Below the pieces are notes generated by a model. That model worked only from the letters and a program-made list of their open reading frames with translations, was not told the DNA's origin and did not search any database. This document shows, one piece after another, positions 1 to 64,000 of a DNA stretch of 64,000 nt. How positions within the stretch are numbered: the first letter of the stretch is position 1; each line of letters starts with the position of its first letter. Origin of the DNA: Aquisphaera giovannonii. Lineage in GTDB: Bacteria; Planctomycetota; Planctomycetia; Isosphaerales; Isosphaeraceae. The translations under genes were made by a program, and so were the position numbers. The stretch covers positions 4,278,001 to 4,342,000 of the forward strand of contig NZ_CP042997.1 in NCBI RefSeq assembly GCF_008087625.1. Direction: 5' to 3'.

Positions 1-401
1 CCCCCTTCCGGCCTCGCAAGCCGGCTGGCTGCAACCCACGAGAATTGGGCCGTGATTGTACCACGCCGGAGCCTCCGAACGGGGAGGGCGAGGCTACGGG
101 GCGGCATCGCGGCTTATCGGAAGGCGGGCTGGCGTGACCTGATCTCCATCCCCACCGGGAAAGGCACGGCCACTCACCGGGCGAGGAAGGGGGCCGGGCT
201 CGACGCTCCCCGAGGACGCGTCCCCGGCCGGTACCGGGGGGCGAGCCCGGCTCTCCTCGTTCCCCGGGCGACCGGCAGGAGGGTCGGGGCGGGGAGAGAG
301 CGGCCGGAAGCGGAGGGCTCGAGATGACACCCCCGGAGGGGATAGAATGAGGCCGGCGATCGGGTGGCGCAGCCCCTATCCTCCTGGCCGGGATCGATCC
401 G
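1..401. other. Left-edge non-coding stretch
   Basis: No gene is supported here. Short open frames exist on both strands, but they have arginine- and proline-rich compositions typical of shadow frames in high-GC DNA and no family resemblance. It may hold the promoter of the downstream membrane protein, but I see no clear promoter boxes. Confidence 0.5.
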
Positions 402-1157
402 ATGAACGACGTCGATGACCGCCTCGCCGGCGACCCCGTCTGGGAGCTCTTCCCGGCGCAATCCGCACGCCCCCGGGCGACCCGTCTCGTCCGCGGGTCC
501 GTCGTCGCGGGCCTCGTCGTGCTGACCTACTTCCTGTCGCCGCCTCTCTCTGTCGGCATCGCGTGCCTCGCGGTCATGCACGAGGACCTGCGGGACGGCT
601 GGCGACTGTCGAGGACCATGCCGGACAAGGCGGGGGGGGCGATCTGTGCGCTCTTCGCCTATTCCTGGGGTGCCTTCAAGCTCGGCGTCGCCGGGTTCGC
701 GTCCATGATGGTCATCGCCATGATCGCAGGCCACCGTGCGGACGAATCGCGGCTGATGGCCGGCCTCGCAACGGCCGCGTTGCTCTGGTTGGGCGGGTTC
801 ACGGCCTCGTCGGTCCTGGCCGCCGCGGGCCTGGTCAAGGCCTTGCGGTCCGGGATGCGGGTCTGGATCGGCGAGGGCGTGAACCAGGCTCGAAGCCTCC
901 TGCTGGGGATGCTCCTCACGGGCTTCACTTACTTCGTGCTCGGTCCGCTGACCTTCCTCCTGGCGAGGATCCCCCCGGGTGAGGGGAACCAGGTGGTCTT
1001 CATACCACTCTTCATGCTCGGCTTCGTCGCGTGCGTGTTCGTGGCGCCGGTCGGCATCCTGCTGGTCCTCGACTGGGCCTGCCGCAAGGTACTGGCGGAA
1101 CGGCCGGCGAAGTTCGGACCCAAGGTGCCGGCGGTGGGGAAGTGGGACCGGACATAG
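402..1157 (+). CDS. Hypothetical multi-pass membrane protein
   Basis: This gene encodes 251 residues of unknown function. About five hydrophobic segments are visible: around residues 32-58 (GSVVAGLVVLTYFLSPPLSV and following), 85-108, 118-145, 165-190 and 200-225. A short polar N-terminus and a basic C-terminal tail (KVLAERPAKFGPK) flank them. The family is not recognised. Normal codon bias and a clean helix pattern argue that this is the real frame and not one of the overlapping frames. The ATG at 402 has only a weak upstream purine stretch, so the start is uncertain. The next gene is convergent, ending about 70 bp away, so this gene is probably monocistronic. Confidence 0.7.
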   Translation: MNDVDDRLAGDPVWELFPAQSARPRATRLVRGSVVAGLVVLTYFLSPPLSVGIACLAVMHEDLRDGWRLSRTMPDKAGGAICALFAYSWGAFKLGVAGFASMMVIAMIAGHRADESRLMAGLATAALLWLGGFTASSVLAAAGLVKALRSGMRVWIGEGVNQARSLLLGMLLTGFTYFVLGPLTFLLARIPPGEGNQVVFIPLFMLGFVACVFVAPVGILLVLDWACRKVLAERPAKFGPKVPAVGKWDRT

Positions 1158-1229
1158 TCGGGCTCAGGGCGAGGACAGGGCATCGCGCGAGCCCCCCCGT
1201 CCGTAGCCGGAGCCATTCGCCCGCTCCTT

Positions 1230-2033
1230 CTAGATCTGCGACCCGGCGACCGGGCGAAGGAAGAGCGCCGTCACCCGGGAGACGTTTTCCGCGTAGCCCG
1301 GGTTGGAGCTCAACGCCTTCCATTCCGGGTCCTGGCGGAAGGAGTCCCAGTTCTTCGTCGCGTCCTCCCGCCTCGGGTGCATGATCATGTAGGTCAACTG
1401 CGGGAGTTGAGACCCGACGATCGCCCCGCCGAAGAAGACTCCGGGCATGCCGGCGCGGGCGAAGATGGGGAACTCGCCGGCGTTGAACATGTCGAGCTTG
1501 TTCTTCGCCCGCTCGTTGTTGGGGCTCTCGTACGTCCGCAGCTCGAAGACGCGGGACGGCCCCTTCTCCGGCACCCGGAGCCGCGGGAATCCCTCCATCG
1601 CGTGCAGCAGCGTGCTCTCATATCGCGAGAACGCCGGGTCCGACTTCGGGGCCCTCAGGATCGCCCGGCCAGAGCCCTGGAACGCCTCGTCGGCGGCGAG
1701 GCGGGCCTCCAGGGCCAGGACCGATTCCATCGACTCGTGCGTCAGGAGGACGTAGAGATCCGTGCTGTCCCCCTCGAGCTTCAGCCCCGGATTGTCGGCC
1801 GCGTTCAGTCTGAAGACGCCGACGGGATTGATGCCGGCGCGGTTGAAGGCCGGGACCGCGGATTCCGAAAGGAATGACTCATAGAGCGATTGTTTCGCCC
1901 GCGAAGGGAAGCGATAGACCCGCAACTCGTAGAACTGCCTCCCGCGCGGCTCGTCGGCGACGAGGTCCGTCCGCGTGCCCATCACGCCCACCGCCGCGGC
2001 CGTCGAGGCGGCCAGGAACTCGCGTCGTTGCAT
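1230..2033 (-). CDS. Tat-exported NIPSNAP family protein
   Basis: This gene encodes 267 residues. The N-terminus carries a twin-arginine signal (MQRREFLAASTAAAVG) followed by a cleavage-like ADEP region. The mature part has two ferredoxin-like NIPSNAP domains, the first starting near YELRVYRFPSRAKQ and the second near VFELRTYESPNNERAKNK. The conserved paired-domain architecture is common in planctomycetes, where these proteins are exported and of unknown substrate. The ATG at 2033 is preferred over upstream in-frame starts because an AAGGAT Shine-Dalgarno lies just ahead of it and the Tat motif begins at residue 3. The gene is divergent from the kinase gene that follows. Confidence 0.85.
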   Translation of the reverse strand: MQRREFLAASTAAAVGVMGTRTDLVADEPRGRQFYELRVYRFPSRAKQSLYESFLSESAVPAFNRAGINPVGVFRLNAADNPGLKLEGDSTDLYVLLTHESMESVLALEARLAADEAFQGSGRAILRAPKSDPAFSRYESTLLHAMEGFPRLRVPEKGPSRVFELRTYESPNNERAKNKLDMFNAGEFPIFARAGMPGVFFGGAIVGSQLPQLTYMIMHPRREDATKNWDSFRQDPEWKALSSNPGYAENVSRVTALFLRPVAGSQI

Positions 2034-2460
2034 GGGATCCTTCTCGTTCGCGAAGAGGGGGGCCGTCGTCTTGCCAAGGCGAGCCACCCGACCGTCTCGG
2101 ACGCTCGCCCCGTCGGACCGAGGTCGCATTCGAATCGAGCGGAGGGCTCGATTCAAGGCCATCCCGCCCCGCGTCGGCTGCCGCCGGGAATTCTTCCTGG
2201 ACCGACCGGATGGCCGCTCCCTCGTCGCAGGCCTGCGGCGCGGGTTCGGCGGCGATCGGCAGGGCGGACCGTGAGGAGGCCGAGCGGTTCGAGGAGGGCC
2301 GGGCGATCGGAGGGCCTCCTGGCGGTCGGCGACGACCTCGCCCCGGGGGTCGTCCGCTCCCGGGCCTTCCGGGGCACTTGATCGGGCCCCGGCCGCGCGT
2401 TATGGAATCTCGCGGTGCCGCGCGGCGAGACGCCAACGGCGGGCCACCGAGGGCCATCCC
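2034..2460. other. Divergent intergenic region
   Basis: This is the roughly 430-bp gap between the NIPSNAP gene and the divergent kinase gene. Overlapping open frames run through it on both strands, but none shows a recognisable protein. It presumably holds the two promoters, which I could not locate with confidence. Confidence 0.4.
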
Positions 2461-5400
2461 ATGGCGAATCCCGACCGGTCGACAGACCCCGGCGAAGACC
2501 CGCCGACCCGCCCCGGCTCCCCCGGGTCGGGGCCGGCGGAGACCGAAGTCCGCGTCCCGCCCCCGGAGGCGACCCGGATGGAGGAGCCCTCCACCCGGCG
2601 GGCGGACGAGACGGCCGGCGCCTCGGAGCCGGGCGGGGGGGACGGCGTCGAGGAATGGCCCGGCGGCGTCCGCGTCCGGTACATCGGCGACTACGAGCTG
2701 CAAGGCGTCCTGGGGCGGGGCGGCATGGGCGTCGTCTACCGCGCCCGGCAGGTGAGCCTGAACCGCCCGGTCGCCCTGAAGATGATCCGCGACGGCGAGT
2801 TGGCCGGGCCCGACGACCTCCGGCGTTTCCGCAACGAGGCCGAGGCGGTCGCCGCGCTCGACCACCCGCGGATCGTGCCGATCTACGAGGTCGGCGAGCA
2901 CGACGGCCGGAACTACTTCAGCATGAAGCTGGTCGACGGCCTGTCGCTCGAGGCCCGCCTGGGGGACCTCGGGCCCGACCCGGCGGCCGCCGCCCGTCTC
3001 GTGGCGGCCGCGGCCGAGGCGGTCGACCACGCCCACCGGCGCGGGATCCTCCACCGCGACCTCAAGCCGGCGAACATCCTGATCGACCGCGACGGCACGC
3101 CCCACGTGACCGACTTCGGCCTGGCTCGGCGGATCGAGGATGGGCCGGGGCTGACCGCCTCGGGGGCGATCCTCGGGACCCCCTCGTACATGGCCCCCGA
3201 GCAGTCCTACGGCGTGAGGGCGGCCGTGACGACGGCCAGCGACGTCTACGGCCTGGGCGCGGTCCTCTACGCCCTCCTGACCGGCCGGGCGCCCTTCGGC
3301 GGAGACAGCGTCTATGACACTCTCCGCATGGTCCGCGAGGCGCCCCCCGAGCCGCCCCGGCGGCTCAACCCGAGGGTGCCCCGCGACCTGGAGATCATCG
3401 CCCTGAAGTGCCTGGAGAAGGAGCCGAGGCGCAGGTACGCCTCGGCGCAGGCGCTCGCCGACGACCTCGGGCGTTGGCTCCGGGGGGAGCCGATCGAGGC
3501 CCGGCCGGTCGGCGTCGCGGTCCGCCTTGCGATGTGGTGCCGGCGGCGGCCGGCCATCGCCGGGCTGTCGGCGGCCCTGGCGGTCGTCGCGGCGGCGGGG
3601 CTGGTGTTCGGCACGAGCCAGTACCGCGCCGCGCTGGACAACGCCGAGGCCGCCAGCCGCAACGAGTCGGCCGCGAGGGGCCGCAGCGCCGAGCTGGCCG
3701 TCGTCAACCGGTCGCTGGTCGCCTCGCGCGACGAGCTCCGGAGGAACCTCTACGTCGCCGACATGACCGTGGCGAACATCGACCGCGAGAATCGGCAGTT
3801 CGGCCGCATGTCGGACCTGCTGGACCGCCAGGTCCCCCGGGCCCGGGTCGGACGACCTCCGGGGCTTCGAGTGGCACTACCTGCACCGCCAGGCCCACGC
3901 CGAGCTGCGCTCGTTCCCGGCGGAGGAGGGGGCGCTGGCCTCGATCGCCTTCAGCCCGGACGGAAAGCGCGTCGCCACCGGCTCGGAGTCGGGGCGGATC
4001 GCGCTGCGAGACGCCGAGTCGGGCCGGGTCATCGCGTCGTGGCAGGCGCACCGGTCCCCGGTCTGGGACCTGGAGTTCAGCCCCGATGGCGGATGGCTCG
4101 CCTCGTGCCCCCAGCCCGCCTCCGGCGTCTCCGGCCCGGAGGATGTCGTGACGATCTGGGGGAGCCTGGACGGGTCGCCCGTCCGCACGCTCGGAGGGCC
4201 GCTCGACGGCTATTCGGAGTACGTGACCGGCCTCGCCTTCCACCCCGACGGCCGGCGCCTGGCGACCTCCGGCAGCCGGTTGCAAATCTGGGATGCGGCG
4301 ACCGGCCGGCCGGATCCGGCCTGGCCCGGGACTGACGACCGGGGCCATGGAGGCGTGGCCTTCAGCCCGGACGGCCGGGCCGTCGCGACCACCCAGGTCG
4401 ACTTCCAGGGGAAGGTGCCCGCCCCGGTCTACGTCGTCGAGCGGGACCTGGCCGGCGGTGCGGCACCACGGCGGTATCTGCTGCCCCGCGAGCGTGCTCT
4501 GGGCAGGGTGGCGTACACCCCGGACGGGCGGAGGCTCCTCGGGACGGGTTACGGCCCGAACCTCTACGTCTGGGATCGGGGACGCCCCGAGCCTGCCCAC
4601 GTCCTGAGCTCGCCCGCCGGCTCCACGCTCGACGGGATCGCGGCCTCGCCCGAGGGCCGCCGGGCGGCCGTGGCCGTCCGCGACCTGCGACACGTCCAGG
4701 TCTGGGATCTCGAGACCGGCCGCTCCCTCGGGATCCGCGCGGCGCACGGGGGGGATGCCAAGGACGTGGCCTTCCGGCCCGACGGCAGGCTGGTCGCCTC
4801 GGTCGGCCGCGACGGCGTGATCCGCTACTGGGACCCGTCCGCCGACCCCGAGTCCCGTGTGCTCCGCGGGTATAGCCGGGGGGTACTCGGGCTGGCGATC
4901 GGGGTCGACGGGACGTTGATCTCGTCGGAATGGCAAGAGCCCGGGGAGCCGGGAAGGATCGTCGGCCGGGCCCAGGCCTGGGAGCCGCCAACGGGCTGGC
5001 GGCGTTGGCGACTGGAGCGGGAGCTGGGCGGGACGTTCTCCCCGATCGCGGTCGGCCGAGACGGCCGGATCGCCCTGGGAGGGGGGGAGTCTCCGATCAC
5101 CTGGCTGGACGCCGCCACGGGCGTCACGGCCGGCGACCTCGGCCCGCGGGGGCGGGTCACAATCGCCGCCATGGCGTTGAGCCCCGACGGGGCGCTGGCC
5201 GCCACCGCCGAGTTCGCCGGGCAGGTGGTGACGCTCTGGGACCTCCCCGCGGGCCGCGAGGCCCGGCGGCTGGTGGGTCACTCCGGCAGCATCCATACGT
5301 TGGCCTTCCACCCCGACGGCCGCCGGCTCGCCTCCGGGGACGAAAGCGGCGAACTGCGGTTCTGGGACCTCGACGGCGGCCGCGCACCTCGACTCCTCGA

Positions 5401-5851
5401 ATCCCGAGGGATCTGGGGGGCCGTGGTCGACCTCAGGTTCACCCGCGACGGCCGCCTGGTCGCCGCCGATGCGCGGCCCGCGGTGACGGTCCGCGACCCG
5501 GACTCGTCGGCCGAACCCCTCGTCCTCCGAGGTGTCGCGCCGGGGGTGAGCTGCCTGGCCATCGACCCGTCCGAGACCCGGGTGGCGACCGGCGGGCTGG
5601 ACGGGCGGATCCAGATCTGGGACCTCGGGACGGGCCAGGAGCTGGTCTCCCTGCGGGCCCACCGCGGCCCGATCACCTGCCTGGCGTTCCTCCCGGACGG
5701 GCTCGGGCTCGCCTCGGGCTCGCTCGACGGGACGATCCAGGTCCGCGATGCCCGCCCGGTCGTGCGGCCGGGCGACCAGCTACCGCCTTTGGGCCCGATC
5801 CCCCCGGACCCGCACGATGAGGGCTTCCCGGCCGACCCGTTCGCGCCCTGA
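2461..5851 (+). pseudogene. Ser/Thr protein kinase with C-terminal WD40 repeats, frameshifted
   Basis: This is a Hanks-type kinase followed by a transmembrane helix and a WD40 propeller, about 1130 residues if the frame is restored. The kinase has a glycine loop ([10 protein letters not shown], near residue 83), VALK lysine, HRDLKPAN (about 198) and DFG (about 218), so it looks catalytically complete. A helix follows at about 366-385. The reading frame moves by one base inside the run of five C at 3834-3838. After it, the frame that starts [16 protein letters not shown] reads on into repeats with WD dipeptides (VQVWDLETG, IQIWDLGTG) until 5851. Removing one C gives [16 protein letters not shown], the normal junction of this planctomycete family. 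It could be a true mutation or a homopolymer sequencing error. The role is inferred as membrane signalling; the ligand is unknown. Confidence 0.85.
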
Positions 5852-5888
5852 CCCGAGCCGACCGCGAGCATCCCAGCGGGCCGGCGAT

Positions 5889-7757
5889 TCAGGACTCGGC
5901 CGCGAGCAAGACGGCCCCCGGACGATCGAACTGGATCGTCGGCCCGGGCCCGCCGACGTCGATCCGGGGCGGCATCGGGTCCGGCGCGAAGGGTGGATCC
6001 TCGGTCGTGAGCAGGACCGTCCAGCGGGGCTGGTCCTCGCCGGCCAGGGCGGGTACGGGGACGGCGCCTGTGCCCTTGAGGCGGGCGACCAGGGCCAGGG
6101 AGCGGCCCTCGCCCGGGTCGTGGCGCAGGAGCATCGCCTCCTCGCCGATGGGCTCGGCGTGGAGGCCCCCGCAGCGGTTGGACCGCAGGGCCGGCTCCTC
6201 CCTGCGGAGGCGCAGGAGCGCCCGGTAGAGGCGGAGGGTCGAGGCGTGGGGCTCGGCCTCGGGCTCGGACCAGTCGAGCTTGCAGGCCCGGAAGGTGGAG
6301 TCGGCCTGGATGTCCGGGAGCAGGGCGTAATTCGCCTCGTCGGCGAATTCCGCATAGGTGAGGAACTCGCGGCGCCGGCCTTCCCGGACCTTGCGGCCGA
6401 GCTCCTCGTCGTGGTCGGTGAAGAAGAGGAATGGGGTGCCCGCGGCCCACTCCTGGCCCATGAAGAGCAGGGGGGTCGCGGCCGATGTCAGCAGGAGGGC
6501 CGTCGCCGCCCGGTAGGTCGCGAGGTCCACCTGGTGATTCAGCCTCTCGCCCCGCGCGCGGTTGCCGATCCGGTCGTGGTTCTGGATATTGAAGACGAAC
6601 CGTCGGGGCGGGAGTCCGGCCGGGTCGGTGCCGCGGTGATAGCCGCGATGAATCGAATACGCGCCGGTGAAAAGCCAGCCCCGTTCCAGGGTCCTCGCCA
6701 GGTCGGCCAGGCTCCCCCGGAAGTCGCGGAAGACGCCGTCGGAATCGCCGACGAGATAGCGGCGAAGCTCGTGGTGAAAGTCGTCGGACCAGACGCCGTC
6801 CATCCCCCAGCCGCCCGCCCCCTCGGGCTGGATGAGGTGCGCGAGGTTGCGGGGATCCTCGGCGATCAGGTGGATGGGCCGTCCGATCGAGCCGCGGACC
6901 CGGGCGGAGAGCTCCGCGAGCAGGTGCCTCGGGCTATCGTCGTGGAGGTGATGCGTCGCGTCCAGGCGGAGGCCGTCCATGCGGTACTCGTGGATCCAGT
7001 GCAGGGCGTTCTCGACGAAGAAGTCCCGAACGGGTGCGCTATTGGGCCCGTCCAGGTTGATGGCCGGGCCCCAGGGGCTGCCGTGGGTCTGCGAGAAGTA
7101 GGAGGGGCTGAACTGCGCGAGGTAATTCCCGTCGGGCCCGAGGTGGTTGTAGACCACGTCGAGGAGGACCGCGAGGCCGAGGCCGTGGGCCTCGTCCACG
7201 AGCCGGCGCAGGTCGTCCGGCCGGCCGTAGCAGCGGGCGGGCGCGAACAGGTCCACGCCGTCGTAGCCCCAGCCGCGGCGGCCGGGGAAGTCGGCGACCG
7301 GCATGAGCTCGATCGCCGTCGCGCCGAGGTCGGCGACGTGACGCAGGCGTGCGGCGGCCGCGGCGTAGGTCCCCTCCGGCGTGAACGTGCCGAGGTGCAG
7401 CTCGTAGATGACGAGGTCCTCGGGGCTCACGCCGGGCCAGTCCGGATGCGACCAGGAGAACCGGCCGGGGGCGATGACCTCGGACGGCCCGTGCACCCCC
7501 TCGGGCTGGAACCGCGAGGCCGGGTCGGGGAACGGGCCGCGGCCGTCGACGCGATAGCGATAGCGGTCGCCGGTCCGGATTCGGTTCGAGCGGCCGGTGA
7601 AGTGGCCTTCGTCCCCCTTCTCCAGCGGAAATGAAGGCTCCTGCCCCCCCGGGACGACCTCTACCGACGACGCCTCGGGCGCCCAGACGCGGAAGCGGGC
7701 CCCGTCGCCGTCGGGGAGGGCCCCCAGCGAGGCCTCCCACCGCCGCGGCGAGGTCAT
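5889..7757 (-). CDS. treZ: Malto-oligosyltrehalose trehalohydrolase
   Basis: This is a 622-residue GH13 enzyme that hydrolyses the alpha-1,4 bond next to the trehalose end of maltooligosyl-trehalose and releases trehalose. It has an N-terminal CBM48-like domain ([14 protein letters not shown]) and then the TIM barrel. Expected catalytic residues are the Asp in [11 protein letters not shown] (about 264), the Glu in HLIAEDPRN (about 299) and the Asp in QNHDRIGN (about 393). [14 protein letters not shown] and [20 protein letters not shown] are typical of TreZ. The start at 7757 overlaps the stop of the upstream fusion gene by ATGA, which indicates translational coupling. It is the last gene of the glgE operon. 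Its usual partner TreY is absent from this window. Confidence 0.95.
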
Positions 7758-10700
7758 CGGGCCCGCTCCGGGTTCCGCCATCGCAGGGCGATGACGGCCA
7801 GCGGAGGGAGGGTCAGGGTCAGCGACTGCTCCTGGCCGTGCGAGTAGACCGGTACGGTCCCGGCCCCGCCGATGTTCCCCTGGTTGCTGCCGCCGTACAG
7901 GCCGGCGTCGCTGTTGAGGATCTCCTCCCAGTGGCCGGCCCGCGGCACGCCGAGCCGGTAGTTGTGCCGCGGCACCGGCGTGAAGTTGCAGACGACCAGG
8001 ATCAGGTCGTCCGACGACCGAGCCCGGCGCATCAGGCTGACGATGCTCTTCTCCGAGTCGGAGCAATCGACCCAGGAGAACCCCGAGGGATGGCAGTCCA
8101 GCTCGTGCAGGGCGGGCTCGCCGCGGTAGGTCGTGTCGAGGTCGCGGACCCAGCGCTGGAGGCCCTTGTGGAACGGGTACTCCTGGAGGTGCCAGTCCAG
8201 GCTGATGTCGTGGTTCCACTCCCGCGCCTGGCCGAACTCCTGCCCCATGAACAGGAGCTTCTTGCCGGGCTGGGTGAACTGATACCCGAAGAGCAGCCGC
8301 AGGTTGGCGAACTTCTGCCATTCGTCGCCCGGCATCTTCCCCAGGAGGGTCCCCTTGCCGTGGACGACCTCGTCGTGCGAGAGGGGCAGGACGAAGTTCT
8401 CCGAGAAGGCGTAGAGCCCGCGGAAGGTCAGCCGGTCGTGGCGGTACTTGCGGTTGATGGGGTCGGTGGCCATGTAGTCCAGGGTGTCGTGCATCCAGCC
8501 CATGTCCCACTTCAGGTCGAAGCCGAGGCCGCCGACGTTGGTGGGCCGCGAGACCATCGGCCAGGCGGTGGACTCCTCGGCGATGGTCAGGACTCCGGGG
8601 TACTCGGCGTGGACCCTCTCGTTGAACCTCCGCAGGAACTGGACGGCGTCCAGGTTCTCCCGCCCCCCGAACTCATTAGGGGTCCACTGGCCGGGCCTCC
8701 GGGAGTAGTCTAGGTAGAGCATCGAGGCCACCGCGTCCACGCGGAGGCCGTCGATATGATACCGGTCCAGCCAGAAGAGGGCGTTGCTGATGAGGAAGTT
8801 GGAGACCTCGCGGCGGCCGTAGTCGAAGGTGTAGGTGTCCCAGTCGGGGTGGACCATCCGGAGGGGGTCCGCCGGCTCGTATAAGTGGGTCCCGTCGAAC
8901 TCGCCGAGGCCGTGGGGGTCGCGCGGGAAGTGCGCGGGGACCCAGTCCAGGATCACGCCGATCCCCCGGCGGTGGAGCGTGTCCACCAGGGCGGCGAAGT
9001 CGTCGGGGGTCCCGAACCGGGAGGTCGGCGCGAAGTAGCCGGTCGGCTGGTAGCCCCACGAGCCGTCGAACGGGTGCTCCGAGATGGGCATCAGCTCGAC
9101 GTGCGTGAAGCCCATCTCGAAGACGTAGTCGGCCAGCCTGGGCGCCATCTCCCTGTAGGTGAGCCACCGCCCGCCCTCCTCGGGCACGCGCATCCAGGAG
9201 CCGAGATGGACCTCGTAGATCGAAATCGGCGCCCCCAGGTCATTCCGGCCTCGACGGGTCGCCATCCAGTCCTGATCGGTCCAGGAGAACCGCGAGAGGT
9301 CGCAGACCATCGAGGCGGTGCCGGGCCGAATTTCCGTCGCGAACCCGTAGGGGTCGGCCTTCTCGACGGTCGCGCCGCCCGATCCGGTCACGGCGTATCG
9401 GTAGAGCGAGCCCGGGGCCAGGCCCGGGACGAACCGCTCCCAGAGGCCGGCCCGCCCCCGGGGCTGCATGGGGGTGGCCGACGGATCCCAGCCGTTGAAG
9501 TCGCCGACGATCGAGACGGCCCGGGCGTTCGGGGCCCAGACCGCGAAGGCGATGCCCGCGGCGCCGTCCTGCTCGGCCGGATGCGCCCCGAGCTTCTCGT
9601 ACGAGCGGTAATGCGTCCCCTCGGCTAGCAGGTGCACGTCGAAGTCGCTGATGGCCGATCGCAGGACCGGATAGCGGCCGGCCGGGACCCGCTCCCGGTC
9701 CGGCTCCGCCGTCGGCCGGGCCCGCTCTCGCTGCTCGATCAGCGCGACGATCCCCTGAAGGGGGATGCCCACCCAGTCCGGCCGGTTGTTCAGCTCATAG
9801 AGCAGCTCGTAGAGGGCCTTGTCCAGCGTGAAGGTCCGCAGGAGCAGGGCGAGCTGCCCCGGGTCGGCGGGGAGGAACGAGGCGCCGGAGGCCGTGGCCA
9901 GGTAGTCCTTGAGGAACGCGGCGCCGACCCAGACCTGCCAGGCGTGCGCCCAGGGGACCAGCCGTGCGAAGGAGTCGGGGCGGTCGCGGGCGAAGGCGAA
10001 GAGGGAGGCGAAGGCGGCGTAGTCGAACGATCGGAGGAGGCCGACGACGTCCTTGACCGGCGTCTGCTTCTCCAGCCGGGCGGCCAGGGGCTTGGCCGGC
10101 TCGCCCTCGAAATCCAGGATCACGAAGTCCTCGCCGGTGCGGAGGACCTGGCCGAGGTGGTAGTCGCCGTGGACCCGGATCTTGGAGGCGGAGAGGTTCA
10201 TCCCCGGGAGCCGGTCCAGGAAGTCGAGCAGGGCGGGTGCCCCCGCCAGGACCCGCCCGGCCGGCTCGGCCACCGGGGCCGGCAGCCCGTCGAGCTTGTC
10301 CTTCAGGGACCCGAGGGCCATGCGGACCTGGTCGCGGACCCCCTCGGCGATCTTCCGGAGGTCCTGGCGCGTGAGCGGCTCCGGGGCGAAGGCCGCGTCC
10401 TCCGGCCCGCCGGCCAGGGCCACGTGCATCTCGGCCGTCCGCCGGCCGAGCGTGGCGGCGGCGGCGAGGTAGGGCCCGATGAACTTGCGGACCTCGGCCG
10501 GCGGATCCGTCCTCGCCAGGTCGAGCAGCGATCCCTCCTCGACCGGCGCCGGGGGCGGCGTCCCCGGCCGGCGGTCGACCTGCTCGAAGTAGAGCCTGGC
10601 CTCGTGCAGGGCGTGGTCCCACCCGGTGCCCTGGTTGCGGACGAGCTCCTGGAGCAGGCAGAGCAGGATCGGCTGGGCGCCCGGCCGCTCATACCAGAGC

Positions 10701-11353
10701 GAGCCGGCCGGCTTCGGGACCCCCGGGAAGTGCTTCCGCTCGGCGAGGAAGCGGCCGATCTCGAGGTCCGGGTTGACCCCCGGCTCGAGGCGGCGGAACA
10801 CCTTCATGAGCAGGCGGTCGCCGTACAGCACGGCGGAATTGCTCTGCTCGGCGGACCCCCGGATGATGGGCAGGGGGCGGTCCGTCGGCCCGCGGGCGGC
10901 GTCGAAGAAGGACGTCGGCTCGCCCCGGATCACGCCGCCGCGGGTCGCGTGGCTGCAACTGTCGCCGATGCAGTCCAGCAGGGCCGTGCAGGCGGCCGGG
11001 TCGGCCAGGGAGTCGTAGAGGATGCCGGCCCCGGGGCCCGCGTCGAGCCGGGAGATGACCCGCACGGGGTACTCCCGCTCCAGTCGCGCCGCCTCGTCGC
11101 CGGCGGCCCAGGCCACGGGGAGGAAATAGAGGTCGGGGTTCCCCTCACGGTACCGGACCTCGACCACGATCAGGCGGTTGGACCCGGGCAGGTCGCCGGC
11201 GCCCGTGGCGTCCACCAGGCGGACCGAGTCCAGCTCGCGGGCCTTGCCGGCGAACCATCTCTGCTTGCGCAGGAAGTCCGGGAGGTCCCGCTCCAGGCGG
11301 GCCCGCACCTGGTCCTTCTCGAGGCTTCGCTCCGGCGCTTCCATGGTCGGCAT
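7754..11353 (-). CDS. glgB: Maltokinase / 1,4-alpha-glucan branching enzyme fusion
   Basis: This single 1199-residue frame joins two enzymes. Residues 1 to about 530 are a maltokinase (Mak/Pep2): [11 protein letters not shown] near the start, then the APH-like catalytic region [10 protein letters not shown] (about 394) with [13 protein letters not shown]. This part would phosphorylate maltose to maltose-1-phosphate. Residues from about 567 to the end are a GH13 branching enzyme: CBM48 segment [20 protein letters not shown], nucleophile in [16 protein letters not shown], acid/base Glu in [10 protein letters not shown], and [13 protein letters not shown]. The linker is charged and contains a [15 protein letters not shown] stretch. 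Maltokinase is more often separate or fused to TreS, so this partner is unusual. The start may be 11353 or the in-frame ATG three codons later. The gene lies 27 bp behind glgE. Confidence 0.93.
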
Positions 11354-11380
11354 CGGACGGCACCTTCTTCCAGGTTGTGC

Positions 11381-13408
11381 TCACATGTAGTAGTCGAAAT
11401 CCCGCTCGGTCTTCACCTTCCGCCTCACGCGGAAGATGTGGGCCGGGGAGGCCTGGGGGTCGATCAGCACGAAGTTCGACTCGCCGTGCCAGAGGAAGCG
11501 GGACTCGCTGATCAGGTCGTGGACCTGGTACGCGGACTCGGGCCCGGCGCCCAGGCCGAGCTCGCCGAGCGGCAGGTGCACCCAGCCCGACTGGACGTGG
11601 TAGGGGTCCAGGTTCACCACCACGACGACGATGTTCGAGAGGTCCGGCGTCGCCTTGCCGTAGGCGAGGATCTGGTCGTTGTCCGTCTGGAAGAACCTCA
11701 GGTTGCGGTCGTGGTGCAGCGCGGGGTTCTCGCGGCGGATGGCGTTGACCCTCGCGATGAACGCCCGCAGGTTCCCCGGCCGGTCGAGGTCCCAGTGCCG
11801 GACCTGGTACTTCTCGGAGTCGAGGTACTCCTCGGACCCGGGCTTCCAGGCCGCCCCCACGCACTGCTCGAACGGGGGGCCGTAGATGCCGTACGTGGCG
11901 CCCAGCGTGGCCGCGAGGACCAGCCGGATCTGGAACGCGGGCCGGCCGCCGTACTGGAGGAACTCGTGGAGGATGTCCGGCGTGTTGGCGAACAGGTTGG
12001 GCCGCATGTACTCCACCGCGTCGGTCTGCGTCAGCTCGGTGAAGTACTGGGTCAGCGCCCACTTGGTGTTGCGCCAGGTGAAGTAGCTGTAGGACTGCGG
12101 ATAGCCCCCCTTGGCCAGGCGGTGCATGACCTTGGGTCGGGTGAAGGCCTCGGCGAGGAAGATCGTCTCGGGGTGCTTGTCCCAGACCTGCCGGATGACC
12201 CAGTCCCAGAACCGGAAGGGCTTGGTGTGCGGGTTATCGACCCGGAAGATCTTCACGCCGTGGCCGATCCAGAAGAGGAAGACGTCCCGCAGCTCGGCCC
12301 AGAGGGCCTCCCAGTCGTCGTTCTCGAAGTCGATGGGATAGATATCTTGATATTTCTTCGGGGGATTCTCGGCGTATTTGATCGTCCCGTCGGGGCGGTG
12401 CCGGAACCACTGGGGGTGCTCGCGCACGTAGGGGTGGTCCGGGGAGCACTGGAAGGCGATGTCGAGCGCGATCTCCAGCCCCAGGGCGTTGGCCGAGGCG
12501 ACGAGTCGGTCGAAGTCTTCCAGCGTCCCGAGCTCGGGGTGGACCGCCTTGTGCCCCCCCTCCGGGCCGCCGATGGCCCAGGGGCTCCCGGGGTCGTCAG
12601 GGCCGGCCGTCAGGCTGTTGTTCGGCCCCTTGCGGAACGACCGGCCGATCGGGTGGATCGGCGGCAGGTAGAGGACGTCGAACCCCATGGACGCGACGTA
12701 GGGGAGCCTCGCCTCCGCGTCCCGGAAGGTCCCGTGACGCCCCGGCTCCGGCGAGCACGAGCGGGGGAACATCTCGTACCAGGCCCCGTAGCGGGCCCGC
12801 TCGCGCTCGACCATGACGCGCAGGACGCGGTCGTAAGGCTCGGTCCGGCTGCGATCCGGGTATCGCACCATGACGGCGGCCAGCGCCGGATCGATCGCCG
12901 CGGCGACGCGCGGCCCCTGGTCGCTCGGGGCGCCCAGGACGTCGGCCCTCGCCCGGAGCCAGTCGGCCTCCGCTCCCGTGGCCCTCCCGGCCGCTTCGCG
13001 GACGAGCCTGGCCCCTTCCAGCAGCTCGCTGCCCACGTCCTGGCCGGCCTCGGCCTTCTTGGTGATCTCCTTGAGCCAAGTGGCGAACCAGTCGATCCAG
13101 GCCTCGACCGTATACTCGTACCACCCGAGCTGCCGGACGACGAAGACGCCAGTCCAGAGGTCCTGGCCCAGCGGGCGTAGCGACGCCTCCGACCAGTCGG
13201 CGGCCCCGACGACGCGGTACTTGACGACCCCCGCCAGGTTGTCGTGCCCGTCCGTGAACGCGAACGCCGAGACGACGACCTCTTCGCCCACCGTCCTCTT
13301 GACGGGGAACCGCCCCGCGTCGATCTCCGGGGTGACCCCCTCGACGATCACCCGCGAGGGGGCGGGGCGGGGCGGCGACTTCGGTTTCTTCGATTCTTCC
13401 GGCGCCAT
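11381..13408 (-). CDS. glgE: Alpha-1,4-glucan:maltose-1-phosphate maltosyltransferase
   Basis: GlgE extends alpha-glucan chains with maltosyl units from maltose-1-phosphate. The product is 675 residues, the usual family length. The N-terminal domain (RVIVEGVTPEIDAGRFPVKR) is the GlgE-specific beta-sandwich. The GH13 barrel carries the nucleophile Asp in KIFRVDNPHTKP (about 389) and the acid/base Glu in FLAEAFTRP (about 418), close to the positions known in actinobacterial GlgE. The region YLPPIHPIGRSFRKGPNN is also diagnostic. ATG 13408 is chosen because a GAAGGCAAGG purine tract lies upstream and the protein aligns with the family from there; longer frames start with unrelated sequence. It is the first gene of the operon with the maltokinase-GlgB fusion and treZ. 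Confidence 0.96.
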   Translation of the reverse strand: MAPEESKKPKSPPRPAPSRVIVEGVTPEIDAGRFPVKRTVGEEVVVSAFAFTDGHDNLAGVVKYRVVGAADWSEASLRPLGQDLWTGVFVVRQLGWYEYTVEAWIDWFATWLKEITKKAEAGQDVGSELLEGARLVREAAGRATGAEADWLRARADVLGAPSDQGPRVAAAIDPALAAVMVRYPDRSRTEPYDRVLRVMVERERARYGAWYEMFPRSCSPEPGRHGTFRDAEARLPYVASMGFDVLYLPPIHPIGRSFRKGPNNSLTAGPDDPGSPWAIGGPEGGHKAVHPELGTLEDFDRLVASANALGLEIALDIAFQCSPDHPYVREHPQWFRHRPDGTIKYAENPPKKYQDIYPIDFENDDWEALWAELRDVFLFWIGHGVKIFRVDNPHTKPFRFWDWVIRQVWDKHPETIFLAEAFTRPKVMHRLAKGGYPQSYSYFTWRNTKWALTQYFTELTQTDAVEYMRPNLFANTPDILHEFLQYGGRPAFQIRLVLAATLGATYGIYGPPFEQCVGAAWKPGSEEYLDSEKYQVRHWDLDRPGNLRAFIARVNAIRRENPALHHDRNLRFFQTDNDQILAYGKATPDLSNIVVVVVNLDPYHVQSGWVHLPLGELGLGAGPESAYQVHDLISESRFLWHGESNFVLIDPQASPAHIFRVRRKVKTERDFDYYM

Positions 13409-13992
13409 GGAGCCTTGCCTTCGGTTCGGGATCGATCGGCCCGGGGTCGAACAGGCACTCTCCCCGCCCGGAGGAGTGCCGGCCGCGGTGGGTCGCTGGA
13501 CCTGCCGCGGAACCCCGGCCCCCCGCCGCATCCCCAATCCGGCACCCCGGGAGATGGCTCGCGGCGTGAGCGTCGAGCATCTTGCAGAAAGCGCGCCGTC
13601 CTGGAGCCTGCCTGCGAACCTTCACACTTGTTGTCGCCAGGCACAGAGATCATGAAGACGTGGATGCGCGAGTACGCTCGTTAATACCCGGCGTGGGAGG
13701 CCCGGGATCTTGCAATCGTGAGCTGCGGGTGACGCAACTCCTTCCTTCCTCCTCTCTGACAGCAGGTGAGGGTTGGGGCAAGACGCAGCCGTGCAACCGA
13801 ATCCGGTCGTCGTCCCGAGTCGGGACCACTACTCGATGCCTCCGTCCCGTCGCGGAAAAATCCGGGCGATATGGGCAGGCCGCATGGCCGGAAGGCGGCA
13901 TCACCGGTCCAGGCACCTGCCCATCGGAAATGAGGCCATAATGCCGGTGAAAGGCCCGACGACGGGCCCGAACGCGGGGGAGGCGACCGTCG
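13409..13992. other. Divergent intergenic region
   Basis: This gap of about 580 bp lies between glgE and the divergent small exported protein. It must contain the operon promoter for glgE. I see no RNA gene and no convincing coding sequence; the short frames across it lack family features. Confidence 0.4.
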
Positions 13993-14697
13993 ATGGCCAG
14001 GACGAAGATGGCGACCCTCTGGCTCGTGGGCCTCGGCCTGGCGACCATCGTGCACAATGCGCGGGGCGAGGACTTCTACTACGCGATCGTCTTCGGCTCG
14101 CAATCCAGGCCCAAGCTGCTGCAATACACCCACACCTGGGCGACGTTCATCCGGGCGGTCGGGGACGGCGCGGACGCGAACAACTACACCGTCTACCAGC
14201 ACACGATAAGCTGGCTACCCGACACGCTCGACGTCCGGACCTGGAGCCTCCTCCCCGAGCGCGGGGTGAACCTCGACCTGTACCAGACCCTCGAGGCCGT
14301 GGGGCGGGACAGGGAGCGCGTCACGATGTGGGGGCCGTTCCGGATCCAGCAGGCCGTCTACGAGCGATCGCTCCGCGTGAAGGAGATCCTCGACAGCGGG
14401 CACGCCGAATACCGGGCGATCAGCACCCCGCGCAACCTGCTGGTGAGCGACTGCATCCACGCCGTGGCCGCCGTGGACCCGGTCTTCGGACGCAACCACT
14501 ACCCGCTGATCCGGGTCGGCAACCCCGCGAGCCGCTACATCGCCCGCCAGGTGATGACCCGAAGTGCCTTCGACCAGTGGCAGTCCGATAATTCGTGGTT
14601 GATCCCCCGCCTCGGCCTCGACCGCTACCCGATCCAGGTCATCCCGCCGCAGCAGATCCCCAAGCGGTCGTGCTTCCTCTGCAAGCTCGCAGACTGA
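13993..14697 (+). CDS. Hypothetical exported protein
   Basis: This gene encodes 234 residues of unknown function. A signal peptide is visible (basic MARTK, then MATLWLVGLGLATIV, cleavage probably after NARG near residue 25). The mature protein is soluble, rich in aromatic residues, and ends in a CFLCKLAD tail with a CxxC pair. The start at 13993 has GGGGGAGG upstream at a suitable distance. I do not recognise a domain. The central part (NPRNLLVSDCIHAVAAVDPVFGR-like stretch, residues about 140-165) looks like a folded enzyme or binding domain, but no catalytic signature is clear. It stands alone between divergent glgE and the DUF3365 gene. Confidence 0.7.
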   Translation: MARTKMATLWLVGLGLATIVHNARGEDFYYAIVFGSQSRPKLLQYTHTWATFIRAVGDGADANNYTVYQHTISWLPDTLDVRTWSLLPERGVNLDLYQTLEAVGRDRERVTMWGPFRIQQAVYERSLRVKEILDSGHAEYRAISTPRNLLVSDCIHAVAAVDPVFGRNHYPLIRVGNPASRYIARQVMTRSAFDQWQSDNSWLIPRLGLDRYPIQVIPPQQIPKRSCFLCKLAD

Positions 14698-15206
14698 ATC
14701 GACGCCACTCCCGCGGGACCGCCCGGATTTGGGCCTCGCTTCGAGGGATCGTGATCGGCCCTGGCCGGGACGGCCCCCGCCCTCGGCGCCCATCCCGGAC
14801 GTTGGAGTCGCCTTCGGGCGAGGCGCCTCGCCGCCCGACCCATCCAGCCGATCTTCCGTCGGCAGCGAGGAGCGGCGATGGTGCCGGAGCAGGCATCCGG
14901 GGCGTCCGGGGTCGTGCGACCTCTCATCAGCGTCCCGGACGCTTGCAGTCGGGCCTCAATACAGCTAAACTGACCTCGATATCCAGAATTAGAGCGCGGC
15001 TCGGCTCACCGAGGTGGCCGATGGCCTGCGTTCGCCCCCGGCGGAGCGAGGTATCTGCATCCTCCCCGCTGGATGAAGGTGGGGCGGCCGGTGCCGGTTG
15101 AGGTTGCAGGATGAGTGGCGGAGTCGGCGAGTGTCGCGAACGCCGAGGGCGATCCCCGGCGCCGGCGCCCGTCCGTCGGTTGGTCATTTCGCGAGGGGAG
15201 AGAAGG
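14698..15206. other. Intergenic region
   Basis: About 500 bp separate the exported protein from the DUF3365 gene. The stretch has locally lower GC around 14955-14995 (cagctaaactgacctcgatatccagaattag region), which could be promoter DNA. No gene is supported. Confidence 0.35.
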
Positions 15207-15725
15207 ATGTCGAGTCGGGTCCGTCGGATGGGATGGTTCTCCGGGTGGGCAGTGGTAGCGTCGCTGGCGTTGGCGGCGGGATGGTCCGCCTCGGCCTCCG
15301 GGCCCGAGGCGGGGAGCGATCCCGCGCTCGAGCGGACGAGGGCGCAGGCGAAGATGCTGGACGACCTGTTCAAGGTGGCGGTCGTCGATATCACCAACCG
15401 TTACAACGGGCAGCCGGCGGTCAAGGTCGCCAAGAGCCTCTTCGCGGCGGCCGAGCAGAAGCAGTATTTCAAGGCGAAGCTCATGGACGCCACCGGCAAC
15501 CCTCTCGACGAGGCGAATGTACCCAAGGACGACTTCGAGAAGCGGGCGGCCGAGGCGATGCGCTCGGGCAAGACCTACCTCGAGCAGGTCACCGGCCAGG
15601 GCGAGTCCCGCCGCCTCCGCGTCGCCACGATCGTCCCCGCCGTGACCGAGAAGTGCGCCAGGTGCCACGGCGTCCAGAAGGGCGACCTGCTCGGCTTCCT
15701 GAGCTACGACCTGCCGGTGAAGTGA
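15207..15725 (+). CDS. Exported DUF3365 (Tll0287-like) single-haem protein
   Basis: This gene encodes 172 residues. An N-terminal signal sequence (RRMGWFSGWAVVASLALAAGW) is followed by a helix-rich domain resembling DUF3365, a PAS-like fold found in bacterial sensors and in stand-alone exported proteins. A single c-type haem motif CARCH lies near the C-terminus (EKCARCHGVQKGDLLGFLSYDLPVK), so a covalently bound haem in the periplasm is likely. The function may be redox or gas sensing, or electron transfer; this is inference. ATG 15207 is preferred because GAGGGGAG lies upstream at good spacing and the signal peptide starts there; the frame is open further upstream but with shadow-like composition. 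Confidence 0.8.
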   Translation: MSSRVRRMGWFSGWAVVASLALAAGWSASASGPEAGSDPALERTRAQAKMLDDLFKVAVVDITNRYNGQPAVKVAKSLFAAAEQKQYFKAKLMDATGNPLDEANVPKDDFEKRAAEAMRSGKTYLEQVTGQGESRRLRVATIVPAVTEKCARCHGVQKGDLLGFLSYDLPVK

Positions 15726-15921
15726 CCGCCTCGGCGTGGTGGTGATCACCGTGAAAGGCTCCCCGTCCGTCCCTCCCGCTACGCCTTGCCCCGCGCCCGT
15801 CGCATCCGCCGGCTTCATCCCGCGGGGGGTGTCGTGCTGGTCCAGGGTCGCAATCCAGCATAGAATCGGGGAACGTGTCGTCGAGTTCCTCCCCTTTCCC
15901 CTCAGCCCGACGAGGTCGCGC

Positions 15922-16482
15922 ATGTCGCCCGAGACTCAGGTGGCTGCCACGATCGAGGACCTCGCTCGCGTCGAGGGGAAGGCGGAGCTGATCGGCGGGA
16001 GGATCGTGCGGTTCATTCCCACCGGATATCGGCCCGGCCGCATCGCAGCGAGGATCTTCCGGAGCCTCGACGATCATGCCGAGGCAACCGGTCGCGGCGT
16101 CGCCATCCCCGACAACGTCGGTTTCGCGATCGCGGAGATCGCCTCGGGGCGCCAGTCGTTCTCCCCGGACGCCGCGTACACGATGGGTCCGCTCCCGTCC
16201 AACCCGATGCGATTCCTGGAAGGCGCCCCGACCTTCGCCGTGGAGGTCCGCAGCGAGAACGACTACGGCCCCGCCGCCGAGGCCGAGCTGGCCGCCAAGC
16301 GAGCCGACTACTTCGAAGCCGGCACCGCGGTCGTCTGGGACGTGGACCCGGTCCGAAGGCTCGTCCGCAAGTACCTCCCCAATGCCCCAGGTGACCACAC
16401 CCTCTTCGCCCCCGGCCAGCACGCCGACGCCGAGCCCGCCGTCCCCGGCTGGCGCGTCGCCGTGGATTGGATCTTCACCTAA
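15922..16482 (+). CDS. Uma2 family (DUF820) restriction-endonuclease-like protein
   Basis: This gene encodes 186 residues of the Uma2/DUF820 family, which has a PD-(D/E)xK nuclease fold. The core residues are visible as Asp in FSPDAAYT, Glu in FAVEVRSEN and Lys in [11 protein letters not shown], followed by the conserved VVWDVDP strand. These genes are numerous in planctomycetes and cyanobacteria, and their biological role is not established. ATG 15922 fits the family start ([26 protein letters not shown]). The frame is open upstream but without resemblance. A second member lies at 55743-56435. Confidence 0.88.
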
Positions 16483-16676
16483 TCCCCGTACCCGTTCGGC
16501 CCGTCGCATTCAGGCGCCGCATCGACTCAAGGCCGGCGCAAGACATATGCTCCCATCGGTGGCGGGCATGGTCTGACCTTGACCCGGTCGCCGCGGGGCC
16601 GCGACAATGGCCGGTCTGCGCGGCCTCGCGAGGGGGGCCGGGCGTTCCTCGACACGACGGAAGAGACGGGCCGGCC

Positions 16677-17939
16677 ATGGCGACGTTCCGATTCGAAGAC
16701 GACGACGCGGAGCAGGCGACGATCCCGGCGCAGGCGATCGGGCAGGTGCCGGATAATCTCGGCCGCTACGGCGCGTTCGGCGGGCGGTTCGTGCCCGAGA
16801 CGCTGATGGACTCGCTCAACCGGCTCGCCGAGGCGTACGAGGACGCGAAGCGGGACGAGGCGTTCCAGGCGCAGCTCGCCGACCTGCTGAAGCACTACGT
16901 CGGCCGGCCGTCGCCGCTCTACCACGCGATGCGGCTGTCGGAGTTCGCCGGGGGCGCGGCAATCTACCTGAAGCGCGAGGACCTGAATCACACCGGCGCC
17001 CACAAGATCAACAACGCGATCGGCCAGGTGATGCTGGCGAAGCGGATGGGCAAGACCCGGGTCATCGCCGAGACGGGCGCGGGCCAGCACGGGGTCGCCA
17101 CGGCGACGGCGTGCGCCCTGTTCGGCCTCGAATGCACGGTCTACATGGGCGAGGAGGACATCCGCCGCCAGAAGCTCAACGTCTTCAACATGCGGACCAT
17201 GGGCGCGAACGTCGTCCCGGTCTCGGCCGGCTCGAAGACCCTCCGCGACGCCACCAACGAGGCGTTCCGCGACTGGATGGGGTCCTCCAACGAGACGCAC
17301 TACACGATCGGCAGCGTGGTCGGCCCGCACCCGTTCCCGATGATCGTCCGCGACTTCCAGTCGGTGATCGGCCGCGAGGCCCGGGCCCAGTTCCTGGAGC
17401 GGACGGGGGGCAAACTGCCGGACGCCGTCGTCGCCTGCGTGGGGGGCGGCTCGAACGCGGCCGGGATGTTCTACCCGTTCATCGAGGATACCGACGTGGA
17501 GCTGATCGGCGCCGAGGCCGGCGGCCGGGGCGCCCGGGCGGGCGACCACGCCTCGAGCCTCACCCAGGGGCGGCCGGGCGTGCTCCACGGCAGCTTCAGC
17601 TACGTGCTCCAGGACGACGACGGGCAGACGATGGACGTGCATTCCATCTCGGCCGGGCTCGACTACCCGGGCGTCGGCCCCGAGCACAGCTACTGGAAGG
17701 ATAAGGGCCGCGTCCGCTACGAGAACATCACCGACGCCGAGGCGCTGGAGGCCTACGGCACGACCGCCCGTCACGAGGGGATCCTGCCTGCCCTCGAGTC
17801 CAGCCACGCGCTGGCCCAGGCGTTCAAGGAGGCCCGCCGGCTCGGGCCGGGCAAGACGGTCGTCGTCTGCCTGTCGGGTCGCGGCGACAAGGACGCGTTC
17901 GAGGTCGCCAGGCTCCGCGGCGAGCCGATCACGCTCTGA
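16677..17939 (+). CDS. trpB: Tryptophan synthase beta chain
   Basis: TrpB is a PLP enzyme that condenses indole with serine to form tryptophan. The 420-residue product has the PLP lysine in [13 protein letters not shown] (about residue 110), the ETGAGQHG loop and the phosphate-binding [10 protein letters not shown]. The C-terminal region ends in [19 protein letters not shown]. The N-terminus is somewhat extended relative to the usual [20 protein letters not shown] start, which appears at about residue 25. ATG 16677 begins [13 protein letters not shown]. trpA follows 85 bp downstream, so the two subunits are probably cotranscribed. No other trp genes are in the window. Confidence 0.97.
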
Positions 17940-18024
17940 TCGCGAGGCGGCCGAAGAGGGCCGTTCACCGTCTCCCCTACAACTGTCCTCGATGGCGCCC
18001 GCGGCGATTGCGACGATGCCCACC

Positions 18025-18855
18025 ATGAACCGAATCGACGTCCTCTTCGGCCGGCTCCGCGAGCAGGGCCGGCACGCCCTGATGCCGTTCGTCACGGCCG
18101 GCGACCCCGACCTCGCGACCACCGGGCTCCTGATCCGCGAGATGGTCCGCCGCGGGGCGGACATGATCGAGCTCGGGATCCCGTACTCGGACCCGGTCGC
18201 CGACGGCCCGGTCATCGCCGCGAGCTACCAGCGGGCCCTCGAGCGGGGGGTCAAGGTCGCCCACATCCTCGACGCGGTCCGGGCGATCCGGGCGGAGGGC
18301 CGGGAGGAGCTGGACGCCACGCCGATCGTCTCCATGTCGTCGTTCGCGATCATCCACCGGGTGGGCGTGGAGCGATACCTCGACGACGCCGCGGCGGCCG
18401 GCCTGGACGGCCTGATCGTCCCCGACCTGCCGGTGGAGGAGTCCGCGGCCCTGATGGAGAAGGCGACCGCCCGGGCCCTGAAGCTGATCCAGCTCATCAC
18501 GCCGACCACGCCGAAGGCCCGCGCGGAGGAGATCGCCCGGATGACGACGGGCTTCATCTATTTCGTCTCCGTGGCCGGGATCACGGGCGAGCGCAAGGAG
18601 CTGCCGCCGGACCTGGTGGCGAACGTGGAGTGGCTGAGGGCCCGGACGGAGCTGCCCATCTGCGTCGGCTTCGGTATCAGCACGCCCGATCACGTCCGCC
18701 GCCTCGCCCCGGTGGCGGACGGCTTGATCGTCGGCAGCGCCCTGGTGCGGCGACTGGCCGACGCGGCGGACCGGCCCCGCCCCGAGGTCGTGCGGGACAT
18801 CGGCGACTTCGTCGGCGAGCTGGCCGGGGCCATGAAGCCCGGCGAGGCCGGCTAG
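18025..18855 (+). CDS. trpA: Tryptophan synthase alpha chain
   Basis: TrpA cleaves indole-3-glycerol phosphate to indole and channels it to TrpB. The product is 276 residues. Counting from the ATG at 18025 (MNRIDVLFGRLREQG) puts the catalytic Glu of MIELGIPYSDP at residue 49 and the catalytic Asp of PVADGP at residue 60, exactly the positions known in E. coli TrpA; this decides the start over the in-frame ATGs at 17992 and 18016. VGFGISTPDHV and GLIVGSALV form the phosphate-binding end of the barrel. It lies directly behind trpB. Confidence 0.96.
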   Translation: MNRIDVLFGRLREQGRHALMPFVTAGDPDLATTGLLIREMVRRGADMIELGIPYSDPVADGPVIAASYQRALERGVKVAHILDAVRAIRAEGREELDATPIVSMSSFAIIHRVGVERYLDDAAAAGLDGLIVPDLPVEESAALMEKATARALKLIQLITPTTPKARAEEIARMTTGFIYFVSVAGITGERKELPPDLVANVEWLRARTELPICVGFGISTPDHVRRLAPVADGLIVGSALVRRLADAADRPRPEVVRDIGDFVGELAGAMKPGEAG

Positions 18856-19017
18856 GGCAGGGGCCCCGGCCGCAGGGCGACCGGCGGGCATGGGGCGACG
18901 CGACGGGCCCCTCGCATCCGCGCGCCCTGGGCTCGCATCGCGGCCGCCCATCCGCAATAATCATCCGGTGCGTGCGTGCGGTACAGGGAGCGGGCACACT
19001 TCGACGGGAGTGCGGCC

Positions 19018-22000
19018 ATGGTGGATCCCTGGTTCGACTTGACCACCCAAGACCGGCTCGAGCCCCTGGGCGAGCCGACGCGCGCCCTGGATCAGGAGTC
19101 CCCGCGGCGAGAGCGGGATCCGGAGCCTCCGCCCAGACCGGCGGGGCTGCCCCGTCAGGTCGGGCGTTATCGGGTCGTGAAGCTGGTGGGGCAGGGCGGC
19201 TTCGGCCTGGTCTGCGAGGCCTACGACGAGCAGCTCAAGCGCCGGGTCGCCCTGAAGCTCCCGCATCCGCACCTGGTGGCGAGCCAAGGCGATGCCGAGT
19301 TGTACCTGGCGGAGGCCCGGATGGTCGCCGGGCTGGACCATCCGGGGATCGTCCCGGTCTACGACGTCGGGAGCACGGCCGAGCATCCCTGCTACGTCGT
19401 CAGCAAGCTCATCGACGGCCAGAACCTGGCCGCGCGGATGCGGCGGACGCACGTCACGCCGTCGCAGGCGGCGGAGCTCGTGGCGAGGGTCGCGGAGGCC
19501 CTCCACCACGCCCACGGCAAGGGGCTGGTCCATCGAGACGTGAAGCCGGGCAACATCCTGATCGACGGGCAGGGCCGGCCGTACGTCGTGGATTTCGGGC
19601 TGGCACTCCGCGACCAGGACGTCGGCAAGGGGTCGAGATACGCCGGGACCCCGGCCTACATGAGCCCGGAGCAGGCGTGGGGCGAGGGGCACCGCGTCGA
19701 CGGGCGGTCGGACATCTTCAGCCTGGCCGTGGTCTTCTACGAGCTGCTGACCCGGCGGCGTCCGTTCCGGGGCGAGGGCCGCGAGGCGTTGCTGGAGCAG
19801 GTGACGCGGCACGACCCCAGGCCGCCCCGCCAGGTCGACGAATCGATACCCCGCGAGCTCGATCGGATCTGTCTGAAGGCGCTGTCGAAGAGGGCCTCGG
19901 AGCGGTACTCCACCGCCATGGACATGGCCGAGGACCTGAGGCTCTTCCTCGAGAAGGAGGCCCGGCGCATCGAGGAGGGGGAGGCCGCCCCGCCCCCCGC
20001 GCCCTCGCCCTCCCCGCCCCCGCCTCCGCCGCTGGCGACGCCCATGCCGCCTTCGCGGGACAGCCTGCCGCTCTCGCTCCTGCCCGTGAACATCGTCCCG
20101 CGGGGCCTCCGCTCGTTCGAGTCGCGGGACAGCGACTTCTTCCTGGCACTCCTGCCCGGCCCCCGCGATCGCGAGGGGCTGCCGGAGAGCCTGCGGTTCT
20201 GGAAGACCTGGGTCGAGGCGGAGGCCGACCGCTCCTGCCCGGTGGGCCTGATCTACGGCCCCTCGGGCTGCGGCAAATCGTCGCTGGTCAAGGCCGGACT
20301 GCTCCCATCCCTCTCGCGGGACGTCCTGAAGGTGTACATCGAGGCCACGCCCGGCGAGACCGAGGCGCGGCTGCTGAACAGCCTGCGGAAGCAGGTGCCC
20401 GCCCTGGGCGAGGCCCTCGGCCTGAGGGACAGCCTGGCGGCGATCCGGCAGGGCCGCCTGCTGCCGGCGGGCCGGAAGGTCCTGATCGTGCTCGACCAGT
20501 TCGAGCAGTGGCTGCACGCCCGGCGCGAGGACGAGGGCCCGGCCCTGGTGCAGGCGATGCGGCAGTGCGACGGCGAGCGCGTCTGCTGCATCGCGATGGT
20601 GCGTGACGACTTCTGGATGGCCGCCACGCGGTTCATGAAGGCGATCGAGGTCCGGATCGTGGAGGGCCGGAACTCGATGCCGGTGGACCTGTTCGACCTG
20701 GGCCACGCGGAGCGGGTCCTGGCCGCCTACGGCCGGGCCTACGGGCGGATATCCGGCGGGCCCGCGCGGCGGCAGAGGGAGCAGGCGTGGTTCCTGCGGG
20801 AGGCCGTGGCGGGGCTCGCCCAGGACGGCAAGGTGGTCTGCGTCCGGCTGGCCCTCCTCGCCGAGATGATGAAGGACAAGCCCTGGACGCGGTCCGCCCT
20901 GGCGGCCCGGGGGGGCACGCGTGGGGTGGGCTTCGCCTTCCTGGAGGAGAACTTCGGCGACGCCGCGGCGAGGCCGGAGCACCGCTACCACCGGAAGGCC
21001 GCGCGGGCAGTCCTGGCCGCGCTGCTCCCGGGGCCGGGGGCCGACATCAAGGGGCACATGCGGTCCCTCGCGGACCTGAGGGAGGCCTCCGGCTACGCCG
21101 CCCGGCCGCAGGACTTCGAGGACCTGATCCGGATCTTCGACCTGGAGCTGCGCCTGATCTCGCCGACAGACCCGGAGGGGACGGGCGCCGAGGGGCCCGA
21201 GCCGGCCGCGTCGAGAGGCGGGCCCGGCGGCCGCTACTACCAGCTCACCCACGATTACCTCGTGCATTCGCTCCGAGACTGGCTGACCCACAAGAAGCGG
21301 GAGACCGCGACCGGCCGCGCCGAGCTGTGCCTGGAGGACCGGGCCCGGCTCTGGGAATCGCGTCCCGAGGGCCGCTCCCTGCCGTCGTTCCTGGAGTGGC
21401 TCCGGATCCACGCCTACACCCGCGCGGCCGCGCGGACGGCCCCCCAGCGGGCGATGTTGCGGCGCGCGGACATCCGCTACGCCGCGATCGGGGCCCTCTG
21501 CCTGGCCGCCGCGGGGGCGGCGACGTGGGGCGGGTACGAGGCCGCCGGCCGGTTCCGCGCGGGCGTGCTCGTCGGCTCGCTCCCCGCCTCGGCGACGTCC
21601 CAGCACCCGTCGCTGAAGGCGCGGTTCGCGGCGGTCCGCCGCTGGGCCGGGCCCCAGCTCCGGCAGATCCTCGGGGCCGCCGACCCGGCCAGCCAGGAGT
21701 ACCTGCACGCCAGCCTCCTGCTGGTCGACGAGTACCCCTCGCGGGTCGGCTACCTGGGGGACCGGCTGCTCGCGGCCTCGCCGGGGGAGGTGGCGGTGCT
21801 CCGCGAGGCCCTCGCCCCGCACGTTCCCGAGGTGATCGCCCGGCTCCGGTCGGTCCTCGAGACCGCGAGGCCGGAGGACGAGCGGCTGCTCCCCGCGGCC
21901 GCGGCGCTGGCCGGTTATCGGCCGGACGACCCCGCCTGGGACGCCGGCGCGGCGAAGGTCGCCCGGGCGTTGCTGGTCACGAGCCCCGCGTCGATCGGCG

Positions 22001-23595
22001 TCTGGATCGAGGAGTTCCGCCCGATCGCCGCGCGGCTCTCCGTCCCGCTCCAGGCCCTCTTCCACGCCCGCGACCTCTCCGAGAGCGAGCGGGTCCTGGC
22101 GTCCACGGTCCTGGCGTCCTACGCCGCCGACCCGCCCCGGCAGCTCGCCGGCCTCCTGATGGACGCCGACCCCCGCGGGTTCGCGATCCTGCTCGCGGCC
22201 GCCCGCCGGCAGGAGGCCCGGATCACGCCGCTGCTCGAGGAGGAGCTGGCCCGGAGGCCCTCCCCCGGGGACCGGCCCGCCGAGCGCACCCGCCTCGCCG
22301 CCCGCCAGGCGCGTGCGGCGACCGCCCTTTACCTATTCGGCCGTCCCGACGAGGTCCTGAGCCGGCTCCGCCATTCGCCCGACCCGCAGCTCCGCAGCGA
22401 CCTCATCGTCGGCCTCCGCCCGATGGGCGCCGACCCCCGCACGCTCCTCGACGCGGCAAACGAGTTGGGGGCACGCGCCCGGGCGGCCCCGGCCATGGAG
22501 GAGGCGTCGATCCTCGACCCAACCACCTCGACGCGGCGGGCCCTGATCCTCGCGCTCGGCCATTACGACCCGGCCGAACTCGGCGAGGGGGGGCCGGGCT
22601 TCATCGAGCGTCTCGTCGCGACCTACCGCGAGGATCCCGATGCCGGCATCCACGGCGCGGCCGACTGGGCCCTCCGCCGATGGGGGCTCGGCGTCCGGCT
22701 CGACGCAATCGATGGCGAGCTCGGCAAGGCCAAGGCCCCGCCGGGCCGCGGCTGGTCGGTCAACTCGCAGGGGCAGACCTTCGCCCTGGTCCGCGGCCCG
22801 GTCGAGTTCGTCATGGGTTCGCCGCCGGAGGAGTGCCGCCAGGGGACGCTCGACATCCGCCATCGCCGCCTGATCCCCCGCGGCTACGCGATCGGGCTTA
22901 AGGAGGTCTCGCTCGCCGAGTTCCAGCGGTTCCTCGCCGAGAATCCGGGCGTCCGCCCGAACCTGGACCGGGCCTACGCGCCGGAGCTCGACGGCCCGAT
23001 GAGCGGGGTCTCCTGGTTCGACGCGGCGGCCTACTGCAACTGGCTCAGCCGCAAGGAGGGGCTCCGCGAGTACTACGAGCCCAACTCCCAGGGCTGGTAC
23101 GGCCCCGGCATGAGGGTGCGGGCCGACGCGGAGTCCCGCGACGGCTACCGCCTGCCCACGGAGGCCGAATGGGAGTTCGCCGGCCGCGCGGGCGCGGCCA
23201 CCGCCCGCTACTACGGCTCCGCCGACGACCTGCTCACGCACTACGCCTGGGGCAACATCACCTCCGACGGACACGCCTGGCCGCGGGGCCGGCTCCTCCC
23301 CAATGACCTCGGCCTCTTCGACACCCTGGGCAACGTCTACGAATGGTGCGAGGACCGCAGGTCGATCTCGCACGAAGGCCCCCAGGAGCCGCTCACCGTA
23401 GACCGGCTCGACCCCGGGGAGGTCGTCGAGAGGGACCAGGACTGCATGATCCGCGGCGGCGGGTTCGTGGACGTCGCGCGCGACCTCCGCATGCCCCAGC
23501 GCGCCTGGAACCGCCCCATCAACCAGCTCGGATCCTACGGATTCCGGATCGCCCGGACCCTCGTCTCCCCGCCCGCGCCGATCGCCGGCCGGTGA
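19018..23595 (+). CDS. Ser/Thr kinase - P-loop NTPase - FGE/C-lectin-fold protein
   Basis: This is a 1525-residue multidomain protein. A Hanks-type kinase comes first, with glycine loop GQGGFGLV (about 57), VALKLP lysine, HRDVKPGN (about 171) and DFGLA (about 191). A proline-rich linker follows (about 320-350). Next is a P-loop NTPase with GPSGCGKSS (about 413) and a Walker B-like strand VLIVLDQFEQW (about 487). A single hydrophobic segment lies near 820 and helical repeat-like sequence extends to about 1250. A C-terminal FGE-sulfatase domain begins near EFVMGSPPEE and includes SWFDAAAYCNWLS, YRLPTEAEWEFAG and GSYGFRIART. The cysteines that make FGE an oxidase are absent after RGGG, so ligand binding is more likely than formylglycine formation. 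ATG 19018 has GGGAG upstream; a GTG at 18976 is the alternative. Confidence 0.92.
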   Translation: MVDPWFDLTTQDRLEPLGEPTRALDQESPRRERDPEPPPRPAGLPRQVGRYRVVKLVGQGGFGLVCEAYDEQLKRRVALKLPHPHLVASQGDAELYLAEARMVAGLDHPGIVPVYDVGSTAEHPCYVVSKLIDGQNLAARMRRTHVTPSQAAELVARVAEALHHAHGKGLVHRDVKPGNILIDGQGRPYVVDFGLALRDQDVGKGSRYAGTPAYMSPEQAWGEGHRVDGRSDIFSLAVVFYELLTRRRPFRGEGREALLEQVTRHDPRPPRQVDESIPRELDRICLKALSKRASERYSTAMDMAEDLRLFLEKEARRIEEGEAAPPPAPSPSPPPPPPLATPMPPSRDSLPLSLLPVNIVPRGLRSFESRDSDFFLALLPGPRDREGLPESLRFWKTWVEAEADRSCPVGLIYGPSGCGKSSLVKAGLLPSLSRDVLKVYIEATPGETEARLLNSLRKQVPALGEALGLRDSLAAIRQGRLLPAGRKVLIVLDQFEQWLHARREDEGPALVQAMRQCDGERVCCIAMVRDDFWMAATRFMKAIEVRIVEGRNSMPVDLFDLGHAERVLAAYGRAYGRISGGPARRQREQAWFLREAVAGLAQDGKVVCVRLALLAEMMKDKPWTRSALAARGGTRGVGFAFLEENFGDAAARPEHRYHRKAARAVLAALLPGPGADIKGHMRSLADLREASGYAARPQDFEDLIRIFDLELRLISPTDPEGTGAEGPEPAASRGGPGGRYYQLTHDYLVHSLRDWLTHKKRETATGRAELCLEDRARLWESRPEGRSLPSFLEWLRIHAYTRAAARTAPQRAMLRRADIRYAAIGALCLAAAGAATWGGYEAAGRFRAGVLVGSLPASATSQHPSLKARFAAVRRWAGPQLRQILGAADPASQEYLHASLLLVDEYPSRVGYLGDRLLAASPGEVAVLREALAPHVPEVIARLRSVLETARPEDERLLPAAAALAGYRPDDPAWDAGAAKVARALLVTSPASIGVWIEEFRPIAARLSVPLQALFHARDLSESERVLASTVLASYAADPPRQLAGLLMDADPRGFAILLAAARRQEARITPLLEEELARRPSPGDRPAERTRLAARQARAATALYLFGRPDEVLSRLRHSPDPQLRSDLIVGLRPMGADPRTLLDAANELGARARAAPAMEEASILDPTTSTRRALILALGHYDPAELGEGGPGFIERLVATYREDPDAGIHGAADWALRRWGLGVRLDAIDGELGKAKAPPGRGWSVNSQGQTFALVRGPVEFVMGSPPEECRQGTLDIRHRRLIPRGYAIGLKEVSLAEFQRFLAENPGVRPNLDRAYAPELDGPMSGVSWFDAAAYCNWLSRKEGLREYYEPNSQGWYGPGMRVRADAESRDGYRLPTEAEWEFAGRAGAATARYYGSADDLLTHYAWGNITSDGHAWPRGRLLPNDLGLFDTLGNVYEWCEDRRSISHEGPQEPLTVDRLDPGEVVERDQDCMIRGGGFVDVARDLRMPQRAWNRPINQLGSYGFRIARTLVSPPAPIAGR

Positions 23596-23665
23596 CGACC
23601 CGGCCCGCCCGCGACGGCGGATCGCCGGCGAATGGCCTCCGCGCGTCGCGACGCCGAGATTCGCC

Positions 23666-25003
23666 CTACACCCTCGTGAAGACGGCCTCGCTCAGGACCC
23701 CGGTGCTGTCCGAGAAGGAGGGCTCCTCGATCCCCATGGAGTGGAGGATGCTCAGATAAAGATTCGACATGGGCGTGCCCGGCTGGCGCCAGTGGGTGCC
23801 ATGCTTGAGGCCCATGCCGGCGCCGCCGGCGAGGAGGGTGGGGAGGTTGGTCGGGTTGTGGGTCGTGCTCGCGCCGCTGCCGAAGAGCACGATGGTGTTG
23901 TCCAGGAGGCTCGCGCCGGCGTCCCTGTACTCGGCCAGCCGGCCCAGGAAGTGGGCGATCTGCTCGGCCAGGAACCGGTCGTAGCGGGCGAAGGCCGTCT
24001 GGCCGTCCTTGTCCTCGGCGTGCGAGAGGTTGTGATGCGTCGCGCCCAGGCCCAGCTTGATGGGGAAGGTGTCGCTGACCCCCATGCCGTCTTCCCGGCT
24101 GAGCATGAACGCGACCGACCGCGTGATGTCGGCGTCGAAGGCCAGGGCGATCAGGTCCAGCATGTTCCGGTAGTAGTCGCCCGGCGCCCCTTCCGAGGTC
24201 GCGTCGAGGTTCAGGTGGCCGTAGTCCTGGGCCTTGATCGGCACGTCGAGCCAGCGCTCGGAGGCGACCAGCCGGCCCTCGATCTCGTCGAGCGAGGTCA
24301 GGTACTGGTCCATCCGCTCGCCGTCGGACTTGCCGAGCTTCCGCCGCAGCGTCCTCGAGCTCTCGAGCACGGCGTCCACGAGCCGGAGCCGCCCTTGCAG
24401 CCGCTCGCGCTGGACGCCCTTCGCGGACGCATCGCCCCGGAAGAGGCGGTTGAAGACGCGACGAGGGTTGTTTTCCGCCGGGATCGGCTTCCCTTCCCCG
24501 TTGTACGAGATCGTCCCGGTGCGAGAGAGGAAGCCCACGCCGGCGTCGATCGACAGCACGAGCGACGGCTGGCGGCAATCCTTCTTCGTGTGCTGCGCGA
24601 TCACCTGGTCGAGCGAGACGGTGTTGTACGCGCCCGGCTTCGGGTCGTGCAGCGGAGCGCCGGTGAGCCACATGTCCGAGCAGATATGCGAGTCCGCCTT
24701 CGACCCGTTGGGGTGCTGCAATCCGCCCAGGAAGCTGATCCGGTCGCGGAAGGGACGGAGCGGCTCGGTGGACTTGCCGAGCTCGAAGTCCTTGCCCTCC
24801 TTCGCGGGGAACCAGCTCCATTCCGGGATGCCGTGCCTGGCGTTCGGCAGCGACATGCCGTTGGCCGTGTACAGCGCGCAGAAGCGTCGGGGCGGACGCC
24901 TCGCCGCCTCGCCCCCCATGGCCTCCAGGTACGGGAGCGAGAGGGTCACGCCGGCGAGGCCCTTCAGCACGGTGCGGCGGTCGAGTGGGGCGGGGGCGGG
25001 CAT
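23666..25003 (-). CDS. Tat-exported DUF1552 protein
   Basis: This gene encodes 445 residues of the DUF1552 family, a planctomycete and acidobacterial family of unknown activity that is regularly encoded beside DUF1592 proteins. The N-terminus has a Tat motif ([23 protein letters not shown]). Conserved stretches include [33 protein letters not shown] and [12 protein letters not shown] near the C-terminus, the last typical of this alkaline-phosphatase-like fold. ATG 25003 is used because a GGAG lies about eight bases upstream and the Tat motif follows. A GTG at 25054 overlapping the DUF1592 stop as GTGA is an alternative that would add 17 residues. It is transcribed with the DUF1592 gene. Confidence 0.9.
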
Positions 25004-25050
25004 GGGTTCGGCTCCGGTCCAGGAGGAGGGATGAGGAGGCGAGGCGTGGT

Positions 25051-28000
25051 TCACTTCTTCAGGAAGGCATCGCTCTTCACGACGAACTCGAGCAGGTCCC
25101 GCATGCGGCGGTCGCCCGGCACGCCCTTGCGGGCCTCCGCCCTGAAGGATTCGAGCTCCGCATAGGTCAGGCTGCGCCCGACGGCGAAGCCGGCGAGGTG
25201 CTTCAGGAAGCTGAAGACGATCCGGTCCATCCGATCGGCCAGCAAGTGCGCCTTCAGGCCTTCCAGGCCCCGTACGCCCGTGCCGTCGGGGAGGGTCGAG
25301 CCGGCATCGATCGGGGCGTCGCGGAAGCGGCCCGCGGCGTCATACGGCTCGAACGGGAGGCCCCACGGATCGATGCCGGAGTGGCACTTGACGCAACCGG
25401 GCTGGCTCCGATGCCGCTCCAGCTTCTGGCGCAAGGTCAGCCGAGAGCCGTCGTCCTCAGGGAGCTTCGGGACGTTGGGGGGCGGGTCGTCGGGCGGCTC
25501 GGCGATGACCTTCCGGGCGAACCACGCCCCGCGCTTGACGGGATTGGCCTCTCGGCCGTCGGAGAGGCCGGACAGGATCGCGGCCTGGCAGAGGATGCCG
25601 CCGAGGTGCGGATCGCCGTGACGGATCGGCGCGAACGCGAGCCCGCCCTCGCCGCGATCGGCGAGGCCGTAATACGAGGCCACGGCGTCGTTCGCGATCA
25701 GGAATTCGGAATCGACGAGCTCCCGGATCGGGCGGTTGTGCCGGATCAAGTGCTCGACGAACCGGACCGGCTCGTTGCGGAGCTCCGCCTTCATCTCCCG
25801 CGTGAGCCGGGGATAGCGGCCGCCGTCGATCGCGACGACGTCGAACCTGTCCAGGCCCAGCCACTGCGAGACGAACTCCTGCATCGCCAGCCCGAAACGC
25901 GGATCGGCGACCATCCGCTCGACTTCCCCGTCGAGCGAGCGCCGGAGCTGCCCCGCCGCCGCCAGGTCCAGCGTCAGGGCGTCCGGCGGGCCGTTCCCGA
26001 GGAAGAACGAGAGCTTGGACGCGAGCTCGTACTCAGTCAGGTCCTCGGCCTCCGGCCCGGAGCTCTCCTCGATCACGAAGAGGAATTGCGGCGAGGTCAG
26101 CACGACCGCGAGCGCGTCCTTGAGGCTCGCCCGGAATTCCTTCCTCTCGGCGTACGCGCGCCGCCAGACGTCCATCAGCACGACGAGCTCCTCATCCCGC
26201 ACGGGCCGCCGATAGGCCCGCGTGGCGAACGACCGGAGCACCTCGCCGGCGTAGGCCTCCGGTTCGTTGCGTCGAGGAGAGTCGATGAGGATGTCCCGAT
26301 GCGTCTTCGGGGGCCACTCCGAATAGTACGGCCCCTCGAACTCGACCGAGCGGACGAGCAGGCGCGGCATGTCGCGGCCGTCGGTGAACTCGCTGCGGAC
26401 GGCGATCTCGCGGATGCCGGCCAGGTAATTCACGTTGTCCGGTTCGACGTCCGGGCTGGGGAAGTCGTTGATCGGCCCCGAGAAGACGAAGTCGCGCGCC
26501 GGGCCCGCGGGGACGGCCTGCGCCTCGCCGACGCGGCGGAGAGTGCTCCCGCAATCGCGACGCAGGCCGAGATGCACGCCCAGCCAGGGGGACCGCCGCT
26601 CGAAGGCCGCGAACCGTCGCCCGAGCTCGCTCCCCTCGTCGACGCGACGTAACGCCAGCCGCAAGGTGCCCTTCTCGCCATGCCGGGCCTTGATGCGATG
26701 TACACCGGCCTCGAGGCGGACGACGAGGAAGCCGCGGGCCGCCTCGGCGTCCGGCTTGGCCTCGGGGAGGTCGCCCGAGAACTCGCGGTCGTCGATCCGC
26801 AGGACGAGCTTCCCCTTGCCGGCCCCCGCGGCGCCTGCCGCGTCGATCCGGTAGATCCCGGGCTCGGCGATCGCGACGGCCGCGGCGCCGGACCGATCGG
26901 GCGTGACCTCGGCGGCGGCCCTTCCTGCCGCGGGGGGCGTTCCCGCCTCCAGGAGGAGGCCGTCGTCGTAACGCGCCGCCCGGACCGTGACCCGGAAGTT
27001 GCCGCCGTCCGGCAGCTCGCGGACGGCGATCTTGAAGTTCGCCATCGGCCCGTATGTGTTGGCGATGCCGTTGACGACCGGGCCCGGGATCGCCGGCCGC
27101 AGGAGCAGTCCCTCGGGCACTGCCTCGAACGGCTCGCCCTTCGGATAGCCGGTCGTCCCCCGGACGCAGGCGAAGACCGCGTGAGCGAGGCCGTCGAACT
27201 TCCTCCACTTGCGGATCGTGTCGTTGCCGACGTACCCCTCGAGGAACTCGTACTTCGTCCGCATGCGGAACGGGGTGAAGGCGAAGGGTTTCCCGGGCGT
27301 GAGCTCCGTCACCGCGAAGTCCTCGTTGTCCAGCAGCGCGCTGAAGGCCCCGAGGACCAGCGTGTCCGGGCACGGCCTGAGATTGACCTTCCGCCCGAGG
27401 TCCACCCGGAAATTCTGGATCGCCGGCCGGGCCGTGTCATCGACCAGGCAGAGGTCGATCGCCTTCGCGGCGATGTCGAAGTAGGCCTCGGCCTGCAGCG
27501 GCGAGAGGACCATCGCCCCGGCGTTGTTGGAGAAACCGTCCTTGCTGAGGGCATCCGGCGGCAGGCCCTCGGTCAGGTCCTCGTCGAGGCCCAGCAGGGC
27601 CCGCAGCGCATTGCGATACTGCGGCACCGTGAGCCGGCGCACCGAGCCGTTGCGCTCGGCCTGCCTGGCCAGGGCCGCGTCGATCGTCCGACCGGCCCAC
27701 TCGGCGACCTTCGCCCGATCGGCCTCGGCCGGTTGCGGTTCGTCGGCCGGCGGCATCGACTCCTCGACGAGTTGCTTCCGGGCGCGGGTCCACACGCGTA
27801 GCTGCGAATCATCCGGGTCTTCGGAGAGCCGATCCACGCGGATCCCGCCCTTCATCATCCCGGCGTCGTGGCAGCGGGCGCAGTGGCGATCCAGGAACGG
27901 CTTCACGACGTCCCGGAAAGTTCCGCCGACGCCCCGCTCCGTCACCGCGGGCGGCGACTCGTCGCCCCCGCCACGGGCGTCCGCCGGGAGGATCCAACAA

Positions 28001-28056
28001 ATTGCCAACAAAAATCCGAAATGCGACGGGTGGCGTCTCTGCTGTCGTATGTCCAT
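25051..28056 (-). CDS. DUF1592 domain cytochrome-like exported protein
   Basis: This is a 1001-residue planctomycete protein. After a signal sequence ([16 protein letters not shown]) comes a PSCyt1-type domain with a haem c motif, HCARCH near residue 60. A DUF1587 domain follows ([20 protein letters not shown]), then a beta-rich middle that may bind carbohydrate. The C-terminal third holds DUF1595 ([20 protein letters not shown]), DUF1592 ([16 protein letters not shown]), DUF1588 with a second haem motif CVKCH, and DUF1585 ([13 protein letters not shown]). Electron transfer linked to polymer breakdown has been proposed for such families but is not established. ATG 28056 is preferred over the GTG at 28065 because AGGTGG stands at good distance. 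The divergent PAS-AraC gene may regulate it. Confidence 0.93.
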
Positions 28057-28194
28057 GGCTGCCACCTGGGTCGTTGTCGCGGGGGCTTGTCGGGAACCGG
28101 ATCGCGGCGGCGATGACGCGCCGGCCCCGTCGGGTAGGGGCTAGAGCATGGGCGACTGACGGGATTAGCATAGCCGGGGTCAGGGTTCCCGGTC

Positions 28195-28225
28195 TTGTAG
28201 CGACCGCCCCGCTTTTTGGTAAAAT
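28195..28225 (+). promoter_or_regulatory. Candidate sigma-70-type promoter for PAS-AraC gene
   Basis: TTGTAG (28195-28200) and TAAAAT (28220-28225) are separated by 19 bases in an otherwise GC-rich intergenic region, about 70 bp ahead of the regulator's ATG. The spacing is longer than ideal and the -35 match is partial, so this is tentative. Confidence 0.35.
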
Positions 28226-28297
28226 CGCGACATCGAACGGGGCCGAAGATGGCCCCGCCGTGCATTCGGCTCGTCCCCGCATCCTCGGTGATCCGCC

Positions 28298-29089
28298 ATG
28301 AGCCGACGATCCCCTCGCCCCGGCGATCCGCGAGAGTCCGGAGTCGAGTCCTTCGAGCGGTTCGTCGAGGCATTGGCGCCGGGGAGCCAGTTCCACGTCG
28401 CGCTCAACCACCTGGCGGACACGCGGGTTGTGGTGAAGGACCGTCGCGGGCGATTCCTCTGGGTGAGCGACAACGTCCCGGCGCGGCACGGCTACGCCAG
28501 CGGTCGGGAGATGCTCGGCCTGACGGACGTGGACATCAACCCGAAGGAGCTGGCTGCGGTCTACGGACAGGACGACACCTCCGTGCTGCGGACGGGCAGG
28601 CCGATCCTGGGCAAGACGGAGATCGCCTTCGACGAGGCGGGCCTCCCCGCGTGGTTCCTCGTCAACAAGCTGCCGCTGCGGGACCGTCGCCGGCGGGTGG
28701 TCGGGCTGATCGCGACGATCCAGGACATCCCCGAGGGGCGGACGCTCCCCTCGCCCGGGGGCGAGCTCCGGACGGTGATCGACGCGATCCGTTCTCAGCT
28801 CGACCGGCCGCTCCGGATCGGCGACCTGGCGAGCCTGATCCACGTCTCGGCCCGGCAACTGGAGCGACGATTCCTGCAGGCCACGGGCCTCACTCCTTCC
28901 CGTTATATCGCCCGGTGCCGCATCGCCGAGGCCTGTCGTCGGCTCCGCGACACGGACGAGCCCGTGGGGCGAATCGCCGTCGCCGTGGGCTTCTACGACC
29001 AGAGCGCCTTCACGAAGGTCTTCCGGCGACAGCTCGGCCTCACGCCGCTCCAGTTCCGCCGATCACGGTCGCGGTCGTCGGGGGCGTGA
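28298..29089 (+). CDS. PAS domain AraC-family transcriptional regulator
   Basis: This gene encodes 263 residues. The N-terminal half is a PAS domain (HLADTRVVVKDRRGRFLWVSDNVPARHGY, then GLIATIQDIPEG). The C-terminal 100 residues are an AraC double helix-turn-helix with IGDLASLIHVSARQLERRF and the second helix pair IAVAVGFYDQSAFTKVFRRQLGLTPLQFR, both well conserved. It should bind DNA in response to a signal sensed by PAS; the ligand cannot be told. It is divergent from the DUF1592/DUF1552 genes, with about 240 bp between the starts. That is the usual position of a local regulator, so control of that pair is a reasonable guess. Its 3' end lies 9 bp from the convergent DUF4058 gene. Confidence 0.92.
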   Translation: MSRRSPRPGDPRESGVESFERFVEALAPGSQFHVALNHLADTRVVVKDRRGRFLWVSDNVPARHGYASGREMLGLTDVDINPKELAAVYGQDDTSVLRTGRPILGKTEIAFDEAGLPAWFLVNKLPLRDRRRRVVGLIATIQDIPEGRTLPSPGGELRTVIDAIRSQLDRPLRIGDLASLIHVSARQLERRFLQATGLTPSRYIARCRIAEACRRLRDTDEPVGRIAVAVGFYDQSAFTKVFRRQLGLTPLQFRRSRSRSSGA

Positions 29090-29098
29090 TCGGCCGCG

Positions 29099-29833
29099 TC
29101 AAGCGATGCGGAGGTTGCGGCAGGCATCCTCGTAAGTCGCCTCGAGGTCGAGCGGGACAGCCAGCTCGTCCGCCAGCCACAGGGGGAGGGTCGGCAGCGC
29201 CTGGCCGAGGATGAGCGGACAGGCCCAGGTCTGCAAGCGGGCGGCTCCTCCGATCCGCCGCCAGCGGCAGGCCGCGGCGTAGATCGCGGGCGCCTCGGTG
29301 GCCGGGGAGGGGTTGGCGTGAGCCACCAGGTCCAGCAACTCCTCGTACAAGTCGAATTGCCGCGTGGTGACGACGTCCACGATGGCGACCGAGACCTGCT
29401 CCCGGAGCAATGCGGCGCACTTCGCGACGAGGAGCCGACGGCTATCGGGACGATCCTTGTTCGACGGGGCGATGATCTCCACGGCGGCCACGAGGCGGCG
29501 GTCTTCCTCGGTGTCGTAAATCCGCACCTCATATTCGTCCTGATCCGCCAGTTCCGTAGCCACCTCGATCGTCGCGCGCGGGGGCGCCCAGACGGCCGTC
29601 GCCACACCGCCTTCGTCCGGGGCCGTCCGCGGACGGCCGCCGGCGGAGACTTCCTCATGCGACCCCACGTCAACCTCGAAAGTGCCCCCGAGATGAACGC
29701 TCGGGGCCGCGGCGTAACGCGCCGGTAGCCTCCGGTTCAGGTCCGTCACCATCACGGCCGGCCACATGCCGTGCAAGCCGTCCCAGGATCTCTTCCTGGT
29801 GAGCGGCGGTCGGAAGTGGTCGCGGAGCGGCAT
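29099..29833 (-). CDS. DUF4058 family protein
   Basis: This gene encodes 244 residues of the DUF4058 family, found mainly in planctomycetes and cyanobacteria, with no established function. Family-typical segments are MPLRDHFRPPL at the start, VEIIAPSNKDRPDSR in the middle and the WRRIGGAARLQTWACPL and LEATYEDACRNLRI regions at the end. The fold is predicted to be related to PD-(D/E)xK nucleases; the VAAVEIIAPSNK strand would fit that, but this is inference. ATG 29833 has GGAGGA six bases upstream. The preceding gene ends 16 bp away on the same strand, so the two are likely cotranscribed. Confidence 0.88.
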   Translation of the reverse strand: MPLRDHFRPPLTRKRSWDGLHGMWPAVMVTDLNRRLPARYAAAPSVHLGGTFEVDVGSHEEVSAGGRPRTAPDEGGVATAVWAPPRATIEVATELADQDEYEVRIYDTEEDRRLVAAVEIIAPSNKDRPDSRRLLVAKCAALLREQVSVAIVDVVTTRQFDLYEELLDLVAHANPSPATEAPAIYAAACRWRRIGGAARLQTWACPLILGQALPTLPLWLADELAVPLDLEATYEDACRNLRIA

Positions 29834-29849
29834 GGTGAATCCTCCGAGG

Positions 29850-30476
29850 TTACTCGCCCGTCTCGGTTCGTCCCGCGACTTCCGCCGATGACGCCCCCTG
29901 ATCCGCCCCGGGCGGGCCCTCCTCCGGGCCCGGGAGCGATTCCGGGGCGACTGTTACCCGCTGGACGTTGACCCCCAGGTCCTTCATGAATTCCTTCAGG
30001 AAGCGGTAGTAGCCCTGAGGGTGCATGTTCTTCGATCGCCAGATCGAGAGCGAACTGAGGATCGTCCGCAAGACCCCGATCAGGTCTTCCTTGGCGGGGA
30101 GCCCGTTCTGCTCCGCGAAGCGCCGCCAGTTGCTGCGGATGTTCCGGGCGACGAGATCCTCCTCATCCCGATCAAGCGCAGCAACCGCCCCGGGTTCGGG
30201 CTCGGGCTCCGGGAGCGGGGAGAGCGTCCCCTGGCGCATCCGGAGGATCATGTGTTCAATCGCCTCCTCGACCTCGTCGTCGGTCATCTCTCCGCCGGAC
30301 ATCACGTAGGACTCGTAGATGCCCACCTCCGTCCGGAAGATCCACGGCGTGAGCGCGGCCGTCTTGTACTTGTTGCCGGCGTACGCGAGCGACTCGTGCG
30401 AGCGGGACCGCTCCGCCCGCTTCTTGAGCTTGGCCTTGCGTTTCTGATCGCGGCTGAGGCGGTTGTTCTTGGCCAT
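29850..30476 (-). CDS. Hypothetical protein with basic N-terminus
   Basis: This gene encodes 208 residues of unknown family. The first 30 residues are strongly basic (RLSRDQKRKAKLKKRAERSR), possibly nucleic-acid binding. A hydrophilic middle follows with a Pro-Glu repeat (LPEPEPEPGA, about residue 95), then a helical segment (NIRSNWRRFAEQNGLPAKEDLIGVLR) and an acidic tail. No signal peptide or membrane helix is seen, so it is probably cytoplasmic. ATG 30476 begins MAKNNRLSRDQ; the longer frame from 30509 lacks support. It lies between the aldo/keto reductase and DUF4058 genes on the same strand with short gaps, but a functional link is not evident. Confidence 0.75.
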   Translation of the reverse strand: MAKNNRLSRDQKRKAKLKKRAERSRSHESLAYAGNKYKTAALTPWIFRTEVGIYESYVMSGGEMTDDEVEEAIEHMILRMRQGTLSPLPEPEPEPGAVAALDRDEEDLVARNIRSNWRRFAEQNGLPAKEDLIGVLRTILSSLSIWRSKNMHPQGYYRFLKEFMKDLGVNVQRVTVAPESLPGPEEGPPGADQGASSAEVAGRTETGE

Positions 30477-30537
30477 GAGATGACTCCCCAGGTCCTGGCC
30501 CCGCCTCACGTCGCACGGGCAGGGCGACGGGGCCAGC

Positions 30538-31539
30538 CTACCGCCCGATCGGCCGGCGGGGCAAGCTCCACCACGCCGCGTCGAAGGCAGCCTTCGTCTC
30601 GTCGTCGAGGGTCAGGTCGGCGGCCGGCAAGGTGGCGTCGAGCTGCTCCGGGCGGCTGGCGCCGACGATGGCGGACGTGATGCCCGGCTGCGCGAGGACC
30701 CACGCGACGCTCGCCGTCGCGACGTCCAGGCCGCGGGACTCGCAGGCGGCCTTAAGAGCCGCGACGGCCTCGAACTGCGCCGCGTGCCAGTACCGCTCGC
30801 GGTAGAGCTCGCCGGCGGCGCCCATGGTGAACCGCGTGCCGGGCTCGGGCGGGGCGTCCCCCCTGTGCTTGCCGGTGAGCATGCCGCCGGCGAGCGGGTT
30901 GTAGACGATCACGCCGACGCCCCGGTCGCGGCAGAGGGGCAGCAGCTCCGGCTCGATCTCCCGGTAGAGGGCGTTGTACCTCGGCTGGACGCAGTCGTAC
31001 CGCGCCAGGCCGTCGCGCTCGCTGACCCCGAGCGCCAGGGCGAGCTGCCAGGCCGGGTAATTCGAGCAGCCGACGTAGAGGACCTTCCCCGCGCGGACGA
31101 GGTCGTCGAAGGCCCGGAGGGTCTCCTCGATGGGCGTCTCGGGGTCGGGGAAATGGGACTGGTAGAGGTCGATGCGGTCGGTCCGAAGGCGCTTCAGGCT
31201 CTTCTCGCAGGCCGCGACGATGTGCCGCCGCGAAAGCCCCTCGTCATTCGGTCCGTGTCCGACGCGGAGCCGGCATTTGGTCGCCACGACGAGCTCATCC
31301 CGACGCCCCGGCGCGTCGGCCAGCCAGCGGCCGATGACTTCCTCCGTCCGCCCGGCCGTCTCCGGAGACACGGGCAGAGGATAGCAGTCCGCCGTGTCGA
31401 GGAACGTGACGCCCCCCTCGCACGCCTTCTCGAGGATCCGGAACGATGTCTCCTCGTCGCACTGGCCCGCGAACGTCATCGTCCCGAGGCAGATGCTGGA
31501 GACCTTCAACCCCGTCCGCCCCACCCGACGCTGCTGCAT
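30538..31539 (-). CDS. Aldo/keto reductase
   Basis: This gene encodes 333 residues of the aldo/keto reductase superfamily, NADPH-dependent oxidoreductases with a TIM barrel. The catalytic set is visible: Asp and Tyr in FLDTADCY, Lys in VVATKC and His in YQSHFPDP. The C-terminal coenzyme-binding part includes GVIVYNPLAGGMLTGKH and TSAIVGASRPEQL. Sequence style resembles the YghZ/potassium-channel beta-subunit branch, where substrates are small aldehydes; the actual substrate is unknown. ATG 31539 (MQQRRVGRTGLKVSSICLGTM) has a strong GGGGAGGA seven bases upstream, which decides the start against longer frames reaching 31800. Confidence 0.95.
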   Translation of the reverse strand: MQQRRVGRTGLKVSSICLGTMTFAGQCDEETSFRILEKACEGGVTFLDTADCYPLPVSPETAGRTEEVIGRWLADAPGRRDELVVATKCRLRVGHGPNDEGLSRRHIVAACEKSLKRLRTDRIDLYQSHFPDPETPIEETLRAFDDLVRAGKVLYVGCSNYPAWQLALALGVSERDGLARYDCVQPRYNALYREIEPELLPLCRDRGVGVIVYNPLAGGMLTGKHRGDAPPEPGTRFTMGAAGELYRERYWHAAQFEAVAALKAACESRGLDVATASVAWVLAQPGITSAIVGASRPEQLDATLPAADLTLDDETKAAFDAAWWSLPRRPIGR

Positions 31540-31796
31540 GGCGAGTCCTCCCCGATCGCCCCGGCGACCGCCGGGCGATCGGTTCACCATATCAGGAGCT
31601 CCCCGGCCCGCGATACCGCGGGCGCGGCCACGCTCGGCGATCAGCCCGGCCGCCGCACGCGAGAGGTCGCGGAGCGGGAGGGCGTGGCCGGAATTCCGGT
31701 CCGGATCGAAGGCAAGCCCGTCAGCAGTCGGATTCCGGGGACTCCACGCTCCCGCGGCGTGAGATCGCCTCACGCTCGATACGGGATGCCGAGCGG

Positions 31797-32867
31797 TCAC
31801 GCCGCCCGGCCCGCGGGGGCCGGGTCATACCTCCCCGAGAGCACGTCCAGGATCGTCGGCCCGGGCTTGCCCCAGCGACGGAAGAAGTAGCCGTGGCACG
31901 CGACGGCCTGCTCGCGGTAGGGCGGGTACTTCTGGAGGATCTCGTGGGCCTTCTTGAGGTTGTAGTGCGGCATCAGGCCGAAGACGTGGTGCGTCAGGTG
32001 GTAGTCCTGGCCGTACGGGAAGATGGCCCAGCGGACGATCGGGCTGCAGAAGAAGTTGCGGGAGTGGCGGAACTCGCCGTCGTCCTCCGGGGCGTTGCTG
32101 TGGTGTGCGATCTCGCGGAGCTGCATGAACATCGCATAGAAGGTGACCAGGGGCGAGACCCAGAAGAGGAAGAAGATCGGCCAGGAGCCGGTCAGATGGA
32201 CCGTGGTGAGCACGGGCAGCCAGAACGAGCCCCGCAGGCAGCGGCCGACGCGGAACCGGTACACCCCCTTGGGCTCCTTGAATCCGGCCGTCACATTGGC
32301 GTTCTTCGCCTGGCCCGCCAGGTACTTCCAGAGCGACGGGATCCAGAACGCCCCCAGCACGTACCGATACCAGAAGGTGGCCTTGCTCATCGGGAACGGG
32401 TAGCGGTCCTCGTCGAAGTGCAGGCGGGGTACGTCCGGGTCCTTCGCCGGGTCGTTCAGGAACTGGTGGTGCGCCAGGTGCGTGACCCGGAACCGCTGCG
32501 TCATCCCCATGATCGGGAACATGCAGAGGAGGTCGGACGCCAGCTCGTTCGCCAGCCGGTTGCGGAACAGCGCGTAGTGGCTCCCCTCGTGGCCGAGCCC
32601 CGAGAGCCTGTGCTGGAACGCCGCGACCAGGATCATCCCGAGCACCGCGAGCGGCACGAAGGCCGCCGTCGCCACGTGGCCGGCCGACCATGCCCCATAG
32701 AGCCACCCGCAGGCCGTCAGCGTGGCGGCCAGGCCGAGGTATTCGCCCAGGATGTAGTAGACGTTCGTGACGTTGTCCGCCCGGAGGAGCGGGATGAGCC
32801 GGTGGTGGACCTCGTCCCAGGTCAGGTCCTCGGTCCTCGGCTGCGAGGGCGTGAGCGTGGCCGGCAT
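31797..32867 (-). CDS. Membrane fatty acid desaturase family protein
   Basis: This gene encodes 356 residues of the di-iron membrane desaturase family. Histidine boxes are present as GHEGSH, HLAHH, an AHHSN motif and HLTHH, in the order expected for the eight-histidine iron centre. Hydrophobic pairs (LGLAATLTACGWLYGAWSA, FVPLAVLGMILVAAF, FWLPVLTTVHLTGSWPIFFLFWVSPL) give about four membrane spans. The substrate may be a lipid acyl chain or a carotenoid; the sequence alone does not say. The start is uncertain: ATG 32867 is used, with a GTG at 32891 as the alternative. It is divergent from a small membrane protein gene, with a dyad element in between. Confidence 0.9.
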   Translation of the reverse strand: MPATLTPSQPRTEDLTWDEVHHRLIPLLRADNVTNVYYILGEYLGLAATLTACGWLYGAWSAGHVATAAFVPLAVLGMILVAAFQHRLSGLGHEGSHYALFRNRLANELASDLLCMFPIMGMTQRFRVTHLAHHQFLNDPAKDPDVPRLHFDEDRYPFPMSKATFWYRYVLGAFWIPSLWKYLAGQAKNANVTAGFKEPKGVYRFRVGRCLRGSFWLPVLTTVHLTGSWPIFFLFWVSPLVTFYAMFMQLREIAHHSNAPEDDGEFRHSRNFFCSPIVRWAIFPYGQDYHLTHHVFGLMPHYNLKKAHEILQKYPPYREQAVACHGYFFRRWGKPGPTILDVLSGRYDPAPAGRAA

Positions 32868-32960
32868 GGAGGCTGGTTCCGATGGGGTCACGGGGGCGGA
32901 TCAGGTCATCCGGGCCGGTCCTGAGCGGCATGCGACCGGCGAGCCCCGGATCCTCTTCGC

Positions 32961-32996
32961 GAGTTCTCTATCTTACCACCTGATAGGATAGAGTTC
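32961..32996. promoter_or_regulatory. AT-richer dyad in divergent promoter region
   Basis: CTCTATC (32966-32972) faces GATAGAG (32987-32993), with an inner GATAG at 32982, and GAGTTC occurs at both ends (32961-32966 and 32991-32996). The element sits between the divergent desaturase and membrane-protein starts. It could be an operator or overlapping promoters; no binding protein can be named. Confidence 0.4.
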
Positions 32997-33039
32997 AGGG
33001 CAAATGCGGGGATTGCGTTGCCGCGGGAGGGTTCCGTTC

Positions 33040-33711
33040 ATGGCGAGCGTCCTTGAGGGGCAGATGGTCGAGATTGAGGACATGCCGCAGGAGTTCATCG
33101 ACGAGGGCGGGGGCAGGTCGTCCGTCGCGCATCTCGACCTCCATCGCTGGCGGGCGACGATGATCGGCGAGCTGAACGCCTCGCCGGTCCGTCCGCGGCT
33201 CCCGCTCGCGCTCGCCGGGTTGGGGTGCATCCATCTGCTGGCGTTCCTGCTCTGCCAGGCCTGCTATTTCCCCGACGGCAGGGCCGACCTGCGGCATCCT
33301 CTCCTCTGGTTCCTGGAGCTGGTGGGCGTGCTCGCCTTCTTCACCGGGGTGCTGGGGCCGGGCTGGATGCGCTCAACGCTCGCCATGAACCTCGTCGTCA
33401 AGTTCTGGACGACGTTCCTCATCCTCTCGTTCAGCGCGGTGACGCTGAACTCGTTCACCGGCTTCGAGCTCGCCTGGTACAAGCCCATCTGGGGGACGCT
33501 GAGCACCTTCCTGCTCGCGTCCATGGCGTGGCTCTTCACGCCCTGGTTCTTCGTGCCCGCGGTGCAGATGTGGCTGACCGGGCTCCTGATCGTGAACCTG
33601 CCGGACTACGCGTTCCTGATCTACGGCGTCTCGTGGTGGATCGCCCTGGTGGGAATCGCCATCCGGATGCGGCAATCGGATTTGCGCAGGGGCATCCCGG
33701 GTCCGGATTGA
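33040..33711 (+). CDS. Hypothetical membrane protein
   Basis: This gene encodes 223 residues. A cytoplasmic-looking N-terminus of about 60 residues (acidic EDMPQEFIDEGG, then RWRATMIGELNASPVRPR) precedes about five hydrophobic segments, including LALAGLGCIHLLAFLLCQAC, LLWFLELVGVLAFFTGVLG, KFWTTFLILSFSAVTLNSF, TFLLASMAWLFTPWFFV and IYGVSWWIALVGIAI. The family is not recognised. ATG 33040 follows GGGAGGG at a distance of nine bases. It is divergent from the desaturase gene. Confidence 0.75.
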   Translation: MASVLEGQMVEIEDMPQEFIDEGGGRSSVAHLDLHRWRATMIGELNASPVRPRLPLALAGLGCIHLLAFLLCQACYFPDGRADLRHPLLWFLELVGVLAFFTGVLGPGWMRSTLAMNLVVKFWTTFLILSFSAVTLNSFTGFELAWYKPIWGTLSTFLLASMAWLFTPWFFVPAVQMWLTGLLIVNLPDYAFLIYGVSWWIALVGIAIRMRQSDLRRGIPGPD

Positions 33712-33780
33712 TCCCCGTGGGGGCCGGCCCCCGCGTGAATCCTGTCTCCTCGACCTCTCTCATCTCCGGGTCGCCTTCTC

Positions 33781-33806
33781 CGTGCCCTCCGTGCCTCCGT
33801 GGTGAA
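33781..33806. repeat. CACGGA-type intergenic repeat unit
   Basis: Read on the minus strand this contains three CACGG units spaced 8-9 bases apart (CACGGAGG, CACGGAGGG, CACGG), preceded by TTCAC. It lies in the 109-bp gap between two convergent genes and matches in design the inverted repeat arms at 41344 and 41499. Its function is unknown. Confidence 0.55.
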
Positions 33807-33820
33807 TCCTCCCGCCGCCT

Positions 33821-35533
33821 TCACGCCGGCTGGAGGTCGGCCTCGGAGGCGGCCAGGGCGGCGGCCTGGTCGGTCCACCACTGCTCGGCGTGGGGATCGT
33901 CCCAGTCGCCGGCGCAGGTGCAGCCGGCCAGGGCAGCGGACAGGGCGCGGGCGTCCGGGTAGCGGTCGTCCGGCTTCTTCTCCAGGCACTTCAGGATCAC
34001 GGCCTCGAGGTCCGGCGGGATCTCGGGGCGGAGCTTCGAGGGGGGCGTGACCGGGTCGCGGGCGTGGGCGATCATCAGCTCCGTCGGGGTCGCCCCCTCG
34101 AAGGGGGGCCGGCCGGTGAGCATGAAGTAGAGGATCGCGCCCAGGGCGTAGATGTCGGACCGGCCGTCCAGGTCGGCGGCCATGGCCTGCTCCGGCGACA
34201 TGTACTGGGGCGTGCCGCTTACGGTGTAGTCGGCGGTCAGGCGGACGGAGTCGGATTGGGCGGTCAGCTTGACCAGGCCGAAGTCGAGCACCTTGGCGAC
34301 GTCGCACTTGCCGCCGAGGATCGCCACGAGGACGTTCGCCGGCTTCAGGTCGCGGTGGATCACGCCCATGCGGTGGGCCTCGGAGAGGGCCCCGCAGACC
34401 TGCCGCATCAGGAAGACGGCCCGGCCGGGAGGCAGCGGGCCGAACTGGTGGACCAGGTCGGAGACGCTCAGCCCGGGGAGGTATTCCATGACGTAGTAAA
34501 ACGTCCCGTCGTCGGCGTGGCCGTAGTCGAAGATCTCGATCGTGTTCGGGTGCGAGAGCGTGGCCGCCGTCTGGACCTCGCGCTCGAACCGCGCGAGGGC
34601 GATCGGGTTGCTGTTGACGTCGGGCTTGATCAGCTTCAGGGCGCAGGGCCGCTTCAGGAGCTGGTGCTCGGCGAGGTAGACCTCGCCCATGCCCCCCTCG
34701 CCGAGCTTCTCGCCCAGGCGATACTGGCCCAGCTTCTTCGCCTTGTGGAGGTCGCGCCGGAGGTGGTTGAGGATGTGCGACGTGTAGATCGCCAGCGCCG
34801 CGCTGAGGATGACGAAGAGCATGTTGCCGATGGGTGAGCCGGCGCGGGCGAGCCGGTCCACCATCGCGGGGGCCTCGGCCGACTTCCATTGCAGGGCGGC
34901 CAGGACCAGGAACGGGCCCAGGGCCATCGTCATCACCACCCGCGCCGTCGTCCGCGGGTCGTTGGGGATGAATACGGAGTAGAGCATCGTCAGCACGAGC
35001 AGGTTGATGATGCCGTTCTTCTCCACCGCCACGAGGCGCGGGAGGTCCCCCTCGTCGATGAGCGTCGAACCGACGGAGTACTGGCTGAACATCATCAGGA
35101 GGACCATGCCCCCGAAGAAGCCATACTCCACCAGGCGGAGCTGACGGTAGCCGAGCTCGGCCCCGCCGGAGAGCAGCAGGAGGACCGAGGTGCAGAGGAT
35201 GAGCCGCAGGCCCAGGGTCAGGACCGCGCTGTGCTGCACGGAGCTCGGCTCGAAGAGCCCGAGGAGGAAGAAGACGCCGTAGCCGAGCGCCAGGAAGATG
35301 GCCGTCGCCTTCAGCCGGCTGCGCAGGAGCTCACCGGTCTCGGTCGTGATGCTCGGGAGCGATTCCCTGGCCAGGCCCATGTGGAACGACTGCGACGGCG
35401 GCGAGGCCGGCGCGAGCGGGCCCCCCCAGGTCGATGCCGCCAGTTGGACCGTCGGCTCCAGGAGGATCTCCCCGTCGTCGCCCTCGTCGGCCTGCAAGGC
35501 CCCCGGAGAGTGGGGATCAGGGGTGCTGGACAT
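33821..35533 (-). CDS. Ser/Thr protein kinase with N-terminal six-helix membrane domain
   Basis: This gene encodes 570 residues. After about 70 polar residues come six hydrophobic segments between about 75 and 255 (for example ATAIFLALGYGVFFLLGLF, LILCTSVLLLLSGG, VVMTMALGPFLVLAALQ and NMLFVILSAALAIYTSHIL). A short basic helix then leads into a complete Hanks-type kinase: GEGGMGEVY (about 275), [15 protein letters not shown] (about 392), LDFGLVK (about 416) and SGTPQYMSPEQA. In most bacterial kinases the membrane helix follows the kinase, so this order is less common. The membrane part may sense a signal in the bilayer. Putative membrane neighbours lie upstream on the same strand. Confidence 0.93.
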   Translation of the reverse strand: MSSTPDPHSPGALQADEGDDGEILLEPTVQLAASTWGGPLAPASPPSQSFHMGLARESLPSITTETGELLRSRLKATAIFLALGYGVFFLLGLFEPSSVQHSAVLTLGLRLILCTSVLLLLSGGAELGYRQLRLVEYGFFGGMVLLMMFSQYSVGSTLIDEGDLPRLVAVEKNGIINLLVLTMLYSVFIPNDPRTTARVVMTMALGPFLVLAALQWKSAEAPAMVDRLARAGSPIGNMLFVILSAALAIYTSHILNHLRRDLHKAKKLGQYRLGEKLGEGGMGEVYLAEHQLLKRPCALKLIKPDVNSNPIALARFEREVQTAATLSHPNTIEIFDYGHADDGTFYYVMEYLPGLSVSDLVHQFGPLPPGRAVFLMRQVCGALSEAHRMGVIHRDLKPANVLVAILGGKCDVAKVLDFGLVKLTAQSDSVRLTADYTVSGTPQYMSPEQAMAADLDGRSDIYALGAILYFMLTGRPPFEGATPTELMIAHARDPVTPPSKLRPEIPPDLEAVILKCLEKKPDDRYPDARALSAALAGCTCAGDWDDPHAEQWWTDQAAALAASEADLQPA

Positions 35534-35604
35534 GGTTAGGCTCTCGAGTCTGGTCGGTCTGTCGTGTCCGGTCGTCGGCGATCATGCGGCCGCGTTCGGC
35601 GAGG

Positions 35605-36615
35605 TCAGGGCGATTTCGGCTTCAGGGCGGAGGCGGCGTCGCGGAGGGCATCCATGCCCTGCTTCTTCAGGGCCGGCAGGTCCTTGAGCTCCTCCTGCAC
35701 CTTCCCGGTCATCGCGCCGAGGCTTCGAGTGGCCTCATCCTGGACGGAGCCCTCGGGCTTCTTGCCCCCCGGCAGCCAGGGCTCGGCGAGGAGGGCGAGG
35801 GCCACCAGGCCGATCGTCGCGATCGGCCCGAGGATCCGCATCACGGGCTTGTGGACCTTGTGCCAATTTTTCGCGACGTACACGAAGGTGAAGGGCGGGA
35901 TGAGGAACAGCACGCCCTGCAAGGGGCCCTGCCGGAACGGGACGACGGCGAGGTTGATCACCCCGGTGACGACCCGGGTGAGATTCAGCAGGATGACGAC
36001 GACCGCCCCGAAGACCAGCAGCGCATGATTCCGCAGCACCAGGCCGAGGATCGCGCACATGACGAAGGGGATCGACAGGAAGTAGGCGCCCTCGTTGAGC
36101 CAGCGGAAGGCCTTCTGGACCGAGCCCATGCCCCGGCGATAGCCGCGGGTGACCGCCCCGGCGGGCTTGCTGCCGGCGGCGGCGGCCTGATAGGCCGGCA
36201 GCGAGGGCATGCTCCGCAGCTTGTACGGCCCGGGGATCGACGGCTCGTCCATCGGCGAAGGCCTCGACCGCAGGCCCCGGAAGTTATCCGCGGAGATCGG
36301 CGCCAGGGCGACCTGGCTGTTGACGGCCTCCAGCCAGTTCAGCGGCCGGCCGCCCGATAGGGACATCCCCGGACGGGGAGCCAGGCCATCCGGAGCGATC
36401 GGCGTGAGCCGCGGCCCGGCCCCGATCCCGCCCACCGAGGCCGCGATGGCCGCGAGCGACGGGTGCTTCGGCCCCGCGGGTGCCTTGGGCCCGGCGGCCC
36501 CCTTCGAGGGGACCTTCATCCGCTCCCCGCACGCCTTGCACCGCCCCGTCCTCCCCGCGAGCCTCTCGTCGAGGTCGAAGGCCGCGCCGCAGGCGGGACA
36601 CGCGAAATGGATCAT
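35605..36615 (-). CDS. Membrane protein with N-terminal zinc ribbon
   Basis: This gene encodes 336 residues. The start MIHFACPACGAAFDLDERLAGRTGRCKACGERMKVP is a zinc-ribbon-like motif with two CxxC pairs, a design often seen at the N-terminus of planctomycete membrane or signalling proteins. A proline- and glycine-rich disordered region fills about residues 40-165. Four to five hydrophobic segments follow, among them AYFLSIPFVMCAILGLVL, ALLVFGAVVVILLNLTRVV and MRILGPIATIGLVALALLA, and the tail is lysine-rich. No known family was recognised. It lies between the kinase and a small membrane protein on the same strand, with gaps of 70 and 44 bp. Confidence 0.8.
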   Translation of the reverse strand: MIHFACPACGAAFDLDERLAGRTGRCKACGERMKVPSKGAAGPKAPAGPKHPSLAAIAASVGGIGAGPRLTPIAPDGLAPRPGMSLSGGRPLNWLEAVNSQVALAPISADNFRGLRSRPSPMDEPSIPGPYKLRSMPSLPAYQAAAAGSKPAGAVTRGYRRGMGSVQKAFRWLNEGAYFLSIPFVMCAILGLVLRNHALLVFGAVVVILLNLTRVVTGVINLAVVPFRQGPLQGVLFLIPPFTFVYVAKNWHKVHKPVMRILGPIATIGLVALALLAEPWLPGGKKPEGSVQDEATRSLGAMTGKVQEELKDLPALKKQGMDALRDAASALKPKSP

Positions 36616-36659
36616 CACCCCGGCCCCCCATCCTCGCTGAAAGTCGCCCCGCCACGATC

Positions 36660-36974
36660 CTAGAACCAGACCACGGCCATCCCGAGCAGGAGCAGGGTCC
36701 AGAAGAGGACGCCCTCGTCGAACCAGGTGATGAGCCTGAAGTACACCAGCGAAATGCCGGCGTTCATCAGGGCCCAGCGCTGCCACTCCGGGAAGGGGAC
36801 CCGACCCGCCGCGACCAGCCAGACCCAGCTCAGGAACGCGGCGCCCCCCGCATAGATCAGCGCGATCAGCAGCCAGCTCTTCTGGAGGTTCTCGAACTTC
36901 ACGATCGCCGTCAGGAGGCCGTAGAAGAAGAAGGCCTTGATCGCCACGTAGTAGACGTCGAAGAAGGACAGCAT
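36660..36974 (-). CDS. Small hypothetical membrane protein
   Basis: This gene encodes 104 residues with three or four hydrophobic stretches (VAIKAFFFYGLLTAIV, WLLIALIYAGGAAFLSWVWLVAA, GVLFWTLLLLGMAVVWF). No family is recognised. GGAGG lies upstream of the ATG at 36974, though spaced rather far. It is the first gene of a probable same-strand group with the zinc-ribbon membrane protein and the membrane kinase. Confidence 0.7.
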   Translation of the reverse strand: MLSFFDVYYVAIKAFFFYGLLTAIVKFENLQKSWLLIALIYAGGAAFLSWVWLVAAGRVPFPEWQRWALMNAGISLVYFRLITWFDEGVLFWTLLLLGMAVVWF

Positions 36975-37606
36975 CGGTGGTCGTCAACCTCCGGGCCTTC
37001 GTCGGCCCTCCTCGGCGAGGCGATCGTTCGCGCTCCCTATGTGACAGGAGCATACGTCCCGGCGGCACGCATGTCCATGGGGACGTGGTTGGATTGGAGC
37101 GACGCCCGGCCGAACCGGGGCCGGTAGCCATGACCGGCGGGGGGCCGGCCCCTGCCCGCGAGAGGGCCGGAGGCGCATCGCCTTCGAGGTGGCGGAGCCG
37201 GCCGAAGTCCGCCGGGCGGGACCGGGCCCCTGCGCGGCCGACGGTATCGCGACCGACGGAGGGTGCCTCCGGCTCAGGCCGGGGCCGCGCACCCGGCGTC
37301 CACGGGCGACGAGAGGACGTCGACGGTCGGGACGTCGGACGGCCGCACGCGCGCCGGCGTCCAGGCCGGCAGGTCGCAGAGGCCGCCGCCCAGGAAGGTG
37401 TGGTGCCAGAGGTGGGTGGCGACCACGCAGGTCAGCGACAGGTCCGTGATGCCCCGACGCGGGGTTACCCGCGGCATCCGCGTCTGCCAGGCCCGCTCGC
37501 GGGGCCATGGCTGGGCAAGTGCGCAGCGCAGGAGGTTGTGGGATCAGCCCGTTGAGGATGGCCGCGCCAGACTCGATCGCGTATCCTTGGTGCGGAGGAG
37601 GTGGTC
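36975..37606. other. Non-coding stretch holding an asnB-tail copy
   Basis: About 630 bp lie between the small membrane protein and hicB. The first 300 bp show nothing recognisable. Positions 37272-37503 are a partial copy of the asnB 3' end. The last 100 bp lead into a strong GGAGGAGG ribosome site for hicB. Confidence 0.6.
37272..37503 (-). repeat. Duplicated 3' end of asnB, copy A (gene fragment)
   Basis: This 232-bp stretch matches 38090-38321 with six mismatches by my reading. It encodes the last 77 or so residues of asnB including the stop codon, still in frame, with Val/Ile, Thr/Met and His/Gln differences and two silent changes. The upstream part of asnB is absent, so it is a gene fragment. 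It forms a direct repeat around the hicBA pair. Confidence 0.93.
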
Positions 37607-37807
37607 ATGCGTCGCTACAAGGTCGTGCTCCATCGCACCGACGAAGGCATCAGCGTTTCCGTCCCGAGCCTGCCCGGTTGCTGGTCCGAAGGCGACACCG
37701 AGGAAGAAGCGCTCGCGAACATCCAGGACGCGATCGAAGATTACCTGATCGCGCTGGATGAGCAGCTACGCGACGCGGAGGTCCGCGAGGTGGAAGTCGC
37801 GGTTTGA
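37607..37807 (+). CDS. hicB: HicB-like antitoxin, type II toxin-antitoxin
   Basis: This gene encodes 66 residues forming the short HicB fold: YKVVLHRTDEGISVSVPSLPGCWSEGDTEEEALANI and a helix IEDYLIAL. The family binds and neutralises HicA. Only the partial RNase-H-like domain is present; the C-terminal DNA-binding segment of longer HicB proteins is absent, as in many small HicB antitoxins. ATG 37607 follows GGAGGAGG by five bases, while a GTG at 37601 would be too close to it. The stop overlaps or nearly overlaps the hicA start. Confidence 0.9.
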   Translation: MRRYKVVLHRTDEGISVSVPSLPGCWSEGDTEEEALANIQDAIEDYLIALDEQLRDAEVREVEVAV

Positions 37808-37809
37808 AC

Positions 37810-38022
37810 GTGGCGAAACTGGCGGGGGTGAATCATCTGGATGCCGTCCGGGTCCTGGAGAAGGCCGGATTCTGGATCATCCGCCAGGGTAAGCACATCG
37901 TCATGACCGACGGCACCCGCCTGCTGACGATACCCAGGCATAACCCCATCAAAGCCTTCACGATGGGGGGGATCGTTCGCGACGCCGGGCTGACCGTGGA
38001 GCAGTTCCGCGGGCTCCTCTGA
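37810..38022 (+). CDS. hicA: HicA-like mRNA interferase toxin
   Basis: This gene encodes 70 residues with the double-stranded RNA-binding-like fold of HicA toxins, which cleave mRNA. Family marks are AVRVLEKAGFWIIRQGKHIVMTDG, containing the catalytic His in GKH, and a C-terminal half with IPRHNPIKAFTMGGIVRDAGLTVEQF. The GTG at 37810 gives the normal start (MAKLAGVNHLDA); a TTG at 37804 overlapping the hicB stop is an alternative. The toxin follows the antitoxin, so the order here is hicB then hicA. The pair lies convergent to asnB, with 69 bp between the ends. Confidence 0.9.
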   Translation: MAKLAGVNHLDAVRVLEKAGFWIIRQGKHIVMTDGTRLLTIPRHNPIKAFTMGGIVRDAGLTVEQFRGLL

Positions 38023-38089
38023 CATGCCCCGGAGACGCGAGCGGGTGCGCAAGGTAGCGGCTCGCATCCCCGGGCGTCAGGAAGACCAA

Positions 38090-38321
38090 GCTCAGGCCGG
38101 GGCCGCGCACCCGGCGTCCACGGGCGACGAGAGGACGTCGACGGTCGGGACGTCGGACGGCCGCACGCGCGCCGGCGTCCAGGCCGGCAGGTCGCAGAGG
38201 CCGCCGCCGAGGAAGGTGTGGTGCCAGAGCTGGGTGGCGACTACGCAGGTCAGCGACAGGTCCATGATGCCCCGACGCGGGGTGATCCGCGGCATCCGCG
38301 TCTGCCAGGCCCGCTCGCGGG
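38090..38321 (-). repeat. Original 3' end of asnB, copy B of the direct repeat
   Basis: This is the matching copy of 37272-37503, here still part of the full asnB gene. The offset between copies is 818 bp, so copy plus hicBA spacer forms an 818-bp unit. Confidence 0.93.
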
Positions 38322-40104
38322 CGACGCCGGCCGGGTCGAAGTAGCCGGTGGCCTCGAGCGCCTCGCGGCTCAGGAGCTGGTCCACCCAGGCCGGGCGGGT
38401 GCGGTCCAGGAACGCCTCGGAGCGGCTCGCCCGGAACATCGTCTTGGGCCGGTTGGCGATCTGCCGCGGGAGCGTCCGCGCTGCGACCTGGCGGAGGATC
38501 CACTTGTCGGTGTACCCGTGCAGCTTGTAGTCCGGCGAGATCGTCGTGCAGAAGTTGATCACGTCGTCGTCGAGCAGCGGGTAGCGGCCCTCGACCGACG
38601 AGTTCATCGCCACGCGGTCCCCCTTGGCGTTGAGGAGGAGGCCGGCGAGCATCACCTTGTAGCCGACGTAGAGCGACTGGTTCAGCGGCGCCCAACGCGT
38701 AAAGCGCGGATGATTGATGCCCATGTCCTCGTACGCGTTGTGGCCGCCGAGCTGCCTCCACATGTCGCCGGAGTAGAGCGCCGACCGCCCGAGCGCCAGG
38801 AGGTCCTGGAGGTCCTGCTGGGCGGTGCGGACGCCCTGCAACGGGAACCGATCCGGCAGCCGGGAGCGGTCGCCGCCCATCAGGGCCAGGACGCTCGCGC
38901 GGATGGCCGAGGGGACGCCGTTGCCGAACTTCTTGCGGAGCCGGTCGCGGATCTTTTGGGTCTTGAACCAGGCGTAGCCGGCGAGGGCCTCGTCGGCCCC
39001 CTCGCCCGTGAGCGTGACCTTGTAACCCTGCCCGTGCACGGCGCCCGCCAGCCGCATCAGGCAGGCGCAGGCGGAGTCCATCACGGGACCCTCGGCGGCC
39101 CGGATCAGCTCGGGGTAGGCGTCGATGATGTCGCGGCGGGTCAGGGTCACCGTCGTGAGCCGAGAGCCGAGCGCCGCTGCCGACTCCGTCGCGTGCGACC
39201 GCTCGTCCGGCCCCGCGCGGTCCAGGCCGATCGTGAACGACGGCACGGCGTACCCGCGCTCGCGGGAGCTGAGGCCGAGGACGACTGTGGAGTCGAGCCC
39301 GCCGCTGATGTAGCTGACGACCGGCACGTCGCCGCGGAGCCGCCGCTCGACGGCGGTCCGCATCAGGTGCTCGAGCTCGTCGATCAGCGGCGTCGGGTCG
39401 TCCAGCCGACGCTCCTCGCCGGCGTCCGGGAAGTCGAGGTCCCAGTACTGCTTCAGCTCCACGCGGCCGTCCCGGATCTCCAGGAAGTGACCCGGCGGGA
39501 TCATCTTGATCCCTTCGAAGAACGTCCGGGAGGTCCCCGCGCAGAAGGTGTTGAAGAACAGGTCGATCCCCTTACGGTCGGCCCGCGCCGGGATCATGCC
39601 GGAGGCGAGGATCGATTTGATCTCGGAGCCCCAGATGAGCCAGCCGTCCACCTCGGCATAGTGCAGCGGGCAGATCCCCACGCGGTCGCGGCCGAGGATC
39701 AAGGACCGGTTCTTCCGGTCCCAGAGCGAGACGGCGAACTGGCCGCGGGTCTTCTCGAACATCCGGCGGCCCATGTCCTCGTAGAGGTGGACCCAGAGCT
39801 CGGTGTCGCAGCGGGTGGAGAGCGTGTGCCCGCGCGTCAGGAGCTCCTTCTGGAGCTCGGGATACTCGAAGATCTCCCCGTTCTGGGCGACCCAGACCGA
39901 GCCGTCCTCGTTGCAGAGCGGCTGCCGTCCGCCCGCCAGGTCCACGATCGAGAGCCGCGTGGCCGCCAGCGCCACTCCCGGCTCGATGTGGAACTGCTCG
40001 TCGTCCGGCCCGCGATGCTCGATCGCGCCGGTCATCGCCAGGAGCCGTGCGGCCGGGAATTCACGCTTCCCTGTCAGATCGATCGCGCCAGCAATTCCGC
40101 ACAT
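38092..40104 (-). CDS. asnB: Asparagine synthase (glutamine-hydrolysing)
   Basis: This is a 670-residue class II amidotransferase of the asparagine synthase family. The N-terminal domain starts with the catalytic Cys directly after Met (MCGIAGAIDLTG) and includes IEHRGPDDE, LAATRLSIVDL and NGEIFEYPEL. The synthetase domain has the ATP-binding SGGLDST and LTGEGADEALAGY. It makes asparagine from aspartate, glutamine and ATP; related enzymes act on other acids, so the exact substrate is inferred. ATG 40104 follows GGGAGAG by about nine bases, and its cysteine must be exposed, which fixes the start. The last 77 codons are duplicated at 37272-37503. Confidence 0.95.
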   Translation of the reverse strand: MCGIAGAIDLTGKREFPAARLLAMTGAIEHRGPDDEQFHIEPGVALAATRLSIVDLAGGRQPLCNEDGSVWVAQNGEIFEYPELQKELLTRGHTLSTRCDTELWVHLYEDMGRRMFEKTRGQFAVSLWDRKNRSLILGRDRVGICPLHYAEVDGWLIWGSEIKSILASGMIPARADRKGIDLFFNTFCAGTSRTFFEGIKMIPPGHFLEIRDGRVELKQYWDLDFPDAGEERRLDDPTPLIDELEHLMRTAVERRLRGDVPVVSYISGGLDSTVVLGLSSRERGYAVPSFTIGLDRAGPDERSHATESAAALGSRLTTVTLTRRDIIDAYPELIRAAEGPVMDSACACLMRLAGAVHGQGYKVTLTGEGADEALAGYAWFKTQKIRDRLRKKFGNGVPSAIRASVLALMGGDRSRLPDRFPLQGVRTAQQDLQDLLALGRSALYSGDMWRQLGGHNAYEDMGINHPRFTRWAPLNQSLYVGYKVMLAGLLLNAKGDRVAMNSSVEGRYPLLDDDVINFCTTISPDYKLHGYTDKWILRQVAARTLPRQIANRPKTMFRASRSEAFLDRTRPAWVDQLLSREALEATGYFDPAGVARERAWQTRMPRITPRRGIMDLSLTCVVATQLWHHTFLGGGLCDLPAWTPARVRPSDVPTVDVLSSPVDAGCAAPA

Positions 40105-40307
40105 GTTACGAGCTCTCCCAGCGCCGCGGTTCCCTTCCCGAGTGCATGCCGGCGGCAACCCTGCCCGCACCCCGGGCCCCTGGACCACACAACTATATCA
40201 TGCGGGTCGAGGGAGCGCCGAACGGCGGAAGATGGGGCGGCTTTGCGGCGCAGGCCGGTCGAGCCTGCGACAAGGGCAGGCAAGGAGGGGCGGCTGATGA
40301 CCTTGGA

Positions 40308-41135
40308 TCAGGCATAAGGATCGGGCGGGCCGTACTGCGACCAGCCGCTCGCGGCCTCGTCGCGGGCCTTCATGTACTGGGCCCGGTTGTAGAAGAGCAA
40401 GGCGACGGCGATGCCCGTGACGGCACCCCCGACATGGGCGAGGTACGCGACGCCGCCGGACTTGCCCATCTGGCCGAAGGCTCCCGCGCCCAGGACGATC
40501 TGGAGGACGATCCAGCCGCCGATGACGATGACCGCCGGCAGCACGGTGATGATGCGGAACAGGAGTACGCGCATCTGGTTCTGGGGAAACCAGACCACGT
40601 ATGCCCCCATGATCCCCGCGATGGCGCCGGAGGCCCCCAGCGTGGGGATGATCGAGTCCGGCGCGGCGGCGATCTGGGCGAGCGAGCCCGCGAGGCCGCA
40701 GGCGATGTAGACGACGAAATAGAGGAACGGCCCGAGGACCTCCTCGACGTTGTCGCCGACGATCCAGAGATACAGCATGTTCCCCAGCAGGTGCATCCAG
40801 CCGCCGTGCAGGAACATGCACGTGAAGAGCGTCATCCAGGGCGGGATCGCCGAGGGGGCGTGCTCGATCACCTGCCGCTGCCGGACGACCAGGATGCGCC
40901 GGCCCGTCGGGTCGTCGGGGTCGCGGACCCGCATGGGGACCGGCGGGCCGACCTCGACCGGTTGGTCGATGTCCTCACCGTTCGTGACCTCCCAGGGGGT
41001 GCAGGCATAGGCATAGGTGAACCGCTCCCCGAGGTTCTCCTGGACGAGGAACATCAGGACGTTGGCCGTGATGATCGCATACGTCACGACCGGGACGATC
41101 CGGGTCGGGACCAGGTCGCCGAGCGGCAGCACCAT
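40308..41135 (-). CDS. Rhomboid family intramembrane serine protease
   Basis: This gene encodes 275 residues. Rhomboids cleave transmembrane substrates inside the membrane. The catalytic Ser is in GASGAIAGIMGAY and the catalytic His in LAHVGGAVTG, and the HGGWMHLLGNMLYLWIVGDNVEE motif marks the first core helices. About six hydrophobic segments are present. A hydrophilic insert of about 70 residues lies between the first helix and the core (GEDIDQPVEVGPPVPM to QVIEHAPSAIPP). ATG 41135 (MVLPLGDLVPTR) is chosen because it starts the conserved sequence and has GAGGA upstream. The substrate is unknown. Confidence 0.93.
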   Translation of the reverse strand: MVLPLGDLVPTRIVPVVTYAIITANVLMFLVQENLGERFTYAYACTPWEVTNGEDIDQPVEVGPPVPMRVRDPDDPTGRRILVVRQRQVIEHAPSAIPPWMTLFTCMFLHGGWMHLLGNMLYLWIVGDNVEEVLGPFLYFVVYIACGLAGSLAQIAAAPDSIIPTLGASGAIAGIMGAYVVWFPQNQMRVLLFRIITVLPAVIVIGGWIVLQIVLGAGAFGQMGKSGGVAYLAHVGGAVTGIAVALLFYNRAQYMKARDEAASGWSQYGPPDPYA

Positions 41136-41575
41136 GGCGGGGCGTCCTCGAAGCGGTCGGCGGGCCCCGCCGGCCCTCGGGGCGAAGGCCGGCGCGGACG
41201 CGCGGGGCGAAGCCCCATTGTACGAACCGCCCCCGCGGACGAACACTCCCACCCCTTACCCTTGCCGCCGCCCTGGGCATCCTGCGCCCTTCGCGGGCAG
41301 GCCACGGAACTGTGAGGACGATGATCCACGGAGGGGACGGGGAGAGTTCAACCACGGAAAACACGGAAAGCACGGAAGGGGAATACCGGTCAAGGCGGCC
41401 CGAGGAATTGGTCGGGGTCGGGCCATTCGATCTCGTGCGGCAGAGCCAAATGCACGGGGTGCCGCCCCGAGCAGGCCCAACCTCCCCCTTGATTTGATCC
41501 CTTCCGTGGTTTCCGTGTTTTCCGTGGTTGAACTCCCCCCGTGCCCTCCGCGGTTGCCCCTCAGATCCGCGGATA
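41136..41575. other. Intergenic region with an inverted repeat
   Basis: About 440 bp lie between the rhomboid start and the end of the hypothetical gene at 41576. The middle contains a long-armed inverted repeat (41344-41535). Outside the repeat, nothing else is recognised. Confidence 0.5.
41344..41535. repeat. Inverted repeat with 37-bp CACGGA arms
   Basis: The left arm (41344-41380) and the right arm (41499-41535) are reverse complements over 37 bases with one mismatch. Each arm is built of three 9-base units beginning CACGG, next to an AGTTCAAC edge. The 118-bp interior has no coding feature. Similar CACGG units occur at 33781. This resembles a small non-autonomous mobile or structural element of planctomycetes. 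Confidence 0.75.
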
Positions 41576-42115
41576 TCAGGCCCACATGCGGCCCGGCTGT
41601 CCGTGGGAAGCCTCGAGCTTCTCCCATTCCCGGCGGACGCGGGAGAGGCCGAAGGCGCAGAGTTCGAACTCCTCGCTGAGACGGCGGAAGACACCGCCGA
41701 GTTCCGCGGGGCTCAGGGTGCTGGCCCGGTAATACGAGCGTTTGCCCTGCTCCTGGAAGCTGATCAGCGAATCGGCGAGCGGGGCAGCCTGGAGCTTCGG
41801 CAGGGCTTCGGGATAGACGCCGGTCCAGAAGAGCGTGAAGTCCCCGACGTGCCGCAGGCAGTCGCGGCGGCGATCGTCGTCGGGGGCGGATTCGGCCTCG
41901 GCGAGCATCTCCGCCACCTGGCCGACCCGACGGCCTTGCTTGTCGCGCACGGCCCAGATGGCCTGGCTGGAGACGAAGCGGGCCAGGAGTTGGGAGACGT
42001 AGCCGACCAGCGAGGGATCACCGATCCCCAGGTCGGACATGAACGTCGATTCGGTCAGGCCTCGGAAGAGGCGGTGCAGGGGGTGGGTCTCGGCGATGCT
42101 GCATGAAGTATCCAT
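41576..42115 (-). CDS. Hypothetical protein
   Basis: This gene encodes 179 residues, soluble, with helical character (LVGYVSQLLARFVSSQ, QVAEMLAEAESAPDDDRRRDCLRHVGDFTLFWTGVYPE). No domain is recognised. ATG 42115 (MDTSCSIAETHPLHRLFRGL) follows GAGGAG by seven bases, which supports the start. It is divergent from the membrane protein gene that follows. Confidence 0.75.
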   Translation of the reverse strand: MDTSCSIAETHPLHRLFRGLTESTFMSDLGIGDPSLVGYVSQLLARFVSSQAIWAVRDKQGRRVGQVAEMLAEAESAPDDDRRRDCLRHVGDFTLFWTGVYPEALPKLQAAPLADSLISFQEQGKRSYYRASTLSPAELGGVFRRLSEEFELCAFGLSRVRREWEKLEASHGQPGRMWA

Positions 42116-42368
42116 CCAGGCGCTCCTCACCCAGGGAAACGACATGGGCCACGGACGACCGGACGAGGCGCCCGCCCCGCGTCATGCGGATCCGGAACGC
42201 CCTCCATCGCGTAGGCATAGCAAATCCCGGACCATCCCGGAAGGCCGTCTCCGGCACGGCGGCACGGCCTCCCTCGGCGTCGGATTCGGGGTGCTCTGGA
42301 ATGAACCCGCTCGACCTGATAGTTTTACGAATGTCGTAGCCAGCCATGCGGGGATCAGGAGCCGCGCG

Positions 42369-44246
42369 ATGTCGACCGGGGGACCCTTCCGGACGCCGGC
42401 CGGGATGATGCGCCGCCTCGTCGCCTCGCGGAAGCCGTGGCACCTGCCGGCCTCCGGGGCGGCGTTGTCCGTGCTTCTCGCGCTGCCGGCGCTGGGGGCC
42501 GGATGGATCCTCGACGACTACTATCATCGCACGATCCTCCTCGGGCGTTCCCGGCTCCGGGATGAGCTCGGCCCGCCCGCGGAGATGTTCCGGTTCTTCC
42601 GCGGGGATCCGGCGCGGACCAGACGTCTCGTGGACATCGGGCTCTTCCCCTGGTGGACCGATCCGAGCCTGAAGGCGGAGTTCCTCCAGGCCCTGTCCGT
42701 CCTGACGCATCGGCTCGACTATGCGCTCTGGCCCGATTCCCCGCCCCTCATGCACGCCCAGAGCCTGCTCTGGCTCGGGGCCGCCGCGGCGGCCGCGGCG
42801 GCGTACTACAGGCGGATGTTCGGGGCCAGGGGCGTCGCGGCGGTCGCGGCGTTCCTGTTCGCGGCGGACGACGCCCGGGGTGCGACGGTCGGGTTCCTTG
42901 CCAATCGGAACGTCCTCGTGGCGGCCACATTCGGAATCTCGGCCCTGATCGCCCATGACAGGGACCGGCGGGGAGGCTCGCGGGTCGGCCGCCTCCTCGC
43001 ACCGCTCCTGCTGCTGGCCGCGCTCTCCTCCAAGGAGGAGGGCATCGGGACGTGTGCCTACCTCGCCTCCTACGCCCTGTTCGTCGACCCGCGGGGCATC
43101 CGGCGGGGCGTCCTGGCCCTCGGGCCCTGTTTCGCGGCCGTCGTCGCGTGGGCGTCGCTGCGGGCGTACTGGGGGTATGGGGTCCGCGACATGGGCCTTT
43201 ACATCGACCCCTTGGCCGACCCCTCGCGGTTCCTGTCGGCGCTCCCCGGCCGAATGCTCGTGCTCCTGCTCGGCCAGTGGAGCCCGGTGCCGGCGGACCT
43301 GGGGACCTTGCTGCAACCGGCCCGATTCGCGGCCCTGGCCTGCCTGGCGGCCGCCTTCCTGGCCGTCCTGCTCGTCGCGATGGCCCCGCTGCTGCGCCGC
43401 GACCGCCTGTCCCGATTCTGGGCCGCGGGCATGCTGCTCGCAACGATCCCCGTCTCCGCCACACTCCCCATGGATCGTCTGCTCACCTTCGTCGGCCTCG
43501 GGGCCAGCGGGCTCCTCGCCCGGTTCTGGCAATCCGCGTTCGCGGCCGACGGCCCGCCGCCAGGCCCCCGCCGGGGCCGCCTGGTGGAGGGGGTGGCGTG
43601 GTTCCTCGTCGCCGTCCACGCCATCCTCGCCCCCTTGATCCTCCCCGCCCGGGCCGCCAATCCGCTCGGGCCGGCGTGGATCGAGCGACGCCTCTACGTC
43701 CCCACGTCCATGGCATTGGGCCCGGAGGATCGGGCCGTCGTCATCGTGAATGCGCCGAGTCCCGTGCACGCGGGTTACCTGGCCCTCCGGAGGGAGTTGG
43801 ACGGCGTCGACTCGTCCGCTCCCGTGCGCGTCCTGGCGCCGGCGATCCCCTCGGTCCGCATCCGCCGCCTCGACGATCGAACACTCGCGGTAAGGCCCCG
43901 GGGCGGCTATCTGCGCTGGCCCCTCGACCGCGCCTTCCGGAGCGAACGACGAGCATTCAGGGCCGGAGACGAAGTGAAGTTGACGGGGATGACCGTCGCC
44001 ATCCGCTCGGTCACGCCCGACGGCCGCCCCGAGGAGGCGAGTTTCCGGTTCGACGTACCGCTGGAATCGCGATCCCTTCTCTGGCTCTGCTTCCGCGAGG
44101 GCCGCTTCGAACCCTTCACGCCCCCGGCGGTGGGGCAGGGGGTGGAGATCGATTTCCGCTGGAATCGCTCCCTCCTCTCCCCTCGCCGCGGCGCCGGCTA
44201 TGATGAGGGCCTGCCGCCGGGCCCGGCCGCCCGGAAGGCCCGATGA
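42369..44246 (+). CDS. Polytopic membrane protein
   Basis: This gene encodes 625 residues with about ten hydrophobic segments in the first two-thirds, beginning with a probable anchor (SGAALSVLLALPALGAGWILDDYYH). The architecture recalls planctomycete GT-C-like glycosyltransferases: the first loop has acidic DDYYH, near the position where GT-C enzymes keep catalytic Asp residues. No family was recognised with certainty. The C-terminal 150 residues are soluble (beta-rich, with SVRIRRLDDRTLAVRPRG). ATG 42369 follows AGGAG by seven bases. The next gene starts 16 bp downstream, so the two are likely one operon. Confidence 0.78.
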   Translation: MSTGGPFRTPAGMMRRLVASRKPWHLPASGAALSVLLALPALGAGWILDDYYHRTILLGRSRLRDELGPPAEMFRFFRGDPARTRRLVDIGLFPWWTDPSLKAEFLQALSVLTHRLDYALWPDSPPLMHAQSLLWLGAAAAAAAAYYRRMFGARGVAAVAAFLFAADDARGATVGFLANRNVLVAATFGISALIAHDRDRRGGSRVGRLLAPLLLLAALSSKEEGIGTCAYLASYALFVDPRGIRRGVLALGPCFAAVVAWASLRAYWGYGVRDMGLYIDPLADPSRFLSALPGRMLVLLLGQWSPVPADLGTLLQPARFAALACLAAAFLAVLLVAMAPLLRRDRLSRFWAAGMLLATIPVSATLPMDRLLTFVGLGASGLLARFWQSAFAADGPPPGPRRGRLVEGVAWFLVAVHAILAPLILPARAANPLGPAWIERRLYVPTSMALGPEDRAVVIVNAPSPVHAGYLALRRELDGVDSSAPVRVLAPAIPSVRIRRLDDRTLAVRPRGGYLRWPLDRAFRSERRAFRAGDEVKLTGMTVAIRSVTPDGRPEEASFRFDVPLESRSLLWLCFREGRFEPFTPPAVGQGVEIDFRWNRSLLSPRRGAGYDEGLPPGPAARKAR

Positions 44247-44262
44247 GCGGGGAGGACCAGCC

Positions 44263-47200
44263 ATGACGCGGAAGTGCGATTGCGCGGGGGCGTGCGGGCC
44301 GCAGTGGCCCGAGGTCTCGAGGCGAGAGTTCATCGAGCTGACCGGGATCGGCGCCGCGGGGGCGATCCTCGCCGGCTCGGCCGGGACGCGCACCTTCGCC
44401 GCGGAGCCGGCCGCGCTCGAGGCATGGAAGGCGACGCTCCTCGACCCGAAGGCCCGCCGCGTCTACAAGTCCGGGACGCACGACGGAGCGCGGATGCACC
44501 TGGGCGGGATCGGCACCGGAAACTTCGAGATCGGCGCCGATGGCCAGCTCACCACCTGGCAGCTCTTCAACACGCTCCGCGACGGCGAGGTCCCCTTCGC
44601 CTTCGTCGCCCGCGCGGGGAAGGCGGCCCGGCTCCTGCAGACCCGCGGCGGCCCGGACTGGCCCCGGATCCGCAAGATCTCCATGACGGGGGAGTACCCG
44701 CTCGCCACCCTCCGCTTCGAGGATCCGGAACTGCCGGTCCGGATCGAGCTGACCGCGTTCTCCCCATTCGCGCCGCTGGACACGAAGCTCTCGTCGACCC
44801 CCGCGGCCGTCTTCGCCTTCCGCGTCCACAACCCGGGCGGCGCGGCCCAGGCCGTGTCCCTCGGGGCGCTGATGCTCAACCCGGTCGGCTACGACGCGAT
44901 CGGCCCCATCGAGGACCACGCGCACCCGAACTTCGGCGGCAACGTCAACGAGGCCTTCGACGGGCCCGCCGCGAAGGGCGTGGCGTTTCGTGCCGTCCCC
45001 GCCGCGGAGGCGACGATCGACGGGGAGGTCTGGATCGCGACCCTGTCGAACTTCAAGGACCTGACGAAGCCGCATCGCGACTGGCCCTCGGGCCTGCGCG
45101 TCGAGGCGCACGAGAAGCCGCCGCAGGGTGGGCTGACCGGCAAGGAGCCGTCGCGGTCCTTGATCTGGATGGAAGACGCGCCGGCGGACCTGTCGCCGAC
45201 CTGGCTCGAGCGGGCCAAGGCCGCGGTCGAGGCCGGCGCGACGCTCGTCTTCTCGGGCCGCGAGATGCCGCTGCTGAAGGCCCTCGGCACGGCCCCGGGC
45301 GGGGGCGACGCGTCGCGGCGGGAGGCCCGGCCGGATGTGGTCTTCGAGGACTTCGAGGACGGCTACAAGAACTGGAAGGTGGAGGGAAAGGCCTTCGGCG
45401 ACGTGCCCCCGGCGGGGACTCTCCCGGGCCAGCAGCCGGTGAGCGGCTTCGAGGGGAAGCGGCTGGTGAACTCGTTCGCGGGGGGCGACGACACGACCGG
45501 GCGGCTGATCAGCCGGGACTTCGCCATCGAGCGGCCGTTCATCCGCTTCCTCATCGGCGGCGGTTTCCGCCCGACCACGCAGATCCGGCTGGTCGTCGAG
45601 GGCAAGGTCGTCCGCACGGCGACGGGCCGCGGCGACGAGCGGCTCGCGCCGGGCTTCTGGAACGTGGGCGACCTCGCCGGCAAGACGGCACACCTGGAGA
45701 TCGTGGATCAGCAGGCGGGCCCGTGGGGGCACATCAACGTCGATCGCATCGTCTTCGCCGACCGCGCGGGGGACCCCGCGGTCGTCCGGCTCCTCGGCGA
45801 GCTGCTCCCGACCCGGTTCCGCGACGTCGTCGCGACCGGCCCGTCGGCCGTGGAGCTGGTCGGCCGCGAGGATCGCGACGGGGCCCAGGAGGGCACGGCC
45901 GGCGGCCTGAAGGTCGTGAGCCGCCGCGTCGGCAAGGGGAAGGTCGCGATCGTCCTCGGGCCGATCCTGGAACGCCATCACGCCGAGATCGGGGCCGCCC
46001 GCCACCGGGCCTTCGCGACCCTCTGCGAGTTGATCGGCGTGGCCTACAAGGCGCCGGCCGCCGTCACGCCGAAGGCGCCCGGGTTCGGCACCCTGGCGCT
46101 GGCCACGACCGGCCCGGATGCCACGGTCCATCCGTCGTTCGACGACTGGGGCCAGGCCTGGCGGCAGTTCTCCGAGCACGGGGCCTTCCCCGCGGCCGGC
46201 TCCTCGGCCCCCGCGACGCCGACGGCACCCGGCAAGTCCGCGTCGGGCGCCGTGGCCTCCACGTTGACGGTCGGGCCCGGGGAGACGGCCGAGGTCGCGT
46301 TCCTGCTGACGTGGCACTATCCCAACAAGTACAACGATCACGGCGTCTGGATGGGGTGCCATTACGCCGCCCAGTGGCAGGACGCCGCCGCCGTGGCCCG
46401 CGACACTGCGGCCAACCTGGCCGCGTACCGGGAGAAGACGGAGCGGTTCCGCCGGATCTTCTACGACAGCACGCTGCCGTACTGGCTCCTGGACTGCCTG
46501 ACGTCGCAGGCCGCGATCCTGCGGCACGTCGGCATCGTCTTCCGGATCGCCAGCGGCGACGTCTACGGCTGGGAGGGCTCCAACGGCTGCTGCGACCCGA
46601 CCTGCACCCACGTCTGGGGCTACGAGCAGAGCCTGTCCCGGCTCTTCCCCGACCTGGAGCGGGACATGCGGCGGATCGACTTCCGCCACCAGCAACTGCC
46701 GAACGGCGGGATCAACAACCGGACCTATTTCCCCTCGCCGCCGAGGCCCACCGGCGAGCGGCCCTTCGCCGACGGCCACGCGAGCTGCATCCTGAAGGCC
46801 TACCGCGAGGCGCTCAACCATCCCGACGATTCGTGGCTGAAGGACTACTGGCCGGCCGTGAAGAAGGCCGTGGAGTACCTGATCGCCCGCGACGCGGCCG
46901 GCTCCGGCGGCGAGCCCGACGGCATCCTCCGGGACGACCAGTGGAACACGTACGACGAGGCCCTCCACGGCGTCACCGCGTTCATCAGCGGCTACTACCT
47001 CGCCGCCCTCCGCGCCGGCGAGGCCTGGGCACGCCGCGTCGGCGACGAGGCGGCCGCGACGCGGTTCGCCGCCATCCGCGAGAAGGGGGCGGAGAACCTC
47101 CAGACGCTCTGCTGGAACGGCGAGTACTTCGAGCAGAAGCTCGACTCCTACAAGACGATGCACGGCGAGGTCGGCCCCGGCTGCATGAGCGACCAGCTCA

Positions 47201-47967
47201 TCGGCCAGTGGTGGGCGCACCAGCTCGGACTCGGCCACCTGCTGCCGAAGGAGAAGGTCGTCTCGGCCCTGAAGGCCGTCTTCAAGCACAACTGGAAGAC
47301 GGACCTCACCGGCTGGAAGCACATGCCGCGGGCCTTCGCGGGCGACGGCGACAAGGGCCTCATCATCTGCACCTGGCCGAAGGGCGGCCGCCCGGACCAC
47401 GTCATGCTCTACTCCGACGAGGTCTGGACGGGCATCGAGTACCAGGTCGCCGCGCACCTGATCTACGAGGGACTGGTCGAGGAGGGCCTGTTGATCGCCA
47501 AGGCGGCCCGCGACCGCTACGACGGCATCAACCGCCCGCCGATCCCCCGCAACCCCTGGAACGAGATCGAGTGCGGCGGACACTACGCCCGCGCCATGTC
47601 GTCCTGGTCCCTCCTCCTCGCGCTCTCCGGATACGAGTACGACGGCCCGGCCCGCGTGCTGACGTTCGCCCCCCGGCTGACGCCCGAGAACTTCAAGGCC
47701 TTCTTCTGCGCGCCGGAGGGTTGGGGCTCGCTGGTCCAGACCCGCGGCGCGGAGGGCCAGCGCAACACGATCTCCGTGGCCGAGGGGAGATTCCCCATCG
47801 CCGAGCTCGTCCTCCAGGCGGCCCAGCCGCCGAAGGGCGTGGCCGTCACCCTGGGCGGCAACCCCGTCCCCGCGGCCTCCACGGCGGACGGAGACCGCGT
47901 GAGGATCTCCCTGACGGCGTCCCGGGTCGTCACGGCAGCGGAGGCGCTCACGGTCGTGCTGAGCTGA
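44263..47967 (+). CDS. Tat-exported GH116-type glycoside hydrolase with inserted domain
   Basis: This gene encodes 1234 residues. A Tat signal is at the start (SRREFIELTGIGAAGAILAG). The next part is the GH116 N-terminal beta domain (GGIGTGNFEIGADGQLTTWQLFNTL). Residues about 358-504 are an added beta-sandwich (DFEDGYKNWKVEG to FADRAGDP) of the kind joined to GH32 enzymes. The helical GH116/DUF608 catalytic domain runs from about 730, and includes GWEGSNGCCDPTCTHVWGYEQ and DDQWNTYDEALHG, where the Glu and Asp could be the nucleophile and acid/base; this assignment is tentative. GH116 enzymes are beta-glucosidases or glucosylceramidases. ATG 44263 follows GGGGAGGA. The upstream membrane protein ends 16 bp away. 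Confidence 0.9.
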   Translation: MTRKCDCAGACGPQWPEVSRREFIELTGIGAAGAILAGSAGTRTFAAEPAALEAWKATLLDPKARRVYKSGTHDGARMHLGGIGTGNFEIGADGQLTTWQLFNTLRDGEVPFAFVARAGKAARLLQTRGGPDWPRIRKISMTGEYPLATLRFEDPELPVRIELTAFSPFAPLDTKLSSTPAAVFAFRVHNPGGAAQAVSLGALMLNPVGYDAIGPIEDHAHPNFGGNVNEAFDGPAAKGVAFRAVPAAEATIDGEVWIATLSNFKDLTKPHRDWPSGLRVEAHEKPPQGGLTGKEPSRSLIWMEDAPADLSPTWLERAKAAVEAGATLVFSGREMPLLKALGTAPGGGDASRREARPDVVFEDFEDGYKNWKVEGKAFGDVPPAGTLPGQQPVSGFEGKRLVNSFAGGDDTTGRLISRDFAIERPFIRFLIGGGFRPTTQIRLVVEGKVVRTATGRGDERLAPGFWNVGDLAGKTAHLEIVDQQAGPWGHINVDRIVFADRAGDPAVVRLLGELLPTRFRDVVATGPSAVELVGREDRDGAQEGTAGGLKVVSRRVGKGKVAIVLGPILERHHAEIGAARHRAFATLCELIGVAYKAPAAVTPKAPGFGTLALATTGPDATVHPSFDDWGQAWRQFSEHGAFPAAGSSAPATPTAPGKSASGAVASTLTVGPGETAEVAFLLTWHYPNKYNDHGVWMGCHYAAQWQDAAAVARDTAANLAAYREKTERFRRIFYDSTLPYWLLDCLTSQAAILRHVGIVFRIASGDVYGWEGSNGCCDPTCTHVWGYEQSLSRLFPDLERDMRRIDFRHQQLPNGGINNRTYFPSPPRPTGERPFADGHASCILKAYREALNHPDDSWLKDYWPAVKKAVEYLIARDAAGSGGEPDGILRDDQWNTYDEALHGVTAFISGYYLAALRAGEAWARRVGDEAAATRFAAIREKGAENLQTLCWNGEYFEQKLDSYKTMHGEVGPGCMSDQLIGQWWAHQLGLGHLLPKEKVVSALKAVFKHNWKTDLTGWKHMPRAFAGDGDKGLIICTWPKGGRPDHVMLYSDEVWTGIEYQVAAHLIYEGLVEEGLLIAKAARDRYDGINRPPIPRNPWNEIECGGHYARAMSSWSLLLALSGYEYDGPARVLTFAPRLTPENFKAFFCAPEGWGSLVQTRGAEGQRNTISVAEGRFPIAELVLQAAQPPKGVAVTLGGNPVPAASTADGDRVRISLTASRVVTAAEALTVVLS

Positions 47968-48096
47968 ACAGGGAGGCCGTAGGACGGCCCCCCGGCTCCT
48001 CATGCCTGCCGACCGACCCGGGGGGTCGAGAAGACCTCCGCGGGAGGGACGGCAAGGGTCGCGGATCGAGCCGGGGAAGAAGGCGGTGACGAGGAC

Positions 48097-49086
48097 CTAC
48101 CGGGTGGTCCGATTCCCGGGCTCCACGAGGCTGCGGCGCACCCCTGGCGGGAGGCCGATGCCCGTCGTCAGGGAGATCTTCAAGGTTGCCGTCTCGATGT
48201 TGTCAGGGATCGTGATCCGTACGGAACATCGGTCGACCTTCTTCCCGAGCCGGTAATAGCTTTGATTCAGCGTGCCGTTGGATCCCGAACCCGAGTTCAT
48301 GGCCTCGATCTCGGTCCCGTCCGCATCAACGAAGGCGATCTTCTTGATGCCCGTCAGCGAGCCTTGATAGAAGAGGATCACCTGCGTGCCCCCCTGCACC
48401 CCGCGCATCCGCCCCATCGCGGGGAAATCCTGCTGCCGGCAGACGATCATCGGGATGGGGGTGGCGGTGATCTTGTCCATGTTCAGGTCGACGTTCTTCT
48501 GCTCCACGGTCCGCTCGCCGCGGGCGTACCTCACGACGAGGGTGCCCTCCAGCTGGATCCTGGTCGCACTGCCGGACGGCAGATGAGGAGAGTGGACGGT
48601 GACCGTGGCCCAGTGGCCCCCGGGATCCACCTCGGCGGTCCATGGCCCCTCGGACGGTTGTTGCTCCGGGGAGCCCGCGGCGGCGTTCGCTTGCCCGGCG
48701 GCTTCGCCCTTGAGCAGGTCGGTATCCCGGTCGTCGCGGAACAGGGTGACCCGGCAGTCCCCCGGTTCGATGGCCTCGATCGTGCGATCCGGGTCCTCGA
48801 CCAGGAGGGTCAGCGAGGTCCCCGCTTGTGCCATCTCGCGGAGGACTATCGGGGGGCGCATCATCGCCCCGCGCTGGAACGGGCCGGCCGGGGGCTGGGG
48901 CCTGGCCAACTGGAGACGCAAGACCGAGACCCGCGCCGGGCCCGCGTCATCCTTCCCCGCCCCGGTCGCTGGCATCGGTCCGGCTGCGGGCTCCGCCACC
49001 TTCGCCTTGACCGCGTCCTGAGGGGTGCCCACGCAAGTGGCCAGGAGGGCGACGAGCACCCCTATGCTATTACATAGTGAAAACAT
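48097..49086 (-). CDS. Hypothetical exported protein
   Basis: This gene encodes 329 residues. A short signal-like start (MFSLCNSIGVLVALLATCVG) precedes a hydrophilic, probably disordered stretch rich in Ala, Pro and Gly, and then a beta-rich domain (VTVHSPHLPSGSATRIQLEGTLVVRYARGERTV). The C-terminal third has ITIPDNIETATLKISLTTGIGLPPGVRR. No family is recognised. ATG 49086 follows AAGGGG by about eight bases, within an unusually AT-rich start region. It faces the giant membrane protein gene divergently. Confidence 0.8.
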   Translation of the reverse strand: MFSLCNSIGVLVALLATCVGTPQDAVKAKVAEPAAGPMPATGAGKDDAGPARVSVLRLQLARPQPPAGPFQRGAMMRPPIVLREMAQAGTSLTLLVEDPDRTIEAIEPGDCRVTLFRDDRDTDLLKGEAAGQANAAAGSPEQQPSEGPWTAEVDPGGHWATVTVHSPHLPSGSATRIQLEGTLVVRYARGERTVEQKNVDLNMDKITATPIPMIVCRQQDFPAMGRMRGVQGGTQVILFYQGSLTGIKKIAFVDADGTEIEAMNSGSGSNGTLNQSYYRLGKKVDRCSVRITIPDNIETATLKISLTTGIGLPPGVRRSLVEPGNRTTR

Positions 49087-49110
49087 ATAAGCAACCCCTT
49101 ATACTATTGC
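49058..49110. promoter_or_regulatory. AT-rich patch at a gene start
   Basis: The stretch around the start of the exported protein is far richer in A and T than its surroundings, with a small palindrome CTATG-ctatta-CATAG (49061-49076). It may hold the promoter or a translation-control hairpin. Part of it is coding for the first residues of the minus-strand gene. Confidence 0.35.
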
Positions 49111-49627
49111 GAGCGGTCGAGAATCCATCGCAGCATCAGGCTGGACGACGTGGACCGGATGCCTGGATTCAACGCGATCGAGTCTATTCGAGCGGTGAGC
49201 CTGTCGGAAGACACAGGCCAGCACGGCCGTGGGGGGCGATCAAAATCGATCCTCCTCGTGGCCGGAGGCCTCCACCCGAAGGCCCACGGCGACATGCCCA
49301 GGGCGTTCGCGCTCACGCACCGGGAGGGTGACTGGGCCATCCGCACCGGCTTCCATCCCGAGGAGATCGCGACCACCGGGGCCGCGGAGGGGATGATCCG
49401 CAGGCTACGCGCCAGGCAGCGGGGCGTTGCCCTCGCCCGCGCCCTCTCCGAGTTCCCGAACGCCAGGGCCCGGGTCTACCACTCCGCGGAAGTCATCTTC
49501 CGCCGATCACGGCCCCGTGGTGGCGGAAGCACTCTCGCGCGTGTCACAATTTGGTCGGGGACGATCATGATCGGGGAGGGCAAAGGCCCGATCCGTTCGA
49601 AATACGTCGCCCCGGGGGGGGCCGCTC
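49087..49627. other. Divergent intergenic region
   Basis: About 540 bp lie between the exported protein and the giant membrane protein. A frame on the plus strand from about 49159 reads soluble-looking sequence to about 49500 but then runs on as a shadow of the giant gene, so a separate gene there is not supported. The promoters presumably lie here. Confidence 0.4.
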
Positions 49628-52600
49628 ATGATGGAAGCATTGCTGGCGATCATCGTGATCGTGGCGTTCGTCGCGGCGGTCGGGCATCTGATCTGGATCG
49701 GCGTCGCGGCCCTGATCCGGTGGCTGGCGGGACTGTCCTCCGACCCGCGGGACCGGCCGCTTGCCGTGGAGCTGTGCCCGCGTTGCGGCGAGGTCGTCGT
49801 CCGGGGGCTGGACGGCAAGGCGTGCATCCTTTGCGGATGGAGCGCGGCCGGCCTGTCCGGGCGGGTGCGGACGGATACGGGACGCGTCCTGGAACAGCTC
49901 TGCCGGCGTGTCAGCCGCTACGAGGAGGTGGGACTGATCCCGCCCGGGCTGGGGGATCGGCTGATCAAGGCGATCCGGGCCGAGGCGCCCCCGAAGACCG
50001 CGCACTCCGTCGCCATGCCCGTAGCCCCCGCTCCCGAGCCGGTCGAGATCACGGCCTGGGAGGCGGAACCGGAGCCCATTCCCACGCCGCGGTCCGAGCA
50101 TCCCGCCCCTACAGAGCCCGAGACGGCCCGCGACGTCCGCGAGGGCGTGGCGGCCCGGGCCCGGGAATTCGCGGCGTCGATGGCCCGTCGACAGGAAGTG
50201 ACGCCGGCCGAGGCTATGCGCCCCGCGCCGCCGAAGCCCCCGGCGCAGCCGCTGTCGAAGCTGCTCTCCGCGTTCCTCGAGGAGAAGAACATCCGCTGGG
50301 GCGAGGTCGTCGGCGGGATGCTGATCGTCGGCTGCTCGCTGGCGCTGGTCATCAGCTTCTGGGCGAGCATCGCGGAGCGGCCCTGGTTGAAGTTCGGCCT
50401 GTTCAACGGGGTGACCGCCGCGATCTTCGCCATCGGCTTCCACGCCGAGCGGCACTGGCGGCTGCCGACGACGGCGAGGGGCCTGCTGGTTATCGCCGGC
50501 CTGCTCACGCCCCTGAACATGCTGGCGGTGGCCTCGTTCAGCCGGGCCTCGGCGGAGTCGCCCGCGGTCTGGGTCGGGGAAGCCGTGGCGGTCGCCCTGT
50601 TCGCCGTGCTCTGCCTCGGCGCGGGGCGATACCTGGCCGGGAAGGCGGCGTGGGCCCTGCCGGTCGCCGTCGTCGTCCCCTCCGCGGCGATGTTCCTGAT
50701 CCGCCGCCTTGCCGGTCCCGAAAGCGCGACCGGCGCCCTCCTGGCGATCGGTGCGGTGCCCCTGGCGGCCCAGGCCGCCGCGATGGGCGGCCTGCTGCAT
50801 GCCGTCCGCCGCGGTTCGGAGGCGGACGAACCCTCGGCCCTCGACCTGCTGCGGGCACTCGGCCTGGGGGCCTTCGCCGCCCTGCTGGCCCTGGGCCTGC
50901 TGGTCGCGCGGAGCGGGCCCGCCGTCGATGTCGTGCGGCGGCTCTCCCCGCTTCTGCCCCTGGCCGCCGCCCCCGGATTGGCGACGGGGCTCTGGCTCTG
51001 GCGCAGGGCGACGGCGACGGACCTGGCGGCCTACCGCACCGCGGGGACCTCGATCGCGGCGGGGGCCTTGCTCGTCTCGCTCGCCGCGGTCGCCGTCCCC
51101 TGGCCGGACCCGGCCGGGATGACGCTCGGCGCGGGGCTGAACGCGGCGATCCTGCTGGCGATCGCCGTCGTCCTCGAGATCCCGGCGGCGCACGCCGCGG
51201 CGGGGGCGTGCCTGTCGCTGACCTACCTGCTGGGCTGGCTGATGCTCACGGGCCGGCTCGCCGGGACGGCGTCCTCGGCCGAGGCCCTGGCCGCGATCCT
51301 GTCCCGTTCCAGCGGCCTGATCCTGATGCCGCTGGCGCTCGCCGCGCTGGGCGTGGTGGCGACGGCCTCGCGGCGCGGTCGGGCGATCGAGGCGCAGGCG
51401 TACGCCCTGGTGGCGGCCCTCGTGGCCGCGGTCAGCGTCGGCCTGGTCGCCTGGCACGGGTTCGGCCTGGAGGGCGATCCGGCCGGCGCGGCCTGGGTCT
51501 TCGCGGCGTACGCGGCGGCGGCGATGGGCTGCGCCGCATGGTTCGCCTGCTGGCCGCTGTTCGAGGCGTCCGGGGGGATCGCCGAGGTCCGCGCCATGAC
51601 CGGGCTCGGCTCCGGGCTGGCCTTCGCCGCGATCGTGCAGGGCCTGGTCTTCGGACTCCGGACGCGATGGGGGCTTACCGCCCCGTGGCTCGACGCCCTG
51701 CTGGCCCATGCGACCTCGTCTCTGATCGCGGTCTCCATGATGGAGAGGCTCGCGGCGGCCGAACCGGCCGAGGCTCACCCGGTCGCCGGACGGAGCCGGC
51801 TCCCACGGCGCCTCTGCACGGCCGCGGAGTCCGCCCGCGAGATCCTCGTCATGCCCCTGATCCCGGCGGCCGTGCTCGCCTCCCTCGGCTGGCTCTGGCT
51901 GCTCGCGGGGACGCCGATGTCCTCGATGGCCGGCCATGCGGCCTGGCTCGCGATCGTCTGGCTGGGGCTGGGGTGGCGGAAAGAATCGCCCGCGATGTTC
52001 GCCGCGTTCCAGGCCTCGCTGGCGGCGGCAGTCGCCTGCGGGACGGGCGTTTTTCTGGAAGGACGCGAGTGGTTCCGCGGCGGACCGAGCTGGCTCGATC
52101 CCCGGAGCCTCCAGGCGCTGGGGATCGCGCTGGCGGCCCTGGGCCTGGGCTGGATCGCCGTCCGGCGATGGGCCGACCGGGGTCAGGATGGCGATCGACT
52201 GCGGAGGCTGCTCAACCCCTCGTGGCCGCCGTTCGACCGGATCGCCCTGGGCGTGCCCGCGGCGATGATCGCATGCCTGGCCATCTATGCGGCGGCACCG
52301 GGCGTGGCCCAGGAGCTGTCGCCGCGATCTGCCGCGGGGCGGGTGGCCCCCCCGGCGGCCCTCTTCGAGATCCCCGGCATCCTTCATTCGCCCGCGATGG
52401 GGGCGGGATCCTGGCTGCTGCTGGGCCTCGTCCTGGCGACGATCCTCGCCGGGTGTCGGGCTCAGATCCGTCGCGCCGACATGGCCGCCGCCGTGGCCGT
52501 CGGCTGGCTGGCCGTGCCGCTGCTTGCTGGGCTATGGGAAGCGGACGTGGCCGTCGCCTCGGCCCTCCGGTGGTGGTCGGCCCTCTACGGCCTCGCCGCC

Positions 52601-55600
52601 TCGGCGAAGATCTGGGGCCGCGACGGGCTCGTACGGCTGGCGGGCCGGCTCGGCCTGCCGATCGCGGTGGAGCCGGGCGCGGGTCCGGCCGGGGCGTGGC
52701 TCGTCATCGGCCTGTCCCTCGCGGCTCCCCTGCTGATCTTCGGGTACGTAACGACGGCCATGATGGCGGGGAATTTGGTCCTCGGCCCCGAGCCCGGGAC
52801 GCTCCTCGCGGGGCTGGGGAGCCTCCGCTCCTACCTACCTCCGGTCGTCCTGCTCGCCCTCGCGATGATCGGGTGCGCGGTCCGGGAACACTCCGGCCGA
52901 TTCGCCTTCGCATCCGCCCTGGCGCTGGAAGCCGCGGCGACGCTCGGATGCCTGATGGTCGGGACCGAGCGCGGCGTGGGTTTCGAGGACGGGCTCTGGG
53001 TGTACCTCGCCCAGGTCGATGCGGCGGTCGCCGCGGGGTTCGCGATCCCCTGGCTGGGCGTCCTGGGCGGATGGTCTCGCCGATCGGAATCGGCGAGGCC
53101 GGCGGCCATCCCCGGGTCGCCGGTCGTCCTCGTCGGGCTCGGGGCCGCGCTCAATATCGTGGTCCTCGCCGCCGGGGCGGTCCTGCTCTGGCTCGACCCG
53201 GTCCCTCGTCCTGACGTTCAGGCGATGGCCGGACCGCTCGGCTGGATCAGCTTCGGCCTCGCGGTCACAGCCGTCGGGCTGCACGCCCGGGTCGCCGGCC
53301 GCGCGCTCGGATCGGGGGGCCTGGGGATGGGGCTCGTCGCCGGCGCCGCGATGCTGGCCATCGGGAGGGCGGCGTGGGACATCGGCGACTGGCGGGCCTA
53401 CCACGAGATGATCGCGAGCCAGTCCATCGCGGGCCTGCTCCTCCTGCTCGCCGGCCGGATCCGGGCGGGACGTTCGGAGGAGGTCCCGCCCCCCTCGGCG
53501 CGTTGGCCCGTCGCGGCGTGGGCGACCCTCTCGATGGGGATCGTGGCCCTGTACGCGGTGCGAGGCTACGACGCGACGTCCCCGCAATATCCGTGGTGGA
53601 CGCTCGGCGGGTTGGCTGCGGCCATCATCCTGGCGATCGGGCTGTCGGCATGGACGACCCGGGCGGGCTACCTCTGGCTCGCGGCGGTGCTCATCAACCT
53701 GGCGATGACGCTGGCCTGGTGTGCGTCGCCGTGGTGGACGGCCTGGCCTCCTTCGGAGTGGCAGCCGGTGGACTTCGTGATCGTCAACGTGCTTGGCCTG
53801 GCGCTCCCGGTCTCGCTGTGGATCTGGCTGGGACGGGCCATCCGCCGAGAGCGGTGGGCGATGCTCGGGCTGCCGACCGCCGCGGCCACGCGGCCGATCG
53901 CCCTGCCGCGGGTTGCGTCCTGGATCGCCCTGATCGGGCTGGGCCTGGTCGTGCCGGCCGCGCTGTCCATGGGGACCGGCGCCGACACCTCGCTGCATGT
54001 GGCCCTTGGCTGGCTCGCCGTGGCGGCGACCGCGGCGGCGTTCGTCGCCGGCTTCTGGGATCACAGCGTCGCGAACTCGCTGCGAGGGCTGTATCTCCTG
54101 GGCCTCGGCGCGGCGGGCTGGGCGCTGGTGCCGCTGCGGCTCTCGGGCGAGATGCTCGTCTGGCTGGGGTCGATCGTGCTGGCGGCCTACGGCATCCTGA
54201 CGAGCTACCTCTGGAGCCGGCGGGGGGTATTGCGCGGGCTGGCATCCCGGCTCGGGATCGATGTCCCGGCGCCCGTTGATGAGGACGAACCCGGCCTGCT
54301 GATCGCGGCGAACATGGGCATTGTCGTCGCCGTGATCTCCCTGTCGTTCGGGACGATCCTGACGAACCCGGACGTCGTCCGGCGATCGTGCGCGGCGGAT
54401 GCCGTGCTGGCCTCGACGCTCGCGGTCGGGCTGCTGGCCCGGGGCAGGCGGCGGTCGATCCTCCAGGCGGCCGCCCTGGGCGTCGGCGTCGTGGGCGCGA
54501 TCGCATGGGGTTGGGCCTGGCTCGATCCAGCCTCGAGCACCGAGATCCTGGACCGCGTCGTGGTTTCCTTCGCGGCGCTCGTCGCCGGGGCGATCCTCTA
54601 CGGCCTCGGGCTGGCAAAGTTCCTGCCGCGGTTCGAGCAATGGACCCGCGCGGCACGTCGCCTGGTGCCAGGGCTGCTGGCCCTCGCGCTCGCGGCGATC
54701 GTCGTGGTCCTCGGCGCCGAGGCGGCCGCGGCCGCGAACGGCGAGGCGGCCGCGATCTCCGCCTGGGCGGCGATCGTCGTGGCGACGACCTTCGCGGTCG
54801 CGGCGGCCGCGGCGATCGTCGCGGCCGTGGTCCCGGGGCGAGATCCGCTCGGGCTGTCCGAGCGAGGCCGCACGGCGTACGTCTACGGGGCCGAGGCGTT
54901 GCTGGCGGTCCTGGTGCTCCACCTGAAGCTGTCGATGCCGTGGCTGTTCGGCGGGTTCCTGGCGCGGTACATGTCGTTGATCCTGCTCGGCGTCGCATTC
55001 CTGGGCGTCGGGCTGAGCGAGCTCTTCCGCCGCCAGGGCCGGCGAGTCCTCGCGGAACCGCTGGAGCGGACCGGCGTGTTCCTGCCGTTCGTGCCGCTGG
55101 CCAAGGGGCTCTGGAGTGCCCCCGACCCGGCCCAGGCCATCGTCTTCTTCGTGCTGGCGGGGGCGCTGTACGCGACGCTCTCGGCCCTCCGGTCGTCGAT
55201 GGTCTTCGCCGCGATGGCGGCCCTCGCCTTCAACGGCGCCGTGTGGACGCTGCTCGGCCAGGTGGAGGGCCTCGGCCTGCTCCATCACCCGCAGCTCTGG
55301 ATCATCCCGCCGGCTCTTTGCGCGGTCGTGGGCGCCTACTGGAACCGCGACCGGCTGAGCGAGGCGCAGCTCGCCGCGGTCCGCTACGCATCCGCGGTCG
55401 CGATCTATGTCTCGTCGCTGGGGGACATCGCGCTGACCGGCGTGGCGCAGGCCCCCTGGCTGCCCGGGGTGCTCGCGCTGCTCGGCATCGCCGGGATCTT
55501 CGCCGGCATCGTCCTTCGCGTCCGCGGGTTCCTCTACCTGGGCCTCGGCGCGGTCTGCCTGGCGGTCTTCACGATCACCTGGTACGCCGCGGTGGACCTC

Positions 55601-55732
55601 CAGCAGAGCTGGCTCTGGTGGGCGTGCGGCATCGCCGCCGGCATCCTGATCCTGATCCTCTTCGGCCTCTTCGAGAAGAAACGCGAGGACATCCTGAAGG
55701 TGGTCGATGAGCTGAAGGCGTGGAATCCGTGA
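49628..55732 (+). CDS. Giant polytopic membrane protein with N-terminal zinc ribbon
   Basis: This gene encodes 2034 residues. A first helix (LLAIIVIVAFVAAVGHLIWIGVAAL) is followed by a zinc-ribbon-like pair of CxxC motifs (ELCPRCGEVV and ACILCGWS, about residues 48-76). A proline- and glutamate-rich hydrophilic stretch runs to about 200. From EEKNIRWGEVVGGMLIVGCSLALVISFW on, almost the whole protein consists of closely spaced hydrophobic segments, several dozen in all, ending in a short basic tail (FEKKREDILKVVDELK). The segment EEKNIRWGEVVGGMLIVG resembles the start of the DUF2339/DUF2157 family of large membrane proteins of unknown function; the total length is at the high end for such proteins. 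ATG 49628 follows a G-rich stretch. No neighbour suggests a role. Confidence 0.85.
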   Translation: MMEALLAIIVIVAFVAAVGHLIWIGVAALIRWLAGLSSDPRDRPLAVELCPRCGEVVVRGLDGKACILCGWSAAGLSGRVRTDTGRVLEQLCRRVSRYEEVGLIPPGLGDRLIKAIRAEAPPKTAHSVAMPVAPAPEPVEITAWEAEPEPIPTPRSEHPAPTEPETARDVREGVAARAREFAASMARRQEVTPAEAMRPAPPKPPAQPLSKLLSAFLEEKNIRWGEVVGGMLIVGCSLALVISFWASIAERPWLKFGLFNGVTAAIFAIGFHAERHWRLPTTARGLLVIAGLLTPLNMLAVASFSRASAESPAVWVGEAVAVALFAVLCLGAGRYLAGKAAWALPVAVVVPSAAMFLIRRLAGPESATGALLAIGAVPLAAQAAAMGGLLHAVRRGSEADEPSALDLLRALGLGAFAALLALGLLVARSGPAVDVVRRLSPLLPLAAAPGLATGLWLWRRATATDLAAYRTAGTSIAAGALLVSLAAVAVPWPDPAGMTLGAGLNAAILLAIAVVLEIPAAHAAAGACLSLTYLLGWLMLTGRLAGTASSAEALAAILSRSSGLILMPLALAALGVVATASRRGRAIEAQAYALVAALVAAVSVGLVAWHGFGLEGDPAGAAWVFAAYAAAAMGCAAWFACWPLFEASGGIAEVRAMTGLGSGLAFAAIVQGLVFGLRTRWGLTAPWLDALLAHATSSLIAVSMMERLAAAEPAEAHPVAGRSRLPRRLCTAAESAREILVMPLIPAAVLASLGWLWLLAGTPMSSMAGHAAWLAIVWLGLGWRKESPAMFAAFQASLAAAVACGTGVFLEGREWFRGGPSWLDPRSLQALGIALAALGLGWIAVRRWADRGQDGDRLRRLLNPSWPPFDRIALGVPAAMIACLAIYAAAPGVAQELSPRSAAGRVAPPAALFEIPGILHSPAMGAGSWLLLGLVLATILAGCRAQIRRADMAAAVAVGWLAVPLLAGLWEADVAVASALRWWSALYGLAASAKIWGRDGLVRLAGRLGLPIAVEPGAGPAGAWLVIGLSLAAPLLIFGYVTTAMMAGNLVLGPEPGTLLAGLGSLRSYLPPVVLLALAMIGCAVREHSGRFAFASALALEAAATLGCLMVGTERGVGFEDGLWVYLAQVDAAVAAGFAIPWLGVLGGWSRRSESARPAAIPGSPVVLVGLGAALNIVVLAAGAVLLWLDPVPRPDVQAMAGPLGWISFGLAVTAVGLHARVAGRALGSGGLGMGLVAGAAMLAIGRAAWDIGDWRAYHEMIASQSIAGLLLLLAGRIRAGRSEEVPPPSARWPVAAWATLSMGIVALYAVRGYDATSPQYPWWTLGGLAAAIILAIGLSAWTTRAGYLWLAAVLINLAMTLAWCASPWWTAWPPSEWQPVDFVIVNVLGLALPVSLWIWLGRAIRRERWAMLGLPTAAATRPIALPRVASWIALIGLGLVVPAALSMGTGADTSLHVALGWLAVAATAAAFVAGFWDHSVANSLRGLYLLGLGAAGWALVPLRLSGEMLVWLGSIVLAAYGILTSYLWSRRGVLRGLASRLGIDVPAPVDEDEPGLLIAANMGIVVAVISLSFGTILTNPDVVRRSCAADAVLASTLAVGLLARGRRRSILQAAALGVGVVGAIAWGWAWLDPASSTEILDRVVVSFAALVAGAILYGLGLAKFLPRFEQWTRAARRLVPGLLALALAAIVVVLGAEAAAAANGEAAAISAWAAIVVATTFAVAAAAAIVAAVVPGRDPLGLSERGRTAYVYGAEALLAVLVLHLKLSMPWLFGGFLARYMSLILLGVAFLGVGLSELFRRQGRRVLAEPLERTGVFLPFVPLAKGLWSAPDPAQAIVFFVLAGALYATLSALRSSMVFAAMAALAFNGAVWTLLGQVEGLGLLHHPQLWIIPPALCAVVGAYWNRDRLSEAQLAAVRYASAVAIYVSSLGDIALTGVAQAPWLPGVLALLGIAGIFAGIVLRVRGFLYLGLGAVCLAVFTITWYAAVDLQQSWLWWACGIAAGILILILFGLFEKKREDILKVVDELKAWNP

Positions 55733-55742
55733 CGTGCCGGCG

Positions 55743-56435
55743 TCACGCGCGGCCCAGGCGCTCCAGGAACGCGGCGTGCTCCGGCGAGGCGATCCCCCGC
55801 TGGAGCACCGCCAGGACGCCGGCCAAATCGCCGCGTAGCAGGGCCTCGGGGTCCATCCACACCCCCGGGAAAACCTCGTTGCGGAGCGTGCCGTCGGCGT
55901 TCGGGGCGAGGTCCTCGAAGCGGCCGTCGCGGAGGATGAACCAGTCGAAGGCGGCATCGCGGACGCGCCAGATTAGATACTCGCGGACGCCGTGGCGCTC
56001 ATAGACGAGCCGCTTCTTGCCGCGCTCCAGGCCGGCGCTGCTGGCGGCGATCTCAGCGACGAGCTCCGGGGCCCCATCGGCGAAGCCGCCCTTGACGAGC
56101 CGGGCCTGGCCGCCGCGATCCGGGTGGATCATCATGAGCAGGTCGGGCTGGGGCTCGTTCCCGAGGTCGAGGCGAACGCTGCTGTTGTCTCCGGCTATCA
56201 CCCCGGTAGTCGACGCCCTGTAGGAGCCCAGCCAGCAAGAGAGATCGGTGTGCGGGCTGCCATGCTCGATGAGGCTGACCGAGGAGGCTACGTAGACGAC
56301 TCCTTCGATGAGCTCCGCCTTCTTGAGGTCCGGCATCGCGTCGTAGCGGCGCTCGAACTCGTCGCGCGTGAGGACCTCGCCGTCCTTCAGCGGAGGGATC
56401 GGGACCGGAGAGGGGCGAGGGGTCATTGTGCTCAT
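55743..56435 (-). CDS. Uma2 family (DUF820) restriction-endonuclease-like protein
   Basis: This gene encodes 230 residues with the PD-(D/E)xK nuclease fold of the Uma2 family. The core is PQPDLLMMIH (Asp), ELVAEIAASS (Glu) and the helix KRLVYERHGVREYLIWR with its Lys. Residues 1-30 (LKDGEVLTRDEFERRYDAMPDLKKAELIEGVVY) are typical. A C-terminal extension of about 30 residues (LLRGDLAGVLAVLQRGIASPEHAAFLERL) is common in the planctomycete members. ATG 56435 follows GGAG by eight bases. It is convergent with the giant membrane protein, 10 bp apart. Confidence 0.92.
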   Translation of the reverse strand: MSTMTPRPSPVPIPPLKDGEVLTRDEFERRYDAMPDLKKAELIEGVVYVASSVSLIEHGSPHTDLSCWLGSYRASTTGVIAGDNSSVRLDLGNEPQPDLLMMIHPDRGGQARLVKGGFADGAPELVAEIAASSAGLERGKKRLVYERHGVREYLIWRVRDAAFDWFILRDGRFEDLAPNADGTLRNEVFPGVWMDPEALLRGDLAGVLAVLQRGIASPEHAAFLERLGRA

Positions 56436-57421
56436 GACAATGGCTCCGTGGGGCCGGGATCGCGGCGATCGTCTCGGTCCATGATACGCCCCCGGGGGAA
56501 GTCGTCGATTCGAGGTAATCTGGCGGCCGGCGGCACGACAGGGATGGCAAAGCTCCTCATTGTTGCATAACGTACGCCGCGAGGTGGCGTAATCATCCGA
56601 AGATGTCCTGTGGCGTCAGATCCTGCAGGCCGGAGGCGAACACCGCATCAACCGCCTCGGCGGTCCACGCCACCATCGACCTCATCGCCCCCTTCACCTT
56701 CGAGATCATCTCCTCGATCGGCGTCATGTCGGGGCTCCACGGCGGCAGCGGCACGTCCCTCGCCCGGGCCACCTCCAACGCCGCGACCGCCGCCTCCGAC
56801 TGGTGCGGCTTGAGGTTGTCCCGGGCCACCACGTCGCCCGGCTTCAGTTCCGGGACCAACACCTGCTCCACGTAGCCCTCGAACGTCGCGGCGTTGGTGA
56901 CGCCCGAAGGCCGCTGCCGGGCACCGTCCCAGTTCGAGGGGCCGTGACTTGACACTTCAACGACGACATGAGACCGGCCGCGATCCTCACGGCTCCGGGC
57001 GGGCGTGGCGGGAGGACGCGGCGACCGCCGGGGGGCCCGCTCACAGGGCCATGCCAACAGTCAAGCCCCCAAAGGCCAGGATCGACCGCCGCGGGAGGTT
57101 TTCACTCGTTCCGGGGGCAAACCAGGCTGAAAATACCGGCTCATCCGGCCGAAGCGCGCGGCGTCCGGTCCCTGCCGCGACGCCACGGCCGGGTCAGCGT
57201 CACGTCCGATGCCGGCTCTCGGGCCGCGGAGATTCCGCGGCATCGCCTCCGGCTCTGCCGCAGCCACCCGGAGTGAGGGCCGGCGATCACGACCCCGATG
57301 GCCCAATACGACACTCGGCGCACGCACCAGCCGGATGAACCGAAATACCTGCGGCTCCAGAACGACTCACGGGCCGGACTGCTCACAGGGGCCCGTCTCC
57401 TGAGCGGGGACGTCCGGCCGC
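56436..57421. other. Intergenic region with transposase remnant
   Basis: Nearly 1 kb separates the Uma2 gene from the acyltransferase gene. Only the IS630-type fragment at 56557-56913 is recognised. The remainder (57060-57421) shows no gene. Confidence 0.5.
56557..56913 (-). mobile_element. IS630-type transposase remnant (3' part, nonsense mutation)
   Basis: The frame read on the minus strand carries the C-terminal half of an IS630-family DDE transposase: TFEGYVEQVLVPELKPGDVVARDNLKPHQ (second catalytic Asp) and PPWSPDMTPIEEMISKVKG (Glu region). The N-terminal half, including the first Asp, is missing. A TGA at 56593-56595 stands where a Trp codon is expected after QDIFG, and residues resembling the normal end (LRHLAAYVMQQ) continue behind it to a stop at 56557. 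Upstream frame sequence beyond about 56913 is unrelated. No terminal repeats were identified. Confidence 0.85.
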
Positions 57422-58615
57422 TCAGGACCGACGCGGGGCGTCGTGCATGGGCTCGCCCGCGTCGACGCGGCCCCCCCCGAGGCGCGGCGTCCCGGCGGAA
57501 GCGGCGAGGGAACGTCGCGTCGGGATCCGCCCCCGCTGCCCCAGCGGCGCGAACGCGGGACCGAACCTGGCGCCGGCCCCTTCCTGCCGCGGCTTCCCGA
57601 AATGCCGCTTGAGGGCGCGGTGGATCATCAGGTCGACTTCGCCGAAATACCAGCCGACCGCCAGCGCGGCCGCAAGGGCGAATGCCCCAAGGAAGTGGGA
57701 GCCTTCCAGGCCATAATCCTGGCTGGCCTTCGCCATGACGATCGTGATGACCGACCCGTGTACGAGGTAGAGGCCGTAAGAATGGTCCCCCAACCGCTCC
57801 AGCAGGCCCGGCCGTGGCGCCGGGCCACGCCGGCCGCGATCCCTCAGCGTGGCCAGCACGATGATCGCGGAGAAGCCCACGCCCATGAAGGCCGCGTGAA
57901 GGCCATCGGACCGGACGTAGCAGGTGGCCGTGAACGCCCCCGCGGCGACCGCGGCACTGCCCGCCTGGGCCAATCGCGGCCACCCGCCGAGATGGCGGGA
58001 GAGGTGGAAGCTCAACGCCCCGATCACGAACAGGAGGTTGTACGGCGAGGTGGCGACCCGCCTCCAGGACGGCAACATCAAGAGATCGAGCGTCCCGGTC
58101 GCCCGGTAGTTCGCCGCCACCAGGACCGCCGCCCACGCGGCCAGGAAGTAGGGGAAAGCCCGCCGCAGCCGGCCGAGGGCGAAGGCCGAGCAGGCGGCGT
58201 AGAAGAAGACCTCGTAGATCAGCGTCCATTCGACCAGGAGGACGTACTTCTGGTCCGGGGCCGCGCGGCCCATCGGCAGCAAGCTCATGCCGACGAGCAA
58301 TTTCGGATACGAGACCGAGCCGAACAGGAGGACCTTCAGCACGATCGTGCTCGCCACCGCGAGCCAGAAGGACGGGTAGATCCGGGCCAGGCGACGAACA
58401 AGGAACCGACCGGATCCGGCGTCGATCAGGAACGCCATGAGGAACCCGCTCAGCGCGAAGAAGAACCAGGCGCCGTAACGGAATCGCGGGTCGAAGACGC
58501 GGAAGACCGTGCCGGACTTCCCGCAGATCAGGTGGAGGTAGCATTGCGTGTGGAAGCACACCACGCAGAGCGCGGCGACGGCGCGCAGCTTCTGGAGGGA
58601 CCCGAAATACACCAT
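57422..58615 (-). CDS. Acyltransferase family 3 membrane protein
   Basis: This gene encodes 397 residues of the acyltransferase-3 family, which transfers acyl groups to surface sugars or lipids. The N-terminus has the family start LQKLRAVAALCVVCFHTQCY with the conserved Arg and His; FFFALSGFLMAFLI and RRLARIYPSFWLAV follow. About ten membrane segments are present, for example LLFVIGALSFHLSRHL and GLYLVHGSVITIVMAKAS. The last 60 residues form a soluble, arginine-rich tail. The acceptor is unknown. GGAGGA stands close to ATG 58615. Confidence 0.93.
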   Translation of the reverse strand: MVYFGSLQKLRAVAALCVVCFHTQCYLHLICGKSGTVFRVFDPRFRYGAWFFFALSGFLMAFLIDAGSGRFLVRRLARIYPSFWLAVASTIVLKVLLFGSVSYPKLLVGMSLLPMGRAAPDQKYVLLVEWTLIYEVFFYAACSAFALGRLRRAFPYFLAAWAAVLVAANYRATGTLDLLMLPSWRRVATSPYNLLFVIGALSFHLSRHLGGWPRLAQAGSAAVAAGAFTATCYVRSDGLHAAFMGVGFSAIIVLATLRDRGRRGPAPRPGLLERLGDHSYGLYLVHGSVITIVMAKASQDYGLEGSHFLGAFALAAALAVGWYFGEVDLMIHRALKRHFGKPRQEGAGARFGPAFAPLGQRGRIPTRRSLAASAGTPRLGGGRVDAGEPMHDAPRRS

Positions 58616-59211
58616 TCGTCCTCCGTGACCCGATCCCGCTCGTCCGCGGCAGGGGGCCGTGTCCGGCGGAGGCGGTCCGCCGATCCGGCGTTTTTCTCAT
58701 CATCGTTCCACTCGACGAGCAAGATCCAGCAATTCTCCCGATCTCCCGGGCTGCCGCGCACTCGGGCCGACGCGATTCTGGACGAGCCGTCCCGGATGGC
58801 CCGGCCGCGAGGGGTCGCCGATGATTCGACGAGGCCGCACCGCCGAAGGGCTCGCCGCGTTCTTCGAGGACCTGGCGGCCAGGAAGGCGAACCCGGCGAG
58901 CCTGAGGGGCGGCCTGGACTTCAGGGCCGTCGCGGGCCGGCCGGCGGCGAGGGAGCAGGCCGACGCGGCGGCGTACGGGCCCGATGTCCGTTCCGAGAGG
59001 TCCCGACGAGGGCCGCGGCGATCTCCGCGGCGGGCCGGCCGGGAGCCTGACCGCCCGCCGCGGATGATGAGCATCGGTTCCCAAGGCATCGGCGCCCTCC
59101 GCTCGCCTTGAAGCATCTACCGCTTCCTGTCATGATAAACCTAGGGAGAGTTGTAGGATCGGGCGCCCGCCGCGGTGCCCTGCCGGCGCGGGATGGTGGG
59201 GAGGGTGTTGG
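58616..59211. other. Divergent intergenic region
   Basis: About 600 bp lie between the acyltransferase and the beta-CASP gene. A frame beginning at 58820 shows some helical protein-like sequence (GLAAFFEDLAARKANPASLRGGLDF) for about 50 residues and then becomes arginine-rich; this is too weak to call. The downstream end holds a candidate promoter. Confidence 0.4.
59108..59136 (+). promoter_or_regulatory. Candidate promoter for the beta-CASP gene
   Basis: TTGAAG (59108-59113) and CATGAT (59131-59136) are 17 bases apart, in locally AT-richer sequence about 75 bp ahead of the start codon. Each box matches four of six consensus bases, so the call is tentative. Confidence 0.35.
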
Positions 59212-60597
59212 TTGCGAATCACGTTCCATGGGGCGGCCCGGCAGGTCACCGGGAGTGCGCACCTCCTGGAGATCGGCCCGTATCGCCTGCTGCTCGATTG
59301 CGGCCTGTTCGACTCCGACCGCATCGACCCGGATAGCCCCAACCGGAAGCTCCCGTTCGATCCCCGCTCGCTCGACGCGGTGATCGTCTCGCACGCGCAC
59401 AACGACCACATCGGCCGGCTCCCCTTCCTGGTGAAGCAGGGCTACGACGGGCCGTTCTACTGCACGTCGGCCACCGCGGACGTCACCGGCGTCATGCTCC
59501 GGGACAGCGCGCGGATCCAGCGCGAGGACGTCCGCAATGCGGCGACCAGCCATCCGCACCTGGAGCACGTGGATCCCCTGTTCGACCTGCTGCACGTGGA
59601 GTGGGTCGTGGAGAGGATGCGCCGGCTGCCGTACGGGGAGCCGACGGAGATCGTGCCGGGCGTCGCTCTGACGCTCCACGAGGCGGGCCACATCCTGGGC
59701 TCGGCCATCGTCCAGCTCGATTACCGGGAGGGGGGCAGGGACCGCCGGTTCGTCTTCACGGGCGACCTCGGCCGCCGGAACACCAGCCTGCTCCCGGACC
59801 CTGCGGTCGTCAAGGACATCGACATCCTGGTCTCCGAGAGCACCTACGGCAACCGCGAGCTCGACCCGTACGAGCGACTGATGAAGCAGCTCCACGCCAT
59901 CATCGCGAGGGCGACCCGCCTCCGCGGCAAGGTGGTGATCCCGGCCTTCAGCCTGGGGCGGACGCAGCGGATGGTCTACTGCCTCCAGGAGCTCTTCGCC
60001 GTCCACAAGGCCCGCCCCATCCCCATCTACGTGGACAGCCCGCTGGCCAACCGCCTGACGGACATCCACCGCGACCACCCCGACGCCTACACGCCCCACG
60101 CGCGGGAGATCATGGACAAGGACCCGCTCTACTTCGGGTCGCGGTACGTCGAGTACTGCCAGTCGTTCGAGGACTCGCGGCGGCTGAACTACCTGAACGG
60201 CCCGATGGTGATCATCTCGTCCTCGGGGATGTGCGAGGCCGGCCGGATCCGCCACCACCTGCGGCACGTCGTCGCCGACCCGGAGAACGCCGTGGTGATC
60301 GTGAGCTACCAGGCCGAGGGGACGCTCGGCCGGCAGATCTCCGAGGGCGTGGAGCGGATCCAGATCCTCGACCGCTGGTACGACCTCAACGCCGCGGTCT
60401 ACGTCCTGGACGGCTTCTCCGGCCACGCCGACCGCAACGACCTGGCCGCCTGGTACGAGCAGACCGGCGGCGGAATCGAGCACGGCTTCCTCGTCCACGG
60501 CGAGCCCGAGTCCATGGAAGCGCTCGCGCCGCTCCTCCAGCCCCACGTCAAGACGCCCGTCCGCATCCCCGAGGTGCACGAGTCCTTCGAGGTCTGA
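59212..60597 (+). CDS. Metallo-beta-lactamase / beta-CASP RNA-processing exonuclease
   Basis: This gene encodes 461 residues of the beta-CASP branch related to bacterial RNA exonucleases and CPSF73. The metal-binding HAHNDHIGR (about residues 61-69), the TGDLGR strand, SESTYGNR, the SSSGMCEAGRIRHH motif and FSGHADRNDL are all present, giving a complete two-zinc site. The N-terminus MRITFHGAARQVTGSAHLLEIG is typical. The start is a TTG at 59212, with GGGGAGGG seven bases upstream; no better ATG is available. Such enzymes are thought to process RNA 5' or 3' ends; the bacterial substrate is not certain. It stands alone. Confidence 0.95.
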   Translation: MRITFHGAARQVTGSAHLLEIGPYRLLLDCGLFDSDRIDPDSPNRKLPFDPRSLDAVIVSHAHNDHIGRLPFLVKQGYDGPFYCTSATADVTGVMLRDSARIQREDVRNAATSHPHLEHVDPLFDLLHVEWVVERMRRLPYGEPTEIVPGVALTLHEAGHILGSAIVQLDYREGGRDRRFVFTGDLGRRNTSLLPDPAVVKDIDILVSESTYGNRELDPYERLMKQLHAIIARATRLRGKVVIPAFSLGRTQRMVYCLQELFAVHKARPIPIYVDSPLANRLTDIHRDHPDAYTPHAREIMDKDPLYFGSRYVEYCQSFEDSRRLNYLNGPMVIISSSGMCEAGRIRHHLRHVVADPENAVVIVSYQAEGTLGRQISEGVERIQILDRWYDLNAAVYVLDGFSGHADRNDLAAWYEQTGGGIEHGFLVHGEPESMEALAPLLQPHVKTPVRIPEVHESFEV

Positions 60598-60685
60598 CGG
60601 GGAGGCCCCGGCCCGGCATCCGCCACGGGCCTCAGCCCGGCCGATGAAGCCGGCGATAGGCGGCGGCCCTGGCGGCCCTGGCATC

Positions 60686-60772
60686 CCCGGGGCGGTACTC
60701 CAGGGCACGTTGGGGTTGGGGTTATCTTCCCCGGGCGATGCCCCATGGGGGAGGGAGGGGTACCGCCCCGGG
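60686..60772. terminator. Possible bidirectional terminator or hairpin
   Basis: A perfect 13-base inverted repeat lies at 60686-60698 and 60760-60772 (CCCGGGGCGGTAC against its complement), with a 61-base loop, in the gap between two convergent genes. The long loop and absence of a T tract make a simple terminator uncertain. Confidence 0.35.
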
Positions 60773-60785
60773 TCGACACGGAGGC

Positions 60786-61547
60786 TCAGCGGGCGACCAG
60801 GCCGCCGTCGATCGCCAGGGCATGGCCCGTGACGAAGGAGGCCGCATCCGAGCAGAGCCAGAGCACCGCCTCGGCGACCTCCTCCGGCGTGCCCAGCCGG
60901 CCCACCGGCTCGGCCAGGTGCATCCTCGCCTCCGCCTCCGGGTCGCGGGCGATCACCCGGTCGATCATCGGCGTCCGGATGTAGCCCGGGCAGACCGCGT
61001 TGACCCGCAAATTCGACCGGGCGTAGTCGAGCGCGGCGGCCCGGGTCAGGCCAACCACCGCGTGCTTGGCCGCGCAGTAGGCCGCGGCGTTCGGGACGGC
61101 GACCAGCCCCAGCGCCGACGCCGCATTGACGATCGCCCCGCCGCCCCGCGCCAGCATGACCGGGATCTCCGCGCTCATGCAGAGCCAGACGCCCTTGAGG
61201 TTGGCGGCGAGGACGCGGTCCCAGTCATCCTCCGAGTGCTCGTGGGTCGGGACGCCGGGCCCCTCCATGCCGGCGTTGTTGAAGGCGAAGTCCAGCCGGC
61301 CGAACGCCTCGACCGCCCGGCGGACCAGCGACTCCACCTCGGCCGCCCGGGTCACGTCCGCGGGCACGAACCGGGCCTGGCCGCCGGCCTCGGCGATCCG
61401 CCGTGCCGCGGCTTCGCCCTCGTCTCGCAGGACGTCCGACGCGACGACTCGCGCCCCCTCGCGGGCGAACGCCAGCGACGAGGCCAGGCCGATCCCCGAC
61501 CCCGCCCCGGTCACCAGCGCAACCTTCCCCTCGAACCGGCCCGCCAT
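60786..61547 (-). CDS. SDR family oxidoreductase
   Basis: This gene encodes 253 residues of a classical short-chain dehydrogenase/reductase. It has the cofactor loop TGAGSGIG, the NNAG motif (FAFNNAGMEG), the catalytic Ser region (NAASALG) and YCAAK with catalytic Tyr and Lys, then VNAVCPGYIRTPM. An Asp after the second strand (VVASDVLRDEG) suggests NAD preference. The substrate is unknown. ATG 61547 is supported by AAGGAGGTG six bases upstream, nearly the full complement of the 16S tail; longer in-frame sequence is discarded. Confidence 0.96.
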   Translation of the reverse strand: MAGRFEGKVALVTGAGSGIGLASSLAFAREGARVVASDVLRDEGEAAARRIAEAGGQARFVPADVTRAAEVESLVRRAVEAFGRLDFAFNNAGMEGPGVPTHEHSEDDWDRVLAANLKGVWLCMSAEIPVMLARGGGAIVNAASALGLVAVPNAAAYCAAKHAVVGLTRAAALDYARSNLRVNAVCPGYIRTPMIDRVIARDPEAEARMHLAEPVGRLGTPEEVAEAVLWLCSDAASFVTGHALAIDGGLVAR

Positions 61548-61755
61548 CACGACACCTCCTTGCACCGCCGGGTCGACCGGCGTCCTCGGTCTTCCGCTCC
61601 CGGCATACCGATCAGGTCCTGCCGCCGGGATGTCTCCGCCAAATCGGCGTGCCGCGATTTCGGGCTCCGCCGCGGGAACGCGACACCATCGATGCCCTGA
61701 TGACGGCCCGCGGCGTGAGGCGGGCACAAACCTCCCTCGTGTCGGGATGCGTGCG

Positions 61756-62427
61756 ATGAAACGGATCGTGCTCTGCTTCGGTGGGACATGGAACACGCCC
61801 GCCGACGAGTCGGCCGGCGTGGACGACGGCGTGGAGACGAACGTGCGTCGCTGCTTCCGTTCCGTGGAGGGGCGAGGGGCGGACGGGATCTCCCAGGAGG
61901 CCCGGTGCAACGAAGGGGTCGGGACGGAGGCGCCGAACGAGCTGGCCGGCGGCGCCTTCGGTGCCGGCCTGGACTCCCACATCCTGGAGGGCTACAGGCA
62001 CCTGGTCGAGACCTATGAGGAAGGCGACAAGGACTACGACATCGCGCAGTGGTCCCCGCTGGAGACGCCCCGGCAGGTGCTCGAGCAGCGCGGGTTCTGC
62101 GGGGCCCATGCGGACGTCGGTGGCGGGCACGCGGACCGGAGCCTCTCGGACCTGTCCCTCCGCTGGATGCAGGATCGGGCGGCCGAGGCCGGCCTGGGCC
62201 TCTCGCCCGTCCCTCTGGGTCCTTACAACTTCAGGGGGACGCTGACCGATTCCTTCGCCGTCTTCCTCAACGGCCTCTACCAGGGCGTGAGGCCCGCCTA
62301 CTTCAGGCCGGTCGTGAGGACCGAGTTCGGCAACGAGGTGCTCGATCCCACCATCGAGCTGCGGCGGCGGGACGCGACGCGGGCGTACCGGCCGGAGAAC
62401 GAAGGGCTGCCCACGCTGTCGGCGTAG
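61756..62427 (+). CDS. DUF2235 family protein, internally deleted
   Basis: This gene encodes 223 residues of the DUF2235 family (alpha/beta-hydrolase-like, related to T6SS phospholipase effectors). The beginning MKRIVLCFGGTWNTP and the end part (ETPRQVLEQRGFCGAHADVGGGHADRSLSDLSLRWMQD) are clear. The middle, which normally has the nucleophile motif GFSRGAYTARS and about 100 or more residues, is missing between YEEGDK and DYDIAQWSP. The reading frame remains open across the gap. The conserved Asp of the family start (DGTWN) is also replaced by Gly. It is therefore probably inactive, though a short protein could still be made. It is divergent from the SDR gene. Confidence 0.85.
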   Translation: MKRIVLCFGGTWNTPADESAGVDDGVETNVRRCFRSVEGRGADGISQEARCNEGVGTEAPNELAGGAFGAGLDSHILEGYRHLVETYEEGDKDYDIAQWSPLETPRQVLEQRGFCGAHADVGGGHADRSLSDLSLRWMQDRAAEAGLGLSPVPLGPYNFRGTLTDSFAVFLNGLYQGVRPAYFRPVVRTEFGNEVLDPTIELRRRDATRAYRPENEGLPTLSA

Positions 62428-62494
62428 GCCGGCGCCCGCCGCCCTTCGGCCCCCGGGGTTGAGGATCCCGGAGGCCTCGCCGACGACGATGGCG

Positions 62495-64000
62495 TCAATC
62501 ATCTTCGACGTCCCCGCCGGCCCCACGGATCGGCCGGTCCGCGGTTTCGCCGCCCCGGGACACGTCGGTCGTCGCGACCGTCCCGACCTCCGGCGATCCC
62601 GGGCCGGGGGCCGGTCGCGGGCCCGCCTCGGAAGGGACGAGGTCGTAGACGACGTAGCGGTCGCCGGAAACCCTGCGGCCGCGGCGGAACTCCAGGTCCA
62701 GGCGATGCTCCCGCCGCGCCCGCAACTGGAATCGGCCCCCGGCGGCGCGGAGCCACCGGGGGACGGCGGCGGCCTCGGTCGGCGTCTCGTTGAAGACCAC
62801 GACGCGCAGCGGATGCTTCGCGCCGACGCGGTCGAGCCGCGGGCGGATCCCGGCGGCATGTCGCGGCGAGTAGATGGCCTGGTGGCAGAGGTACATGACC
62901 GCGCGGTCCGCTTCCCAGCGCAGAGGGTCGAGCGGCAGGCGGAGGTCGGTCCGGGCGCACGCGACCTCGGCGCCCTCGGACTCCTCCGCCCAGAACCGCC
63001 GGGCGAGGGCGCGGCTCTCCAGGAAGAAGACATCCTTGCAGGGGTACGCCAGGTCCCAGGCCATCTGCCCCAGGCCGCCGATCAGCATCGCCAGGAGGGC
63101 CCAGCGGGGCGACCGCTCGCGCCAACTCGGCCGCGGCAGCCGCGCGAGCAGCGCCGCGGCCCCGAGGCCGGCCATCAGGATGATGGAAGGGGCGACGTAC
63201 TGCATCGTCCGGGCGCTGCCGCCGTAGGGATACCGGCCCATCGCGGCGGCGGCCAGCCCGAGCGCGAACGGGGCCAGCAGGAGCGCCAGCACCCGACCCG
63301 GCCCGCGCCGCAGGTAGGCGACGACCGCCGCGAGGACAAGGCACGTCGTCAGCGTGCTGGAGCCGTGGTCCCCTCCGGCGGGATAGGCGAACATGTGGCT
63401 GGTGTGCGCGGCGACGAGCCACCCGAGCAACGCGCCCGGCGATCGCGGCGGGAAGGCGTTGGCCCAGTACAGGCCCATCCAGCCCTTGACGTGGTCGCCC
63501 TGCGGGCCGTTGATCCAGGCGAGCAGCCCCAGGAACGTCGCGCAGCTCGCCAGGCCGAACACGGCCAGCGCCGCCAAGTTGTGCCGCGATCGCGTCTTCA
63601 GGACCGGGACCGCCAGCACCAGCCCCACGGACGCCGCGACGAAGATCGACGGGTTCGAGATCCCGATGGCGACCGGCCCCAGCGCCGCCAGGCCCCAGAG
63701 GGGACCGGCCCGCTCGGGCCGTCGGAGCCATTCCACGGCCAGGGCGATCAGGCCGAGCGCCGCGAGGAGGTCGGTCGCATAAGGCTTCACCTCGCCCGCA
63801 TAGCGGACGGGCGTGTAGCCGATCGCGAGGACCGCGACCGCCAGCGCCAGCGAGCTGCCCCGGAGCAGCCGGCCCGCGACGTGGCGGAAGGCGAAGAGGC
63901 TCGCAATCGAGGCGAGCGCGGGCACGAGGCGCAGGGACCATTCGCTGAAGCCGAGGGCCAGGCTGGCCGCCTTCACCGCCCAGAGGAAGAGCAGGGGGCA
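62495..64000 (-). CDS. GT39-like membrane glycosyltransferase (partial, right edge)
   Basis: This is the C-terminal 501 or so codons of a multi-pass membrane protein that continues beyond the window; the frame is open to the end (reading CPLLFLWAVKAASLALGFSEWSLRLVPAL). The start therefore lies outside. About ten hydrophobic segments follow, then a soluble region of about 170 residues. Sequence near the edge and the motif RYAGEVKPYATDLL resemble the GT39/ArnT class of dolichyl- or polyprenyl-phosphate-sugar-dependent transferases. The catalytic loop with the acidic residues is probably outside the window. The last residues are acidic and low in complexity. It is convergent with the DUF2235 gene, 67 bp apart. 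Confidence 0.85.
   Translation of the reverse strand, partial: CPLLFLWAVKAASLALGFSEWSLRLVPALASIASLFAFRHVAGRLLRGSSLALAVAVLAIGYTPVRYAGEVKPYATDLLAALGLIALAVEWLRRPERAGPLWGLAALGPVAIGISNPSIFVAASVGLVLAVPVLKTRSRHNLAALAVFGLASCATFLGLLAWINGPQGDHVKGWMGLYWANAFPPRSPGALLGWLVAAHTSHMFAYPAGGDHGSSTLTTCLVLAAVVAYLRRGPGRVLALLLAPFALGLAAAAMGRYPYGGSARTMQYVAPSIILMAGLGAAALLARLPRPSWRERSPRWALLAMLIGGLGQMAWDLAYPCKDVFFLESRALARRFWAEESEGAEVACARTDLRLPLDPLRWEADRAVMYLCHQAIYSPRHAAGIRPRLDRVGAKHPLRVVVFNETPTEAAAVPRWLRAAGGRFQLRARREHRLDLEFRRGRRVSGDRYVVYDLVPSEAGPRPAPGPGSPEVGTVATTDVSRGGETADRPIRGAGGDVEDD

Follow-up and report, generated by a model that had tools for sequence, protein, structure and literature searches.

A long inverted repeat of short tandem units lies in a gap between two genes of Aquisphaera giovannonii, and the question considered here is what kind of element it is and how it came to be there. 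The window, that is, the whole 64,000-nucleotide stretch of DNA analysed, had been read before from its letters alone. That sequence-only reading reported a 37-bp inverted repeat of CACGG units at 41344-41535 with nearly perfectly complementary arms. The inverted repeat is real and is built of CACGGA units at 9-nt spacing, but both the length and the interval were set too short: the arms are 55 nt long, and the insertion extends over 41303-41575. The arms are 93% complementary over the 55 nt, with 118 nt between them.

The explanation favored here, with a probability of about 0.6, is that the inverted repeat in the window represents a non-autonomous copy, without the gene, of a hairpin element that is dispersed by its own nuclease. 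In its full-length form, that element would have a single small GxxExxY gene (TIGR04256 / PF13366, PD-(D/E)XK nuclease fold) enclosed by inverted repeats, each built of CAC-RRA units of 8-10 bp in tandem. The features of the window on which the analysis is based are as follows.

41303 to 41575, no strand: whole insertion, bounds taken from the empty site in the same-genus genome G002
41325 to 41332, plus strand: outer TCCACGGA unit, left side
41326 to 41380, plus strand: left arm of the inverted repeat, 55 nt
41353 to 41376, plus strand: three CACGGA units at 9-nt spacing (starts 41353, 41362, and 41371), A subtype (CACGGAAAR)
41381 to 41498, no strand: interior, with no GxxExxY remnant; elsewhere in the genome it has short, weak matches at most
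41499 to 41553, minus strand: right arm of the inverted repeat, 55 nt
41503 to 41526, minus strand: three CACGGA units mirroring the left arm
41576 to 42097, minus strand: flanking gene, its stop codon abutting the insertion (crude gene call)
40308 to 41138, minus strand: gene lying downstream with the same orientation (crude gene call)
33777 to 33808, minus strand: solo arm of another subtype (TTCACCACGGAGGCACGGAGGGCACGGAGAA), with CACGGAG units at 8-9-nt spacing, in a gap between convergent genes

When arms of at least 30 nt that lie at most 2 kb apart are considered, the window has one other inverted pair, a 74% overlapping palindrome. The RNA fold predicted for 41320-41560 has a z of about -11 on either strand, and 0 of 200 shuffles are equally stable. 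An Rfam scan of the window gave no RNA family at gathering thresholds, and the element is not within a 23S rRNA gene.

Copies of the Element in the Genome

The proposal that the element is dispersed is borne out by the number of copies. In the 10.5-Mb genome the three-unit pattern CACRRANNNCACRRANNNCACRRA is matched 67 times, with at least two matches overlapping in one array, versus 0 for the reversed control; the two-unit pattern CACGGANNNCACGGA has 176 versus 2, mostly paired as a plus match and then a minus match. BLAST searches with the window element show that its arms recur elsewhere in the genome and that interior matches are few, short, and weak.

For comparison, 40 stretches with arms were retrieved from this genome (G000). 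Three unit subtypes are present: A (CACGGAAAR, that of the window element), T (CACGGATGG/TAA), and CACAGAG. The A-type set comprises 29 pairs, 28 from the retrieved stretches plus the window element; it leaves out solo arms (two in L032 and one each in L036, L052, L057, and L050), T-type loci, and the CACAGAG element of L037, and retains L059, in which A and T units are mixed. The distance from first to last unit is 130-261 bp in these pairs, save for 610 bp in L050, and unit spacing differs from copy to copy. Outer units resembling TCCACGGA occur in 35 of the 58 arms and in the opposite orientation in 0 of 58. Mean GC content is 56% for the interiors versus 72% for the flanks.

The two arms of a copy co-vary: within the A-type copies, the best match of an arm is its own partner. 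This holds over both the inner 27 nt and the outer 20 nt (0 of 10000 permutations in either case). An interior is clearly common to L041a and L041b only, which lie about 4.5 kb apart and match in opposite orientation (76% over 67 nt and 72% over 50 nt); the remaining interior-to-interior matches span 14-26 nt, as between the window element and L066 (19 nt, 89%). The possibility that gene-less copies are decayed gene-bearing copies was rejected after tblastn searches with 18 GxxExxY proteins against 42 elements (the 29 A-type pairs of G000 and 13 pairs of G002), in which only the gene-bearing L050 gave a match below E 0.5. Since the interiors of gene-less copies are unrelated to the gene and hardly related to each other, simple internal deletion fails as an explanation.

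Empty Sites in Genomes of the Same Genus

The comparison of empty sites, which had been suggested as a check, yields five sites without the element in same-genus genomes. At the window site of G002 the flanks are contiguous, with 2 nt in place of the 273 bp of 41303-41575, and the element is also missing in G001. The L041a site is empty in G002 and the L041b site in G001. The fifth site is that of the gene-bearing L073 (CACAGAG type), which has an ortholog, L085, at the matching site in G002 and is empty in G001 (826 versus 155 bp). No tandem-unit arrays are present at the empty sites in the retrieved stretches. A target-site duplication is not visible at the window site in comparison with G002, where the flanks are diverged. 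Another candidate explanation, that the interior is host DNA trapped between two arms, was rejected on the finding that interior and arms are jointly absent in G002. One gap has been occupied in different ways: L041b (L041 6595-6795; L227) is A-type in A. giovannonii, the corresponding gap holds a T-type element in G002, and it is empty in G001. The many copies, their intergenic placing, and the five empty sites together support the description of the element as mobile or dispersed.

G002 has arm-only matches of its own at 27 or more places beyond L085. Of 19 such regions retrieved, 13 have gene-less pairs (139-262 bp) and six have single arrays only by the pattern used; all 15 three-unit matches of G002 start with CACGGAT. 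In G000 the large gene-less family is of the A type, with 28 gene-less pairs in addition to an A-type gene (L072). The L050 site is of no use as an empty site because its flanks are separate in G002. Synteny with G002 (contig C293) breaks at the L050 GxxExxY element (2002-4036); the flanks are about 20 kb apart on one contig, with a CACAGAG arm at one of them.

Position Relative to Genes

The elements sit in gaps between genes: of 39 elements considered with a home-made gene caller (29 A-type and 10 others), none is inside a gene, 15 are in convergent gaps, 24 are between tandem genes, and none is in a divergent gap. The 40 gene pairs of the window (21 tandem, 10 convergent, and 9 divergent) served as background, and at this rate the probability of 0 divergent in 39 is 5e-5, a rough figure from a crude caller whose nearest called genes are up to 1.3 kb off for some T-type loci. 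The sequence TGATCCACGGA is found in six outer units, five of which have their TGA at the end of the called flanking gene. In the window, the stop codon of the neighboring minus-strand gene (41576-41578) adjoins the right end of the insertion.

As a location, then, the transcript end named in the sequence-only reading stands. As a primary function it is not supported: the one terminator-like match in the window element is a single 5-pair stem inside one arm, the element does not end in a short G+C-rich stem with a T-tract behind it, and same-genus sites do without the hairpin. Terminator-like matches number 3 in 1.3 kb versus a shuffle mean of 0.9.

GxxExxY Genes within the Arms

The L050 pair encloses a gene of 125 codons (L050/L072) whose product matches TIGR04256 (GxxExxY) with 140.8 bits versus a cut-off of 35 and PF13366 with 141.3 bits versus 22. 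CACGGAAAR units and the outer TCCACGGA unit surround this gene as they do the interior of the window copy, which thus belongs to the same subtype. The A. giovannonii genome has four matches to the GxxExxY family, and all four lie between arms of the tandem-unit design, although the units differ: CACGGAAA, CACGGATG, CACAGAG, and CACAGATGAA (10-bp spacing), one of them being the subtype of the window. The L071 gene has whole hairpins on either side, not one simple arm pair. That such arms enclose GxxExxY genes had gone unnoticed in the sequence-only reading.

GxxExxY matches are found in 22 of 40 genomes, A. giovannonii included. In this genome and its relatives, 26 of 32 GxxExxY loci have an inverted-repeat score of at least 16, with controls of 5 intervals only (30 for the IVP loci discussed below; the strong controls are the 0/380 and 0/395 of the wider set). 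Twenty-two of the 32 loci exceed the highest score (24) of 300 mix-and-match draws from these loci.

The wider set was drawn from a scan of 84,980 genomes and consists of the best 80 of 565 confirmed relatives, picked by protein and not by arms. These best 80 of 565 come from Chloroflexota, Planctomycetota, Bacteroidota, Acidobacteria, Verrucomicrobia, Cyanobacteria, Proteobacteria, Spirochaetes, Chlamydiae, Nitrospinota, archaea, and others; the association of arms with GxxExxY genes extends across Bacteria and Archaea. Among the 77 testable loci of the best 80 of 565, 46 score at least 16 versus 0 of 380 size-matched intervals drawn at random from their contigs; 61 score at least 14 versus 5 of 380 controls, and 16 fall below 14. 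Oriented tandem CRCRRAG units are present on both sides at 42 of the best 80 of 565, versus 0 of 395 controls and 0 of 30 IVP loci, and on the left side alone at 53 of 80 versus 11 of 395. Tandem units in the wrong orientation, at 14 of 80 on the left and 14 of 80 on the right in this best 80 of 565, are likewise above control (4 and 2 of 395). In A. giovannonii and its relatives, the strict CRCRRAG pattern is found on both sides at 10 of 27 loci, a low count because the pattern by design misses the A and T subtypes.

The unit series at 33781 can be placed in the same setting. Its reality, its 8-9-nt spacing, and its position between convergent genes are as first described, but it is a single arm (33777-33808) and of a different subtype from the window element. 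No partner arm is found in the 400 nt upstream (best score 6.0; control of 400 nt downstream, 7.5). Its best matches among the left flanks of the best 80 of 565 GxxExxY loci are L156, L175, and L207.

Plasmids and viruses receive little support as carriers: 8 of 72,556 plasmid records match L072, and viral contigs gave one confirmed GxxExxY relative, also with arms (score 23.5).

Several features of individual loci were observed along the way. In L073 (about 1340-1450 and about 1890-2030) and also in L085, long purine tracts separate arm and gene on the left side and pyrimidine tracts do so on the right, adding about 100 nt to the imperfect inverted repeat. In L276, L076, L088, and L089, tandem or nested copies of the arms flank the gene, as if both arms expand together. 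Arms of L076, L083, and L097 read in frame ahead of the gene give repetitive stretches (TKYTKYTKK, HGGHGEK); such in-frame arms are a possible source of mis-annotated gene starts. GxxExxY elements account for a class of intergenic repeats and, probably, for some spurious in-frame N-terminal extensions in annotations. An unrelated match to the SAM-II riboswitch lies at 4425-4483 of L170, on a Labilibaculum contig near a GxxExxY locus.

Co-Inheritance of Gene and Arms

The letter that follows CRCRRA (G, A, or T) tracks the clades of the GxxExxY protein. The protein tree includes 62 of 125 proteins: 42 with at least 90 readable residues from A. giovannonii, its relatives, and the virus, and every second of the first 40 of 59 labelled loci of the wider set; it is built on few columns, has many weak forks, and bears a unit letter in 51 rows. 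On these 51 rows the letter changes 5 times (shuffle mean 12.4, minimum 9). Without the wider set there are 4 changes on 31 rows (mean 11.0, minimum 7), and with near-duplicates and a long branch also removed there are 3 on 25 rows (mean 8.4, minimum 5); in each of the three row sets, 0 of 1000 shuffles matched the observed number. The result demonstrates that gene and arms are transmitted jointly; it is compatible with, but no proof of, recognition of the arms by the protein.

Across the 40 genomes, 16 have both the gene and three-unit matches, 5 have matches only (G007, G023, G024, G030, and G037), 6 have the gene only, and 13 have neither. The association (Fisher p 0.01) reflects moderate agreement, to which gene-bearing copies themselves contribute some matches. 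In G006 (CACGAAATA), G018 (CACGAAA), and G034 (CACGAAA), the arms of the gene resemble many other matches of that genome. G030 has 18 matches and no GxxExxY gene, and G010 has 11 CACGAAT-like matches but CACGGAG-type units at its five gene places with arms.

The GxxExxY Protein

To our knowledge, no function has been assigned to GxxExxY proteins, which are annotated in many genomes of bacteria and archaea. The family is mentioned in passing in the accessible part of one paper (PMC8934634), and no description of these elements was found in the literature searched, a search that subscription papers mostly lay beyond. The arms give these proteins a genomic identity and a testable candidate substrate.

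An AlphaFold2 model from 41 sequences has a pLDDT of 96.5 and a pTM of 0.88. Its best PDB match is SSO0001 (4ic1), a Cas4 protein: the Foldseek E is 5e-4, and VIA gives a Z of 9.6 for 102 residues at 3.9 A. In Foldseek the next matches are lambda-type exonucleases; Hjc has a Z of 6.8, where Z alone means little. No sequence-related PDB chains were obtained at E <= 10. Residues D69, E79, and K81 (numbering of the first sequence) are invariant in 18 proteins, as expected if the protein is an active PD-(D/E)XK nuclease. A role in defence is unsupported by PADLOC, in which the matches were weak (best E 0.0074) and came from one of two proteins, and by PHROGs, which gave none.

Proposed Mechanism and Alternative Explanations

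That the window element is a gene-less relative of the GxxExxY elements is very probable. That the GxxExxY nuclease drives the dispersal is a more tentative proposal, with slightly less than even chances in our estimate and with G010 and G030 as counter-examples. The Cas4 / lambda-exonuclease-like fold of the model suggests that the nuclease may recognize the extruded hairpin, as a cruciform or as single-stranded DNA. It would then help its own element to be copied into gaps at the 3' ends of genes where insertions are tolerated, and gene-less copies with matching arms could be served in trans. Hairpin-templated correction may keep the arms of a copy matched, while unconstrained interiors would drift. 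Speaking against dispersal by the nuclease are that no movement was seen, that target-site duplication is not visible, and that the link between arm letter and protein clade is also expected if gene and arms merely travel together.

One rival explanation is a transcript-end or structural role. Transcripts would be terminated, protected, or processed by a long RNA hairpin that acts in both directions at the 3' ends of genes and could serve, for instance, as a substrate of RNase III; the elements would have spread by selection for that role. The absence of divergent placings by the crude gene caller, the TGA-ending outer units, and the highly stable fold all agree with it, as does the hairpin of the Coxiella intervening sequence (IVS), an RNase III substrate according to the accessible part of the source (PMC4990558). 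It is nevertheless unlikely: the sole terminator-like match is of a kind that arises in shuffles, equivalent sites in same-genus genomes lack the element, and arms of such design surround GxxExxY genes and track their phylogeny. A little less likely again is a conventional MITE, moved by an insertion sequence with a DDE or HUH transposase elsewhere and with the GxxExxY genes as passengers. Short, gene-less, dispersed elements with terminal inverted repeats and empty sites are what a MITE would look like; the diverged flanks of the window site show no target-site duplication, however, the interiors have hardly anything in common between copies, GxxExxY is the only gene recognized between the arms of the 29 A-type pairs, and an equal arm design surrounds it in unrelated phyla.

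The elements might also be self-perpetuating mutational structures, in which hairpins at tolerated sites grow through short tandem units and through template switching that corrects quasi-palindromes, and in which the GxxExxY link is indirect. We consider this improbable, the least likely of the three. It would account for the arms that fit their own partner best, for whole arms tandemly multiplied on both sides in L276 and L076, and for variable unit spacing among copies, but it leaves unexplained the CRCRRA letters conserved across phyla, the absence at orthologous sites, and the enclosed GxxExxY genes. A gene-less copy of a GxxExxY hairpin element is the preferred reading.

Relation to Known Repeat Elements

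REPINs are intergenic, paired hairpins with variable loops, many of them gene-less, together with few gene-bearing (RAYT) copies. The elements described here share with them the numerous gene-less hairpins, the few gene-bearing copies, the intergenic placing, and the variable loops; they differ in that the enclosed protein has a PD-(D/E)XK-like profile match and fold and is not an HUH tyrosine (Y1) transposase, and in that the arms consist of tandem units. Short tandem 7-bp units are also known from the cyanobacterial heptamer repeats (STRR).

A close parallel is with 23S rRNA intervening sequences that carry an S23/IVP four-helix-bundle gene (TIGR02436). Such genes are present in 20 of the 40 genomes; the A. 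giovannonii genome has no TIGR02436 match, and by this test the window element is not a 23S intervening sequence. As far as the accessible part of the Coxiella source goes, both kinds of element consist of a single small gene enclosed by a long inverted repeat, with short tandem units lying close to the start codon, and the S23-carrying Coxiella IVS has a 28-bp stem with heptameric GACAGAT repeats (PMC4990558). These heptamers agree with the period of the IVP arms analysed here: 19 of 30 IVP loci score at least 16, and the left arms of those have period 7 in 16 cases, 8 in one, 9 in one, and none in one. The letters of the 7-bp units vary among the IVP loci of the relatives (L103-L132; AGCGGTC, AGTTTTC, GTTATTG, AAGTTCC). 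In contrast, of the 72 GxxExxY arms scoring at least 16, 51 have a clear period (8-10 in 48, 11 or 12 in three, and 7 in none) and 21 have none by the measure used. The protein family is different and the units are 8-10-bp CRC-RRA units rather than 7-bp ones; furthermore, no rRNA was found within the 20 loci tested, 18 of which are GxxExxY loci.

It is conceivable, at somewhat short of even odds, that one superclass of prokaryotic hairpin elements, so far undescribed, comprises both the GxxExxY and the S23/IVP elements, rRNA intervening sequences included, as its two branches. Such elements would have a single small protein in inverted short-unit repeats whose period is set by the protein family (8-10-bp CRC-RRA units or 7 bp with free letters), and would throw off gene-less copies, which are seen here for the GxxExxY side only. 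If so, debris of such elements would make up many of the short-unit repeats that are found, without explanation, between the genes of environmental genomes. With two families and two unit periods, one can ask what keeps a small protein matched to a repeat period and what the origin of rRNA intervening sequences was.

A pairing of MITEs with a PD-(D/E)XK protein has been proposed in Thiomargarita for PD-(D/E)XK_2 (TIGR01784, YhgA-like) proteins, as given in the accessible part of that paper (PMC4853749). The Thiomargarita family is PF12784 versus PF13366 here, and the repeats described in that part are 10-bp direct repeats and a 19-bp inverted repeat, with no tandem-unit arms. The TAACTGA heptamer repeats of Beggiatoaceae are also short tandem units in intergenic regions, near start codons, and are discussed in their source as possibly mobile; they differ in being 7-bp and mostly direct rather than inverted, and the accessible part of the source identifies no binding protein and does not contain the terms 'four helix' or 'S23' (PMC4679880). 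A run of about 12 head-to-tail CACAGAGGG-like units was seen in one relative of A. giovannonii (G018, contig C22, 95071-95175).
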